Both the position numbers and the translations under genes were made by a program. Below, in pieces: positions 1-64,000 of a stretch of DNA of 64,000 nt (within the stretch, counting starts at the first letter, position 1; each line of letters starts with the position of its first letter). The stretch covers positions 1-64,000 of the forward strand of contig NZ_LJZS01000012.1 of the NCBI RefSeq assembly GCF_001314875.1, given 5' to 3'. The notes under the pieces are model-generated. The model saw nothing but the letters and a program-made list of their open reading frames with translations. It did not search any database and was not told the origin of the DNA. This DNA comes from Halomonas sp. HL-48. Lineage in GTDB: Bacteria; Pseudomonadota; Gammaproteobacteria; Pseudomonadales; Halomonadaceae.

Positions 1-46
1 CAACGAAGAACGGCCACATCAGTCACTAGGCTATGTGGCGCCCCGA

Positions 47-77
47 GCACACCCTGCAATAGCTGCGTAGGGTGTGC
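47..77. repeat. Inverted repeat upstream of the AT-rich orphan gene
   Basis: A perfect 9-bp inverted repeat (GCACACCCT at 47-55, AGGGTGTGC at 69-77) with a 13-nt loop sits 25 bp before the GTG start at 103. No T-run follows it. It could be the end of an upstream transcript, an operator, or part of a recombination site; I see no classical integron attC core boxes around it. Confidence 0.5.
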
Positions 78-102
78 AAAAACCAGGGGGTCATTACACT
101 GT

Positions 103-678
103 GTGGTATATAAAAACGCAATCTTTATTATTGATGTTCGTAGCCATAAAGAAGAAAGTGTTTTCTCTGATCTACAACTGATGGAGAGCTTGGAATCTAG
201 TTGGCCTGAAATAATGAGCAACTATGAAATAAAAGGGCTAAAATTCTCTAACGTAAAGACTTCAAAAAAAGATATTAGTAAAAATAGAAGAGTTGGATTG
301 CTTACATCAATAACAATCAATGGGAAACTTTACTTTCCGCCTGGGCAGGGGGTTACTGCAGCATCAACCCCTGGAGTTGTGACTGACGTTGAGTTGAGAC
401 TAATACGTAGCATCTCTTGGATTGGAGATTTAATTTGTAGTGACGAAAACCCTTTAAGAAAAGAGATGGAAAAACTTAATATAAAAATTCATGATATTGA
501 ATTAAGGTTGTCTCCAAAAGGTCTAATTATATACTCGAAAAAAGCCGACTGCGGATGGCTGTTAAAAGGTCATCCTGAGTCTGTGTTTAGCTTTGTTCGT
601 GAAATGATGACACCAGACTGGGTTGTATCCCAACTCCAAGATCGAATAGAAAAACCGCTGCTAGCCTTAACCTACTGA
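103..678 (+). CDS. AT-rich hypothetical protein (orphan, probably acquired)
   Basis: I do not recognise this 191-residue protein. It has no signal peptide and no clear membrane segment; it is rich in Lys, Ile, Ser and Asn and contains a Gly/Pro stretch (FPPGQGVTAASTPGVV) near residues 78-93. Base composition is strikingly low in GC compared with every other gene here, with many AAA, ATA, TTA and AAT codons, so recent horizontal transfer is a reasonable inference. The start is uncertain: GTG at 103 is the first plausible codon, but the reading frame stays open to the left window edge, so the gene could begin upstream. The upstream 100 bp are more GC-rich and would encode a Cys-rich peptide, which argues for the start at 103. 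Confidence 0.6.
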   Translation: MVYKNAIFIIDVRSHKEESVFSDLQLMESLESSWPEIMSNYEIKGLKFSNVKTSKKDISKNRRVGLLTSITINGKLYFPPGQGVTAASTPGVVTDVELRLIRSISWIGDLICSDENPLRKEMEKLNIKIHDIELRLSPKGLIIYSKKADCGWLLKGHPESVFSFVREMMTPDWVVSQLQDRIEKPLLALTY

Positions 679-1131
679 CGGATGACTACTAGTGCCTTTA
701 TCTCTAATTATACCGACGATAAACAGTTGTTAGCTTGATTCTGTTACAGAGAAGCGTTACATCACCAACAGAAATAAAATATTAAAATGCTGTTTTTAAA
801 GGGTCTTTTTTTGGCCGCTGCGATCCCTGTCCCTCCGTCACCTTGATATTAAAGCCCCGTTGTTACGGGGCTTTTTCATTTCTATATTCTACCTTTCCTT
901 CCGAGTATACCTTGAGTTAGATACACCGTCTCTTTCAGCGTGTCCGGGAATGTTCTACGACCTCCGCCGGGGCGCTTTGTACAGAGCAATTCATCACTGG
1001 ATGACTGTATCCTTGAGTACCTGCAGGTGAGAGTAAATCTCTGTCAGGGATTGGCCTGGTGAAATAGAATGGCTCAGCAAGCAATGCCTGTATCGTCTGC
1101 CCAACATGTCATTTATTCCATGACATCGCCA
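679..1131. other. Gene-free stretch with terminator and a tRNA-end-like patch
   Basis: No convincing ORF is present. The first 150 bp remain AT-rich like the preceding gene. A GC-rich patch at about 812-842 (core GATCCCTGTCCCTCCG) looks a little like the T-arm and acceptor end of a tRNA but lacks an exact CCA and has no matching 5' half. A strong hairpin terminator follows at 851-875. From about 890 to the stop of the EAL gene I see nothing further. Confidence 0.5.
851..875 (+). terminator. Rho-independent terminator
   Basis: Ten-bp stem AAAGCCCCGT / ACGGGGCTTT around a TGTT loop, ending in a T-run. It lies 170 bp after the AT-rich gene and right after the tRNA-end-like patch, so it could have belonged to an RNA or coding gene now lost. 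Confidence 0.8.
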
Positions 1132-2811
1132 TCACGACGAGAAACGGTTGAAAGTTGGGGATGCCATACGCTCGCGGAGCACGCTTTCCTCCAGGGCCGG
1201 GCTCCATAGAAACCCTTGGCCAAGATCGCAGCCGAACTCAGTGAGGATGTTCGCCTGTTCCTCGGTTTCTATACCCTCAGCCGTGACAGTGAGATCGAGG
1301 GCATGGCCTGCTTCAATCATTGCAAGCACCAGGCGACGCGTCTTGGCATCGTCTTCGAGTAGCCTGATGAATTCCCGGTCGATTTTCAGGCCTGTGACCG
1401 GCAGCTTGCGCAGGTAGGCAAAAGAGGCGTAGCCCGTGCCAAAGTCGTCAATACTCACGGCGATACCGTGATCTCGGAGGCGCCCAAGTCCTCGGATTGT
1501 TGACTCTGGTTCTTGCATCAGCCCCGATTCGGTGATCTCTACTTCGATGTACTCTGGCGGGATGCCCGATTCATGCAGACTGTCAATCAGTGCGTCTACC
1601 AGGCTATCGTTTGTGAGGTTGCGGGGTGTGAGGTTGATGCTTACCGGCACCAGCAGTCCGGAGCGGGCATATTCGCTTGCGGTCTGGATGACAAAGAGGC
1701 TGAAAGCGTCAATCAGGCTCGTTCTCTCGAGTTTGGGCATGAACATGCCTGGTGGCACTATTTTTCCATCTGGGTGCCGCCAGCGTATCAAAGCTTCTAC
1801 ACCGGCTAGATGACGGTCGGTCAGCCGCAATTTGGGCTGATAGTGGAGCTCGAACTCGCCGGCTTTGAGTCCTTTCTCCGCGCGGGCGATCAACTCAAGC
1901 GAAGCTCGATTAGCTGTGTCAAAATCAGGCTCATAGCTCATCATTTGCCGTTCCAGAGTCACGGCCTTTTCAAGGGCTACACGGGCGCGTCGCACGATTT
2001 CCAGTGGGTGACGCGTAACGTCCTTCTCATTATGTACATGTCCGAATCCTAACGCCGGTTCGATTCGCACCGGTAAATCATCGACCACAAAGGTCGCCGA
2101 GGCAGCAGCATGCAATAAATGAGAAACACGTTTGAGGTCTTCATCATTTTTATAATCAACGATCAGGGCTAACTCAGAAGTACCGAAGCGGTAACTCTTC
2201 TGAATTTCAGGGCAAGATTGATTTAGTTGCTGGCTGACCGTGTAAATAATTCGATCACCTTCTTCAATACCAAATACCTCAACAAATTCATTGTGGTCAG
2301 TGGCACGAATCAGGACAACGGCAATTGGCGTCTTCTCAAGAGATTCCGGAGTAATTTGAGCGCCAAGGTCTTCAATCAGAGCTGATTGGTTGGGTAGTCC
2401 TGTAGAGGGGTCATGCAACACTTTTTTTCGTTGTTCGTTGCTAAGAAAGTTAATTAACTTAACCAATAAACCGGAGCTGCCACCAATCGCCACGAACCAA
2501 AGAGTGCGCACGCCCCAACTGCTCATGATCGTATTGAGGCTGTCCATGCTTCCGCCAATAACGGGTCCCAGCATCAGCCCCGCGAATAAACCGGCAATCA
2601 CTCCTCCCTTGACACCATAGATGGCAGCAGCCAGAAAAATAGGCACATACATAAAGTGAGCATTCTCGTTCGGCGTGCCACCGGTGAGGTTAACCAGCAG
2701 TGCACCTGCGCATAGCAATATTCCTACACAGCACAAAATCATCAGAAGAAAAGGCGTTGAGGTCTTTTTTTTCCTCATTCCTAAGAGCCACGTCGACGCT
2801 TGCCATGCCAT
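1132..2811 (-). CDS. Membrane-anchored EAL-domain c-di-GMP phosphodiesterase with degenerate GGDEF domain
   Basis: Numbered from an upstream GTG at 2829 (565 residues), the protein has several N-terminal hydrophobic segments (about 26-130), a GGDEF-like domain (about 135-300) in which the signature is FGTSEL (216-220 in place of GGDEF), and an EAL domain (about 315-555). The EAL domain keeps EALIRW (345-350), EITES, DDFGTGYAS (461-469), KIDREF and TAEGIET, the residues that bind metal and substrate in active phosphodiesterases. It therefore probably hydrolyses c-di-GMP, while the GGDEF part cannot make it and may bind GTP or serve as a scaffold. I prefer the ATG at 2811 because AGGAAG lies 9 nt before it. 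No partner gene adjoins it. Confidence 0.85.
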   Translation of the reverse strand: MAWQASTWLLGMRKKKTSTPFLLMILCCVGILLCAGALLVNLTGGTPNENAHFMYVPIFLAAAIYGVKGGVIAGLFAGLMLGPVIGGSMDSLNTIMSSWGVRTLWFVAIGGSSGLLVKLINFLSNEQRKKVLHDPSTGLPNQSALIEDLGAQITPESLEKTPIAVVLIRATDHNEFVEVFGIEEGDRIIYTVSQQLNQSCPEIQKSYRFGTSELALIVDYKNDEDLKRVSHLLHAAASATFVVDDLPVRIEPALGFGHVHNEKDVTRHPLEIVRRARVALEKAVTLERQMMSYEPDFDTANRASLELIARAEKGLKAGEFELHYQPKLRLTDRHLAGVEALIRWRHPDGKIVPPGMFMPKLERTSLIDAFSLFVIQTASEYARSGLLVPVSINLTPRNLTNDSLVDALIDSLHESGIPPEYIEVEITESGLMQEPESTIRGLGRLRDHGIAVSIDDFGTGYASFAYLRKLPVTGLKIDREFIRLLEDDAKTRRLVLAMIEAGHALDLTVTAEGIETEEQANILTEFGCDLGQGFLWSPALEESVLRERMASPTFNRFSS

Positions 2812-3055
2812 AAAAAGACACTTCCTCACTGTTTAATGATTTTTCTCCGACAGGCCCCATTGCAGGCAGGTACTGAGAAGTTTATTTATAGACAGACTGT
2901 TATTTTATCAGGTCTGTTACCGACAGCTCTCAACATTACGCCTGAGCGCGTCAACGCTCACCTGAGGCGAACCCCCTTTTTTCTCCACTGGTAAGTTCCT
3001 CTTTTATCGCGACTCAAACACTCGGGCTGCTGCTGCTCAAAGGAGGGAGTGTTGC

Positions 3056-3796
3056 TTACAGCGTCTCTTCCAGTAGCAAAGCCAGGCGCTTGTGATGCAG
3101 GGCATTGGCGGTTGCGTCAAAAGACGGCGCATCCTTTGCAGTGAAGCCGTGGGCGGCGCCTTGGTAGAGCTCAGTGGTGAAGTGCACACTGGCGGCGGCT
3201 AGCGCTGCGTCCATGCGGGCGATCTGCTCGGGAGGCAGAAGTTCGTCCTGGTCGGCGTGGCCGAAATAGACGCGCCCCTTAATGTTACCGACCAGGTGCA
3301 CGGGGCTGTTTGGGTCGTCTGCCTCCGCCAGTCGGGCCGAGTGGAAACCGGCCGCTGCAGCAACGCGGTCGGAGTGTTCGGCGGCCATACGCAGGGCGAA
3401 AGCGCTGGTCATGCAATAGCCGATCACCCCTATTTTGCCGTCAGCGAACTCCGCCTCGTTCTCAATGCTGTTCAGAAGGGCGATGAAGTCACGGGACTGG
3501 GCCTCGGGGGTGAGGTGGTGGGCATACGCTAATAGTGTCGGTCGCACGTCTGGGTCGCGGAAAGATTTGCCCTCTGGTACGACGCAGCCGCTTGCATCGC
3601 GGTAATAGACGTTGGGCATCAACACGGCATAGCCGTTGTTGGCGATTTGCTGGGCCTTTTCGAAATAGCAGGGGCGTAGGCCGCCGATATCGGTAAACAG
3701 CACCACAGCTGGAAACGGGCCTTCGGCGTTTTCAGGCGTGAAGACATGCGCGTCGATGGTACCGTCGGCGGCGGGCATTTCGATAGCACGAGACAT
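3056..3796 (-). CDS. Dienelactone hydrolase family protein (cytoplasmic)
   Basis: An alpha/beta-hydrolase of 246 residues. The catalytic triad of the dienelactone hydrolase family is visible: Cys128 in GYCMTS, an Asp in HADQDE (about 182-184) and His216 in GAAHGF. The nucleophile elbow GYCMTS departs from the usual GYCFGG by losing the second glycine pair. No signal peptide. The true substrate is unknown; many such enzymes are not in catechol degradation and no other catabolic genes adjoin it. GGGAG lies 7 nt before the ATG. Transcribed divergently from the BCCT carrier gene. Confidence 0.85.
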   Translation of the reverse strand: MSRAIEMPAADGTIDAHVFTPENAEGPFPAVVLFTDIGGLRPCYFEKAQQIANNGYAVLMPNVYYRDASGCVVPEGKSFRDPDVRPTLLAYAHHLTPEAQSRDFIALLNSIENEAEFADGKIGVIGYCMTSAFALRMAAEHSDRVAAAAGFHSARLAEADDPNSPVHLVGNIKGRVYFGHADQDELLPPEQIARMDAALAAASVHFTTELYQGAAHGFTAKDAPSFDATANALHHKRLALLLEETL

Positions 3797-3947
3797 GTAT
3801 TAGCTCCCTCTAACCGATAGTGAATGATTATCGTCGCAGACAAATGTTACACAGATGCATCTGAGCGTTGAAGGGCCCTCTGTTTTGTGACTTGGCGAGA
3901 TAGTCGGATAACTCCTATGGTGTCGGAAAGACTCGGGAGAATTAATA

Positions 3948-5570
3948 ATGGATGCACTTGCGAAAAAGCTGGGCCTGAAAACGGATCCGATCATTTTTTT
4001 TACGTCTGCCGGGATCATGATCCTGTTTCTGATAGTACTTCTGATTGCGCCGGAAGCCATCGGCAATGCCTTCGGCGCGGGGCGGGAATGGATCGTTACC
4101 AATCTTGGCTGGTTTTTTATCATGGGGGTAACCAGTTGGGTGGCGTTCTTACTGTGGGTGGCACTCAGTCGTTTCGGGGCGATTCGCCTGGGCGGCAATG
4201 ATGCCAAGCCCGCCTATACCAACATCTCATGGTTCACCATGCTGTTTGCTGGCGGTATCGGTACGGTGTTGATGTTTTGGGGGGTTGCCGAGCCCGTTTC
4301 CCACTTTGCCACGCCGCCGAGGTCTGATGTCGAGCCCTTTTCGGTGGAAGCCGCCGACGATGCCATGAGCTTTTCGATCTATCACCTGGGGCTGCATACC
4401 TGGGCAATTTTCGCCATGCCCGGGCTCGCGTTTGCGTACTTTATTTATCGCTATAACCTGCCCATGCGGTTCAGCTCGGTCTTTTATCCGCTACTCGGTG
4501 AGCGAATCTATGGCCCTATAGGCAAGTCTCTAGATATCTTCGCGATTCTCGGCACTCTGTTTGGGGTAGCGGTTTCTGTCGGCCTGGGCACTCAGCAAAT
4601 CAATTCAGGGTTAACGGAACTGTTTGGTGTGCCGGATGCGGTGCTTACCAAGGTGCTGATCATTGCGGTGCTCACGGCCGTAGCCGTGGGGTCGATCGTG
4701 GCGGGTCTGGATTCAGGGGTTAAACGACTCTCCAACATCAATATTGGCATGGCCGTGGGCCTGATGATCTTCGTGCTCTTTACCGGGTCGACCGTTTTTC
4801 TTTTGCGTGCGGTTGTCGAGACCTTTGGCCTTTACATCACTAACCTGCTGCCAATGGCATTCTGGAATGACACCCTCGCCAGATACTCCAGTGAGGGTGG
4901 CTCATGGGGGTGGCAGGGCAGTTGGACGGTGTTCTATTGGGCCTGGACCGTCACTTGGTCGCCGTTCATCGGTATTTTCGTGGCACGCATTTCCCGCGGT
5001 CGTACCATTCGCGAGTTCGTGCTTGGCGTGCTGTTTGCGCCCTCCATCTTTACGCTGGTCTGGTTTGCCATCTTCGGCTGGTCGGCGATGGAAATTGACG
5101 GCATCGGCTCGGAGGCACGTGAGGCCATGGGCGCCCAGGCAGGTGTCTTGTCCGATGCGGTCGGCGAAAGTATTCCGCTGGCCATGTTTGCGTTTTTCGA
5201 GAACTTCCCGGCCGCGACATTAATCCAGGGACTGGCGGTGGTCATTGTTGCCATCTTCTTTGCCACCTCATCCGACTCCGCGTCTCTGGTGGTTGATATG
5301 CTCTGCACCGGCAGCTCAGACCCTGGCCCATGGCACCAGCGTGTTTTCTGGGGCGTTTCTGAAGGGATGCTGGCGGCCATGCTCATCGTGCTTGCCGGCG
5401 ATGCCGGGCTGACGGCGCTGCAGGAGGTGATCACCGTGGTCGGCCTGCCGATGTTTATTCTGGTATTTGCCATGATGTTCGCGCTGTACCGCGGCCTGTC
5501 CCAAGAGGAGTTCAGTGAGGTGAAAGTGGGCACTCCACCCAAGGCAGAAGCGCTGACTCATGATGACTAG
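3948..5570 (+). CDS. BCCT family betaine/choline/carnitine-type transporter
   Basis: A 540-residue inner-membrane carrier with about 12 hydrophobic segments. The BCCT signature is clear at roughly residues 330-375 (AWTVTWSPFIGIFVARIS, then GRTIREFVLG), the region that holds the Trp box for quaternary-amine binding. Such carriers import glycine betaine, choline or related solutes using Na+ or H+; in a halophile with an ectoine operon an osmolyte role is the natural inference, but the substrate cannot be read from sequence. The C-terminal tail is short. GGGAGAA lies 7 nt before the ATG. It stands alone, divergent from the hydrolase gene. Confidence 0.92.
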   Translation: MDALAKKLGLKTDPIIFFTSAGIMILFLIVLLIAPEAIGNAFGAGREWIVTNLGWFFIMGVTSWVAFLLWVALSRFGAIRLGGNDAKPAYTNISWFTMLFAGGIGTVLMFWGVAEPVSHFATPPRSDVEPFSVEAADDAMSFSIYHLGLHTWAIFAMPGLAFAYFIYRYNLPMRFSSVFYPLLGERIYGPIGKSLDIFAILGTLFGVAVSVGLGTQQINSGLTELFGVPDAVLTKVLIIAVLTAVAVGSIVAGLDSGVKRLSNINIGMAVGLMIFVLFTGSTVFLLRAVVETFGLYITNLLPMAFWNDTLARYSSEGGSWGWQGSWTVFYWAWTVTWSPFIGIFVARISRGRTIREFVLGVLFAPSIFTLVWFAIFGWSAMEIDGIGSEAREAMGAQAGVLSDAVGESIPLAMFAFFENFPAATLIQGLAVVIVAIFFATSSDSASLVVDMLCTGSSDPGPWHQRVFWGVSEGMLAAMLIVLAGDAGLTALQEVITVVGLPMFILVFAMMFALYRGLSQEEFSEVKVGTPPKAEALTHDD

Positions 5571-5667
5571 GTGGCTGGCACGCAGAGTTTCTGATTGATT
5601 GCAGGAACATCACGATCCGTATGGTTGTCCTATTGCTTGGATTTTCACTTAGCATTTGGGCAACCCT

Positions 5668-5850
5668 ATGGATCGTGTTTTTGCATGGGATCATCGTAAC
5701 CAGCGGGTGGTGTACCGGATTCCCGGACACCGATTCGAAGACGGCAGGGAAGATAGCGATTTATCGCCCATCTGGCTGCCCAGTGACCCATCGGAGTTAC
5801 CCGAGGGGGTAAGCGTTGATGACCTGAGAGACGTCACCGTTGAAGATTGA
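5668..5850 (+). CDS. Small hypothetical acidic protein
   Basis: A 60-residue ORF (begins MDRVFAWDHRN, ends DDLRDVTVED) rich in Asp, Glu and Arg, with no membrane segment. I do not recognise a family. It is supported by the balanced, high-GC codon use of the region and by a strong terminator 18 bp after its stop. The Shine-Dalgarno sequence is weak; a TTG four codons upstream (5656) is an alternative start. Confidence 0.5.
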   Translation: MDRVFAWDHRNQRVVYRIPGHRFEDGREDSDLSPIWLPSDPSELPEGVSVDDLRDVTVED

Positions 5851-5868
5851 GTTCACCAGATTTTAAGA

Positions 5869-5900
5869 GGCGCAGGCGTTTATGCCTGCGCCCATTTTTT
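5869..5900 (+). terminator. Rho-independent terminator
   Basis: Nine-bp GC-rich stem GGCGCAGGC / GCCTGCGCC with a GTTTAT loop, followed by CATTTTTT. It ends the transcript of the small ORF and argues that the following hydrolase gene starts after it, at 5921. Confidence 0.85.
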
Positions 5901-5920
5901 GTTCATGGGTTAGCCATCTT

Positions 5921-6931
5921 ATGCCTTCATTTCGTGCTGCTCGCTGGCTCTCCGGCGGCCATCTTCAGACGCTGTATAGCCCGCTTTTTCGATCTGCGCT
6001 CTCCCTGCCACGGCAACGAGAGCGTTTGACGCTCCGAGATGGCGACTTTCTGGATCTCGACTGGCTGGGCCTGCCGGATCACGAAACGCCATGCGTGATA
6101 CTGCTGCATGGTCTCACCGGCAGCTCTTCATCGCGCTATATGCTGGGTCAGCAACAAGCGTTGGCTTTGCAAGGGTGGCAGAGCGTCGCTGTCAATTGGC
6201 GTGGCTGTTCGGGCACGCCTAATCGTCTGGCAAGAGGTTACCACTCAGGGGTAAGTGAAGATCTGGCCGAAGTGGTCGACGTGCTTTCCGCGCGTCGGCC
6301 GACGCAACCCCTGGCGGCCGTTGGCTATTCGCTGGGCGGTAATGTGCTATTGAAATATCTGGGCGAACAGGGCAGTGCTTCGCCATTAATGGCGGCCGCC
6401 GCGGTATCGGTCCCGTTTCGTCTCGACCACAGCGCCGAGCGTATCAGTCAGGGGATGTCGCAAATCTATCAGGCACGCTTCCTGCGTGACCTGCGACGCT
6501 ACATGGCCAACAAACGCCACCAGTTCGCGATTAACGGCGACCCCGACGAGTACGCCAAACTGCTTGATTTGGAGTCGCTCAAGGGGATGAAGACCCTGTG
6601 GGATTTCGATGAGCGGGTAACCGCACCGCTTCATGGCTATGCCAGCGCCAGCGATTACTATCAGCGCTGCAGCAGCCTGTATTTCCTGTCTTCGATTCGG
6701 GTGCCGACACTGATCGTCCAGTCGCAGGACGATCCGTTTGTGTACCCGCACAGTGCGCCAAGCCCTTCGGATTTACCGGCCGCTGTGAAGCTGGAATACC
6801 ACCCAAAAGGAGGGCATGTGGGCTTTATTGAAGGCGCGCCCTGGTCGCCCGTTTACTACCTGGAAAGGCGGCTGCCTGAGTGGTTATCAGCCTCATGGTT
6901 GGATGCAAAAAAATGTGCGACCTGCGCCTAG
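5921..6931 (+). CDS. YheT-type alpha/beta hydrolase
   Basis: A 336-residue cytoplasmic hydrolase of the YheT/EMB8-like family. The N-terminus RAARWLSGGHLQTLYSPLF matches the family hallmark (WLxGxHLQTL). The nucleophile elbow is GYSLGG, the acid lies in QSQDDPFV and the histidine in KGGHVGF near the C-terminus. The start at 5921 is chosen over 5882 because the upstream codons fall inside the terminator hairpin and the family begins just before the HLQTL motif. Physiological substrate is unknown for the family. Confidence 0.88.
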   Translation: MPSFRAARWLSGGHLQTLYSPLFRSALSLPRQRERLTLRDGDFLDLDWLGLPDHETPCVILLHGLTGSSSSRYMLGQQQALALQGWQSVAVNWRGCSGTPNRLARGYHSGVSEDLAEVVDVLSARRPTQPLAAVGYSLGGNVLLKYLGEQGSASPLMAAAAVSVPFRLDHSAERISQGMSQIYQARFLRDLRRYMANKRHQFAINGDPDEYAKLLDLESLKGMKTLWDFDERVTAPLHGYASASDYYQRCSSLYFLSSIRVPTLIVQSQDDPFVYPHSAPSPSDLPAAVKLEYHPKGGHVGFIEGAPWSPVYYLERRLPEWLSASWLDAKKCATCA

Positions 6932-7009
6932 ATTATCGATTGTATTCAGGCGGCGTTGGACTATGATGCAGCGATAAGGCTCATCGTGAGCCCCCTTGAG
7001 AAAGCCGCC

Positions 7010-7171
7010 ATGCTAAAAGGTCTGATTATCTGTTTTGCGGTGATGTTTGCGCAGCTAGCGGTACTGCACGTCATCGATGTACGGCTATATAATGCTCCCC
7101 AGGATGCACGACAGGTGGCGTCGACAACGACGCCGCCACACAAAAATGACGAGGAAGATAGCCAAGGTTAG
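7010..7171 (+). CDS. Small single-pass membrane protein, hypothetical
   Basis: A 53-residue ORF beginning MLKGLIICFAVMFAQLAVL, a hydrophobic segment long enough for one membrane pass, followed by a polar tail ending KNDEEDSQG. No family recognised. The ATG at 7010 is preferred over a start at 6956 because it places the hydrophobic segment at the N-terminus. The gene ends 50 bp before the convergent hydrolase gene. Confidence 0.45.
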   Translation: MLKGLIICFAVMFAQLAVLHVIDVRLYNAPQDARQVASTTTPPHKNDEEDSQG

Positions 7172-7221
7172 CCAGCGTGGTTGTTGAAAGCCCTGGCGGT
7201 GCCAGGGCAAACGTCAGCCGC

Positions 7222-7980
7222 CTAGAGTCTTTCCTCCAGCCAAGCGGTGAACATTGTCCAAGATCGCTCGTCGGCACGCTCGTGGTAGGCATCGCTCCCA
7301 AACACGCTGAACGCATGGGGCGCCCCGGAATAAATACCGATTTCGTAAGTAACTTCAGCGCTTTCCAGCTCTTCAGCCAGGGTGGCCACATCCTCAAGGC
7401 TCACCGAGCTGTCGGCACCGCCGTGGGCAATCAGGATTGGCGCGGTATCGCTTGAGTAAGCCTGGCCGTCGGGCGTCGTTAATCCGCCATGGAAGCTGGT
7501 ATAGGCGGCAATGCCGTCGGCTTCACCGGAACGGGCAATTTCCAGCGCAACCGCACCGCCAAAGCAGTAACCTGCAATCACCGTCTGCTCGGCAGCGCCT
7601 TCTTCCCTGGCTTGCGCCAGGCCTGAAAGGGTGAGGGCGCGCATGCGTTCGCGATCTTCATACAGACGCTTGGTGGCGGCGCGCTTATCGTCTACCGCCT
7701 GGGGGCGATTACCTTCGCCAAACAGGTCAACGGCAAACACATCGTAGCCTTCATCGGCCAGCATGTCGGCGCGTTCACGCTCGTAATCATCCAACCCGTC
7801 CCAATCGTGAACGATCAGTACACTGCCTTTAGCGTCGTCACCACCAGACACAAAATATCCCTGGAAATCTTCGTCATCCATGCTGTAAGCAATATCTTGC
7901 CCGGCGGGAGAAAACGCCAGCGCCGCCTGAGTGAGGGATAGCATGGCGATAGTACTGGTGGGGAGCAGAATCTTTTTCAT
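7222..7980 (-). CDS. Exported dienelactone hydrolase family protein
   Basis: A 252-residue member of the dienelactone hydrolase family with a cleavable-looking signal peptide (residues 1-22, ending AALAF), so it should act in the periplasm. Catalytic residues are Cys139 in the canonical GYCFGG, Asp190 in HGGADSS and His222 in APHAF. The second gene of this family within 5 kb, but only about the fold is shared with the cytoplasmic one at 3056-3796. Substrate unknown. The upstream region (7981-8158) contains repeated TGATACA-type motifs. Confidence 0.85.
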   Translation of the reverse strand: MKKILLPTSTIAMLSLTQAALAFSPAGQDIAYSMDDEDFQGYFVSGGDDAKGSVLIVHDWDGLDDYERERADMLADEGYDVFAVDLFGEGNRPQAVDDKRAATKRLYEDRERMRALTLSGLAQAREEGAAEQTVIAGYCFGGAVALEIARSGEADGIAAYTSFHGGLTTPDGQAYSSDTAPILIAHGGADSSVSLEDVATLAEELESAEVTYEIGIYSGAPHAFSVFGSDAYHERADERSWTMFTAWLEERL

Positions 7981-8031
7981 GATATTGTTGTCCTATAGGG
8001 TGTCCAGCAAGCATAGTCACTCTTGATAAAC

Positions 8032-8063
8032 TGATACAGCGTTGCAAGAATGATACAACGTTG
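8032..8063. promoter_or_regulatory. Direct repeats TGATACARCGTTG in a divergent intergenic region
   Basis: TGATACAGCGTTG at 8032-8044 and TGATACAACGTTG at 8051-8063 are spaced 19 bp start to start, close to two helical turns. A third partial match in the opposite sense (GTATCAGCGT, 8069-8078) follows. The cluster lies between the exported hydrolase gene and yccA and could be an operator for either; the cognate regulator is not in the window. Confidence 0.45.
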
Positions 8064-8158
8064 AAATCGTATCAGCGTGGAAGACAAAGGCTTGCGTCTG
8101 GAACCCGGTAACGGCATGCTTGTCCACTGTTCGACAGATCATTACGGAGCATGAACAC

Positions 8159-8839
8159 ATGAGTTACAACGACTCACATATTGCGCAATCAGCCTCAGGC
8201 GGTGTAGCCAATTCGGTTAGCACCAATAAAGTGCTGCGTAACACCTACGCGTTGCTGGCGATGACGCTACTGTTCTCTGCAGCGACTGCAGGGGTCGCCG
8301 TCGCGATGGGCGTTCAGCAAATGAACATCTTCGTGTTCTTCATTGGTGCCTATGGGTTGATGTTCCTGGTCCATAAAACCGCCAATTCAGCGATGGGGCT
8401 GCTGGCCACTTTCGCCTTTACAGGCTTTATGGGCTTCACCCTAGGGCCGATACTCTCTGCCTACCTGGCGTTGCCAAACGGCGGTGCACTTATAATGAAC
8501 GCACTGGCGATGACCGGTGTTACGTTCATCGGTCTTTCAGCCGTCGCCTTGGTAACGAAGAAAGATTTTGGCTTCCTGGCCAACTTCATGTTGGCTGGTG
8601 CGATTGTGTTGGTGCTGGCGATGGTCGCAGGGTTGATCTTTAACATCCCCGCGCTGTCGTTAATGGTATCGGCTGGCTTTGTACTGTTTTCGTCTGCGGC
8701 GATTCTCTATCAAACCAGCGAAATCATTCACCGCCAGGGTGAGACCAACTATATCTTGGCCACCATCACATTATTCGTGTCCATCTATAACCTGTTCATC
8801 AGCCTGCTATCGCTGCTTGGATTCATGAGCAACGACTAA
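8159..8839 (+). CDS. yccA: YccA, Bax inhibitor-1 family membrane protein
   Basis: A 226-residue protein with seven hydrophobic segments. The N-terminal VSTNKVLRNTYALLAMTL matches bacterial YccA proteins, which in E. coli are substrates and modulators of the membrane protease FtsH. The start at 8159 is chosen because GGAG lies 9 nt before it; an in-frame start 13 codons upstream lacks such a site. A terminator follows the stop by 37 bp, so the gene appears monocistronic. Confidence 0.9.
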   Translation: MSYNDSHIAQSASGGVANSVSTNKVLRNTYALLAMTLLFSAATAGVAVAMGVQQMNIFVFFIGAYGLMFLVHKTANSAMGLLATFAFTGFMGFTLGPILSAYLALPNGGALIMNALAMTGVTFIGLSAVALVTKKDFGFLANFMLAGAIVLVLAMVAGLIFNIPALSLMVSAGFVLFSSAAILYQTSEIIHRQGETNYILATITLFVSIYNLFISLLSLLGFMSND

Positions 8840-8875
8840 CGGCTTGATGCGCTGACAAAACGTAATATCATCGCG

Positions 8876-8908
8876 GCAGACCCTATTGATTTAGGGTCTG
8901 CTTTTTTT
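8876..8908 (+). terminator. Rho-independent terminator after yccA
   Basis: Perfect 10-bp stem GCAGACCCTA / TAGGGTCTGC, TTGATT loop, then seven or more T residues. Confidence 0.92.
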
Positions 8909-8970
8909 ATCCTAGGCGTCAGGGCGGGGTCACCCGGCAGGTAACCGCTGATCAGCGATAGGTGAGCAAG

Positions 8971-9363
8971 ATGGACTATGGACTGTTAGTAATGGGCGCG
9001 CCTTATAGCGACCCGGCGCCTCATTCGGCGCTGCGATTTGCCGAGGCAGTGCTGGCCAGAGGGCACCGGCTGGCGGGCGTTTTCTTCTATCATGACGGCG
9101 TCCACAACGCCTCGTCACTGATGACCCCGCCGCAGGACGAGCTCAACCTGCGCGAGGCCTGGAAGGCGCTTCACGAACGGCACGATGTACCGCTGGATGT
9201 ATGTATTGCCGCCGCCTTGCGACGTGGTATCGTCAACGAGGCCGAAGCGGCGCGTCACGGGCACAGTGCCTATAACCTGGAGGCGCCGTTTGAGCTAACC
9301 GGGCTAGGGCAGCTATTGACGCTACAGCAGCGCTGTGACCGCTTCATCACCTTTGCTAGTTGA
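8971..9363 (+). CDS. tusD: Sulfurtransferase complex subunit TusD
   Basis: 130 residues, the usual size for TusD/DsrE. The TusBCD complex accepts persulfide sulfur from TusA and passes it to TusE for 2-thiouridine formation at the wobble position of tRNAs. The active cysteine is Cys78 in VCIAAALRRG. The ATG at 8971 gives the family N-terminus (YGLLVMGAPY); a GTG at 8962 is an alternative. First gene of tusDCB-tusE. Confidence 0.95.
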   Translation: MDYGLLVMGAPYSDPAPHSALRFAEAVLARGHRLAGVFFYHDGVHNASSLMTPPQDELNLREAWKALHERHDVPLDVCIAAALRRGIVNEAEAARHGHSAYNLEAPFELTGLGQLLTLQQRCDRFITFAS

Positions 9364-9371
9364 GGCCACCC

Positions 9372-9737
9372 ATGCACGCATCCGAAGATTTCCTGGTGGT
9401 CATCCGCCACGCGCCGCATAACGCCAGCTGGCTGCGCGAGGGCCTGGACGCCGCGCTGGTGGCTGCCGCCTTTGGGCAATCGGTCAGGCTTTTGTTCATG
9501 GGCGAGGGCGCACTGGCGCTGTGCAAGAAACAGCAAGCCGGCGCGCCGGGGCAAAAAGCCAGTCTGCCAACGATCGATATGCTTGAGATGTACGATATCG
9601 ATCAGTTGAATGTCCCCGAGCGAACGCTCAACGAGCTGAATCTTGGCCTGGAATCGCTGGTGGATGGCGTTTCAACGCTGACCGACGCTCAGGTCAGCGC
9701 GCTGTTCAGCCAGAATCGGCCGATACTCAACTTCTAG
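9372..9737 (+). CDS. tusC: Sulfurtransferase complex subunit TusC
   Basis: 121 residues, DsrF/TusC family, the second subunit of the TusBCD hexamer in tRNA thiolation. The protein has the DsrE-like fold pattern (IRHAPHNASWLREGLDAALV near the N-terminus) and ends FSQNRPILNF. GAGG lies 6 nt before the ATG at 9372, eight bases after tusD ends, so the genes are co-transcribed. Confidence 0.92.
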   Translation: MHASEDFLVVIRHAPHNASWLREGLDAALVAAAFGQSVRLLFMGEGALALCKKQQAGAPGQKASLPTIDMLEMYDIDQLNVPERTLNELNLGLESLVDGVSTLTDAQVSALFSQNRPILNF

Positions 9738-9745
9738 GGAACCTC

Positions 9746-10036
9746 ATGACCCTGCATATTCTGACAACCGCGCCCACCAGTGACGCCGCCAGGCAGGTCG
9801 AACAGGCCCTCAATGCAGGCGATACGCTACTGCTGATCGAGGCGGCGGTCAACGCCGCGCTCAACCCTCAATGGAGCTGCTGGACACAAAGCACGTATAC
9901 GGTATTGTTGCTGGAGGACGACTTGGTTGCCCGGGGCCTCGGCGACATTGCCAAAACGCATCAATTGGCGACCGTCAACATGGACGGGTTCGTCGCCTTG
10001 ACTGAGCAGCATGAACAATCGGTCACCTGGTATTGA
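9746..10036 (+). CDS. tusB: Sulfurtransferase complex subunit TusB
   Basis: 96 residues, DsrH/TusB family (begins MTLHILTTAPTSD). Third member of the TusBCD relay. It starts eight bases after tusC. The C-terminal VTWY and the Leu-rich centre fit the family. Order D-C-B is the standard one. Confidence 0.9.
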   Translation: MTLHILTTAPTSDAARQVEQALNAGDTLLLIEAAVNAALNPQWSCWTQSTYTVLLLEDDLVARGLGDIAKTHQLATVNMDGFVALTEQHEQSVTWY

Positions 10037-10112
10037 CCTCACCTGTGTCAAGCAAGCAGACCCCTGATGTACCAATCATCATGAACATATCATCATGTAA
10101 AAAGGCTAAACC

Positions 10113-10451
10113 GTGAATACGCCGATGAAAAATGCCGACGTAAAGGTGCCACTTGACCCCGAAGGCTATCTCGCCGACCTGAACGACTGGTCTGAAGCGG
10201 TTGCCGAACAGCTCGCCGATGATGAAGGGATTGAGCTGACGCCCGAACACTGGGAAATCATCCGCCTAGTGCGGGACTTTTACGCGCGCTACGAAATGGC
10301 GCCGGCCATGCGTCCTCTCGTCAAAGCCACTCAGCGGGCGCTGGGCAGCGAAAAAGGCCGCTCGATTTATCTGATGCGGCTATTTCCAGGCAGTACCGCC
10401 AAAAGGGTGGCGCGGATCGCAGGGCTGCCCAAACCGACCAACTGTCTTTGA
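10113..10451 (+). CDS. tusE: Sulfur carrier TusE (DsrC family)
   Basis: 112 residues, DsrC/TusE family. The flexible C-terminal arm ends GLPKPTNCL with the conserved penultimate cysteine that carries the persulfide. The second arm cysteine found in true DsrC of sulfite-reducing organisms is absent (Ala in VARIAG), so this is the TusE type that hands sulfur to MnmA. The GTG start at 10113 has AAGG 8 nt upstream; an ATG four codons later is possible. It lies 76 bp after tusB. Confidence 0.93.
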   Translation: MNTPMKNADVKVPLDPEGYLADLNDWSEAVAEQLADDEGIELTPEHWEIIRLVRDFYARYEMAPAMRPLVKATQRALGSEKGRSIYLMRLFPGSTAKRVARIAGLPKPTNCL

Positions 10452-10497
10452 CGCCGCCCGGCGTCATTATGGGTTAGTACCCTTTGTTGTGCCTGAC

Positions 10498-11439
10498 TCA
10501 GGATGCCACCGCGTAGGGCAGGCCGAGCAATGCTTTCAGGTGGGCCTCTACGCCACTGGCCAGCGAAGTAGGGTTGTAGCCGCCCTCAAGTGACGATACC
10601 AGCCGGTTATCAGCGTAGAGCGTGGCAATTTCCATCGCCATGTGGGTGATCCAGTAGAAATCCTCGTCGGTCAGGCAGACATCCCCCATGGGATCGTCCC
10701 GGTGAGCGTCAAAGCCCGCGGATATCAGCACCAGGTCAGGCTTGAAGCGGTGCAGCGCCGGCAGCCATTGATTTTCGATCAGGCGGCGGAATTCGGGGCC
10801 ATCCGTGCCGACTTCCAGGGGCGTGTTGACCACGTTCTGCCATTCGCTGCGCAAATACCGCCAGGGATAGAACGGATACTGAAAGCTGGTGCAGATCAGC
10901 ACGCTGGGATCATTCTTGAAGATATCGATGGTGCCATTGCACTGGTGCACATCGAAGTCCAGTACGGCAATTCGCCGGGCGCCGTAGCGTTCCTTGGCGT
11001 AAGCCGCCCCCACGGCAATGTTGTTGTAGAAACAAAACCCCATGGCTTCGGCCGCTTCGGCATGGTGCCCAGGCGGGCGGATAGCGCAAAATACATTGTC
11101 CGCCTGGCGCTTGAATACCTGGTCAATGCCTTTGATAACCGCACCGGCGGCTAGCCGTGCGGCCTTCAGACTGTCAGGATTCATGAAGGTGTCGTTATCC
11201 AGCGGCACAATCCCTTCATCAGGGAGGCATTTGGTGAGGGCGTTGAGATGACGCGTGGCGTGCACCCGGGCAAGCGAGGCCTCATCTGCTTCCTTGGCAT
11301 CGGCCTGCATGGTTTGCTGTAATAGCCCCGACAGCGACAGACGAGCGCGAATCGCCTCCAGTCGCTGAGGGTTTTCGGGGTGTTCCGGCCCCATGTGATG
11401 CAATAAGCAGTCCGGATGAGTAAGGTAGGCAGTGATCAT
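10498..11439 (-). CDS. Histone-deacetylase-family amidohydrolase
   Basis: 313 residues, zinc-dependent arginase/deacetylase fold. Visible motifs: RPPGHHAE with the His pair at 125-126, zinc ligands Asp163 and His165 in DFDVHQCNGT, Asp244 in AGFDAH, and the catalytic Tyr288 in SLEGGYNP. The usual DxDxHHGxGT motif is altered to HQC at 165-167. Members deacetylate lysine side chains, polyamines or related amides; AcuC of Bacillus, which deacetylates acetyl-CoA synthetase, belongs here. The head-to-head Pat-type acetyltransferase gene suggests protein-acetylation turnover, which is inference. Confidence 0.88.
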   Translation of the reverse strand: MITAYLTHPDCLLHHMGPEHPENPQRLEAIRARLSLSGLLQQTMQADAKEADEASLARVHATRHLNALTKCLPDEGIVPLDNDTFMNPDSLKAARLAAGAVIKGIDQVFKRQADNVFCAIRPPGHHAEAAEAMGFCFYNNIAVGAAYAKERYGARRIAVLDFDVHQCNGTIDIFKNDPSVLICTSFQYPFYPWRYLRSEWQNVVNTPLEVGTDGPEFRRLIENQWLPALHRFKPDLVLISAGFDAHRDDPMGDVCLTDEDFYWITHMAMEIATLYADNRLVSSLEGGYNPTSLASGVEAHLKALLGLPYAVAS

Positions 11440-11543
11440 TCAAGCGCTCCAGGATGGATAGCATCACCTTAATCGCGACACGCTGATGCGCGACAGTGTC
11501 CATAAGTCTTACATCGCGCGGCACCGCTCAAGGAGAGGCAAAC

Positions 11544-14291
11544 GTGAGCACACGTTTCTTGCACCATTTTTTTGAACCCCGCTCGCTGGCCGTTATCGGC
11601 GCGTCGGAGAACCCGGCCTCGCTAGGCGGTTTGGTGCTGCGTAACCTCCATGAGGGTGGCTTCAAAGGGCAGCGTTGGGCGGTCAACCTGAAAGGCTACG
11701 ATCAGGTCTTTGGTGACCCCTGTGTCAAGCGCGTCGATGACCTTCCCGAAATTCCCGACCTCGCCATCATCTGCTCGCCCATCGAGGGCGTCCCCAAGCT
11801 GATTCAACAGCTTGGCAAGTTTGGTGTGAAAGCGGCGCTGGTGCTGTCTGGTGGTGCCTATCTGGATCGCGACAAGGGCAACAAGGGCTCAATCCGCGAG
11901 CGCATGCTGAGCGCGGCCCGCGAATCCGGCATCCGGGTGCTGGGCCCTGAATGCATGGGCCTGATCGTGCCCGCCAAAAAGCTCAACGCTTCCTACGCCA
12001 GCCAACCGGTCAAGGCAGGGCGGGTGGCGTATCTCGGCCAGTCGGGTATGCTCGCCAATGCCATGATCGATTGGGCCGCCGGGCGGGATGTGGGGTTTTC
12101 CCACCTGATTACAGTGGGCGATAGCGTTGACGTGCTGCTGCCGGACCTGATCGATTACGTGAACCAGTTCTCGCCGGCCCAGGCGATACTGCTCCACCTT
12201 GAGCGAGTCTCTGACGCTCAGCATTTCATGACCGCGTTGCGCGACGCCTCACGCAACCGCCTCGTGCTGGCCATTAAAAGCGGGCGTACCTTTGCCTCTG
12301 ACATCTCCGGCATGGCACCGACCCCTGGCATCGCCAATCGCGATGTGGTGTTTGATGCCGCCTTTTCCCGTGCGGGTGTGGTGCGCGTCGACGACTCCGA
12401 CGAGCTCCTCGACGCGCTGGAAACACTGTCGCGTATGAAACCGCTGCGCGGCGACCGGCTGGCTGTGGTATCCAACGGCCTGGGCCCGGCCATGCTAGCG
12501 ATCGATAAACTGATCAGCGCCGGGGGGAAGCTCGCGGAATTCACCAACGAAACCCAGCAGGCGCTGCACAAGAGCAAGGTCGACATCAGTAAACCGGGTG
12601 AAAACCCCGTTGACCTCGGCGGCAATGCCACCCCCGAGCGATTCGTCGAGGCGCTGCGTATCGTGGCCGCTGACGCCAATGTGGACGCGGTCCTGGTGGT
12701 GCATGCGCCGACGCGACTCGCTCCGTCGCTGGTGACCGCCCAGGCGCTGATTGCCAACCGCAAGTCGTTCCGTCGCAATCTATTAACCAGTTGGATGGGA
12801 CTGAAAGAGGCGCTGAATGCCCGCCACGAATGCAATCTGGCGGGCATTCCCACCTATATTTCGCCCGAAAAGGCGGTCAAAGCCTTCATGCACATGGTGG
12901 ATTACCAGCGCGTTCAGCAGCTGCTGCAGGAAACGCCTCCCAGCCTGCCGTTTACCACCAGCGCCGAGATCCGTGCCCAATGCCGTACGCTGATCAGCGA
13001 CGCCAAGGCCAAGGGGCGACAAACGTTAAGCCACTCAGAAACCGCCCAGGTGCTTGAGGCCTACGGTATTCCTGCCGCCACGAGCATTTACCTCACCAGT
13101 CCCGAGCAGGCGCTGGCGGCGGCCGCCCAGATTGAAGGCCCCAAAGCCTTGAAGGTCGTTCACGAAGGAAATTGTCGGCCTTATCGCTACCGCAAGCACC
13201 CGCATAAAATATCGGGGGGGCTGCTCCAGGACTTGGAGACCCCGGAACAGGTGGCGGATGGCGTGCGCAGACTGGGCGAAAAAGTGAACGAAAAATTCCC
13301 CGAAAACGCCATTCATGAATACTGTTTGCAGCCCATGCAGCGCGGCAAGCATTCCATGCAGGTATGTGCAGGCATCACTCGGGACCCGGTATTTGGGCCG
13401 CTGATCGTGTTTGGTATCGGGGGTTACAAGGTTAACATTCTCGCTGACCGGCAGGTGGCGTTGCCGCCGCTCAACATGGGGCTGGCCGCCGATGTGGTCA
13501 ATCGCACCCATGCCGCTTCGCTGATACGCGAGCATTCGTCCGACCCTGACCGAGATACCCAGCATTTATGCCAGCTGTTGGTAAAACTCTCGCAAATGGC
13601 GTCGGACCTGGGCGAGCTGCGCGGGCTGGAGCTCAACCCCTTGCTGCTCAACCGGGACGGTATCGTTGCAGTCGACTTTGCCATGGACCTGGGCCCGCCG
13701 GCACGTTTTGCCATTATGCCCTACCCGGAGGAATTGCGTGAATGGGTCACGCTGAAGAACGGCTGGCAGGTGGAGGTACGACCCATCCGCGCCGAGGACG
13801 CGCCGCTGATTACCAACTTCCACCGCCAGCTGTCTGAAGAAAGCATCCGGTTTCGCTATTTCCATAACAAGTCGGATTTGACCCAACGCGATCTATCGGT
13901 GCTGTCGCATATCAATTACGACCGCCAGATGGCTTTCATTGCAGAACACCAGCGCGACGATGGCAGCAAGGAGATGCTCGGCGTGGTGCGGGTGTGGAAC
14001 GATCCGGATAACATCCGCACGGAGTTTTCGGTGATCATCCGCGACGACCTCCAGGGGTTGGGGATCGGCAGTCTGCTGATGAAGAAAATGATCGACTACT
14101 GCACCAGCATCGGCACGCTTGAGATGGTGGGCAAGATCATGGCGGACAATCACCCCATGCGGGCACTGATGAAGCACCTGGGCTTCACCTGTCGCTATAA
14201 CATGGAAGAGCAGGTGATTGATGCCATCATGCGGCTCAACGAACCCGAGAGCGAATGGCAACGCCATCGCCTGGAAAGCCTGCCTGACTGA
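11544..14291 (+). CDS. Pat-type protein lysine acetyltransferase (acyl-CoA-synthetase-like/GNAT fusion)
   Basis: 915 residues in three parts: a CoA-binding Rossmann domain with succinyl-CoA-ligase-like middle (about 1-480; SLAVIGASENPASLGG near the N-terminus), an ATP-grasp subunit (about 480-730), and a C-terminal GNAT acetyltransferase (about 745-890) with the acetyl-CoA loop DLQGLGIGSLLM. This is the architecture of Pat/YfiQ, which acetylates lysines of central metabolic enzymes such as Acs. The start at GTG 11544 is chosen because AAGGAGAG ends 6 nt before it and it begins at the family position (STRFLHHFFEPRSLAV). Divergent from the deacetylase-family gene with about 100 bp between them. 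Confidence 0.92.
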   Translation: MSTRFLHHFFEPRSLAVIGASENPASLGGLVLRNLHEGGFKGQRWAVNLKGYDQVFGDPCVKRVDDLPEIPDLAIICSPIEGVPKLIQQLGKFGVKAALVLSGGAYLDRDKGNKGSIRERMLSAARESGIRVLGPECMGLIVPAKKLNASYASQPVKAGRVAYLGQSGMLANAMIDWAAGRDVGFSHLITVGDSVDVLLPDLIDYVNQFSPAQAILLHLERVSDAQHFMTALRDASRNRLVLAIKSGRTFASDISGMAPTPGIANRDVVFDAAFSRAGVVRVDDSDELLDALETLSRMKPLRGDRLAVVSNGLGPAMLAIDKLISAGGKLAEFTNETQQALHKSKVDISKPGENPVDLGGNATPERFVEALRIVAADANVDAVLVVHAPTRLAPSLVTAQALIANRKSFRRNLLTSWMGLKEALNARHECNLAGIPTYISPEKAVKAFMHMVDYQRVQQLLQETPPSLPFTTSAEIRAQCRTLISDAKAKGRQTLSHSETAQVLEAYGIPAATSIYLTSPEQALAAAAQIEGPKALKVVHEGNCRPYRYRKHPHKISGGLLQDLETPEQVADGVRRLGEKVNEKFPENAIHEYCLQPMQRGKHSMQVCAGITRDPVFGPLIVFGIGGYKVNILADRQVALPPLNMGLAADVVNRTHAASLIREHSSDPDRDTQHLCQLLVKLSQMASDLGELRGLELNPLLLNRDGIVAVDFAMDLGPPARFAIMPYPEELREWVTLKNGWQVEVRPIRAEDAPLITNFHRQLSEESIRFRYFHNKSDLTQRDLSVLSHINYDRQMAFIAEHQRDDGSKEMLGVVRVWNDPDNIRTEFSVIIRDDLQGLGIGSLLMKKMIDYCTSIGTLEMVGKIMADNHPMRALMKHLGFTCRYNMEEQVIDAIMRLNEPESEWQRHRLESLPD

Positions 14292-14301
14292 ACCGGCTTC
14301 A

Positions 14302-14338
14302 CCCGCCGCTGGCCCAGCCATCAGGCTCGAGCGGCGGG
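14302..14338. terminator. Hairpin between convergent genes
   Basis: Nine-bp inverted repeat CCCGCCGCT / AGCGGCGGG with a 19-nt loop between the convergent ends of the acetyltransferase gene and pdxH. There is no T-run, so it is at best a weak terminator or an mRNA-end-stabilising stem. Confidence 0.4.
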
Positions 14339-14345
14339 CAGTGGG

Positions 14346-15008
14346 TCAGGGTGCCAGGCGGAAGGAGCTCCATTCACCGCCGTCGCGCCGTTCGTAGCGG
14401 ATGCGGTCGTGGAGGCGGCTGGGTTGGCCCTGCCAGAATTCGATCATGTCAGGCGTGACGCGGTAGCCACCCCAATGGATAGGGCGTGGAATGTCTTGCC
14501 CCTCGTAGGCCTGCTCGAAGCGTTTTTGACGCTCCTCAATCCAGTTGCGGTTGGGTATTACCACGCTCTGGGTGGCAATCCAGGCGCCCAACTGGCTACC
14601 CCGGGGACGGCTGGCGAAATAGTCGTCGGACTCTTCCCCGTCGACTTGCTCCACCGAGCCTTCGATGCGTACCTGCCGGGAGATAGAAGGCCACCAGAAG
14701 GTAAGGGCAGCATAGGGCACATTGCTGAGTTCGCTGCCCTTGTGGCTGTGGTAGTTGGTGAAAAATACCATGCCCTGCTGGTCGTACCCTTTCAGCAACA
14801 CCACGCGCGCATGGGGGCGGCCTTGGCTATCCACCGTCGCCAGCGTCATGGCGTTGCCATCTCTGCCTTCCTGCTCGAGCGCCAGGGTGAACCACTCATC
14901 AAACAGGTCCAAAGGATCATCAGGGGCCTGGGACTCGTCGAGCCGGCCTCCCTCATAATCACGCCTGATATCCGCTATGTCGCGTGCCATTGCTAGGCTC
15001 TCCGTCAA
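14346..15008 (-). CDS. pdxH: Pyridoxamine 5'-phosphate oxidase
   Basis: 220 residues, the usual length of PdxH, an FMN enzyme that oxidises pyridoxine or pyridoxamine 5'-phosphate to pyridoxal phosphate. Family features seen: [33 protein letters not shown], the FMN/substrate region [28 protein letters not shown] and the C-terminal RLAP. It may start at the internal ATG six codons later. A perfect inverted repeat lies 60-108 bp upstream. Confidence 0.96.
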
Positions 15009-15068
15009 GAATTTTTACCATGGTGGCGGGTGTGCTGATAAAGCTCAAGTATCAGGCATTGCAATAAA

Positions 15069-15116
15069 ACATAACGTTTCAATGCGTTATACACCCAGCC
15101 AGCCAAAACGTTATGT
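15069..15116. promoter_or_regulatory. Inverted repeat upstream of pdxH
   Basis: Perfect 11-bp inverted repeat ACATAACGTTT (15069-15079) / AAACGTTATGT (15106-15116), 26-bp spacer. Each arm contains the self-complementary AACGTT. It lies just before pdxH in a 200-bp intergenic region, at promoter distance, and looks like an operator for a dimeric regulator. Confidence 0.5.
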
Positions 15117-15209
15117 CAGCGCCTGCCTCTCATCATAATGGAAAACAGTAGGTCGCGCTGTCGATCCTGGTGTTTGCCGTGGCTATTTTGCGGCGCTGGT
15201 TGATACACA

Positions 15210-16249
<1,040 letters not shown>

Positions 16250-16720
16250 TTAGGGTACCAGAGCAACGTAGGCAGCAGGTAATGGCGCGTGCAGACCTTG
16301 TGCATTGGGTAGCCGCTGATACACCCAGGCGCGGCTGCCGTCGGCCAGTTGCATTTCGACACGCTCGTAGCGAACGCCCAGGCGCTCGTAGCGGTCAAGA
16401 CGGGCGAGTTGGTCGGCGGTGACGCTCAGGCGAAGGCCTTCCACTTGGCTGCCAGGCGAAGGCGATAAGTCGAGCCCGTTGCGCCGATGGTCTTCAAGCG
16501 TGGCCGTTTGGGGGTCGCCCGAGCCACGCATGACGATCCAGCGCACCGGCGCATAACGCAGCGTACCGTAGACAAACACCTGATGTGTGCGCTGCTCAAT
16601 ATCGGCAAGCTCGTCGGGTCGATCATAAAACCAGGGGCTGAGCATGGTCAGCCATAGCCAGCCCGCAAGCCCCAGCAGCAGTATTGCACAAAGTGCCAGC
16701 AGGCGTTTGACCCAAGCCAT
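16250..16720 (-). CDS. Membrane-anchored gamma-glutamylcyclotransferase-like protein
   Basis: 156 residues: an N-terminal hydrophobic segment (about 5-27) followed by an AIG2/GGCT-like domain with FVYGTLRYAPVR (49-60) and the conserved acidic residue in LDRYERLGVRYERV. GGCT-fold enzymes cyclise gamma-glutamyl or related amines, but many members have unknown substrates. An anchored version facing the periplasm is unusual. AGGA lies 8 nt before the ATG at 16720. It ends 24 bp before wrbA begins. Confidence 0.75.
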   Translation of the reverse strand: MAWVKRLLALCAILLLGLAGWLWLTMLSPWFYDRPDELADIEQRTHQVFVYGTLRYAPVRWIVMRGSGDPQTATLEDHRRNGLDLSPSPGSQVEGLRLSVTADQLARLDRYERLGVRYERVEMQLADGSRAWVYQRLPNAQGLHAPLPAAYVALVP

Positions 16721-16853
16721 GGCGGTGTCCTTATGCGGCTCGAAAAGCAACTAGCGTGGCGTGACGTGGCGTGGAAAACAAGCGTAACAATATGCTTAAG
16801 CAATCGATATGGGTTTGATAGGATGGATTGCCTATCCAATCGGAGAGCCTGCC

Positions 16854-17444
16854 ATGAATCAGCGACTTCGTGATGAGATGGATTTTAGCGCGCTTGTTGG
16901 CGACGTTAAGCCTCTCCCCCGGCATAATCGTGCGGATACCGGCCCCCGGCGCAAGCAACCCTCCGAGGCCCAACTGGCCAGACGCGAGCGCGCAGAAGCA
17001 GCGGTCGAGGAGCGTAATTTCCTGTCCGATGATTTCGTCGATCTCGTGCCGGCCTTCGATCCCATCGAATATCGCCGCGAGGGCATTCAGCAGGGCGTGG
17101 TCGATAAACTCAAGCACGGCGGCTACCCGGTACAGGCTCAGCTGCATCTACTCCGGCGCCCCCTTGCAGAGTGCCGAGGGCTGATTTTCCCTTTCATTCA
17201 GGATGCTTACGCCAACGATTTACGTTCGGTACTCATCGTTCACGGACGCGGGCGTGACATCGACAGCCCGGCTAATGTGCTGCGTTCCTACATTGCTAAA
17301 TGGCTCATTCAGTTTGATGAGGTGCAGGCCTACATTTCCGCCCAGTCTTCTGACGGCGGGCTGGGCGCGACCTGGGTTATGTTGCGCAAGAGTGACCGGG
17401 CCAAGGCCAATAACCGCGAACGCCAGCAGAAGCGGCGGGGATAA
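16854..17444 (+). CDS. Smr-domain DNA/RNA endonuclease-like protein
   Basis: 196 residues. An Arg/Glu-rich N-terminal half (about 1-90) precedes a small-MutS-related domain with the VQAQLHLLRRPLAECR start and the HGRG motif in VLIVHGRGRD (the usual HGKG). Standalone Smr proteins of this size (SmrA/YdaL type) have nicking or RNA-cleaving activity. GGAG lies 8 nt before the ATG at 16854. Followed at once by a terminator. Confidence 0.88.
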   Translation: MNQRLRDEMDFSALVGDVKPLPRHNRADTGPRRKQPSEAQLARRERAEAAVEERNFLSDDFVDLVPAFDPIEYRREGIQQGVVDKLKHGGYPVQAQLHLLRRPLAECRGLIFPFIQDAYANDLRSVLIVHGRGRDIDSPANVLRSYIAKWLIQFDEVQAYISAQSSDGGLGATWVMLRKSDRAKANNRERQQKRRG

Positions 17445-17454
17445 CCGCTAATAA

Positions 17455-17484
17455 AAAAGGGGCCGCCATTGAGCGGCCCCTTTT
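17455..17484. terminator. Bidirectional Rho-independent terminator
   Basis: Stem GGGGCCGC / GCGGCCCC with CATTGA loop, flanked by A-run on the left and T-run on the right, between the convergent Smr and DUF934 genes. It can serve both strands. Confidence 0.88.
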
Positions 17485-17508
17485 GGGGAGTGACCACTGC
17501 TGCGCTGC

Positions 17509-18051
17509 TTAGTGCTCGGCGTTCAGGCGTTTTTCAAACAGCGCCTGGCGCTCTTCGACGTCGGTCTGGTAGCGCACGCTAAAGGCATTCAGGGCGCGCA
17601 GGGCATCGTTGGGATCTTGGTCGTCACGCAGGGCCATGGAGTTGAAACCGCAACGCTGCATGTAATTCAGCTGATCGACCAATACATCGCCCACCGCACG
17701 GATTTCACCCTGGTAGCCAAACCGTTCGCGTAGAAGGCGCGCGAGCGAGTAGCCACGGCCGTCGGTGAATGCCGGAAAATCAATGGCGACGGCGGGGGCC
17801 GCGCTGATGTTGTTGACCAGCTCGGCGGTCAATTCACAGTCGCTGGCCAGCAGCGGCGCCAGTTCGGTGTCCTCCTGATTGGTTTCCCAGAGGACGAAGG
17901 GGACAAACGCAGGACGCTGCTCGGGGAGTGCCTCTGCATCGTAAGACACGCACCAGGCATTTTCCGCCGCCAGCTCACCGTCGGCAATCAGGTGGTCGAC
18001 GTGAACAGGATCCATGGATGGCGCATCGCTCGCCGTGGCGTTACTTGGCAT
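17509..18051 (-). CDS. DUF934 family protein, sulfite reduction partner
   Basis: 180 residues of the DUF934 family, which is nearly always encoded next to the Pseudomonas-type CysI hemoprotein and is thought to assist sulfite reduction. The conserved C-terminal half (AIDFPAFTDGRGYSLARLL, then GDVLVDQLNYMQRCGF) is clear. It overlaps cysI by 11 bp, which indicates coupled translation. Confidence 0.88.
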   Translation of the reverse strand: MPSNATASDAPSMDPVHVDHLIADGELAAENAWCVSYDAEALPEQRPAFVPFVLWETNQEDTELAPLLASDCELTAELVNNISAAPAVAIDFPAFTDGRGYSLARLLRERFGYQGEIRAVGDVLVDQLNYMQRCGFNSMALRDDQDPNDALRALNAFSVRYQTDVEERQALFEKRLNAEH

Positions 18052-19696
18052 ACACGTGCTCCTTGAAGGGTTTCAGACCAATGCGGCGATAGGTGTCCAG
18101 GAAGCGCTCGTCTTCGTGCCGCTGTGATACGTACACCTGGAGGACTTTTTCAACCACACCGGGGACGTCTTCACGGAAGAATGAGGGGCCGAGAATCTTG
18201 CCCAGCGAGGCGTCGTCGGTGGCGTTGCCGCCGATCGATACCTGGTAGTACTCCTCGCCTTTCTTGTCGACGCCCAGAATGCCGATATGGCCCACGTGGT
18301 GGTGACCACAGGCATTCATGCAGCCGGAAATATTGAGATCCAACGGCCCCAGGTCATACAGGAAGTCGAGGTCTTCAAAGCGTTCCTGCAGGGCCTGGGC
18401 AATGGGGATCGACACAGCGTTGGCCAGGCTGCAGTAGTCGCCGCCAGGGCAGCAGATAATATCGTTGAGCGTGCCCACCGTCGGGTTGGCCATTCCCAGG
18501 GCGTCGAGTTCTTTCCACAGCGCTTCGAGTTCATCCACCGGCACGTCGGACAGCACCAGGTTCTGTTCGTGGGTCACGCGGACTTCACCGAAGCTGTAGC
18601 GGTCGGCGAGGTCGGCAATCGCGTCCATCTGGTCGGCCGTGACATCTCCAGGCGCGTGTTCACGACGCTTGAGCGACAGCGTCACGGCCTTGTAGCCGTA
18701 GACCTTGTGAGCGGTCACGTTATTGGTGACGAAACGTGCAAAGCTACGGTTTTCCTGACGCAGACGTTCATATTCGGCCACGGCGGCTTCACCCACCTCG
18801 CGGCGTTCCGGTTCGGGGAAGTGCGCTTTCGCCGCATCGACGGCGGCCTGGTTGAGGGTTTGCGGGCCGTCTTTCAAGTGCGCCCACTCTTCCTCGACGC
18901 GGCGGCGGTACTCTTCGATTCCCAGCGCCTTGACCAGGATCTTGATCCGCGCCTTGAACTTGTTGTCTCGGCGACCAAACTGGTTGTACACCCGCACGCA
19001 TGCTTCTAGATAGGTGAGCAGGTGTTGCCAGGGCAGGTCGTCGCGAACGACGTCACCGATCATCGGCGTACGGCCCAGGCCACCACCGGCGAGTACCCTG
19101 ACGCGCAATTCGCCCGCGTCGTTGTACCACAGACGGAGACCGATATCGTGAACCTGAATGGCCGCACGGTCCTGCGAGGCGCCACTCACGGCGATCTTGA
19201 ACTTGCGTGGCAAATAGGCAAATTCAGGGTGCAGGGTCGACCATTGACGAATCAACTCGCACCAGGGGCGCGGGTCTTCGACCTCATCGTTGGCAATGCC
19301 GGCAAACTGGTCACTGGTCGTGTTGCGGATGCAGTTACCGCTGGTCTGGATGGCGTGCATCTGCACCTTGGCCAGGTCCGCCAATATATCCGGCACGTCT
19401 TCGATCGCCGGCCAGTTTAGCTGCAGGTTCTGACGCGTCGTAAAGTGACCATAGCCGCGATCATAGCGGCGGGTGATGTCACCCAGCGCGCGCAGCTGAT
19501 AGCCGGCCAACATGCCATACGGAATCGCAATGCGCAGCATCGGCGCATGTCGTTGGATATAGAGTCCATTCTGCAGACGCAATGGACGGAATTCTTCCTC
19601 TCCCAAACGCCCGGCACGGTAGCGATCCATCTGATCACGGAACTGAGCGACACGCTCATCTACCAGCGTTTGGTCATGAATATCATAACGGTACAT
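18041..19696 (-). CDS. cysI: Sulfite reductase hemoprotein CysI (nitrite/sulfite reductase family)
   Basis: 551 residues. The siroheme/4Fe-4S ligands are Cys416 and Cys422 (CPGGDYC) and Cys459 and Cys463 (SGCMNACG). The duplicated ferredoxin-like domains and RLQNGLYIQRHAPMLR near the N-terminus match the Pseudomonas type, which is followed by DUF934 and has no adjacent cysJ. It reduces sulfite to sulfide in assimilation. Start at 19696 gives the family N-terminus MYRYD with AGGA about 9 nt upstream; the AT-rich region 19745-19815 probably holds the promoter and CysB site. Confidence 0.93.
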   Translation of the reverse strand: MYRYDIHDQTLVDERVAQFRDQMDRYRAGRLGEEEFRPLRLQNGLYIQRHAPMLRIAIPYGMLAGYQLRALGDITRRYDRGYGHFTTRQNLQLNWPAIEDVPDILADLAKVQMHAIQTSGNCIRNTTSDQFAGIANDEVEDPRPWCELIRQWSTLHPEFAYLPRKFKIAVSGASQDRAAIQVHDIGLRLWYNDAGELRVRVLAGGGLGRTPMIGDVVRDDLPWQHLLTYLEACVRVYNQFGRRDNKFKARIKILVKALGIEEYRRRVEEEWAHLKDGPQTLNQAAVDAAKAHFPEPERREVGEAAVAEYERLRQENRSFARFVTNNVTAHKVYGYKAVTLSLKRREHAPGDVTADQMDAIADLADRYSFGEVRVTHEQNLVLSDVPVDELEALWKELDALGMANPTVGTLNDIICCPGGDYCSLANAVSIPIAQALQERFEDLDFLYDLGPLDLNISGCMNACGHHHVGHIGILGVDKKGEEYYQVSIGGNATDDASLGKILGPSFFREDVPGVVEKVLQVYVSQRHEDERFLDTYRRIGLKPFKEHVYAK

Positions 19697-19820
19697 GGGG
19701 CACGGTCCTGCTAAAGCGAAGTTGTCACGTTGCAACGGGACGATTCAATGTCGCCACCTTAACGCGGGCGTCATATTCTACAAAAGAATATATAATTATC
19801 TTTTTATCTCAAAATAGCAT

Positions 19821-21143
19821 TTAAGCTGGCGACGACGCCCATTGGCGGCGCTGCCATATCCACAAAAAACCGGCTGAGTTGATGATGCGATAAAGAAGCT
19901 GCATCAGCCAAATGCCGAGTAGGCCATGGCCCAGCGCTAACCCGACCCACCATGCCAGCGGTAAAAAGAACAGCCACTGCATGCCGAGCGTGACGACCAT
20001 TACGGTGCGTTGAGCGCCCGCGCCCATCAGCGCCTGGGCCAGTACCAGCGCCGCCGCGTCGATCATGATCATCAGGCCGGTCAACTGAAGCGGTAATGCG
20101 CCCAGGGTAATCAACGCCGGGCTGTTAAAAAACACCCCCAGCACCCAGTCAGGCACCCACAGCATGGGCAGCGCCAAAACGGCCAGCAATAGCCACGCCA
20201 CCGCGAGTGCGTCCATCCCCCAGCGGTGAGCTTCCTGTTCAGCGTCTCGGCCAAGCGCTTCGCCGACCAGACTCATGGCCGCCACTCCGACACCAACGCC
20301 GGGGAGTATCAATAATAGCGACAGGTTAATCAACACGTGCCCCACGGCAACGCTTTCTGTTCCCAACTGGCTCAACAGCCAGAAAAGCACCGCATAACCG
20401 GCCGCAAACCAGAGTTGCTGAGCCGAATGGGGCGCTGCCAGCCGGGCGGTGGCGTTGAGTAGCTGCCTGTCGGGCAGCGCCTGGCGCCACCGTGCGTCAC
20501 CGTTACGGCGCAGGGTTACCACTACCCACAGCAGAAGCCCAACCATGATCGACAGCGTGGTGCCCACGCCCGCGCCCGTGGCACCCAACCGGGGTAGCCC
20601 CGCGAGGCCAAAAATCAATCCGGCGCTGAGCACCACGTTGAGCAGATGCACGGCGACGATAATACGCAAATACAGCTGGGTATGCTGACGTCCGTTCCAA
20701 TACCCTCTGAAACACAGGGTAAGCGCGATGGCCGACAGCGCAAGCACGCGCCAGCGAAAGTAGTCGACGGCCACGTCACGCACGTCGGGCGCCGGTGATA
20801 GCCACTGCAAAAGCCATGGCGCCTGCCACCATGCCAGCAAGGTCAATAGCGTGCCGCTAACCAGGCCGAGCCATAGGCCGGCACAAAGCGGGGAGGTTAG
20901 TGGAGCGCCGGCCCCCAGGCGTTGTGCGGTTTGCGACTGAACGCTGGAAGAAAGACCAAATACCAACGCCGTCATCATGAACATGGCGTAACCGCCAAGC
21001 CCGACGCCCGCCAGGGCGGTTTCACCAAGGTGGCCCACCATTGCCGCATCGACCAGATTGAGCATGCTCTGGGAGAGCATGCCCAACATGATAGGCCAGG
21101 CCAGACGAACCACTTTGCCGTGGCGGCGAGCGACGGACGACAC
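19821..21143 (-). CDS. MATE family efflux transporter
   Basis: 440 residues with 12 hydrophobic segments and the two-fold repeat of the MATE family (WPIMLGMLSQSMLNLVDAAM in the first half). Such carriers export cationic drugs or metabolites in exchange for Na+ or H+. The GTG start at 21143 lies two bases after the metH stop, so translation is probably coupled to metH. No strong Shine-Dalgarno site of its own is seen. Confidence 0.92.
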   Translation of the reverse strand: MSSVARRHGKVVRLAWPIMLGMLSQSMLNLVDAAMVGHLGETALAGVGLGGYAMFMMTALVFGLSSSVQSQTAQRLGAGAPLTSPLCAGLWLGLVSGTLLTLLAWWQAPWLLQWLSPAPDVRDVAVDYFRWRVLALSAIALTLCFRGYWNGRQHTQLYLRIIVAVHLLNVVLSAGLIFGLAGLPRLGATGAGVGTTLSIMVGLLLWVVVTLRRNGDARWRQALPDRQLLNATARLAAPHSAQQLWFAAGYAVLFWLLSQLGTESVAVGHVLINLSLLLILPGVGVGVAAMSLVGEALGRDAEQEAHRWGMDALAVAWLLLAVLALPMLWVPDWVLGVFFNSPALITLGALPLQLTGLMIMIDAAALVLAQALMGAGAQRTVMVVTLGMQWLFFLPLAWWVGLALGHGLLGIWLMQLLYRIINSAGFLWIWQRRQWASSPA

Positions 21144-21145
21144 CG

Positions 21146-24841
<3,696 letters not shown>

Positions 24842-25133
24842 GGCGGGGAATGCTCTCCAGCGTTTCAGTCAAAAATGGGGTTGTTAGCGTCGTCAATTTC
24901 AAGCCCCAACGGGTCAGCGGCGCACTATCATAACAAAGCGGGTCAGGCGGGGCAGCAATGTATTGCCTCGAATGCAGGGCGGCATTAGTTAAAGAAAGGG
25001 GGTATTATCGGTCACTCAGAGTGAATAGCCCAGTAAAACAGTCGGGATTGTGTCGGCGGCCGGTTTTGCTTACCATAGACACAAATGACATGTGAAGTGG
25101 CCACGCCACTGCCACGGGAGGAAGACACCCCTC

Positions 25134-25757
25134 ATGACCGAGACTACCGAAGCCGATACCAACGTCGATACGCAAGGTATTGATATTACAGATAGTGCAC
25201 AGGATTACCTGGCAGAATTGCTGGAAAAGCAAAATGTCGAAGGGATTGCCGTGCGCATTTTCATTACCCAGCCGGGCACGCCCTACGCGGAAACCTGCCT
25301 GGCCTACTGTCGTCCGGGGGAAGAAGAACCCACCGACGTGAAGCTGGAACTCGACAAGATCAACGTCTTTCTGGACAAGAACAGCCTGGCGTTCCTCGAA
25401 GAGGCGGTTGTCGATTTCAACGCCGACCGCATGGGCGGCCAGCTGACCATCAAGGCGCCCAACGCCAAGATGCCCAAGGTCAATGCCGACAGCCCGCTGG
25501 AAGACCGCGTCAACTACGTGCTTTACAGCGAAATCAACCCGGGCCTGGCGGCCCACGGGGGCGAGATCAAACTGGTTGAGCTCACCGAGCAAAACATGGC
25601 GGTGCTGGCGTTCGGCGGCGGATGTCAGGGCTGCGCGGCCGTGGATCTGACCCTCAAGGACGGCGTCGAGAAAACGCTGATGGAGCGTATTCCTGAGCTG
25701 GCAGGCATCCGAGATGTGACCGATCACTCGGATACCACCAACGCCTACTATCGTTGA
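25134..25757 (+). CDS. nfuA: Fe-S biogenesis protein NfuA
   Basis: 207 residues: an N-terminal degenerate A-type (IscA-like) domain and a C-terminal Nfu domain with the cluster-binding CxxC at Cys164 and Cys167 ([10 protein letters not shown]). NfuA delivers 4Fe-4S clusters to enzymes, especially under oxidative stress or iron shortage. The ATG at 25134 is preceded by GGGAGGAAG. Divergent from metH, followed by a strong terminator. Confidence 0.95.
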
Positions 25758-25779
25758 TCCTGACGGTTCTATGTCCCGC

Positions 25780-25808
25780 AAAAAGCCCAGCAAACGCTGG
25801 GCTTTTTT
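25780..25808. terminator. Bidirectional Rho-independent terminator
   Basis: Stem AAGCCCAGC / GCTGGGCTT, AAAC loop, with A-run before and T-run after. It separates nfuA from the convergent KfrA-like gene. Confidence 0.92.
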
Positions 25809-25831
25809 GTATCTGTGCGTTTTGCAGCTGA

Positions 25832-26872
25832 CTAATCCTGCTGATCGTCCGAGGCTTCGTCCCGCTGATGCGACAGCGACGTAGGCAGGTTGGTCAATTG
25901 CTGCTGCATGGCGTCCATGCGTGACCACAGCTGTTCCTGCCAGGCTCTTTCCCGCGTTTCGTGCTGCTGTGTCTGACTGGCGAGGGACGATTCCGCCGCA
26001 TCGCGTTTCTGAATAGCCTCGTCCAGGCGCTGCTGCAGGGTTTCCAGTGATTCTTGTAGCTGGCTCCGCGCCTGACGCTGAGCGTGTGCCTCCAACTGCT
26101 GTTCATGCAGCGCGCGCTCCAGCGATTTCACCTCGTCAGCCAGCGCTTCGCTACGCTTGTCCGCCTGTTTCAAGCGCTGTTGGTAGGCGCTTTCTTCCTG
26201 CGCGCGCTCCTGCCGGGCGCTATCCAGCAAGCCCATCAACCGATCTTCGGCGGCCTCATGGCGCTGCTCTTCCTGAGCCAGGCGCGTCTCCCACTCGGCC
26301 TGCTGGCGATTCAGCTGCTCGGCGTGGTGTGCCTGATGTTCGGACAATTGCTGCTGGGCGCGCTCGTGGGCCGCTTGCCATTTGGCCACTTCGCTACATG
26401 CTTCATCTGCCTGCGCTCGCCAGTGGGATTCGTCCGACTGACTGGCGGCGAGGTCGCGGCTGAGCGCTTCCACACGGGTTTCGGTATGCCGCAAGTGCTC
26501 TGCCAGGGCGCTTTCGCGCTGCTCCGCGTTGGCGGCTCGCTGGTCAGCGTCGTTTGCCTCAAGCCGGGCGGCCTCTATCTGACGGTCGGCTTTTTCGCGG
26601 TAGTGGTGCAGGGCCTGTTGAGCGGCTTCCAGGGCTTCTTTCCACAGCTCGCCGGCCAGGCTGGCGACGGCCTCGGGCACGCCTTTGGGCGGCGGCACGT
26701 CCCGGTTGTTATCCCGCTCGATGCGCCACTGACGAAAATGTTCGCTGATGGTGGTGTAGCTGCCGGTACCCAGCACTTCCCGAATACGCTGCACGCTCGG
26801 GCTATCGCCCCTGGCGAGCAACGTGTCGATGGCCTGCTGAACATCGGAGTACTGAATGCCACTGCGTGCCAT
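25832..26872 (-). CDS. KfrA-like coiled-coil DNA-binding protein (TnpT-like partner of a tyrosine recombinase)
   Basis: 346 residues. Residues 1-100 form a KfrA N-terminal-type DNA-binding domain (QYSDVQQAIDTLLARGDSP, then VLGTGSYTTISEHFRQWR); the rest, about 80-330, is a long Gln/Glu/Arg/Ala-rich coiled coil. KfrA regulates plasmid partition genes; TnpT, the accessory protein of the TnpS recombinase in Tn4651-like transposons, has this coiled-coil character and the same divergent position. AGGAG lies 8 nt before the ATG at 26872. GC content and codon use resemble the neighbours, so it is not a very recent arrival. Divergent from a tyrosine recombinase gene. Confidence 0.85.
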   Translation of the reverse strand: MARSGIQYSDVQQAIDTLLARGDSPSVQRIREVLGTGSYTTISEHFRQWRIERDNNRDVPPPKGVPEAVASLAGELWKEALEAAQQALHHYREKADRQIEAARLEANDADQRAANAEQRESALAEHLRHTETRVEALSRDLAASQSDESHWRAQADEACSEVAKWQAAHERAQQQLSEHQAHHAEQLNRQQAEWETRLAQEEQRHEAAEDRLMGLLDSARQERAQEESAYQQRLKQADKRSEALADEVKSLERALHEQQLEAHAQRQARSQLQESLETLQQRLDEAIQKRDAAESSLASQTQQHETRERAWQEQLWSRMDAMQQQLTNLPTSLSHQRDEASDDQQD

Positions 26873-26936
26873 GGAAGGGCTCCTGTTGCGGGATTGGATG
26901 GCGCTGATTGTGCCGCTATTTATATCGCAAGGCAAT

Positions 26937-26951
26937 ATTACGTAATACGTA
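26937..26951. promoter_or_regulatory. Short palindrome with repeat (candidate operator)
   Basis: ATTACGTAAT (26937-26946) is a perfect 10-bp palindrome, and TACGTA recurs at 26946-26951. It lies about 65 bp before the KfrA-like gene start, where an autoregulatory operator for a KfrA-type repressor would be expected. Confidence 0.4.
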
Positions 26952-26976
26952 AAATGTAATTTATTTATCTAAAAGT

Positions 26977-27016
26977 GTATAAATTCAAGATTACTCGTAT
27001 TATCTTGAATTTATAC
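26977..27016. repeat. 40-bp palindrome, candidate recombinase core site
   Basis: Perfect 15-bp arms GTATAAATTCAAGAT (26977-26991) and ATCTTGAATTTATAC (27002-27016) flank a 10-bp asymmetric centre (TACTCGTATT). Geometry is that of a tyrosine recombinase crossover site: two inverted binding arms around a short spacer. It lies in the intergenic region between the divergent KfrA-like and recombinase genes, where TnpS/TnpT systems keep their recombination site. No T-run follows, which is against a terminator. Confidence 0.7.
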
Positions 27017-27073
27017 GGGGTAAAGGGCAGACTTGGGTCACTAACCTGCAATTGAATTGGATAAAAAGAAGGC

Positions 27074-27101
27074 AAGAGGGAAGAGGGAAGAGGGAAGAGG
27101 G
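27074..27101. repeat. Heptanucleotide tandem repeat, four copies of AAGAGGG
   Basis: Four perfect head-to-tail copies of AAGAGGG followed by a partial AAGA, ending 30 bp before the GTG start of the recombinase gene. The purine-only tract could alter promoter spacing or ribosome access if copy number changes by slippage. Confidence 0.85.
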
Positions 27102-27130
27102 AAGATAATAGGGGACAGCGAGGAGAAAAG

Positions 27131-28294
27131 GTGTCAATGGAAACGTGGGACAATACAGCTATCGCCAACGTTATATCACCGCTGAAAAGCCTCGGCGGTT
27201 CGCCCGCGCTGCCGCACATTACCGCCACCACGGACGTGGAGGCGGTATCAGCGTGGCTGGCCGAATATCAGCAAAGCCCACAGACCTGGACGTGCTATCG
27301 CCGCGAGGCCGAGCGGCTGTTGCTTTGGCTGACGCACCAGGGAATGACGCTTGGGCAGGTCAATCGCGAGATACTGCGCGACTTCGAACAGTTCCTGGCC
27401 GACCCTCAGCCAATCGCCCAGTGGGTAGGGCCCACCAAGCCACGCCAGCATCCTCAATGGCGGCCTTTTCGCGGAGGGCTTTCGCCGAGCAGCCGCCGAC
27501 AAAGCCTGATTATTCTGCAGGGGCTTTACAGCTGGCTGGTGGAAGCCGGCTGGGTGCGTCATAACCCGTTTCGCCTGATGCGCGATAAATCACGCCGTTT
27601 GAACAATCAGACACAGCGGATTGAACGCTATCTGGAGCGCGAGCTTTGGGAGTGGTTCTGGCAGTGGCTGAACCAGCCGGCCGGGCAGGGCGAACGCGCC
27701 GCTTATAAAAGCGCCCGGCGACGGTTCATCTTTGGTTTTGCTTATCTGTTGGCACCTCGGGTGAGCGAAATGGCCGAGGCGCGCATGGGTGACTTTCAGC
27801 AAAGCGAAGGGCGCTGGTGGTGGTCTGTGGTGGGCAAGGGCAGCAAGATCGCCCGCATTCCGCTACCGGCGGATATGCAGGCGAGTCTCGTCGAGTGGCG
27901 GCGCGTTCTGGGTCACCAGGGCATGCCCGCGCACCATGACGATACCCCGGTTATTCGCGCCCTGGACGGGCAGCGCGGCATTGGCCAGAACCAGCTGTAT
28001 CGGCTGATACGCGATACCTTCAATGAGGCGGCCGATGCACTGCAAATCGCCGAGGGCAGCCCGGCGTATGTCGCCGCGTTGCGCAAGGCTACCCCGCATT
28101 GGTTACGCCACACCTCGATTACCCATCAGGCCCAGGCGGGCATCAGTCTGCGCCACCTGGCCGATAGCGCGCGCCACTCGCGTCTGGATACCACCGCCCG
28201 CTATCTGCATAACGAAGCCATCGAGTGGCACCATGAACAACAGCGTCATCAGATCGCACCCAGGGCCACCCAAGACGCTACCGAAACGTTATAA
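27131..28294 (+). CDS. Tyrosine recombinase/integrase (TnpS-like)
   Basis: 387 residues: an N-terminal SAM-like core-binding domain (about 35-145) and a catalytic domain (about 165-365). All catalytic residues are visible: Arg210 in APRVSE, Lys in VVGKGSKIARI, His323-x-x-Arg326 in HWLRH, His349 in ARHSRLDTT and the nucleophile Tyr358 in TTARYLH. It should be active. GTG 27131 and ATG 27137 both fit AGGAG at 27121. It is divergent from the KfrA-like gene across a 258-bp region holding a 40-bp palindrome, which points to the TnpS/TnpT arrangement rather than a phage integrase; no phage, excisionase or transposase genes adjoin. Confidence 0.9.
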   Translation: MSMETWDNTAIANVISPLKSLGGSPALPHITATTDVEAVSAWLAEYQQSPQTWTCYRREAERLLLWLTHQGMTLGQVNREILRDFEQFLADPQPIAQWVGPTKPRQHPQWRPFRGGLSPSSRRQSLIILQGLYSWLVEAGWVRHNPFRLMRDKSRRLNNQTQRIERYLERELWEWFWQWLNQPAGQGERAAYKSARRRFIFGFAYLLAPRVSEMAEARMGDFQQSEGRWWWSVVGKGSKIARIPLPADMQASLVEWRRVLGHQGMPAHHDDTPVIRALDGQRGIGQNQLYRLIRDTFNEAADALQIAEGSPAYVAALRKATPHWLRHTSITHQAQAGISLRHLADSARHSRLDTTARYLHNEAIEWHHEQQRHQIAPRATQDATETL

Positions 28295-28332
28295 TGGGCG
28301 ATATTTCATGCCTCAACGCTAAAGGAATCACC

Positions 28333-28752
28333 ATGAGTACGTCAGGTGCCGAGCTCGCCCAGCAGGAACTGATCGAAGAATTCGACATGTTTGATAACTG
28401 GATGGACCGTTATCAGTACATTATTGACATGGGCAAACAGCTACCCGACTTCCCTGATGAATGGAAAACCGAACAGACTAAAATTCAGGGGTGCCAGTCA
28501 AACGTCTGGATGCACCATGAAGCGCAGGGCGACAAGCTGATCTTCAAGGCCACGTCCGATGCGGCGATTGTCTCCGGGTTGATTGCGGTGTTGCTGCGCA
28601 TCTACAGCGAAAGGACGCCGGATGAAGTACGCCACACCGAGCCGCACTTCATGACGGATCTGGGCCTGGATAAACACCTATCGCCTACGCGCAGCAACGG
28701 GCTGCATGCAATGCTGGAGCGCATCTACCAGGTTGCCCGGCAGTCTGCCTAA
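28333..28752 (+). CDS. SufE family cysteine desulfuration protein
   Basis: 139 residues, SufE/CsdE family. The sulfur-accepting cysteine is Cys54 in IQGCQSNVW. Such proteins take persulfide sulfur from a cysteine desulfurase (SufS or CsdA) for Fe-S cluster assembly. No suf operon is next to it, so CsdE-type use is also possible. The ATG at 28333 has AAAGGA 6 nt upstream. The gene ends with a 4-bp overlap against the convergent yidD. Confidence 0.92.
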
Positions 28753-29096
28753 TCGCGGGTAGAGCGGGGAGAAGAAGGGGGGCGAGGGCAAGCGTGATGA
28801 TCGCCTTCGTCGTCTTCCCGGCATAGCGCTTCGCTGCGTCCGCCGGGCACCGGGTCCATGCCGCCGGCACTGCCCGGGTGGCATTTCACTATGCGCTTGA
28901 TGGCCATCCAGGAGCCTTTCAGCGGCCCATGGACCTGGATCGCCTCGACAGTATACGCCGAACAGCTTGGCCAGAAGCGACAGCGAGGCCCAAGCAAAGG
29001 GCTAAGCGTGTACTGATAGACCCGCACCAGGCCCACCAGAGCATGGCTGGCCAGCCAACGAGGGCCTCTAATTAGCGCCCGCCCTAAGGTGTTCAC
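28749..29096 (-). CDS. yidD: Membrane protein insertion efficiency factor YidD
   Basis: 115 residues. The YidD core is unmistakable: [33 protein letters not shown] and [20 protein letters not shown] Cys/His-rich and polar tail follows. YidD usually lies in the rpmH-rnpA-yidD-yidC cluster; here it follows hisI, with its GTG start overlapping the hisI stop (GTGA), so it is read from the zur-hisI-yidD transcript. Confidence 0.93.
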
Positions 29097-29563
29097 GACG
29101 ACTTGCCGTACAGATCGGCAGGATCGATGATCGGCGAGCTGTTGATCGTCACGTCTTGATCCGTCAGCGACAGATAAAAGCAGCTCCGCCGTCCGGTGTG
29201 GCAGGCAGGCCCGGTCTGCTCGACCTGGAGTAGCAGGGTGTCGCCGTCACAGTCTAGCGCCGCGCCTTTCAGGTGCTGCTGCTGCCCGGAGGATTCGCCC
29301 TTGCGCCACAGCTTGCCCCGCGAGCGCGAGTAATAGCAGACACGATGCGTTTGCAGCGTTTCTTCCAGCGCTTCGCGGTTCATCCACGCCATCATAAGCA
29401 CTTCGCCAGTGTCGTGCTGTTGGGCAATGGCTGGAAGCAATCCGTCAGCATTGAACTGCACCGCGTCGAGCACCGTGGCTAACGCGGGCAGGGCGTCGGA
29501 GGGGGAGGCAGCTTCAAGGTCCTTGAATAACTGTCGGTTCGCCTGAGGCTTGACTGAGGACAT
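29093..29563 (-). CDS. hisI: Phosphoribosyl-AMP cyclohydrolase
   Basis: 156 residues, monofunctional HisI without HisE. It opens the adenine ring of phosphoribosyl-AMP in histidine synthesis. The zinc and substrate motifs are intact: [15 protein letters not shown], Cys105 in LDCDGD, Cys121 in GPACHTG and Cys128 in SCFY. No hisE or other his gene adjoins; instead it begins one base after a zur-type regulator gene, which suggests zinc-responsive expression or a second HisI copy, both inferences. Confidence 0.93.
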
Positions 29564-29564
29564 G

Positions 29565-30014
29565 TTACGACTCGCTTTGGGTTTGGCAGCGCTGGCACAG
29601 GCCGAGTAATTCGATCGTTTGCCTTTCCACCTTGAATCCCTGGCGCTGTGCCAGGCCGGCCAACTGATCGCTTATTTCATCCAGGTGGAGTTCTTCTACA
29701 TAGCCGCAATGCCGACAGATAAGCAGTTGAAAGCCGTGGGCGTGTTCCGGGCATGCACAGGCAACGTAGGCATTTTGCGACTCGATCCGGTGGACAAGCC
29801 CCTGCTCAATGAGAAACTCGAGTGCGCGGTAGACCGTGGGCGGACGGGCCGCGGCATGCTCCGTGGAGAGCTGGTCGAGCAGGTCGTAGGCTTTCAGTCC
29901 GCCGCCATGACGCGCAATGAGCTCCAGCACCCGGCGTCGGATGGGAGTAAACCGCACGCCACGCGTGTGGCATTGCGATTCTGCCTGCTGAACCAGCGCA
30001 TTGGCGTTTGTCAT
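29565..30014 (-). CDS. zur: Fur family regulator, probably Zur
   Basis: 149 residues, Fur superfamily: winged-helix DNA-binding half (about 15-80; [35 protein letters not shown]) and a dimerisation half with two CxxC pairs, Cys100/Cys103 (ICRHCGY) and Cys140/Cys143 (LCQRC), that form the structural zinc site. The CP(E)[10 protein letters not shown] stretch and pairing resemble Zur more than Fur. It probably represses zinc-uptake genes when zinc is plentiful. First gene of zur-hisI-yidD. Confidence 0.85.
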
Positions 30015-30040
30015 AGATATCTCGTTGACGTTGTGAGCGC

Positions 30041-30069
30041 AGTTTACGCTTGGGAGATAAAGTTTACGC
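30041..30069. promoter_or_regulatory. Direct repeat upstream of zur
   Basis: AGTTTACGC occurs at 30041-30049 and 30061-30069, 20 bp apart, so on the same helix face. The second copy overlaps the stop of the ATP-grasp gene. It does not read as the usual Zur palindrome but sits where the zur promoter should be. Confidence 0.4.
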
Positions 30070-31065
30070 GGTTGCTGATGAGGTGTCAGGCGAGTCCGTC
30101 GTCAACTCGCTTGTCCGCGCAAAATGGTGCTGGGCAAAGGCCACGCGCTTTTCCACGGAGACGCCATCAGGCTGTCGTTCGATAAGATCCAGCCGCCGAC
30201 GCAGTCCTTCGCCATTGGTCATCTGAATGGCAAGGCCCGGGCGAGCATTGAGCTCAAGCAGCATCGGGCCGTGCTTACGGTCGAGCACCATATCGGTTCC
30301 CAGATAGCCCAAGCCGGTCATTTCATAGCAGCCCGCCGCCAGATCCAGCAGGGTTTTCCACTGGGGGACTTTAAGGCTCGCCAGGTCGTGGCCGGTATCC
30401 GGGTGGGCATAGCAGGGCCGATCGAACTGGACGCCCCGCAGGGCCTCTCCTGTTGCCATGTTAAGCCCCACCCCGACAGCCCCCTGGTGAAGGTTGGCTT
30501 TGCCATCCGATGCGGCGGTTGAAAGCCGCATCATGGACATTACCGGGTAACCCTTGAAGACGATAACACGGATGTCGGGCACGCCTTCATAGCTGTAGGC
30601 CATCAGGCTTTCATCGAAATTGATCAGCGTTTCGATCAGTGCCACGTCGGGCGATCCGCCCAGCGAATAGAGCCCCGACAGGATGTTGGACACGTGGCGT
30701 TCGATATCGGTAATCGAGAGACGGGCGCCGCTGGGCTTGATGAAAGCCTCGCCGTCGACGCTTTCAATCACCAAAATCCCCTTGCCGCCGCTGCCTTTGG
30801 CCGGCTTGATGACGAAGCCATGATGGCCCACCAGCGTCTCGCCAATGTGCTTGACGCCAAACTGAGTGGTCACGGTGCCAATCAGCGCCGGCGTGGTGAT
30901 ACCGTAACGCTGTGCCAGCAGCTTGGTTTTAAGCTTGTCATCAACCAGCGGGTAAAGCCGCCGGTTATTGTAGCGGCCAATGTAGCGGATATTGCGCCGG
31001 TTCATGCCGATGATGCCTTTGTCACGCAGCCGTGTCGGCCATGTCCAATTACTCAGCAAGCTCAT
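30064..31065 (-). CDS. ATP-grasp ligase, alpha-L-glutamate ligase-like
   Basis: 333 residues, ATP-grasp fold related to RimK. Nucleotide-binding loop FVIKPAKGSGGKGI (84-97), VPDIRVIVFKG (162-171) and the metal-binding LLELNARPGL with Glu271 and Asn273 are visible. Family members of this type are always found with a transglutaminase-like/7TM protein and a retropepsin-like protein, as here. The ligase probably joins an amino acid or amine to a carboxylate on a peptide or protein; the substrate is not known to me. Its ATG overlaps the preceding stop by 4 bp. Confidence 0.88.
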   Translation of the reverse strand: MSLLSNWTWPTRLRDKGIIGMNRRNIRYIGRYNNRRLYPLVDDKLKTKLLAQRYGITTPALIGTVTTQFGVKHIGETLVGHHGFVIKPAKGSGGKGILVIESVDGEAFIKPSGARLSITDIERHVSNILSGLYSLGGSPDVALIETLINFDESLMAYSYEGVPDIRVIVFKGYPVMSMMRLSTAASDGKANLHQGAVGVGLNMATGEALRGVQFDRPCYAHPDTGHDLASLKVPQWKTLLDLAAGCYEMTGLGYLGTDMVLDRKHGPMLLELNARPGLAIQMTNGEGLRRRLDLIERQPDGVSVEKRVAFAQHHFARTSELTTDSPDTSSATA

Positions 31066-32585
31066 GAGGGCTTATCATCCTCGGTAATGGGCTTGAAGCG
31101 TCGCAGCTCCAGCAGGCGGTAGCCGGTGTAGTTACCCAGCAGCAGGATCAGCGCCATCAAGATGAACTGAACCCCCAGGAAGTTGAACGTGATATGGCGC
31201 ACCCATGGGCTGTTCATGGCCAGGTAGGCGATCACCGCGGTCAGCAAGCTGCCGCCACCCTGAATCAGCACCTGCTTGGGGCCTTCCTCTTCCCAAAGGA
31301 TGGACATCCGCTCGATCGTCCAGGCGAGAATGATCATCGGGAAAAAGGTGATGGTCAGCCCGGCGTTCAAGCCCATTCGATACGCCAGTACCGAAAACAC
31401 CGAAATAATGCCTATCACCGTGATGATCACCGCCGAGACCCTGGCCACCAATAATAAATTCAGATACGACAGATAATTACGGATCACCAAGCCCATCGCA
31501 ATGATGAGCAGAAAGCCAATCAACCCGGTGGCCAGACTGGTCTGGATGAAGGCGAGGGCGATCAGCACCGGCATGAAGGTACCCGACGTCTTGATGCCGA
31601 CGAAGACCCGCAGGAAGACCACCACCATCGCTCCGATCGGGATGAGCAGAATGGTTTGGAACAGCGCCTGTTCTTCCAGCGGCAAACTATGAATCGAGAA
31701 GTTCAGCAGCGTGTCGTTGGAGTTATGGTTGCGCACCGCCGCCGAAGCAGGCTGATAATGCGTCATCATCGAGAAGCTGACCCGCGAATTGGTCCCGCCC
31801 TGGACCTCCAGCACGGCATCGCCGGTGGTTTCCCAGAGCAGCAGATTATCAGGCTTGCCCTGGGCGCCGGTCACCGGGTGAAAGAGCGACCAGGTTTCAT
31901 CATTTTCGTCGAATACCTGAATCCAACTGCTCAATGACTGCCGACGTCGACCATCCTCTAGCAGCAGGCCGCTGACAGCACGTGCCTTTACCTCGGCCTG
32001 ATTGAGCAGGCGGATGATCAGCGGCGCCGGATCCATCTCGCCAAGCAGCAGGCGCGCATTTTCATCCTGCCGCTCGCCGTTGACATTGCGGATCAACTCA
32101 CGGGCAAAGGTGGCGTTGTTGGCGCTGCGGTCCCAGGCTTCGTCGATAAGCTGTTCAGCCGCGGAGTCGAAAGGGCTTTCCCATTCCACAGCCGGCGGCA
32201 GGTCGGGCGCCGTTTGCACGGGCGCCTGGGCATCGGGCGACACCAGCATCTGTACCGAATAATAAAGCTGCTGGTCGCCTTCCGCTTCGCGGATCGTCCA
32301 TTCGGCAAGCCGCCCGGTTTCGTCGGCCTGATAGGCCAGCCCGTAGCCCGAGGACGCGGTATTCTCGGTCAGCACGCGATAACCGGCCTGATGCGTGGGC
32401 AGGGCAAGATCAACCTGCACGGGGCCATCCAGGGCATCGAAGGTTATGACGGCTTCAATTTCCCAGACTTGGCGTTGCTCACCGGGTAGCCAGGGAATTT
32501 CGAACTGCAGGTGGCGATGAACGCTCATCGTAATACCGGCAATGAGCAAAAGGCCGACGATAAAATAAAACGGGAGCCGTGACAT
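31062..32585 (-). CDS. Transglutaminase-like domain fused to seven membrane helices
   Basis: 507 residues: one N-terminal membrane segment (about 5-23), a large extracytoplasmic region (about 25-300) that corresponds to the inactive transglutaminase-like module of this family, and a C-terminal bundle of about seven hydrophobic helices (about 305-490). The protein should sit in the inner membrane with its soluble part in the periplasm. Start at ATG 32585 is chosen because GAAAGGAA lies 5-6 nt upstream. Middle gene of the retropepsin / 7TM / ATP-grasp operon. Confidence 0.87.
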   Translation of the reverse strand: MSRLPFYFIVGLLLIAGITMSVHRHLQFEIPWLPGEQRQVWEIEAVITFDALDGPVQVDLALPTHQAGYRVLTENTASSGYGLAYQADETGRLAEWTIREAEGDQQLYYSVQMLVSPDAQAPVQTAPDLPPAVEWESPFDSAAEQLIDEAWDRSANNATFARELIRNVNGERQDENARLLLGEMDPAPLIIRLLNQAEVKARAVSGLLLEDGRRRQSLSSWIQVFDENDETWSLFHPVTGAQGKPDNLLLWETTGDAVLEVQGGTNSRVSFSMMTHYQPASAAVRNHNSNDTLLNFSIHSLPLEEQALFQTILLIPIGAMVVVFLRVFVGIKTSGTFMPVLIALAFIQTSLATGLIGFLLIIAMGLVIRNYLSYLNLLLVARVSAVIITVIGIISVFSVLAYRMGLNAGLTITFFPMIILAWTIERMSILWEEEGPKQVLIQGGGSLLTAVIAYLAMNSPWVRHITFNFLGVQFILMALILLLGNYTGYRLLELRRFKPITEDDKPS

Positions 32586-32621
32586 CAAGATTCCTTTCAA
32601 CAGTGACAGCGATGGCTGTCG

Positions 32622-33461
32622 TTATTCTTCGCTATCGTCTGTGTCGGCAGCTTCGTCTTCAGCGGCCTGATCAGCGGATTCGCCACCGGGGAATTCCGGT
32701 CGCTCAAAGCGGTAGGTTTCGGCCACATCAATGAGGGCGATATCGAGCAGGAAGCGCCGACCCAGCAGGATGGGATATTCCAGATGGCTACGGTCGTTGA
32801 GGGTAAATTCAACGTTTTCCCTTAGTGGTCCCAGCGTCAACAACAGCGAAATAACCGGCCGCAAATCGTCACCGGATGCCTGTAGGATGCGCACGCGACG
32901 CTCTACGGGCGCTTCGATCCATTCATCACGGACGTGGTCGACGACCACATCATCATCGTTGAGAGCCAGCTTGAAGCGCACCCAGTTTTCACCGTCGCGC
33001 TCGAATGGCGTGATCTCACGAGCAGAAAGCGAAGAGGTGTTGGCACCGGAATCGATTCGCGCCTGAAGGTAGGTACCGATACTCGGCAAGCCAACCCATT
33101 CATTGCGACCGACCAGAGTTTTCCCTTCCAGAATATCGTCATTGGCCTGACACTCTTCGCGGATAATCAACGGTTCTTCGTTGCGCGTGCCGATTGTCTG
33201 GACATCACTACGCAAATGGCGAAGTAGGCTACCCACCTCGCGCACGTCGGCGGTGATCGTTTGCTGCTGGTCAAGCTGGCGTTGCTGCAAGGCGGTGGTT
33301 TCACTGCATTGCTGGGATAACTTGGCTTGTAGCGTGTCCATGCGAAGGTTAAAAGCGGCTTCATCAAGAGGAGGGGGCTCATCGGGCGCAGAAGTTGGCA
33401 AGGCACAGCCAGTTACCACTACCGCCAAACCTGCCATCAGCCATACAACACCTGGGCGCAT
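32622..33461 (-). CDS. Retropepsin-like lipoprotein (RimB/ATP-dependent zinc protease family)
   Basis: 279 residues. A lipoprotein signal peptide ends in VVVTGC with the lipidated Cys19, followed by a coiled-coil-like stretch (about 35-90) and a retropepsin-like domain (about 115-260) with the aspartyl-protease signature ARIDSGANTSSLSA (Asp137). The family is often annotated as ATP-dependent zinc protease, but the motif is that of an aspartic peptidase. A Glu/Asp-rich tail follows. The start at 33461 places the lipobox correctly; AAGGA is 11 nt upstream. First gene of the three-gene operon. Confidence 0.87.
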   Translation of the reverse strand: MRPGVVWLMAGLAVVVTGCALPTSAPDEPPPLDEAAFNLRMDTLQAKLSQQCSETTALQQRQLDQQQTITADVREVGSLLRHLRSDVQTIGTRNEEPLIIREECQANDDILEGKTLVGRNEWVGLPSIGTYLQARIDSGANTSSLSAREITPFERDGENWVRFKLALNDDDVVVDHVRDEWIEAPVERRVRILQASGDDLRPVISLLLTLGPLRENVEFTLNDRSHLEYPILLGRRFLLDIALIDVAETYRFERPEFPGGESADQAAEDEAADTDDSEE

Positions 33462-33564
33462 AATAAGGTACATCCTTAAACAATAAGAGGATGAATGATA
33501 AGGAGTAGTCAGACCCATTGTCCAACACCGTATGATGATTTCACTGGCCATCAATCATATTTAA

Positions 33565-33580
33565 CATAATATATATTATG
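33565..33580. promoter_or_regulatory. 16-bp perfect AT palindrome in a divergent intergenic region
   Basis: CATAATATATATTATG is fully self-complementary. It lies about 100 bp upstream of both the retropepsin operon and the DUF3833 lipoprotein gene. It may be an operator or simply an AT-rich promoter element. Confidence 0.4.
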
Positions 33581-33684
33581 CGAACCGTTGGGTAGGAGTG
33601 GATAACGATTGGCGTCGGGCCCAACTCCTGGGATAAACTCGACAGCTGTTGTACGAGCCATCTTGACTATAAAGGAAATGCCCA

Positions 33685-34221
33685 ATGAAAACCCCTGTTT
33701 TAGCGGTTGTCTCCACCCTTTTACTCCTTTTGATGGCGGGATGCTCGAGCGTCGACGTGGAAGATTACGCTGACAGCGACCCGCGCCTGGATATCGCCGA
33801 CTATTTCACCGGCACGACCCGCGCCTGGGGCATGGTACAGGATTACAGCGGCGAGGTTCAGCGTCGCTTCACCGTGACCATCGAAGGTAGCGTTGAGGAC
33901 GATACGCTGACGCTGGATGAAGCCTTCGAGTTTGCCGATGGCGAAACCGACCGTCGTGTTTGGCGCTTCGAGCGGGTCGACGAGCATCGCTGGGTGGGTA
34001 CCGCCAATGACGTCGAAGGCACCGTCGAGGCGCGCCAGTATGGTCATGCCTTCCATATGAACTATCCGCTGGACGTCGAAATTGGCGACAGAACGATCAA
34101 CTTCACCATGGACGACTGGATGTACCTGCAACCCGACGGCCGGCTGATCAACCGGACCGCCATGAAGAAATTTGGCTTAACACTGGGTGAAATCACCCTG
34201 GTCTTTGAACAGGTCGATTGA
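33685..34221 (+). CDS. DUF3833 family lipoprotein
   Basis: 178 residues. A lipoprotein signal (lipobox LMAGC, Cys19) is followed by a beta-rich domain with TRAWGMVQDYSGEVQRRFTV, DWMYLQPDGRLINR and a C-terminal GEITLVFEQ, matching the DUF3833 family of unknown function. AAAGGAAAT precedes the ATG. Ends 19 bp before a terminator shared with ectC. Confidence 0.87.
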   Translation: MKTPVLAVVSTLLLLLMAGCSSVDVEDYADSDPRLDIADYFTGTTRAWGMVQDYSGEVQRRFTVTIEGSVEDDTLTLDEAFEFADGETDRRVWRFERVDEHRWVGTANDVEGTVEARQYGHAFHMNYPLDVEIGDRTINFTMDDWMYLQPDGRLINRTAMKKFGLTLGEITLVFEQVD

Positions 34222-34239
34222 CTGATTCGATGACAACGT

Positions 34240-34270
34240 AAAACAGCCTGCTAATTCAGCAGGCTGTTTT
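34240..34270. terminator. Bidirectional Rho-independent terminator
   Basis: Stem AAAACAGCCTGCT / AGCAGGCTGTTTT with AATTC loop, between the convergent DUF3833 lipoprotein gene and ectC. Confidence 0.92.
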
Positions 34271-34304
34271 GTGTCTATCACACTGGCGGTATTCAGGGTC
34301 AGTT

Positions 34305-34697
34305 TTATTCGTCAGCCGGCGCGTAGGAACCGTCTTCACGGTGGACTTCGTTACCCGTGATCGGCGGCGTGAACACGCATGCCAGATGCATGGTCTTGTG
34401 GGCACGCAGCAAGTGTTCATCATGCTGGTCAAGAATGTAGATATCACCCGGCTTGATTGGCCAGATTTTACCGTCGGCCAGGGTTTCTACCTCGCCTTCA
34501 CCTTCGATGCAGAACACAGACTCATAGTGGTGCTTATAATGAATATGCGTCTCGGTGCCTTCAAAGATACGGGTGATGTGAAACGAGAAGTTTCCACCGT
34601 CATTAGCCAATACCAGGCGCGTGCTGTCCCAGTTTCCGTTCTCGGCCGTCACTAAGCGATCAGATTTGCGTGCTTCTTCAAGGTTGCGAACGATCAT
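34305..34697 (-). CDS. ectC: L-ectoine synthase
   Basis: 130 residues, cupin fold. EctC closes N-gamma-acetyl-diaminobutyrate to ectoine, the last step of synthesis. The family N-terminus MIVRNLEEA, the metal region [20 protein letters not shown] and the [16 protein letters not shown] stretch are present. The ATG at 34697 follows AAGGAG by 7 nt; an in-frame TTG two codons upstream is unlikely. Last gene of ectABC. Confidence 0.97.
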
Positions 34698-34758
34698 ACT
34701 CAAACTCCTTTAGCAGCGGCCCCCATCAGGCCGCCCATAATGACATCCTAGCGCGTTG

Positions 34759-36677
<1,919 letters not shown>

Positions 36678-36709
36678 GGTTATGCTTCGCTGTTGCGAAT
36701 TTGAGGGCC

Positions 36710-36738
36710 ATTATAACAGCTGATTATGAGCAATTCAA
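36710..36738 (-). promoter_or_regulatory. Sigma-70-type promoter of ectABC
   Basis: On the minus strand a -35 element TTGAAT (36733-36738) and a perfect -10 TATAAT (36710-36715) are separated by exactly 17 bp. Transcription would begin near 36703, about 26 bases before the ectA start codon. Additional AT-rich sequence upstream (36740-36785) could hold a stress-sigma promoter, as in other halomonad ect loci. Confidence 0.8.
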
Positions 36739-36891
36739 AAAGCCTGTTATTCAACCCGCTGAATTCGATAATTATTTATTATGCGAGACTGTGCTTGGGG
36801 CGGCATGACGCCCCTTACTCGCCGCTTAGCTATTCAGTTTAGACCAAGCGGGGCGCCTCCCCAGAAAGATGCGCCACCCCACGTCGCGATT

Positions 36892-38274
36892 TCACCGTGC
36901 CGGGGTACGCAGCGTAACGAACTCTTCAGCGCCGGTCGGATGAATGCCGACGGTGTTATCGAAGTCGCGCTTGGTTAACCCGGCGCGCACCGCGATGGCG
37001 ATGCCCTGGATGACTTCGCCGGCATCGTCGCCGACCATGTGGGCGCCGACCACTCTATCGCTGGCATCATCGACGACGAGCTTCATCAGGGTGCGTTCCT
37101 GACTGCCTGATAAGGTGTGTTTCATTGCCCTGAAGTCGGTGCGGTAGACGCGAATGCTGCCGAATCGCTCCAGCGCCGCCTCTTCGGAAAGCCCCACCGT
37201 GCCAATGTTGGGATGACAGAACACCGCCGTGGGAATACGCTCGTAATCCAGCGGTTCAGGCGTCACGCTGCCGAAATGATGGTCCACCAGCAGCATGGCT
37301 TCGGCAATGGCGACGGGCGTGAGTTCGGGCGTATCGATCAGGTCGCCGAGCGCCAGGATCGACGGCACCTCGGTTTCAAAGCGCTCATTGACCGAAAGTT
37401 TTCCCTGTGCATTGAGCGATAGCCCGACTATGTCCAGGCCCAGTCCCGATACGTTGGGCTTGCGACCGGTCGCGGCAAGCACGACATCGACTTCCATCTC
37501 TTTACCGGTGGTCAGCGTCACCCGGTAGCCCGACGCCGTTTTTTCGATCGCCTCGATATTGGTATTGAAGTGAAGATTGACGCCCTGGCGGGCCATTTCC
37601 TGACGTGTGAAATCGCGCACTTCGTTATCGAAGCCTTTCAGGAACAAGTCACCACGGTAGATAAGATGCGCCTCGCTGCCCAGGCCGTTGAAGATGCTGG
37701 CAAACTCGACGGCGATATAGCCCCCGCCGAGCACCAGGAACCGCTCGGGCAAACGGTCGAGGTCGAAAATCTGGTTGGAGTCCAGCGCGTATTCGCTGCC
37801 CGGGAAGCTCGGCACCCAGGGCCATCCGCCAGTGGCCAGCAGGATACGCTCAGCGCTGACACGCTGCTCATCGCCCTGCTTGCTGCGTATCCGCACCGTG
37901 TGCGCGTCGACGAGGCTCCCCCGCCCGTTATAGAGATTGACGCCTGCCGTTTCCAGCAAACGCTGATAGATACCGTTAAGACGCTTGATTTCGCTTGTTT
38001 TGTTGTCCCTCAGCGTGGCCCAGTCGAAATGCGCCTCCCCGGGCAGTTGCCAGCCAAAACCGCTGGCGTCATCGAAGGCGCTGTGAAAATGTGCGGCGTA
38101 GGCGTAAAGCTTCTTGGGTACACAGCCGACGTTGACGCAGGTGCCGCCCAGGTATAAATCTTCCACGATGGCCACCCTGGCGCCCGTTGCCGCTGCCATT
38201 CGGGCAGCGCGCACCCCGCCAGACCCGGCGCCAATCACCAATAAATCGTAGTCATAATGGTTTTCTTCTGACAT
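36892..38274 (-). CDS. gor: Glutathione-disulfide reductase
   Basis: 460 residues, class I pyridine nucleotide-disulfide oxidoreductase. FAD loop VIGAGSGGVRAAR, redox pair Cys46/Cys51 in GGTCVNVGCVPKK, NADPH loop LGGGYIAVEFASIFNGLG followed by YRGD, and the C-terminal HPTGAEEFV with the active histidine. The GTCVNVGC spacing marks glutathione reductase rather than lipoamide dehydrogenase. AGGAG lies 6 nt before the ATG at 38274. Divergent from the carbonic anhydrase gene. Confidence 0.95.
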   Translation of the reverse strand: MSEENHYDYDLLVIGAGSGGVRAARMAAATGARVAIVEDLYLGGTCVNVGCVPKKLYAYAAHFHSAFDDASGFGWQLPGEAHFDWATLRDNKTSEIKRLNGIYQRLLETAGVNLYNGRGSLVDAHTVRIRSKQGDEQRVSAERILLATGGWPWVPSFPGSEYALDSNQIFDLDRLPERFLVLGGGYIAVEFASIFNGLGSEAHLIYRGDLFLKGFDNEVRDFTRQEMARQGVNLHFNTNIEAIEKTASGYRVTLTTGKEMEVDVVLAATGRKPNVSGLGLDIVGLSLNAQGKLSVNERFETEVPSILALGDLIDTPELTPVAIAEAMLLVDHHFGSVTPEPLDYERIPTAVFCHPNIGTVGLSEEAALERFGSIRVYRTDFRAMKHTLSGSQERTLMKLVVDDASDRVVGAHMVGDDAGEVIQGIAIAVRAGLTKRDFDNTVGIHPTGAEEFVTLRTPAR

Positions 38275-38438
38275 CTCAGACTCCTGTACCGTCAACACAG
38301 CGAGTGTTGACCGGGTGACGCGGGAAGGTTAAAACCTCCTCCTGCTAATGGATGCGGCAGCTGTTACGCTATAACGACGAACAGACTCGATAAATATACC
38401 CACTGTATTGATGGGCAATCTGTGTAATGGGAGACCCA

Positions 38439-39086
38439 ATGTCCGATTCAATTGAGACATTATTAGAGAATAACCGCGCATGGGCGGAACGCATGTGCGA
38501 TGAAGATCCGGATTATTTCAAACGGCTATCCGAGCAGCAAAATCCTGATTACCTGTGGATCGGCTGTTCTGATAGTCGGGTACCCGCCAATCAGATCATT
38601 GCCCTGCCCCCGGGCGAGGTTTTCGTGCACCGCAACGTTGCCAATCTGCTGCATCATACCGATATGAATGCGTTGTCGGTGGTCCAGTTCGCGGTGGATG
38701 TGCTCAAGGTCAGCCATATCATGGTGGTGGGTCATTACGGCTGCGGTGGCATCAAGGCCGCCGTCATGGGAGGCGAATGCGGCGTTGTCGACTATTGGCT
38801 CCATTCGGTTCGCGAACAATACAATCAACACCGCAGCACGCTCGAACACTTACCGCTTGACGAGCAGATCGACCGCATGTGCGAACTCAACGTCAAAGCC
38901 CAGGTGAATAGCCTGTGCCGGACCAAAATTCTTCAGCGGGCCTGGCAGCGCGGCCAGCAGATTTCGGTCCACGGCTGGGTTTATGGCTTGAGCGATGGCC
39001 GCGTCAAAGACCTGAACTGCACCATCAAAGGGCTTGACCAGGTTGAAACTCTGTACCGTATCGACCGCCTTCAGCCTGGCGACTGA
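38439..39086 (+). CDS. can: Beta-class carbonic anhydrase
   Basis: 215 residues. Zinc ligands Cys43 and Asp45 (WIGCSDSRVP), His99 and Cys102 (VVGHYGCGG) define the beta class; HRNVANLLHHTD is also typical. It interconverts CO2 and bicarbonate for carboxylations. GGGAG lies 5 nt before the ATG at 38439, favouring it over the GTG/ATG four codons upstream. Confidence 0.95.
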   Translation: MSDSIETLLENNRAWAERMCDEDPDYFKRLSEQQNPDYLWIGCSDSRVPANQIIALPPGEVFVHRNVANLLHHTDMNALSVVQFAVDVLKVSHIMVVGHYGCGGIKAAVMGGECGVVDYWLHSVREQYNQHRSTLEHLPLDEQIDRMCELNVKAQVNSLCRTKILQRAWQRGQQISVHGWVYGLSDGRVKDLNCTIKGLDQVETLYRIDRLQPGD

Positions 39087-39134
39087 GCATAGTGCCCGCT
39101 CCCCACGGTGAGCGGGCATGCCGCCTTGCCGACC

Positions 39135-39773
39135 TTAGCCAATCGGGCAAGTTACCCCCGTCCCTTTTATGCCGCAGTAGCCGTTGGGGTTTTTATACAG
39201 ATATTGCTGATGATAGGCCTCTGCATAGTAGAACGTATCCAACGGCTTTATTTCCGTGCTGATGTCGCCCTTGCCTGCCGCGTGAAGCGCTTCCTGGAAC
39301 GCCCTGGCGCTGCTGATGGCGGCATCATACTGCGCGTCTGTCGTGGTGTAGATCGCTGACCGGTACTGGGAGCCGATATCATTGCCCTGGCGGTTTTTCT
39401 GGGTGGGATCGTGCTGTTCCCAGAAAATATTCAACAGCGTCACCAGCGATACCTGGCTTGGCTGGTAAATGATCCGCACGGCTTCAGTATGCCCGGTACG
39501 CCCTGTGCAGGTCTCTTCGTAAGTAGGATGGGGCGTTTCGCCCCCTGCGTAACCCGCCGCGGTCACGTAGACCCCCGGCAGATCCCAGAACAGCCGCTCA
39601 ACGCCCCAGAAACAGCCCATCCCCACCACCAGCTCTTCAGATCCCTTAGGAAACGGCGGATGCAGCGGGTGACCGTTCACGGCGTGGTGATCACTGGTGG
39701 CAATGGGTTCCTGGCGGCCAGGCAGAGTGGACTCGGCCTGACGGGGGGCATTGTTTTGCTCAAACACAGGCAT
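39135..39773 (-). CDS. msrA: Peptide-methionine (S)-S-oxide reductase MsrA
   Basis: 212 residues. The nucleophile is Cys54 in [46 protein letters not shown] and GSQYRSAIY are family motifs. It repairs oxidised methionine in proteins. It begins 10 bp after tamB and is probably the last gene of a long transcript from galU. Confidence 0.96.
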
Positions 39774-39783
39774 GGTGCTTACC

Positions 39784-42700
39784 TCATTGCTGATCGAAAA
39801 TGGTTGGGTTGCCGGAGCGACTGAACGTGTAAATCAGATCAACCGCCTGACTGGTACCGGAAACCGCCTGTACATACAGATTTCGCCAAAGCGTATAGCG
39901 TAACGTTAGTTCCGCAATCGGCGAGAAAATTCCCACCCCGTAGCTGATGCGCAAGTCATCGGTCAACTGGCCGCTGACCGCCACCTGGCTATCATCGCCT
40001 GAGCCAGCGGTATCAAGCGCAAGGTCGTCGACGCCGAAAGCCTCGCCAATCGACCCGACCGCTCCGCCGGTGCGCCCCAGGGACATGCCGATCAGCGCCG
40101 TGGTGAGCGCGCTGTCAACACCGCCCCCTGAGTCATCCGGCGCACGACCGCGCAATACATAGGAAAGCGCACGGGATTCGTCCATTGCTGGCTCAGAAAA
40201 AATCGAGATATTGGGCTGTTCCGCGTTGCCGGTTACTCGCAGGCCGGCAATCACATCGTCTTCCGTCACCTCCGGATTGCGGATCGCTTCAAAATCCAGC
40301 ACGGGCAAACCGGGCGGTCCACTGAACAACAGCTGCCCACGGCGAATGACAAGGTCCTGGCCAAACGCCTGGAAGCGGCCGTCGACCAGATTGACCTCGC
40401 CAAACAGCTGCAACGAGCCACTATCCTGGCGGATCTCCAGAGTGCCGCCCAGGCCTGATTCCAGGCCATAGGCTTCAATCCGCATGTCGCGGCCCAATGT
40501 GAGCGTAATCAGCACGTCCAGTTCCATGCCGCTATTGGCCAGTTCATCCGCGGCGCTGGGCTCGTCATCGCCCCGCTCCGCCGCGCGGCGGGCCTCGCGC
40601 TCCGCCTCCCGGTCATCGCGCTCGGTAATGATGACTTCATCCGAGCTCGGTGATACAGCCGAAGCAGGCAGATTGCCTACTTCAAGCCGGGACCAGGGCA
40701 GATCAACGTTACCACGCACTTGTAGACGCTCAGGGGTAACCCGAATGCGAATATCCGGTGCGGCTTCCAAACGCCCGAATTCGGGCAGCACCACCAGGAT
40801 GGGAGACTGAGTGCCGTCGAGATCGACCCCTACGCGCCAGTCTTCGTCGGCGGGCCAGTAAGCATCGCCGTCAATGTTGAGTCGCCCGCGCTCGGCGTCC
40901 AGGAACCCTCCGATAGTGCCTTCCTCGCCGTCGAACGTCACGTTGACCTCGCCGTCCTGTATATCGACAGGAATATCGGGGCCGTTGACCTGGATGCCCA
41001 GTAGCGACAGCTCACCCTGCAGGTCGGGCTGGCGGGTGGTGCCGGCAATATCGACCCGCCCATCCAGGTCGCCTGAAAGCTCTTCGAGGGCCACCACCAT
41101 GGAACGGTACGGAGCCAGCGAGACCTCGTCGGCGACCAGCGAGCCGGAAAGCTCGCCGGCGCCGAGGGGATCATTCACCGACACGGCCAACTCGACGTTA
41201 CCGGCTTCCTCAAGCGATAACACCACGTCGCCATCCGCCTGGTCCTGGTTGGCCGTTACCTGGGTATCCAGTGAAATACGTGGCAGCTCGACGGGCTGGC
41301 CGTAATCATTTATCGCTGTGACGCCAAGCTCGCCCAGCACTTCAACGTCCGCCTGCCAGCGCTGGCCGCCCTGGCTCCACTGAGCCGCCAGGTCGGCCGT
41401 GGTATCGCCTTCCACCTGCCATTCTTCCGGCAGCCAGGGTTCCAGCGCTTCGATAGGAATATCGCGTACGCTAAGTGCCGTTTGCCCTCGATCCGGCGAG
41501 GCCACCGTTGGCTCATCGGCACATAGCCGACCGCCCTGCTCACGGCGCAGACAGAAAGGCGATAGCCTGGCCTCGCTGCTGGCCAGGTCGTAGTTGATAT
41601 CGAGGGGCTCCTCGAGACGAATGTCACCCGCCTGGGCGTCGATTTCCAGGGGCGTCAGCCGCGCACGATAGCGCTGAGCGGCTTGGTCGAACTGGCCGTT
41701 GAGGCTCAGCAAGGCGCGCTCCATGATGCCGTTTGGCTGGCCTTCCGCGTTGATATCCAACTGGTGCGAGGACAGCCGACCGTCGAGAGTCAGATTCGCC
41801 GTTGCAAGGGATTGCCCACCCGCCTCGAGATTTTCCATCGCCAAGGCGACGTCGAGCCGTGGGTCGTCAAGACCCGACACATTGGCGGTCAGGCGTAACT
41901 GCTCGACGCGGTTTTGGGCAAAGCGCAGCGCATCGGCGTTGAGCGTTGCCTGGAGCTGAGGCTGTTCAAGGCTGCCACGGGCTTGGATATCGCCCGTTAT
42001 GGTGCCGGCAAGTTCCGGAGACAGCGATTGCAATTCGCGCATGTCGATGTTGGCGTCGACCGACAGATCATCGGGGTGCACCGAGCCGCTGGCCGACAGG
42101 CGATTTTCCCCCTGACGAAAGCGCAACCGTTCAATATTGGCTTGCAGGTCGCTGTTGGCGTCGAAGGCGGCCTCCAACTGCAGCGGATAATCACGCAGCT
42201 CCCCATCCAGCGTCAGGCTGGGGACGTCCAACTGCCAGCGGTCTTCCTGCTGGCGCAGGTTGAAAGCCAGCTCACCGTCAATATCGCCTTCCAACTGACC
42301 ATTAAACAGAGCAGGATCGAACTGCTCGAGAGCCACCTGGGCATCCACCGTCAGCGGCGCTGACCAGTCCACCCGACCTTCACTGGTCAGCCGGCTGTCG
42401 CCTGCTGCTAGCGTCAACGGCTGCCAGTTGAAATGCTCGGTATCGCCCTGGCCGCTCACCGCAATGTCAGTGTCAGGGATGCCCGGCCCCTGAGCACTCA
42501 AGCCAAGCTGTGCTTCATAGGCGTCGAGGTTGCCACTGACCTGGAGGTCGATATTGTCAATGATAAAGGCGTCATCGTCGGCGGTCTCTCGGGCGTCATC
42601 TTCCAGGGTGGCATTGGCAGCGGGTAGCGGCCACGCGACCTGGTCACTTTGCAGATTAAGCTGGAACGGCAGCTCTGGGGCCAGCGCATCGACTTGCCCT

Positions 42701-43836
42701 TCCAGGGCTGCATTGACCGCGCCTTCCGCTTCGAGGCGCGCTGTCAGATCACTGAGCGAGCCCGAGAGGTCCAAGCTCAAGGCTTGGCCACTCAGTGCCG
42801 GTAGCGGCTCGTCCAGAAAAAGCTCGGTGTCGGCACGCAGCGCCAATGGGTAGTCGTCCCGCAACGCCACATTACCTGCCAGGCTGAAGGTGGCGTCGGG
42901 GGACGCCAGCTCAAGATGGTCAATCCGCACATCGCTTCCCTGCGTTTCCACCCCTAGGCTGAGTCGCTCGACGACATAGCTGAAACGACCGGCGACTTCG
43001 ATGTCGTTGACCGTCAGCGTGGCAAGACGGATGTCTACCGGCAGCTGGATTTCGGGCAGCTCAATGGGTGAGCGTTCAGCGGCAACCTCGCTTGAAGACG
43101 CATCGTCAGGCGGTGCCGCAGGCGGGTTTTGTAGCGCGATCGAGGCGTCAATCGCCGCTGCACTGATGCCGTCAGCATCGTCAGATGGCGCCAGGCGTGC
43201 CCCTTCGGAAGGCGGCAGGTAAAAATGGGGATTTTCCAGATGGGTCGCGGCAATATCCACACGCCCAGCGCTGGCTTCCAGGGACGAGCGGAACGAGGCC
43301 CAGGAGAAGCGACTGCCATCGGGAAGGTGAAGCGTGACATCGTCAAGCACCAACTCGCGCAAGGCGACTGGAAAGGGAAAGTTAATCGCCATGGGGCCGC
43401 CGGCCGTATCAGAGTCGGCCGGCGGCGCTTCATCGGCGCTGCCGCCGCCACTTGGCAGGCGGATATCAGCCCCCTTTACGCGCAGCGTGTCCAGGCAGAG
43501 TTCGCCTGATAAAACGCAGTCGTCTGCCCAGGCGAGCTCCAGGTGGTCGATGCGCACTTCGGCACCGCCCGCGTCGAGCCGGAAGCCGCTCAGTTGAAAT
43601 TCATCGAGCAGTCCGCCTTGATGGTCCTCGACCACGAACCAGCCACGATCCTGACCCTGAGAGAGTAATACGCCCGTTCCCCATGGTGATAGCGCAACCC
43701 CCAGCAACAGAACCACTGCGCCAATCAACCACAGCGGAAAGACGATAAAGAAGCGCAGCGCACTCCACATCAGCAACCACAGGCGATAGCGACGTGATAA
43801 CGCGCGGCGACCGGTCGCGGGCTTTGCTTGAGGCAC
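39784..43836 (-). CDS. tamB: Translocation and assembly module subunit TamB
   Basis: 1350 residues. An N-terminal membrane anchor (about 23-48) precedes a very long beta-rich AsmA-like/TamB groove and the C-terminal DUF490/TamB domain (about 1000-1350), ending [17 protein letters not shown]. TamB bridges the inner membrane to TamA in the outer membrane and is involved in lipid transport and outer-membrane protein assembly. Two acidic, low-complexity inserts (about 135-150 and 1085-1115) are present, as expected in a halophile. Nine bp after tamA. Confidence 0.94.
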
Positions 43837-43845
43837 ATCGCTCTC

Positions 43846-45702
43846 CTAGAATTCGGGTCCAATCGAAAAATGCAGTCGCCAGTTATCGTCGGCATCGTCA
43901 AACGGATGCGCGATATCGAAGCGAATAGGGCCAACCGGCGATATCCACCTGACCCCTAAACCGGCGCTTTTTTTCAGGCCACTTGGCCCCCAGTTGTCGA
44001 AAGCATCCCCGGCATCGACAAAGGTGGCGCCCCACCAGTCACCGGTAACGCGACGCTGGTATTCGAGGCTGGAGGTGAGTTTCTGCTGGCCGCCGCGCAG
44101 CTTGCCCTGATCGTTGCGGGGGGAAAGGCCTTCGTAGGAGTAACCGCGTACGCTACGATCGCCGCCGACAAAGAAGCGCAGCGACGGCGGCAGTTTGTCG
44201 AAATCGCTGGTTTCAATGGCCCCTACACTGACGCGTGCCAAAAAGCGGTTGTCGTCGCCGTAGGAACGAATCCATTCGGTATCACCGGTAACACGCAAGA
44301 ACTGCGCATCAGAGCCCCAGGCCGTATCGGAATACTCGACCGAGAACTGCTGACGATCCCCCCACAGGGGGAAGCGCTGCGGTCGCGTGCGCGTCCGGGA
44401 CCACTGGACACCGGGATAAAATAGCCACACCTGGTCAGCCTCGCCGCCCTGGGTGAAATCTTCATAGGTGGTGCGGAAATACAGCGACTGCTCCCAGTCG
44501 TTGTCGAATTCCCAGCGCCTGGCGATTTCGACGGTGCCCTCGAGCGAGTCGGTATCGCTGTCATCGATATTGCGAATACCGTACTGCAGGCGATAGCTAT
44601 CGCGCAGTGGGTCGTCGAGCGGCATGTCATAAACGCCAGTAAAGCGTTGTTCCGGTGCGGACAAGTAGAGGTCGTGGTCGAGACTGTGGCCATACTGATT
44701 GATCCAGGGCTGATCCCAACCGAAGCGCAAGCGAGGCCCGACGTCAGTGGCAAAACCCACGCCCACTTCGAATTGATGCCGGTTGGCAGGCTCTACATTG
44801 ACGTCGATGGGCAGCGCGGTATCGTCGTCACGACTCACGCTCAAGGCGCTGGAAAGCGCGGCACTGCTGACTCGAGGACGCTCGGGCTGTGACGCGGTAG
44901 CCGATGTCCACCAGGGGTCGCCGCCGCCGGTCGGTGAGATGGTCAGCTCTTGTGCGGTTTCCAGGCGTGGCGTTACCGAAACCGAACTGAACCAGCCGGT
45001 CTCGGCGAGTCGCTGATTATAGCGGGCCAGGGATTCCGCCAGATAAGGGTCACCCACATCAAAGGTGCGCATACGCTGAAGGCGTTCGGGCTGGATATGA
45101 CTGCCGGTGATCAGGGTTTCGCCAAATTGATAGCGTGGCCCGCTGTCGAACTTCATGTAAAGCCGAGCACTCTGCTGGTAGGGGCGCACTTCCATCCGGC
45201 GATCGGTGAAACCCCAGTCAAAGTACCCTCGTTCAATTGCCAGCCCGGAAAATTCACCTCGCAGCCGATCCCAGGGCGCATGTCGCAAGCTATCGCCCTC
45301 TTTTAGCGGGAAGCGATCAAGGGCGTCCACAAAGGGATCATCTTCAGCGGCGTCACCCAGAATATTAATGTCCAGGGTTTCAATGGTCACCTGAGGGCCA
45401 GCTTCAATGGTAAGCCGGGGCCTGCCTTCATCAGGCAAGTCGATCTCGATATCCGGCTCGTAGTAGCCATAGACACGCATGGCCGCCTGGGTCCGTTGAC
45501 GGATTTCTCCCTCCAGGCGGCTATCGGTATATTCGTCTTCTTCGATGTTCTGCAGGTAGGCGCGAATATTGCGCGCTACTTCTTGGTCAACCCCGTCGAG
45601 GTCGGCGCTCAGCGCCCAAACCGATGGCGCCGCCATCCATAGCGGCCACATCATTACGTGGGTAATGACCGATGCTGAAAGCCATTGCCGTTGTCGTCCC
45701 AT
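43846..45702 (-). CDS. tamA: Translocation and assembly module subunit TamA (Omp85 family)
   Basis: 618 residues: signal peptide (about 1-31), three POTRA domains (about 32-265) and an outer-membrane barrel with the Omp85 motif GGDRSVRGYSYEGL and C-terminal phenylalanine (SIGPEF). An insertion of about 45 residues rich in Ser, Pro and Asp (about 250-300) lies between the POTRA region and the barrel. TamA partners TamB, encoded next. Confidence 0.94.
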   Translation of the reverse strand: MGRQRQWLSASVITHVMMWPLWMAAPSVWALSADLDGVDQEVARNIRAYLQNIEEDEYTDSRLEGEIRQRTQAAMRVYGYYEPDIEIDLPDEGRPRLTIEAGPQVTIETLDINILGDAAEDDPFVDALDRFPLKEGDSLRHAPWDRLRGEFSGLAIERGYFDWGFTDRRMEVRPYQQSARLYMKFDSGPRYQFGETLITGSHIQPERLQRMRTFDVGDPYLAESLARYNQRLAETGWFSSVSVTPRLETAQELTISPTGGGDPWWTSATASQPERPRVSSAALSSALSVSRDDDTALPIDVNVEPANRHQFEVGVGFATDVGPRLRFGWDQPWINQYGHSLDHDLYLSAPEQRFTGVYDMPLDDPLRDSYRLQYGIRNIDDSDTDSLEGTVEIARRWEFDNDWEQSLYFRTTYEDFTQGGEADQVWLFYPGVQWSRTRTRPQRFPLWGDRQQFSVEYSDTAWGSDAQFLRVTGDTEWIRSYGDDNRFLARVSVGAIETSDFDKLPPSLRFFVGGDRSVRGYSYEGLSPRNDQGKLRGGQQKLTSSLEYQRRVTGDWWGATFVDAGDAFDNWGPSGLKKSAGLGVRWISPVGPIRFDIAHPFDDADDNWRLHFSIGPEF

Positions 45703-45755
45703 ACATTTTTCCTAACCTAATCATCGGCATGTTGCCCTTCAGCCCCGGGCGTCAG

Positions 45756-46589
45756 TCAGCGCAGCATTTCAAGCTGTGCGCTGAACGCTAGCTGAGCCTG
45801 GCGAACCTGGCGTACATCATTTTCAATTTCCCTGAAACGCTCCAACCACTCGTCTTCGAGATTTTCAAGCGCTTCAGCGTCAGTCGCTTCGTTTCCGTTG
45901 TCTTCAAGCGCGCCAAGCGCTTCATCAAAACGCGCCCATTGTGCCTGCTGCTCTTCGTTTCGGGATTCGAAGCGCTGATCAATATCGTCAGCCAGCGTGG
46001 CCACCGAATCCTCAAGGGCTTCGATCTGCTCGCGGTTCTGCGCCTCGACATGGGCAATTTCTTCCTCCAATGAAGCACGTCCCGAAGTGCCTGCCTGCTC
46101 TAATGCATCCAGAGATGTGTGGATGGCGGCCAGTTGACTGTCGCGCAGCGCCGCACGTTCACGCATCTGATCCAGCCTATCGATCAAGGGATTGACCGTA
46201 TCATTAGCGGCATTGCGCTCATTTTCGGTCAGCAGCTCGTACAGCTCGTTGCGCGTATCGGTCAAGTCAACGGCCAGCTGTTCCTGCTCTTGGAATAGCG
46301 TGCTCATTTGAGCTTGGACAAAGGTTAACGTATCTTGTACATCACTGTCACCCGTGTCCAGGCGTGCATGCATGTTGGATACTTCACCGCTGACGCGCTG
46401 AATTTCACCCAGGAGCCTTTCACGCTCCCAATAGAGGCCGACAGTCGCTGCCGCCAAAAGGCTTATTAGCAGCAACATACATAGCCACAGCGGCCAAAGC
46501 GTCGGGCCTTTGCGGTACTTGACATGCTGGGATGCGATGCTCTGATCGGCATCCGGCACAATGCGCGAAGACGGGGCTTTATCGGACAT
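45756..46589 (-). CDS. Single-pass membrane protein with periplasmic coiled coil, unknown function
   Basis: 277 residues. Cytoplasmic tail 1-30, membrane segment about 31-53, then an acidic coiled coil (about 55-275) rich in Glu, Gln, Leu and Ala. No enzymatic motif or family is recognised. It is encoded 9 bp after the ugd-like gene and 53 bp before tamA, so it is likely co-expressed with them. A structural or tethering role in the envelope is possible but only a guess. Confidence 0.8.
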   Translation of the reverse strand: MSDKAPSSRIVPDADQSIASQHVKYRKGPTLWPLWLCMLLLISLLAAATVGLYWERERLLGEIQRVSGEVSNMHARLDTGDSDVQDTLTFVQAQMSTLFQEQEQLAVDLTDTRNELYELLTENERNAANDTVNPLIDRLDQMRERAALRDSQLAAIHTSLDALEQAGTSGRASLEEEIAHVEAQNREQIEALEDSVATLADDIDQRFESRNEEQQAQWARFDEALGALEDNGNEATDAEALENLEDEWLERFREIENDVRQVRQAQLAFSAQLEMLR

Positions 46590-46598
46590 GCGATTTCC

Positions 46599-47891
46599 TC
46601 ACAACGATGTTGGATCGGCGCGCCGACCTATTCCTCTATACTGTAACCCACAGCTGGCAACAAAATCAGGGTCATAGATATTACGACCATCCAGAATCAA
46701 CTTATCGCTTAGCTGACTGGCGAGCCGCTGCCAATCGGGATTCCAATAGGTTTTCCACTCCGTGACCAACATCAGTGCATTGGCATTCTCGCAGGCAGCG
46801 TAGGGATTATCGACAAACGTGTCCAAGTCGTCGCGTGCCCCCACGGCGGCGCTTAATGCAGGCGTGGCGGCCGGGTCGTGAAGCTTGACGTGGACCCCCT
46901 GCGCCCACAGCGCGTTGAGCAAGGTGAGCACAGGGGCGTGATCGATGCGTGCCGTGCCGGGCTTGAAAGCAGCCCCCCAGATGGCAATCGTCTTGCCTTC
47001 CAGAGCCCCGCCATAGTGAGACCATAGCTTGCGAAAGAGGGTCTCTTTCTTCTGTTCATTGATGTCCAGCACATGCTCAAGCAAGGCAGACTGGCGGCCG
47101 CTGGCGACCTGTACGTCGGCCAGACGCATCAAGTCCCGGGAAAAACTCGGCCCGCCAAAGCCACAGCCTGGATACAGGTATTCATAACCGATACGGGAAT
47201 CGGCGCCCATCCCCTGGCGCACGTGCTCCACATCAACACCCAGGGTGTCCGCCAGCCCGGCAATTTCGTTCATATAGCTGATACGCGTCGCCAACATGCC
47301 GTTGATTGCCAGCTTGGTAAGCTCGGCAGCCCGCTGGGGCATCACCTGGAAGGCATCCCGGCGGCGATTGAACGCTCTTAATAACTCCCTGAGCTTGTGC
47401 TCGGCGCGCAGGTCATCGCAGCCCAGCAGCCAGCGGGTTGGGCGAGTGAAAGACTCCCAGGCTCGCCCTTCCTCCAACGTGTCAGGCAGCGCAACGCTCA
47501 GCTCGTGTTCGCCCAAGAGGTGCTGCAAGCGCTCGGTATCACCGACCGGGAAGGTCGAGTTATTGACCAGCACGCTGTCTGGCTGCCGCGTGAGCCGTGG
47601 GTCCTGCAACAAGCCCGCGGCCGACTCGCGCTGTGACGGCGAGAGTGCCAACCAGACCACATCGAAGACGGCACTGTCGTCGAGCTCGCGGATGATCTCC
47701 AGCGCGCCGCTATCGAATGCTTCCTGTATCTGCGCGAGCAGTTGAGGCTCGCGGCGTAGCCAGCTCTCCTCCACCAGTGTGGACCATGGCGTCTCATCAT
47801 GGGGTAGCCATTTGACACGATGGCCCACCGAGGACAGCGCCGCGGCAGCGGTAGCGGTGCTTAATTCACTGCCGTACACAAGCACCCGCAT
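46599..47891 (-). CDS. UDP-glucose dehydrogenase homologue lacking the catalytic cysteine
   Basis: 430 residues, UDP-glucose/GDP-mannose dehydrogenase family by overall layout: LTKLAINGMLATRISYMNEIA with the conserved Lys193 and Asn197, SRIGYEYLYPGCGFGG and WGAAFKPGTARIDHAP. Two key sites are changed. The nucleophile motif, normally GGSCFPKD or similar, reads GGPSFSRD, putting Ser249 at the catalytic Cys position. The NAD loop, normally GTGYVGL, reads YGSELSTAT. It may be a divergent enzyme or a pseudoenzyme. It begins 3 bp after galU ends, which makes its UDP-glucose for the presumed substrate. Confidence 0.82.
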   Translation of the reverse strand: MRVLVYGSELSTATAAAALSSVGHRVKWLPHDETPWSTLVEESWLRREPQLLAQIQEAFDSGALEIIRELDDSAVFDVVWLALSPSQRESAAGLLQDPRLTRQPDSVLVNNSTFPVGDTERLQHLLGEHELSVALPDTLEEGRAWESFTRPTRWLLGCDDLRAEHKLRELLRAFNRRRDAFQVMPQRAAELTKLAINGMLATRISYMNEIAGLADTLGVDVEHVRQGMGADSRIGYEYLYPGCGFGGPSFSRDLMRLADVQVASGRQSALLEHVLDINEQKKETLFRKLWSHYGGALEGKTIAIWGAAFKPGTARIDHAPVLTLLNALWAQGVHVKLHDPAATPALSAAVGARDDLDTFVDNPYAACENANALMLVTEWKTYWNPDWQRLASQLSDKLILDGRNIYDPDFVASCGLQYRGIGRRADPTSL

Positions 47892-47894
47892 GGC

Positions 47895-48782
47895 TTACGC
47901 TCCCAGGTGGTAGCGCGCAAGCAGCGCTTTGAAATCGCCACCCAATTCTGGGTGACGGCACGCATAGGCCAGAGTGGCCTCGAGATAGCCAAGCGGCTGA
48001 CCGCAATCATAGGTGGTGCCGCGCATGCGGTAGGCCTGGACACCCTGTTGCTCGCGCAGCGACTCGATGGCGTCGGTGAGCTGGATTTCCCCCCCTGCCC
48101 CGGGCGGTGTCTTTTCAAGAATGGGGAAGATCGCCCCTGGCAAGGCATAACGGCCAATGACCGCTAGATTGGAAGGCGCCTGGTCGCGCGGTGGTTTTTC
48201 GACCATGCCTACCAGGTCAGCGGAGCTTGACGGTGCTGGAGCCTCACCGGCCGGCGCGACAATGCCGTATTTTTCCACCTGGGCCCAATCGACCTCTTCC
48301 ACCATCAGCTGCGCGGTGGCGTGCTGGTCGTAAGCCTCGAGCATGCCGGCAAGATCGCTGCGCGGGGTATCGCTGTTGTCTACCAGCACGTCCGGCAGCA
48401 GCACTGCAAAGGGTTCATCACCGATGATGGGGCGAGCACAAAGAATCGCATGCCCCAACCCCAGCGGTTCGCCCTGGCGTATACTGATGATATTGACGTC
48501 CTCGGGCACCATGGAGCGAAGCGACGCAAGCAGATCGTGCTTGCCCTTGGCCTCAAGGCTCGCCTCGAGTTCGGCGTGGGTATCAAAGTGGTTTTCAATC
48601 GCCCCCTTGTTGCTGCTGGTCACGAACACGATATCGCGGATACCCGCCGCAATCGCCTCCTCGACCACGTACTGAATCACCGGGCGATCCACAATGGTGA
48701 TCATTTCCTTGGGAATCGCTTTGGAAGCGGGTAGACAGCGGGTACCGAACCCCGCCACAGGCAGCACAGCCTTACGAATCAT
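47895..48782 (-). CDS. galU: UTP--glucose-1-phosphate uridylyltransferase
   Basis: 295 residues. The nucleotidyltransferase signature GFGTRCLPASKAIPKEMI (11-28), QGEPLGLGHAILCA and LLPDVLVDN are those of GalU. It makes UDP-glucose for envelope glycans and glycolipids. First gene of the run galU / ugd-like / coiled-coil protein / tamA / tamB / msrA, divergent from ubiG. Confidence 0.95.
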   Translation of the reverse strand: MIRKAVLPVAGFGTRCLPASKAIPKEMITIVDRPVIQYVVEEAIAAGIRDIVFVTSSNKGAIENHFDTHAELEASLEAKGKHDLLASLRSMVPEDVNIISIRQGEPLGLGHAILCARPIIGDEPFAVLLPDVLVDNSDTPRSDLAGMLEAYDQHATAQLMVEEVDWAQVEKYGIVAPAGEAPAPSSSADLVGMVEKPPRDQAPSNLAVIGRYALPGAIFPILEKTPPGAGGEIQLTDAIESLREQQGVQAYRMRGTTYDCGQPLGYLEATLAYACRHPELGGDFKALLARYHLGA

Positions 48783-48928
48783 AAGAGGTCCTTTTCATGC
48801 GTTCCGGCTCAGGAGTGGTTAGAATGCCCATCATACTGAACGCGCGACGGGTTTCCAGTTCGCCGTTACACTGCAAGTCGTCGGCCGCGCGTAGCGCCCT
48901 ACTTGCTCACTGTTGATGGAGTCAAAAC

Positions 48929-49672
48929 ATGTCAGCGACATCTCAGGATAGCACTGCTCACCAATACCAAGGCAATGTTGATAATGCCGAAGTCGCGAAA
49001 TTTGAAGCACTTGCCAGCCGCTGGTGGGACCCACAAAGTGAGTTTAAGCCACTTCACGACATTAATCCCCTGCGGCTCGACTTTATCGATGCCAGGACAG
49101 GCTTGGCCGGCAAAAAAGTGCTGGATGTAGGCTGTGGCGGCGGTATCTTGAGCGAGGCGATGGCGCATCGGGGTGCCGACGTGACCGGTATTGACCTGGG
49201 CGAGTCGCCGCTGGGCGTTGCCCGCCTGCACGCCCAGGAGCAGGGCGTGGCGGTTGAGTATCGCCACATCAGCGTCGAGGCGTTGGCAGAAGAGCAGCCT
49301 GGCCACTACGATGTGGTGACCTGTATGGAAATGCTGGAACACGTCCCCGATCCGGCGTCGGTGGTGCGTGCCTGCGCAGCTTTGGTGCGTCAGGGTGGCT
49401 TTGTGTTTTTCTCGACGCTCAATCGCACGCCCAAGGCATACGCCTTTGCCATTCTGGGCGCCGAGTACGTGCTCAAATTATTACCGCGCGGCACCCATGA
49501 CTACGCCAAGTTTATCCGTCCGTCTGAAATGGCGAGCTGGAACCGGCGTAGCGGCCTGGAAGTCCGCGAGCAGATCGGCCTAACCTACAACCCTATCACG
49601 CGCCATTATCGCCTTACAGAGAACGATGTGTCGGTTAATTACATGATGTACTGCCGTAAGGTCCAAGCATAA
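48929..49672 (+). CDS. ubiG: Ubiquinone biosynthesis O-methyltransferase
   Basis: 247 residues, SAM-dependent methyltransferase. Motif I is [16 protein letters not shown]; the UbiG-specific [19 protein letters not shown] and NPLRLDFI precede it, and the C-terminal [14 protein letters not shown] is typical. It performs both O-methylations of ubiquinone synthesis. GGAG lies 7 nt before the ATG. Its stop codon directly abuts the mupP start. Confidence 0.96.
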
Positions 49673-50341
49673 ATGTCAGTTCATTCAACGCCCAGGGCGG
49701 TGCTTTTTGACCTCGACGGTACGCTGGTGGATACCGCCCCCGACCTGGCCGTGGCGACCAATGCGTTACGCCAACATCACGGGCTGGCGCCGCTGCCGTA
49801 TCCGACGATACGTGCCCAGGTTTCCAACGGGGGCAATGCACTGGTCAGCTTGGCCTTGGGCAATGACTTGAGCGACATTCACCAGGCCCAGGCCCGGCAG
49901 TACCTGCTGGATGCTTATGAAGGGGCGGTTGCGGTTCACAGTCGAGTGTTTTCTCCGCTCGACGAATGGCTCGCCGCCTGGCAGCGACACCAACGCCCCT
50001 GGGGAATCGTTACCAACAAGCCGCGACGCTACACCACACCGCTGATCGACGCCCTCTCGCTGACGCCAGGCGCCCTGCTGTGTGCCGACGACCTGGCCGC
50101 CAAGAAGCCCGACCCCATGCCCTTGCTGGAGGCCGCGTTCCGCCTGGGCGTCGACCCTCGGGACTGTTGGTACGTGGGAGACCATCTCAGGGACATGCAG
50201 GCCGCTAGAGCCGCCGGCATGACGGCGGTAGCGGTTGGCTATGGGTATATTGCCGAAGGTGACGATTATCACCAGTGGCCGGCGCATCATTGGTATGCTC
50301 AGTGCGCGTCACTGGTCGATGCCTTACCGGCCGTGGGCTAA
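49673..50341 (+). CDS. mupP: N-acetylmuramic acid 6-phosphate phosphatase MupP (HAD family)
   Basis: 222 residues, HAD phosphatase with motif I FDLDGTLVDT, motif II in IVTNKP, and AKKPDP plus YVGDHLRDMQAA for motifs III and IV. The family is commonly labelled phosphoglycolate phosphatase, but the position directly after ubiG and next to a YciK-type gene is that of mupP in Pseudomonas, which acts in peptidoglycan recycling. Function by context; Gph remains the alternative. Confidence 0.85.
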   Translation: MSVHSTPRAVLFDLDGTLVDTAPDLAVATNALRQHHGLAPLPYPTIRAQVSNGGNALVSLALGNDLSDIHQAQARQYLLDAYEGAVAVHSRVFSPLDEWLAAWQRHQRPWGIVTNKPRRYTTPLIDALSLTPGALLCADDLAAKKPDPMPLLEAAFRLGVDPRDCWYVGDHLRDMQAARAAGMTAVAVGYGYIAEGDDYHQWPAHHWYAQCASLVDALPAVG

Positions 50342-50351
50342 TCGCCACCTG

Positions 50352-51116
50352 TTAGGGCTGCTTGGGCGGCTGTGCGTCGATCTTCTGTCCGTGGGTGCCC
50401 GCACTATCGGGGCCCATCAACCACAGGTAGGTGGGCATGATGTCGTCCGGGGTGCGCAGGTTTGCCGGGTCTTCACCGGGGTAGGCATTACGCCGCATTT
50501 GGGTGCGCGTGGCACCCGGGTTCAAGGTGTTGATACGCAGGTGAGGCTCGCTGTCCAGCTCGTCGGCCAGCACCTCCACGAACCCTTCCGTTGCGAATTT
50601 TGATACGGCATAGGCCCCCCAATACGCGCGACCTTTGCGGCCGACGCTTGAGGAAGTAAAGATGATTGACGCGTCGTTTGAACGCTGCAGCAGCGGCAAC
50701 AGCGCCTGAGTCATCCAGATAGGGCCGTTGATATTCACCTGCATGACCTGCTCCCACAGCGCCGCATCATACTGCGCAAACGGGGTAATCCTGCCGAGCA
50801 GACCGGCGTTGTGCAGCAAACCGTCAAGACAGCCGAACTCCTTATCGAGGGTGTCGGCCATGTCGTGATAGTCCTTGAGACTCGCGCCTTCAAAGTTGAG
50901 CGGAAAGATAGCCGGCTGAGGACCACCTTCGGCTTCAATCTCATCGTACACCCGCTCTAGCTTGGCGATGGTGCGGCCCAGCAGTATGACCGTCGCGCCG
51001 TGGCGCGCATAGCTTAGCGCAGCGGCACGTCCGATGCCGTCACCGGCCCCAGTAACCAGTACAACACGGTCGCGGAGCAGATCGGGCGCAGGCTGATAAT
51101 CAATTTTACATGTCAT
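50352..51116 (-). CDS. yciK: YciK family short-chain oxidoreductase
   Basis: 254 residues, classical SDR. Cofactor loop VTGAGDGIGRAAA with an Arg after the second strand (LLGRT), suggesting NADP; NAG at about 105; catalytic Ser in TSSSVGRKG and Tyr-x-x-x-Lys in YAVSK. The substrate of YciK is not established. ATG 51116 follows AGGAGG by 7 nt. Convergent with mupP with only 10 bp between them. Confidence 0.9.
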   Translation of the reverse strand: MTCKIDYQPAPDLLRDRVVLVTGAGDGIGRAAALSYARHGATVILLGRTIAKLERVYDEIEAEGGPQPAIFPLNFEGASLKDYHDMADTLDKEFGCLDGLLHNAGLLGRITPFAQYDAALWEQVMQVNINGPIWMTQALLPLLQRSNDASIIFTSSSVGRKGRAYWGAYAVSKFATEGFVEVLADELDSEPHLRINTLNPGATRTQMRRNAYPGEDPANLRTPDDIMPTYLWLMGPDSAGTHGQKIDAQPPKQP

Positions 51117-51142
51117 CACAGACCCTCCTGACGACGGCGCCG

Positions 51143-51937
51143 CTAGCCATCCTGGCGAAGGAAATCATCGGCGAGCCCTGCGGCACTACTCTGCGGATAA
51201 TCATCCTGGACCTTTTCGAGCAGCGCACGGCTTTCTTCAGCATCGCCCTGGCGCGCTTTGACCAAGCCTAGCTTATACATCGCGTCCGGCACCTTGCTAC
51301 TGCCATCATAGTTGTCGATGACGCGATTGAAGGACTGTTCAGCGGCATCCAGCTCGCCTTCGGCGGCATAGAGTTCACCCAGCCAGTAATGGCCGTTGGC
51401 CGTCAGGCTGGTATCGGGGTGCGTCTCGACGAAGTCTTCAAACGCAGTGATGGCTTCATCAAAGCGGCGCGCCTGAACGTGGGCAAAGGCCTCCTGATAC
51501 GCTTGGCGCGCATCATCACTGACATCGCTTGGTGAGGGGGCGTTAGCCACTTCCTCGGCGGCTTCCGGCTCCACCTCGGGTGTCGACTCCTCGATCTGGC
51601 TCGGACCACTGCTCATCAGGCGGTCTTCAATATCAAGGTATTGCTGCTGTGACTGACGGCGGAGCTGGTCCATTTGATGGCGAAGCTCTTCGATTTCACC
51701 GCGCAGCCGCTGAATTTCCTGATTATGCTCCTGCACCTGGTTAAATAAAACCAGGCTACCGTTGCCGTCTGAATCGCCCTGCGTCTGGGCTTGTTCATAA
51801 AAGCCGCTGCCAGATCCCGACAGATCATCGACAACGGGTTGCTGGGCAACACTGACAATAGGCAATACGGATAGCGGGAGCGCTAAGGCTCCCGCACCGC
51901 ACAGCCTCTCAACGTAACGTATGAGACCGTGATTCAT
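51143..51937 (-). CDS. cpoB: Tol-associated periplasmic protein CpoB (YbgF)
   Basis: 264 residues: signal peptide (about 1-31), coiled-coil trimerisation segment (about 65-105), acidic linker, and three TPR-like repeats (about 140-260). CpoB coordinates peptidoglycan synthesis with outer-membrane constriction through TolA and PBP1B. GGAG lies 5-6 nt before the ATG at 51937. Last gene of the tol-pal cluster. Confidence 0.93.
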   Translation of the reverse strand: MNHGLIRYVERLCGAGALALPLSVLPIVSVAQQPVVDDLSGSGSGFYEQAQTQGDSDGNGSLVLFNQVQEHNQEIQRLRGEIEELRHQMDQLRRQSQQQYLDIEDRLMSSGPSQIEESTPEVEPEAAEEVANAPSPSDVSDDARQAYQEAFAHVQARRFDEAITAFEDFVETHPDTSLTANGHYWLGELYAAEGELDAAEQSFNRVIDNYDGSSKVPDAMYKLGLVKARQGDAEESRALLEKVQDDYPQSSAAGLADDFLRQDG

Positions 51938-51982
51938 GATGACTCCAAAATGTCTAAAGCGTGTTAACTCCCACACAGGTCA

Positions 51983-52534
51983 TCAATAATTGAACACAAC
52001 GCGGCGGTTTTGTGAATACGCACGATCACTATCTCCGCGCTCTGCCGGGCGCTCTTCACCGTAGCTGACCACGCTCATTTGCGAAGACGAGACGCCTTGG
52101 ATATTCAGGAAGCGCTCTACGGCATTAGCACGACGCTCGCCCAGCGCCATGTTGTATTCACGGGTACCGCGCTCGTCGGTATGCCCGTGCAAGACAACTT
52201 CGGCATCAGGATTGGAGCGCAGATAGCGCGCATGGGCCATTACCACTGACTCGTATTCGCCTTTGATGGTGTCGCGATCGTAATCAAAGTAAATGGTCTT
52301 GACATCGGGGATGCGCGAGTCGGCTTGTTGGCTGCCGTCAGCGCCTGATGAGCCGCTACCGTACTGCCCACTGCCACCAGCACCCGAGCTGCTGGTGCTA
52401 CCACTACCACTACCACTGCCATCCTGGCTGCCAGATGAATCGCCGTCCTGAGTTCCGCCGGTGCTAGAACAGCCAGCAATAACTGCAAGAGATAGCACGA
52501 CTGCCAATGAGCGAGCCAACGGTTTGAGTTGCAT
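51983..52534 (-). CDS. pal: Peptidoglycan-associated lipoprotein Pal
   Basis: 183 residues. Lipobox VIAGC with Cys22, a Gly/Ser-rich linker of about 50 residues (23-72), then the OmpA-like domain with IYFDYDRDTI, LHGHTDERGTREYNMALGER and NRRVVF. It binds diaminopimelate peptidoglycan and TolB. The linker is longer and more Gly/Ser-dominated than in enteric Pal. Confidence 0.96.
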   Translation of the reverse strand: MQLKPLARSLAVVLSLAVIAGCSSTGGTQDGDSSGSQDGSGSGSGSTSSSGAGGSGQYGSGSSGADGSQQADSRIPDVKTIYFDYDRDTIKGEYESVVMAHARYLRSNPDAEVVLHGHTDERGTREYNMALGERRANAVERFLNIQGVSSSQMSVVSYGEERPAERGDSDRAYSQNRRVVFNY

Positions 52535-52568
52535 AATCAGACTCCTTGCCTGAAAACGTGAATGTAGT

Positions 52569-53858
52569 TCATTCGTTTAGAAACGGTGACCATGCGGGGT
52601 CACGCACATCACCTTGTGCTGCGGGCAACCTGAATGACGAACGGCCATCGGCGGAAACGGCACTCAGCACCCCGTTGTTACCCTGTTGGGTAGCGAAGAT
52701 TACCATGGTCCCGTTCGGCGCAACACTAGGAGATTCATCCTGGGTTGAATCACTTAGCGTGACCAGACGACCACTCTCAATATTCTGTCTGGCCACCTGG
52801 AATCCGCGGTCCGACCGATGGATAAGAAACAGGTCTTCGCCATCCGGAGAGAAGCGCGCCCGGGCATTATAATTGCCGGTAAAGGTCATGCGCTCGGTTT
52901 CACCGCTGCCCAGGTCATGCTCATAAATCTGCGGCCCGCCGCTGCGATCAGAAGTAAACAGCAACCGGTTACCTTCCGGTGACCAAGCAGGCTCGGTATC
53001 GATACTGTTGTTGTCCGTGATGCGGGTTAACGAGCGATCGCCGATTTCCATGACATAAATCTCGGGCTGACCGTCTTTGGACAATGACATGGCCAGGCGA
53101 TGACCGTTGGGTGACCATACGGGTGCCCCATTGATGCCTTCAAAAGACGTGATGCGAGCGCGGTTACCGCTATCCACTTCCTGAATATAGATTTCTGGCT
53201 GACCGTTTTCGAAGGACACATAGGCAAGCTTTTCGCCATCCGGCGACCAGGCGGGCGATAGAATCGGCTGATCGGAGGTGAGTATCTGCTGGCTCTTGCG
53301 ACCGTCGGCATCAGCAACGTACAGACCGTAGTCGGTATCATCCCCGACGCCCTGTGCCGTCACGTAGGCGATACGCGTGGAAAAGGCGCCGCGGATATCC
53401 GTAATCTCCTCGAAAATCTGGTCACTGATATAGTGCGCGGCGCCACGTAGATCATCTTCGCTGGCCGTCACGGTTTCACTCATCATGCGAGTCTGCCCGC
53501 TGATGTCCATCAGGTCATACTGAAGGCGGTAGCCACTGTCAGTGCGCTCGGCCTTGCCAACCACCAGATAGCGAACATCGAGCGAGCGCCAGGTGCTGTA
53601 TTCGACGTCGTCTGCTTCGCTCGGCTGCTCAAACATTGAGCTACGGTCCAGCGGGTCAAAAAAACCGCTGCGCTCGAGGTTGTCGTGGATGATTTGCGCG
53701 ACGTCTTCCGGCATCCCGTCGGCGCCTTCGAAAGGCACCACGCCTATAGGTAGCGCCTGATCGCTGCCGCGGGTAATTTCAATGGTCAGGTTAGCGCTTG
53801 CCGCAGTGCTCATTGCAAGCAGTAAACAGAATAGCCATACCTTACTTATGGTGTGCAT
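52569..53858 (-). CDS. tolB: Tol-Pal system beta-propeller protein TolB
   Basis: 429 residues with a signal peptide (1-22, ending ASA), an N-terminal alpha/beta domain and a C-terminal six-bladed propeller built from repeats such as [29 protein letters not shown] and [17 protein letters not shown]. TolB shuttles between Pal and TolA in the periplasm. Its ATG overlaps the tolA stop by one base (TGATG). Confidence 0.97.
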
Positions 53859-55033
53859 CAGCGAACATCCCCCGGGGTAAATCGCAGATTGAATTGACGT
53901 AAATTACGCTGCTGTTCTGACGGTAAATCACGCAGCTCACCGAAAGGCGCGGCGTGCTCTATTGCCTGCATTGCCGACCGATCAAAATTGCCATCGCCGC
54001 TTGACGACACGACCGACGTCGCCAGGACTTCACCAGACGGGCCCAGCCTGACCTGAAGCGTAGCACTCATTGAGTCACTTGCCTCGGGCGGGATGATCCA
54101 GGCCTGTTCAACTGCACGTTTGACGATGGTTAGGAAACTGTTGGCTGCCTGTTCGGCCTGCTGCGCCTCGGCGGCGGCCTGTGCTTCACCTTCAAGCTGG
54201 CGCTGCATTGCGGCTTCGGCTTCTTCCTGACGACGCTGTTCTTCGGCTTCGCGCTCGCGTTCAGCCTCGGCTTCCGCCTCTTCCTGGCGACGCTGCTCTT
54301 CGGCTTCGCGCTCGCGTTCGGCCTCGGCTTCCGCCTCTTCCTGGCGTCGCTGTTCTTCGGCTTCGCGCTCACGTTCGGCCTCGGCTTCCGCCTCTTCCTG
54401 GCGTCGCTGTTCTTCGGCTTCGCGCTCACGTTCGGCCTCGGCTTCGGCCTCTTCCTGGCGACGCTGTTCTTCGGCTTCGCGCTCACGTTCAGCCTCGGCT
54501 TCGGCCTCTTCCTGGCGACGCTGTTCTTCTGCTTCGCGCTCGCGTTCAGCCTCGGCTTCCGCCTCTTCCTGACGGCGCTGCTCTTCGGCATCGCGCTGAC
54601 GCTCGGCCTCGGCTTCCGCCTCTTCCTGACGCCGCTCGGCCTGGGCTTCCGCTTCGGCGCGCGCCGCTTCTAGCGCCTGCGCCTGCTCTTCAGCCTCTGC
54701 GGCTTCGCGCGCTGCCTGCTCCTCGGCGGCTTCATCTTCGGAAGGCGTGGGCGATTCGGCGGCGGATTCCGGTTCGGATTCATCAGCCGCTGACATCGCC
54801 GCTGATTCAGCGTTGGCCTGCTGAGCCTGATCGGTAAAAGCCTCCGTGCTGACCAGCGTGGCCTGAACGATAGAGGAAGAATCCGGCTCAGCGCTGCTAT
54901 CGGGCCACTGGACCAGCGAGAACAGTACGATCAACAAATGCACCGCGATCGCAAAAACGGCTGGCCACAGATAGCCAACGTCTTGAGGATCACGAGGTGT
55001 CTTTACAACCATGCCTTGTGCGCCCTTACTCAT
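53858..55033 (-). CDS. tolA: Cell envelope integrity protein TolA
   Basis: 391 residues: membrane anchor (about 22-43), a long charged helical region II (about 95-290) and the C-terminal TolA domain (about 295-390) that contacts TolB and Pal. Region II contains seven tandem copies of a 19-residue unit. The start at 55033 overlaps the tolR stop by 8 bp; ATG 55012 would give MVVKTPRD and is also plausible. Confidence 0.95.
54233..54631 (-). repeat. Seven tandem 57-bp repeats inside tolA
   Basis: Residues 135-267 of TolA are seven units of 19 residues, [19 protein letters not shown], the first differing as RQRDAEEQR in its second half. The copies are identical in protein from unit 2 on but carry scattered synonymous differences in DNA, so the peptide repeat is under selection and not only a fresh duplication. 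Confidence 0.9.
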
Positions 55034-55463
55034 TCCGCGGCGGCTCGGAAATAAGCCCCACGTTGGCTACCCCCGAACGCTGCAGGTTGCTCATGAGCAC
55101 CACCACCTCACCGTAAGCCACGTTCTGATCACCCCGAACCATTACCGGTGTATCCGGACGTTGTTCCAGAATGGCGGTCACCCGGCGGGTGATATCGTCG
55201 GGAGACACTTCTGTCGCTTCCTCACCCAGGCTGAGATGATATTGCCCTTCGCGGTCAATGGAGATGATGATCGGGTCGTTGTCTTCCTGACTTTCGATCG
55301 GTTCCGAGCTGACCTGAGGCAGCTCGACATCCACACCCTGGTTCAGCATGGGCGCGGTAATCATGAAGATGACCAGCAGTACCAGCATGACATCGATAAA
55401 TGGGACAACGTTGATTTCACCCATGGGCTTACGCTGTCCGCCGCGTTTAAACGGTCCTTGCAT
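55026..55463 (-). CDS. tolR: Tol-Pal system protein TolR
   Basis: 145 residues, ExbD/TolR family. One membrane helix (about 18-38) with the proton-channel aspartate in [15 protein letters not shown], then a periplasmic domain (about 60-140). With TolQ it harvests the proton gradient to energise TolA. GGGAG precedes the ATG, 12 bp after tolQ. Confidence 0.96.
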
Positions 55464-55475
55464 GGGGCTGCTCCC

Positions 55476-56165
55476 TTAGCTCGACGCGCTATCACGCCCT
55501 TGCAGATTACGATGCAAGATAGCGTGGAATTCTTCGGCGAAATCTTCGTACTTGCCTAACAGGCGACTGGCGCTGTTGGAGAGTCGGTTGTAGAAAATAA
55601 CCGCGGGTATCGCGGCAAACAGCCCCATCGCGGTGGCGATCAGAGCTTCGGCAATCCAGGGCGCCACCGTGGCCAGCGTCGCCTGCTGAGTCATCGACAG
55701 GGACTGGAATGACCCCATGATGCCCCATACGGTACCAAACAGCCCAATATAAGGGCTTGCCGAGGCGACGGTGGCCAGGAAAACAAGGTGCTGGGTGAGG
55801 CGGTCTTCTTCGCGTGACCAAGCCACCCGCATGCTGCGTTGGACGCCTTCAAGAATGGTCGGGGTGTTGCGCGTTTTGGGCATCAGGCGATTGAACTCAC
55901 GGAATCCCGCCTGGAAAATGTGCTCGGCCCCGTGACGCGGGTCATCGGCCGGAATATCGCGGTACAGTTCGTTCAGGTCTACCCCCGACCAGAACGTCTC
56001 TTCAAACTGCGCGTATTCTTTTTGGGCGCGACGCAGTGCGATGCCGCGTTGAAAAATCACGATCCACGAAAGAACAGACCCCACCACCAACAGCAGCATG
56101 ACCAGTTGGACCACAATGCTGGCGTTCATGATCAAGTGTGGAATAGACATGGCATTATCGTTCAC
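55476..56165 (-). CDS. tolQ: Tol-Pal system proton-channel protein TolQ
   Basis: 229 residues, MotA/TolQ/ExbB family, with three membrane helices (about 15-35, 135-155, 170-190) and the conserved [13 protein letters not shown] and [12 protein letters not shown]. The GTG start at 56165 is chosen because GAGGG lies 5 nt upstream and the length then equals that of E. coli TolQ; a TTG/ATG pair five codons upstream has no such site. Confidence 0.95.
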
Positions 56166-56218
56166 AAGTGCCCTCATCAATCATCAATAAATGTGGAAAT
56201 ACGTGCCCGCATCGTACG

Positions 56219-56611
56219 TTACATTAGCGACTTGAGCGCAGACGGCCATGCCATAGGGCGAAGATGCGACACGCTTAAGCACGCTATCTCGACCGTGGCG
56301 GCGCAAAGACGTTCATTTCCCCGCCACACGTGCTGCTCAAACGTCATGCGGCAGCGGCCCACGCTGATCACCTCAGCACTGACCTCGAGCGCATCGTCCA
56401 ATCGCCCCGGTTGGGTGTAATGGCAGGACAAGCGATATACCACTAGCTGCGTGCCTGCGTCCAGCAGCGATTGCTGGTCGAATCCCAGGGATCGTAACCA
56501 TTCGCTCCGGGCACGCTCCATAAACTTCAGATAGTTAACGTAGTAGACAATGCCCCCTGCGTCTGTATCTTCCATGTAAACGCGGACCGGAAAACGCACG
56601 CTTTGGCTCAT
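56219..56611 (-). CDS. ybgC: Tol-Pal-associated acyl-CoA thioesterase YbgC
   Basis: 130 residues, hotdog fold. The catalytic motif [25 protein letters not shown] is split here as [14 protein letters not shown] with the active Asp. It hydrolyses acyl-CoA or acyl-ACP and is nearly always upstream of tolQ. Its ATG overlaps the ruvB stop (ATGA). Confidence 0.94.
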
Positions 56612-57645
56612 GGGCGTTGTTCTCCCTGGGCATCGCTTGCAGCCTCGTGGGGAACACGCTCAAAATGCAACCACGCCTGGCGGGTAACGACCCGGCCACG
56701 CGGGGTTCGCATCATCAGGCCCTGCTGAATCAGATAGGGTTCAATAACGTCTTCAATGGTGTCGCGCTCCTCTCCGATGGCCGCAGAAAGCGAATCGACG
56801 CCGACCGGACCACCGTCGAATTTATCGATCATGGCCAATAACAGCCGGCGATCCATGTGATCCAGGCCGTGGTGGTCGACATTGAGCATGTTGAGCGCGG
56901 CGTCGGCAAGCGTCGCATCGACAATGCCGTTGCCCTTCATTTCAGCGTAGTCACGTACGCGACGCAGCAGGCGATTGGCGATCCTCGGCGTGCCCCTGGA
57001 GCGGCGCGCAATTTCAACGGCGCCTTCGTGGTGGGTTTCGACCCCTAGCAATCTGGCCGAGCGGGTGACGATCTCGGTCAGCTCGGTCAGGTTGTAGAAT
57101 TCCAGCCGCTGAACGATGCCAAAGCGGTCGCGAAGCGGTGAGGTCAGCAGTCCCGCACGGGTGGTGGCCCCAACCAACGTAAAGCGTGGCAAATCCAGCT
57201 TGATCGACCGTGCCGCAGGGCCTTCCCCGATCATGATGTCGAGCTGAAAATCCTCCATCGCCGGATACAGCACCTCCTCCACGACCGGGGAAAGTCGGTG
57301 TATCTCATCGATAAACAGCACGTCCCCAGGCTCGAGATTGGTGAGCATCGCGGCCAGGTCGCCCGCACGCTCCAGCACCGGGCCCGATGTGGACTTCAGC
57401 CCCACCCCCATTTCCGTGGCAATAATGTTGGCCAGGGTGGTTTTACCCAGCCCCGGTGGGCCGAACACCAGGGTGTGATCCAGGCTTTCCTCACGCAGTC
57501 GCGCGGCGCCAATGAAAATTTCCAGCTGCTCGCGCACGCGGGGTTGGCCGATATAGTCTGTTAGCCGCTTGGGGCGAATCGCATGGTCAATGCGCACTTC
57601 ACCCTGCTCCGGCTCAGCGGCAATCAATCGATCGTGCTCTAGCAT
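56608..57645 (-). CDS. ruvB: Holliday junction branch migration ATPase RuvB
   Basis: 345 residues, AAA+ motor. [18 protein letters not shown] near the N-terminus, Walker [13 protein letters not shown], Walker [10 protein letters not shown], sensor [18 protein letters not shown] and the C-terminal winged helix [15 protein letters not shown]. It drives branch migration with RuvA. Part of ruvC-ruvA-ruvB-ybgC-tol. Confidence 0.98.
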
Positions 57646-57690
57646 AAGCGCTCTTCTGTACGTCCGTCGTTAAACCGGCCATGTTCGCGA

Positions 57691-58302
57691 TCAGCCTTTC
57701 ATCCGCTGTGTCAGCGCCGCTTTGATGAGCGCCTCGGTCGATAGGGACCCATCGAGATCCGCGAGCATCCTTGACGCTTCCGTGAGCTTGTAGCCAAGAC
57801 TCACCAGCGCCGCTTCAGCATCCGCCACGCTATTGCGGTAGCTCGCCGCTTGCCCATTGGCCGCCTCAAGCGGGAGCGCGGCGTCACGGCCGTTTTCCCA
57901 TTCAGCGAAACGGTCACGCATTTCAATGATCAATCGTTCGGCGGTTTTCTTGCCGACCCCGGGCAGCTTGGTCAGCGCCTTGCTGTCATCGTCGCGAACG
58001 CAACGCATGAAGGCGTCTTCATCCATGCCTGACAGTATGGCCAACGCCAGTTTGGGCCCCACGCCATTGACTTTGATCAGGGCGCGGAACAGGGCGCGTT
58101 CGTGCTCGCGGCCAAAACCATAGAGCAGGTGAGCGTCGTCGCGAATACTCAGATGGGTATATAAAAACACCCGCTCGCCAACCGCCGGCAACGCCACCAG
58201 GGTGGTCATCGAGGTTTCCAGCTCGTACCCCACGCCGTGCACGTCAACCACCACCCACGGGGGCTGTTTCTCAATCAACTGGCCTTGAAGCCGTCCAATC
58301 AT
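57691..58302 (-). CDS. ruvA: Holliday junction branch migration protein RuvA
   Basis: 203 residues. OB-fold N-terminus MIGRLQGQLIEKQPPWVVVD, two helix-hairpin-helix motifs (IKVNGVGPKLALAILSGM, LTKLPGVGKKTAERLIIEM) and the RuvB-binding domain III at the C-terminus. The ATG at 58302 gives the canonical N-terminus. Confidence 0.97.
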   Translation of the reverse strand: MIGRLQGQLIEKQPPWVVVDVHGVGYELETSMTTLVALPAVGERVFLYTHLSIRDDAHLLYGFGREHERALFRALIKVNGVGPKLALAILSGMDEDAFMRCVRDDDSKALTKLPGVGKKTAERLIIEMRDRFAEWENGRDAALPLEAANGQAASYRNSVADAEAALVSLGYKLTEASRMLADLDGSLSTEALIKAALTQRMKG

Positions 58303-58378
58303 AGTTACGCTCACGCTAAGCAAAAACAACCGTCACTATAAAGCGACTCTGTACAAGTGACCAGTAGTCAGCATGCCA

Positions 58379-58936
58379 TCAGGAAAGTCGCCAGCGGCCG
58401 GAGGAGCGTCGACGCCCTGCCCCCCGGGTTGATAACGCCTGAGGAGATTGACTGGCGTACGCGTGGGTCAAGGCAATCGCCAAGGCGTCGGCAGCATCGG
58501 CCTGAGGGGCGGCGGCAAGCTGCAAGATGGCCGTGACCATATGCTGTACCTGCAACTTGTCGGCGCCTCCTTGGCCAGTCACCGCCTGCTTGATCTGGCG
58601 CGCGGCATACTCATCAACGGCCAGGCCGTGATTGGCCATGCACACCAGCGCCGCGCCGCGTGCCTGGCCAAGCTTGAGCGCTGAATCCGGGTTCTTGGCC
58701 ATGAAGACACGCTCGATGGCAACCGCAGTGGGCCGATGGAGCCCCACTACTTCGCTGAGCCCGGCGTATATTTGCGCCAACCGCTGCTCCAGAGCCCCAT
58801 CCGCAGTACGGATACAGCCACTGGCAACATAGCGGGGCACAAGCCCCACAAGCTCAATAACGCCGTAGCCGGTAATCCGCGAGCCCGGGTCAATCCCTAG
58901 AATGCGCACCGGTGAGGGAGCGGATGGCGTCTGCAT
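58379..58936 (-). CDS. ruvC: Crossover junction endodeoxyribonuclease RuvC
   Basis: 185 residues, RNase H fold. Acidic residues in [34 protein letters not shown] and the [13 protein letters not shown] stretch form the metal site. A short Arg/Ser-rich tail ([14 protein letters not shown]) extends beyond the usual end. ATG 58936 is preferred over an upstream in-frame start because it fits the family length. First of the ruv genes; aspS lies directly upstream with no yebC between. Confidence 0.96.
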
Positions 58937-59007
58937 ACGACAATACTCAGGTGGTCCATACAAAAACACCGACGCCTGAGCGCCGGTGTGCAGGGCTAAT
59001 CAAGCAC

Positions 59008-60789
59008 CTATTCGGCGGTTGAATCCGCCTTGGCTTTTTGACGCAGGCGAATGTTGAGGTCCTTGAGCTGCTCTGAGCTGACCTCGCCCGGTGCGTCGGT
59101 CATCAGACACGCAGCGCTTTGGGTTTTCGGGAAGGCGATCACTTCACGAATCGTCTTGGCGCCGGCCATCAACATGACCAGGCGGTCGAGACCAAAGGCC
59201 AGACCACCGTGGGGCGGCGCGCCGTACTGGAGAGCGTCCAGCAGGAAGCCGAATTTTTCCTGGGCTTCTTCCTCGCCGATGCCCAGAATATCGAACACCG
59301 TGCGTTGCATGGTCTGATCGTGAATACGGATCGACCCACCACCCAGCTCGGTGCCGTTGAGCACCATGTCGTAAGCGCGGGATAGCGCACTTGCCGGATC
59401 GTCCTTGAGCGCTTCCGGCGAGCAGGACGGTGCGGTAAACGGATGGTGAAGCGGGCTCAGGCGGCCGTTATCGTCTGCCTCGAACATCGGGAAGTCCACG
59501 ACCCACAGCGGCGCCCAGGACTGGGTGTACAGCTCGAGATCCGCGCCCAGCTTGACACGCAGCGCGCCAATGGCTTCGTTGACGATGCGCGTCTTGTCGG
59601 CGCCGAAGAAGATGATGTCGCCGTCTTTCGCGTCGACCCGGTCAAGCAATTCTTCGACGACGTTTTCCATGAACTTGACGATAGGCGACTGTAGCCCGTC
59701 AAGGCCCTTGGCACGCTCGTTGACCTTGATCCAGGCAAGGCCCTTGGCGCCGTAGATACCAACGAACTTGGTGTACTCGTCGATTTCCTTACGCGACAGC
59801 GAGGCGCCACCGGGGACTTTGAGCGCGGCAACGCGGCCATCGGCGGCATTCGCCGGACCAGAGAAAACCTTAAAGTCAACCTGTTGCATCAGGTCGTCGA
59901 CATCGGTCAGCTCAAGCGGGATACGCAAATCGGGCTTGTCGGAGCCGAAACGGTCCATGGCGTCCTGCCACGTCATGCGTGGGAAGTCGGCCAGCTCGAC
60001 GTCGAGCACTTCCTTGAAAAGCTGGCGAATCATCGACTCGGTAATGCCCATGATATCTTGCTCTTCGACAAACGAGGCCTCGATATCGATTTGCGTGAAC
60101 TCAGGCTGACGGTCGGCACGCAGGTCTTCATCGCGGAAACACTTGGCGATCTGGTAGTAGCGATCGAACCCGGCCACCATCAACAACTGCTTGAACAGCT
60201 GGGGCGACTGGGGCAAGGCAAAGAAACTACCCGCATGGGTACGGCTGGGTACCAGGTAATCCCGCGCGCCTTCAGGCGTAGCGCGTGTCAGCACCGGCGT
60301 TTCGATGTCCAGGAATCCCTGATTTTCGAGAAACGCGCGGACGGTGTGCGAAATCCGCGAGCGCAGGCGCAGCTTGTCGATCATGTCAGGACGGCGCAGA
60401 TCGATATAGCGGTGCTTGAGACGCACTTCCTCGCCCACCTTGCCGTGCTCATCGAGCTGAAAAGGAGGCGTCACGGCCGTATTGAGCACTTCAACCTCTT
60501 TTGCCAGCACCTCGATCATCCCGGTGGGCATGTTGGGGTTTTGCGTGCCTTCGGGGCGTAGACGGACCCGCCCTGTGATGCGCAGTACAAACTCGCTGCG
60601 AGCGCGGTCGGCATTGGCAAACGCGTCGGCGGTATCCGGATCGACCACGAACTGTGCGACGCCATCGCGGTCGCGCATGTCGAGGAAAATGACCCCACCG
60701 TGGTCACGGCGGCGATGCACCCATCCGCATACGGTGACCGTCTGGTCTACCAATGTTTCGTTTAGCTGGCCGCAATAATGACTGCGCAT
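59008..60789 (-). CDS. aspS: Aspartyl-tRNA synthetase
   Basis: 593 residues, bacterial-type class II synthetase. N-terminal anticodon-binding OB fold ([20 protein letters not shown]), catalytic core with motif 2 [19 protein letters not shown], the bacterial GAD insertion (about 280-420) and motif 3 [16 protein letters not shown]. It charges tRNA-Asp; whether it also charges tRNA-Asn cannot be settled here. Confidence 0.98.
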
Positions 60790-60852
60790 GTCTCATCCTG
60801 TTATGTTGCGTGGCAAAAGTGTTCGTGAGCCTTCCCGGCCCTGACGCGTCGG

Positions 60853-61137
60853 CTAGGCCGCCGTGCCTTTTTTGGGTGCGGCGTCACCGGCAGGGCTTTT
60901 ACTGCCGGTCTCGGTTGCCGCTGGCTTTGCGTCAGCCGCTAGATTCTTTTTACTGCCGGTCTTGAAATCAGTTTCGTACCAACCACCGCCTGCCAACCGG
61001 AAACCTGCCGCCGACACGAGGCGTGACAGGCTGGCACTTTCACAGGCAGGACAGTCCGTTAACGGATCCGCACTGATTTTCTGCAATTTATCCAGGCGAT
61101 GGCCGCAGGCCTTGCACTCATATTCATAGATGGGCAT
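60853..61137 (-). CDS. FmdB family zinc ribbon protein
   Basis: 94 residues. A zinc ribbon at 1-42 (YEYECKACGHRL, then DCPACESASLSRLV) is followed by a Gly-containing turn and a low-complexity Ala/Lys/Gly tail. FmdB-type proteins are widely encoded just upstream of aspS in gammaproteobacteria; their function is unclear. Confidence 0.9.
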   Translation of the reverse strand: MPIYEYECKACGHRLDKLQKISADPLTDCPACESASLSRLVSAAGFRLAGGGWYETDFKTGSKKNLAADAKPAATETGSKSPAGDAAPKKGTAA

Positions 61138-61316
61138 GTTGATGACTCCAGAAAGCTCAACTCCGACAAAACAGCAACATAAATGCTGTCAAGCTGCGAT
61201 ATGCGGCCAGTCGGGATAAATTCCAAGGTGATAGTTGATCACGAAACGCTATTATACCCTTTTGTGCCCCCTGCCGAGCAAGGCTATCCACCCCGGTAGA
61301 TAATGGAGATGAGAAA

Positions 61317-62258
61317 ATGCCCAATGCAGTGATCCTGGATGCCGAGAGCCTTGGCCCTCAGATCGATCTGGCGGCGATCCGCAACGAGGTATCCAACCTC
61401 GACATATTCGGCCAGAGCACCACTCAGCAAGCCCGGGAACGTCTGGCCAATGCCGATATCGCGATCGTCAACAAGGTGGTTCTGGATGCCGACACGCTCA
61501 AGCAGCTACCCACCCTCAAACTGATCTGCGTGCTCGCTACCGGGCTTAACAACATTGACCTGGACGCCGCCAAACAACAGGGCATTGAGGTCAAGAACGT
61601 GACGGCATACGGCACTGCCAGCGTATCGCAGCATACCTTGATGCTGATGTTGACGCTGGCCAACCGATTACCGCTTTATCAGCGCGATGTGGCGGCAGGA
61701 GCTTGGCAGCGAAGCGACTTTTTCTGTCTACAGGATTATCCGACGCTTCAACTGGCAAGCAAACATCTTGTCATGGTCGGTCAGGGTGAACTGGGCTCGG
61801 AGGTTGCACGATTGGCCGAAGCCCTGGGCATGCGCGTCAGTTTCGCCGCGCGTCCCGGCAATGAAGCGAACGACCAGCGGGCATCGCTCGACGAGCTGCT
61901 GCCCGACGCGGACGTAATCAGCCTTCATTGCCCGCTTAACGAGTCAACCAAACACCTGATCAACGCCGCGCGTCTTGCCAGAGCCAAGTCATCGCTACTG
62001 CTGATCAACTGCGCCCGCGGCGGCATTATCGATGAAGAGGCTGCTCTGGCAGCGTTAAGAAACCACCAGATCGGTGGACTCGCTGTGGATGTCCTGCCCA
62101 AGGAGCCGCCGCGTGACGGTCACCCGCTATTAACGGCGCTGAATGAACCGCTCAACCTAATTGTCACCCCGCATAACGCCTGGATAACTCCGGAAGCACG
62201 CCAAAACGTGGTCAGCCTAACCGCTGATAACATCCGCCAGTGGCAAGCGAGTCATTAA
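61317..62258 (+). CDS. D-2-hydroxyacid dehydrogenase
   Basis: 313 residues, D-isomer-specific 2-hydroxyacid dehydrogenase family, closest in look to glycerate/hydroxypyruvate dehydrogenase (HprA). Cofactor loop VGQGELGSEVARLAEALG, followed by AARPG after the second strand, which favours NADP(H). Catalytic Arg in NCARGGIIDEE, Glu in DVLPKEPP and His in TPHNAWIT. The frame overlaps the convergent acylphosphatase gene by 4 bp. Confidence 0.92.
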   Translation: MPNAVILDAESLGPQIDLAAIRNEVSNLDIFGQSTTQQARERLANADIAIVNKVVLDADTLKQLPTLKLICVLATGLNNIDLDAAKQQGIEVKNVTAYGTASVSQHTLMLMLTLANRLPLYQRDVAAGAWQRSDFFCLQDYPTLQLASKHLVMVGQGELGSEVARLAEALGMRVSFAARPGNEANDQRASLDELLPDADVISLHCPLNESTKHLINAARLARAKSSLLLINCARGGIIDEEAALAALRNHQIGGLAVDVLPKEPPRDGHPLLTALNEPLNLIVTPHNAWITPEARQNVVSLTADNIRQWQASH

Positions 62259-62530
62259 TACGTCGCAAAATGATCCAGGGCGTGGCACTGATCGAGCACG
62301 TCGAGTTCGACGTGGGTCACCTGCGCCCCTTCCGGCCCTTTCCACAACCATTCGCTGACAAGCTTGACCGCGTCACGACTACCGCACAGCAACACCTCGA
62401 CTCGGCCATCCGGCAGGTTTTTCGCATAGCCGGTGAGGCGATGTTCTAGCGCCTGATGCTGGGTGGAACGACGAAACCACACTCCCTGCACTTTCCCCGT
62501 CACCCAGGCGCGTACACAACATTCTGCCAT
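62255..62530 (-). CDS. Acylphosphatase
   Basis: 91 residues, the standard length. The phosphate-binding loop GKVQGVWFRR (Arg20) and the catalytic Asn38 in GYAKNLPDGRVEV are intact. It hydrolyses acyl phosphates such as carbamoyl phosphate. Co-directional with the YihY-type gene, 9 bp away. Confidence 0.95.
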   Translation of the reverse strand: MAECCVRAWVTGKVQGVWFRRSTQHQALEHRLTGYAKNLPDGRVEVLLCGSRDAVKLVSEWLWKGPEGAQVTHVELDVLDQCHALDHFATY

Positions 62531-62539
62531 TGTCTTCTC

Positions 62540-63448
62540 CTATTCGGGATGATGCGCGTGATGCTGAATAAGAATAGCGCTATTGCGCGGTATTAATGGA
62601 CGTCCCCGGCGAATCAACAGCGACCGTGTAAACGCTGCACCAAACAGCAGGATCAGCGACGAGTAATAAACCCATAGCAATACCATCACCACCGAGCCTG
62701 CGGCCCCATAGGTCGACGCCGTTGCCGTATAGGCAAGATAGACAGCAATGACGCTACGGCCGATGGTAAACAACACTGCGGTGACCAGCGCCCCAATCAG
62801 GACATCCTGCCAACTCAGCACCACGTCGGGCAACACCTTGAATATGGTCGCGAACAGCAACGCCACCACCATCAATGAAATCAACGACTCGGCCAGCTGG
62901 CTCAAGAAGCCAACATAGGGCAGCAGATTATCTGCGGCACCCAGTGCCCCACGTATCGCAACCCCCAACACCAACGACACCATTAGGATAAAGCCAATGG
63001 AAAGCACCACGGTTAATGACAGCAGGCGATTCTTCATAAACACCAGCGCGCCATTGGCCGTTGGTTTGGCGGTCACTCCCCAGATGGTATTGAGCGAAAA
63101 CTGCATTTGCGCAAATACCGTCGTGGCACCCACCATCAGCGCTGCCACCCCCAATAGGGTCGGCATGATGCCGGCTTCCTGGATGCGCGACTGGGCGACG
63201 GCCTCCTCCACCACTGCGGCGGCGTCAGCGCCCATCGTGCTTTGCAATTGAGCCACGATTTGCCCCTGCGCGGCCTCTTCACCCAGCACTAAACCAATCA
63301 CGGTGACCGCGATAATGATCGTCGGTGCCAGCGAAAAAAGCGTATAAAACGCCAGGGAACCTGCGTAACTAAAAGCATTACGCTGCAACCACAGCGTCGC
63401 TGAGTCCTTGATCACGTTACCCCAGAAATAAACGCTGCGTTTGAGCAT
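62540..63448 (-). CDS. YihY/virulence factor BrkB family membrane protein
   Basis: 302 residues with about six hydrophobic segments and the family N-terminus NAFSYAGSLAFYTLFSLAP. The QFSLNTIWGV and AAGSVVMVLLWVYYSSLILLFG regions are typical. Often annotated ribonuclease BN, which is a historical error; the function is unsettled. Probably in one transcript with the acylphosphatase gene. Confidence 0.9.
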   Translation of the reverse strand: MLKRSVYFWGNVIKDSATLWLQRNAFSYAGSLAFYTLFSLAPTIIIAVTVIGLVLGEEAAQGQIVAQLQSTMGADAAAVVEEAVAQSRIQEAGIMPTLLGVAALMVGATTVFAQMQFSLNTIWGVTAKPTANGALVFMKNRLLSLTVVLSIGFILMVSLVLGVAIRGALGAADNLLPYVGFLSQLAESLISLMVVALLFATIFKVLPDVVLSWQDVLIGALVTAVLFTIGRSVIAVYLAYTATASTYGAAGSVVMVLLWVYYSSLILLFGAAFTRSLLIRRGRPLIPRNSAILIQHHAHHPE

Positions 63449-63603
63449 GACGGCTCCCTAGTGGATTGATATAGGGCCAACTTTCCATGGCCCAATCCAA
63501 TAATCATACCCAATCAGACCGTTGGCTGCAGAGCTGCATTGCGCCACCTCATCAAGCCCACCATAATGCTTACCCACCCACTCGCGGATAAAGGACAGCC
63601 TGC

Positions 63604-64000
63604 ATGGCAACCGATGCCCCACATCCGACTTCGGCGTATGATTTTGATTGCCTGGTGTTTATCGGCCGTTTCCAGCCCCCTCACCTGGGCCACCTGGCAG
63701 TGATTCGCGAGGCACTCAAGCAAGCCCGTCAGGTGATTGTGCTCGTGGGGTCCTCATGGCAGGCACGCTCGTTGCGCAACCCCTGGCGTTTCGAAGAGCG
63801 TCAGGTGATGCTGCGCTCGGGGTTTGACGAAGAAGACAATCAACGACTGGAAATCACCCCGCTGCTGGATGCGCTGTATAACAACGATGTGTGGGTGCGC
63901 GATGTTCAGCGTAAAGTGCGCGATCTGGCCGCCCCCGCCAATGCCAGGCTACCGCGGATCGGGCTGATCGGGGCGAGCAGAGGGCAGTCCAGCTACTATC
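63604..64000 (+). CDS. Nicotinamide-nucleotide adenylyltransferase (NadM-type), cut by the window end
   Basis: The first 132 codons are present and the gene runs off the right edge. The nucleotidyltransferase motif FIGRFQPPHLGHL (HxGH) lies at about residues 19-31, followed by VIVLVGSSWQARSLRNPW. This is the NadM-like N-terminus, often fused to a Nudix hydrolase domain in bacteria; whether the fusion exists here cannot be seen. AAGGA lies 8 nt before the ATG at 63604. Confidence 0.88.
   Translation, partial: MATDAPHPTSAYDFDCLVFIGRFQPPHLGHLAVIREALKQARQVIVLVGSSWQARSLRNPWRFEERQVMLRSGFDEEDNQRLEITPLLDALYNNDVWVRDVQRKVRDLAAPANARLPRIGLIGASRGQSSYY

Follow-up and report, generated by a model that had tools for sequence, protein, structure and literature searches.

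The presence of a tyrosine recombinase gene and a divergently oriented gene for a KfrA-like coiled-coil protein between nfuA and sufE raises the question of what such a pair does on a bacterial chromosome, and whether it belongs there or was left behind by a mobile element. We have studied the pair in a stretch of 64,000 nucleotides from Halomonas sp. HL-48, here termed the window, and in related genomes. The reading that we prefer, with confidence a little better than even, is that of a settled chromosomal site-specific resolution system, whose likeliest substrates are chromosome dimers or linked sister termini and which operates alongside XerCD/dif. The genes concerned are the following:

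25137–25757, forward strand: nfuA, the upstream neighbour of the pair (TIGR03341, 311.5 bits, above the cut-off)
25832–26872, reverse strand: P0002, a KfrA_N coiled-coil DNA-binding protein of 346 aa with an ATG start, probable accessory protein and regulator
27131–28294, forward strand: Rec (P0001), a tyrosine recombinase of 387 aa with a GTG start, an Xer-like simple recombinase
28336–28752, forward strand: sufE, the downstream neighbour of the pair (PF02657, E 3.1e-48)

Rec and P0002 diverge from an intergenic gap of 258 bp (26873–27130), and Pfam assigns them to PF00589 (E 7.1e-14) and KfrA_N, PF11740 (E 6.7e-28), respectively. Coordinates and domain matches are in line with the earlier note, which had described from the letters alone a divergent KfrA-like and recombinase pair around a 258-bp gap with a perfect palindrome, and the TIGR03341 and PF02657 matches bear out its placement of the pair between nfuA and sufE. 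The note had also called the pair chromosomal and transposase-free, and indeed neither a mobile-element gene nor a transposase was found among the eight neighbours tested, namely six genes between Rec and dif, and nfuA and metH on the other side. Its statement that Rec has all catalytic residues holds across the family: R210, K236, H323, R326, H349 and Y358, which we take to have the catalytic roles, are invariant in 31 of 31 aligned members. Note that the P0002 frame would permit a longer open reading frame from a TTG start at 26935.

Comparison of the window genes with five relatives yielded dN/dS values of 0.09–0.25 for Rec and 0.10–0.31 for KfrA in the four pairs that allowed measurement, rough values in that dS was saturated in the fifth pair and near or above 1 throughout. 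Those for nfuA (0.02–0.11) and sufE (0.04–0.08) point to tighter constraint, and Rec and KfrA evolve faster than these neighbours. Judged from the alignments, Rec is under purifying selection and its catalytic residues are kept. The best NCBIfam match of Rec is XerC, at 65.6 bits (cut-off 335), and on the XerD model it reaches 45.1 bits (cut-off 329.6); with both scores under the cut-off and a separate clade in the tree, it was not assigned as an orthologue of either. P0002 had no match in a sequence search of the PDB, and Rec had four weak ones, of which three are Xer-type and the fourth is a chain named after another molecule. Rfam gave nothing at gathering level over 24800–29200, and an AlphaFold2 model of Rec built from 10 sequences was poor (mean pLDDT 49.5) and was not used.

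The nearest relatives that carry names are Halomonas and Vreelandella. Rec was matched in 127 of the 151 family genomes, where one match is a remnant (G091) and three others contain in-frame stops (G117, G102, G122), and the KfrA N-domain in 148. In all 40 family stretches compared, the window and 39 fetched ones that carry Rec or its remnant, the first of ten query genes to follow Rec is sufE, and KfrA lies upstream of Rec within the stretch in 38; in G037 and G018 other genes intervene and the two are about 9 kb and about 19 kb apart. These counts establish the conservation of the pair at its locus, on which the earlier note had made its module idea depend, and they speak against its concern that the two genes might not be conserved together, although KfrA outlives Rec. 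Its further suggestion of a remnant of an integrated element had to be abandoned in view of the same family-wide conservation: in the stretches checked the pair is settled at one locus and is no remnant. Outside the family Rec is patchy, as far as sequence matches tell: at E 1e-40 there were four outside-family matches in an order sample (293 genomes, 12 listed as family) and 17 matches in a class sample (369 genomes, 3 of the family), and about half of the outside-family matches in the two samples are remote, with 28–34% identity. The KfrA N-domain was present in 18 of the 293 order genomes (E 1e-12), six of them outside the family.

The gap between the two genes holds the predicted sites:

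26937–26960, forward strand: accessory array, ATTACGTAATACGTAAAATGTAAT, a predicted KfrA/TnpT-type binding site in fixed phase to the core
26983–27010, forward strand: predicted crossover core, ATTCAAGATTA-CTCGTA-TTATCTTGAAT in an 11-6-11 arrangement, inside the palindrome 26977–27016

The palindrome is perfect, with 15-bp arms (26977–26991 and 27002–27016) and 10 nt between them. The core within it is dif-like, having 11-bp arms and a less conserved 6-bp centre, and its arm TTATCTTGAAT agrees with the dif half TTATGTTAAAT at 9 of 11 bases, counted by eye. The core pattern, with up to 3 mismatches allowed, occurs at one place in the window (0.00 expected in shuffled windows). Searches of 13 whole genomes, 11 from the window's genus and 2 from another, gave a single place in each. 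In four loci with extra DNA near the core (G037, G051, G013, G143), a rescan found one core each. A gap-free alignment of 57 loci on the core displays two conserved blocks, the TACGTA array at about -50 to -20 and the core itself at 0 to 28, in spite of distances that range from 98 to 307 bp between KfrA and core and from 66 to 8763 bp between core and Rec. The arms are conserved among these 57 sites and 29 different centres occur; every one of the 57 has C as the first base of its centre, and the remaining centre positions are biased, so that the centre does not vary freely. Recombinase core and accessory array at fixed phase are, by this alignment, the anatomy of a resolution site.

The array pattern has one match in the window against 0.01 expected. 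With up to 2 mismatches it was found at the pair's locus in 9 of 11 genomes and, in G144 and G146 alone, at a single additional place. A backwards control of the pattern also matched in three genomes (2 hits per strand in G000, 1 in G146 and 1 in G080), so that weak array sites are inseparable from background. A scatter of KfrA sites of the kind known as MatP-like, which we considered, is unsupported, the pattern being confined to the locus but for G144 and G146.

How closely the site is tied to either gene becomes apparent from the loci that lack Rec. We examined the locus in 76 of the 151 family genomes, 57 Rec-positive and 19 Rec-less, and called a core where no more than 6 mismatches in 22 positions were found within 700 bp of the KfrA start. 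All 57 Rec-positive loci have the core, 55 of them with 3 mismatches or fewer, and none of the 19 Rec-less ones does, their best candidates having 7–11 mismatches (Fisher's test 2.6e-18, uncorrected for relatedness). Rec-less loci occur in four genera, g4 (15 genomes), g17, g24 and g19 (two genomes, of which one retains a Rec remnant), a distribution that suggests about four or more losses of Rec; genus g4 and some other genomes evidently live without it. The TACGTA motif is still found by eye beside KfrA in each of the 19 Rec-less loci; the array thus follows KfrA, and the core follows Rec. Conversely, in G037 and G018 the core remains beside KfrA despite the distant Rec, and it is thus not simply the Rec promoter.

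Relatives of Rec place the module among mobile elements. In a tree from which L103, L107, L111 and L112 (long branches) and L071 and L097 (too short) were left out, the 31 family Recs lie on one side of a branch with support of 95–99 and the Xer proteins form a separate group with support of 99, both by SH-aLRT only. TnpS, the recombinase of the Tn4651 transposon, falls outside the Rec clade, alone on a very long branch and with an unsure placement. The TnpS/TnpT-like module proposed in the earlier note is partly right: the layout agrees, Tn4651 TnpT is itself a KfrA_N protein (Pfam, E 2.6e-26), and a two-sequence BLASTP aligns P0002 with it over 100 aa at 39% identity (E 2e-14), but the best two-sequence BLASTP of Rec against TnpS, with one TnpS compared, has an E of 2.5. 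On this missing match and the tree placement, Rec was not classed as a TnpS.

Outside the family, relatives on plasmids and chromosomes are up to 42–45% identical to Rec, and we did not retain an assignment as phage integrase. Phage relatives are few and weak, with matches in 26 of 50,697 phage records; among the eight phage matches listed, one Klebsiella record attains 33%, at a score equal to that of the Tn4401 hits, and the others 28%. The grouping with phage integrases that the earlier note had weighed against its own idea was hence not observed. Among 24 outside-family loci, six have the same core arms with up to 3 mismatches (L095, L096, L100, L101, L102 and L088); L088 is a Halioglobus plasmid, and in L102 the module directly precedes a Tn3 transposase (PF01526). 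Palindromes with other arms occupy a similar place in L085 (a plasmid), L092 (beside a Tn3-like transposase) and L105, and no clear core was seen in the others of the 24. Copies beside a tnpA, which the earlier note had suggested looking for, do exist among relatives: L102, L088, L092, L108 and L113 adjoin a Tn3-family transposase. Eight upstream open reading frames, chosen as KfrA-looking among 15 outside-family loci, were tested by Pfam and all are KfrA_N. By eye, those of L087 and L092 are KfrA-looking or near-identical to a tested one. The upstream frames of L099, L103, L086, L108 and L109 do not look like KfrA by eye, and remote Rec relatives are accordingly often without the partner.

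The position of the locus on the chromosome can be judged from a further site:

33559–33584, reverse strand: dif-like site of the XerCD type, with 1 mismatch to the dif pattern, 5.3 kb from Rec

Neither this site nor the TACGTA array at 26937–26960 had figured in the earlier note. With a gammaproteobacterial dif pattern, the source genome contains one dif-like site and none for the backwards control pattern, and 32 of 33 family genomes proved to have such a site; two of the 32 (G101, G091) are without a working Rec. Relaxed patterns uncovered further sites, that of G022 by this route only, so that dif was found in 32 of the 34 Rec-bearing family genomes searched; in G054 and G002 it was not found, relaxed patterns included. 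In these 32 genomes dif lies 3.7–32.7 kb from Rec (median 7.1 kb) and invariably on its 3' side, with the orientation relative to Rec reversed in 3. To judge from its closeness to dif in 32 of 34 genomes, the core probably sits at the replication terminus. Rec is found at 0.44–0.56 of the contig in 20 of 30 contigs of known length, the others of which may start elsewhere. Two other Xer-type genes of the genome reach 325.6 and 307.7 bits with the XerC model, both below its cut-off of 335, and we read them as XerC and XerD.

The block from metH to dif, with nfuA and sufE in it, is conserved as a whole, and the closeness of Rec and dif may be inherited synteny. In the outside lineage G486, however, the pair stands among other housekeeping genes (by eye) with dif-like sites 14 kb off on both sides, which argues for more than that. 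In G280, also outside the family, dif is about 94 kb from Rec; these are the only two outside genomes that gave a dif on Rec's contig, and most gave none.

We propose that Rec would bind the two inverted 11-bp arms of the single-copy core at 26983–27010 and exchange strands within its 6-bp centre. The KfrA-like protein would bind the TACGTA array, at its fixed distance upstream, as reported for TnpT at rst, and would restrict the productive reaction to two copies on one dimer or on paired sisters. Because the core occurs once per chromosome and near dif, a sister copy is its only routine partner, and the likeliest job for Rec and core would then be to work alongside XerCD/dif in resolving dimeric chromosomes or linked sister termini. 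The module may descend from, or share an ancestor with, the KfrA_N-recombinase modules of Tn3-family transposons and plasmids. A bolder version, to which we incline slightly less than we doubt it, has two independent resolution systems at the terminus, XerCD/dif and a co-opted recombinase of Tn3/plasmid type with its own composite site and a KfrA filament former as accessory. With two XerC/XerD-type genes and a dif-like site present, a second dimer-resolution system would look redundant, and the dispensability of Rec in some genera, together with the seemingly intact XerCD/dif, counts against an essential role.

The persistence of KfrA invites a different emphasis, in which the KfrA-like protein does the main work, as a nucleoid or segregation factor that forms filaments and is bound at the terminus on the TACGTA array, and Rec is an optional addition. 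The wider distribution of its N-domain (present in 148 of the 151 genomes, Rec in 127), the motif retained in 19 Rec-less loci and the properties of plasmid KfrA proteins, described in the accessible parts of the sources as filament formation, autoregulation and aid to partition (PMC8124265) and, for those of RA3 and R751, as binding to iterated motifs (PMC7783346), make this worth considering. Nevertheless we think it unlikely: the array pattern is local in 9 of 11 genomes with an extra place in two only, autoregulation accounts equally well for the persistence of gene and array, and in Rec-positive loci the fixed phase of array and core connects KfrA with recombination. The same core arms on the Halioglobus plasmid and beside a Tn3 transposase would also fit a resolver or receptor that resides in the host and acts on incoming elements, transposon cointegrates or plasmid multimers with the same core, rather than on chromosome dimers. 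Differing centres block crossover between sites of tyrosine recombinases, and with 29 centre types in 57 chromosomal sites, varying between species, crossover with elements of another centre should be blocked. As moreover G037, G051, G013 and G143 hold a single core in spite of extra DNA nearby, we consider such a role quite improbable.

A palindrome within a divergent promoter region, with a partly constrained centre, might also be a mere operator for Rec or another regulator and have no part in recombination. The 11-6-11 geometry with its less conserved centre, the agreement of TTATCTTGAAT with the dif half, the retention of the core by KfrA when Rec is 9–19 kb away and its loss from all 19 Rec-less loci examined make this very doubtful to us. 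As for a decaying TnpS/TnpT orphan left behind by an integrated transposon, kinship with Tn3-family elements is what it has to offer, but it is already contradicted by the conservation of the pair at one locus throughout the family and in one clade of the tree, and neither the intact catalytic residues and purifying selection, nor the eight neighbour genes tested, nor the missing TnpS match agree with it; we regard it as hardly tenable.

Should the bolder version, with two resolution systems at the terminus, hold, a transposon cointegrate resolvase would have been turned into a second machine for resolving chromosome dimers or sister termini. A second resolution module, from another recombinase branch and close to an intact dif across a family of bacteria, would constitute a natural experiment on how one terminus manages two recombination sites, and would suggest how a system for transposon resolution might come to serve chromosome maintenance. 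The placement of TnpT among the KfrA_N proteins in turn links plasmid partition filaments to the topological control of recombination. A literature search, which for the most part did not extend to subscription papers, returned no description of a KfrA-recombinase system at the terminus.

Of the known systems, TnpS/TnpT-rst serves the resolution of cointegrates of Tn4651-type Tn3 transposons (accessible text of PMC7157771 and PMC4619425), with TnpT binding the accessory site and TnpS the core of rst according to work cited in PMC4619425; what is accessible of PMC7157771 describes TnpT as without apparent homology. As in Tn4651, KfrA_N and tyrosine recombinase genes diverge around the site, the accessory motif is on the helper side and the core on the recombinase side, and the Tn4651 gap has an accessory palindrome of TACATA/TATGTA units beside tnpT that resembles the array found here. 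Unlike in Tn4651, Rec is not detectably a TnpS, no tnpA is nearby, and the locus is chromosomal, conserved and near dif. A Tn4651-type tnpS/tnpT pair reported on a Halomonas plasmid (PMC3606827) is another element than the Rec/KfrA pair. The Tn4401-type TnpR (L115), a Tn3-family recombinase with 33% identity to Rec, has a DUF3701 domain according to the available part of PMC8138268, and its stretch contains no KfrA gene annotated or matched.

With KfrA of the plasmids RA3, R751 and RK2, as far as described in the available portions of PMC8124265 and PMC7783346, P0002 shares an N-terminal DNA-binding domain, a coiled-coil tail and iterated sites, but unlike these it is chromosomal, sits at one conserved locus and is paired with a recombinase and a core; KfrA-type proteins that share the N-domain had already been noted in Halomonas spp. 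(PMC7783346, same portion). With dif/Xer systems in general the pair has in common intact catalytic residues and one palindromic site per chromosome (13 of 13). The closest parallels of this kind, in the accessible text of the papers on them, are XerS-difSL and XerH-difH (PMC2731167) and XerL (PMC9765430), with one Xer-like recombinase and a palindromic terminus site that is often linked to its gene, systems which those texts describe in bacteria without XerCD. Here, by contrast, XerC/XerD-type genes and dif are present as well, together with a KfrA_N accessory that has its own array. The pair would thus function like both TnpS/TnpT-rst and XerS/XerH/XerL, yet it falls outside the first in its recombinase and in the matter of the transposase, and is distinct from the second in the company of XerCD and in its KfrA accessory.

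In the Halomonadaceae genus g4, which is devoid of the tyrosine recombinase Rec, the locus between nfuA and sufE (L140-L153, L051) retains the KfrA_N coiled-coil protein and lacks the core, the predicted 11-6-11 crossover site of Rec, and nearly all of these loci have a motif TTTACGTAA-spacer-ATACGTAA in common. At two further loci, L157 and L158, about 9 and 19 kb of genes, respectively, separate Rec from the core, which lies next to KfrA. Judged by eye, these intervening genes are ordinary-looking, and rescanning L157 for the core yielded no second copy. In the window, AGGGAAG-type units form a short tandem repeat at 27070-27104, past the core and ahead of the Rec start.

The orientation of dif, the XerCD-type site, relative to Rec is reversed in G074 (L047), G037 (L044) and G018 (L045) with respect to the other 29 genomes measured. 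Contig 1 of G486 carries two oppositely oriented dif-like sites, at 158083 and 187405, and the KfrA-Rec pair sits roughly halfway along the 29 kb that separates them. A second genome of this genus, G622, likewise has two dif-like sites, each on a separate contig.

The tree places the recombinases of G653 (L105) and of a Comamonas plasmid (L092) as very similar; the former is encoded at a relative position of 0.50 on a single contig of 4.14 Mb, and the latter adjoins a Tn3-like transposase. The product of Tn4651 tnpT, the helper in cointegrate resolution (pWW0, L094:4464-5462), matches KfrA_N in Pfam (E 2.6e-26), in contrast to a 2020 paper (PMC7157771) that describes TnpT as lacking apparent homology.
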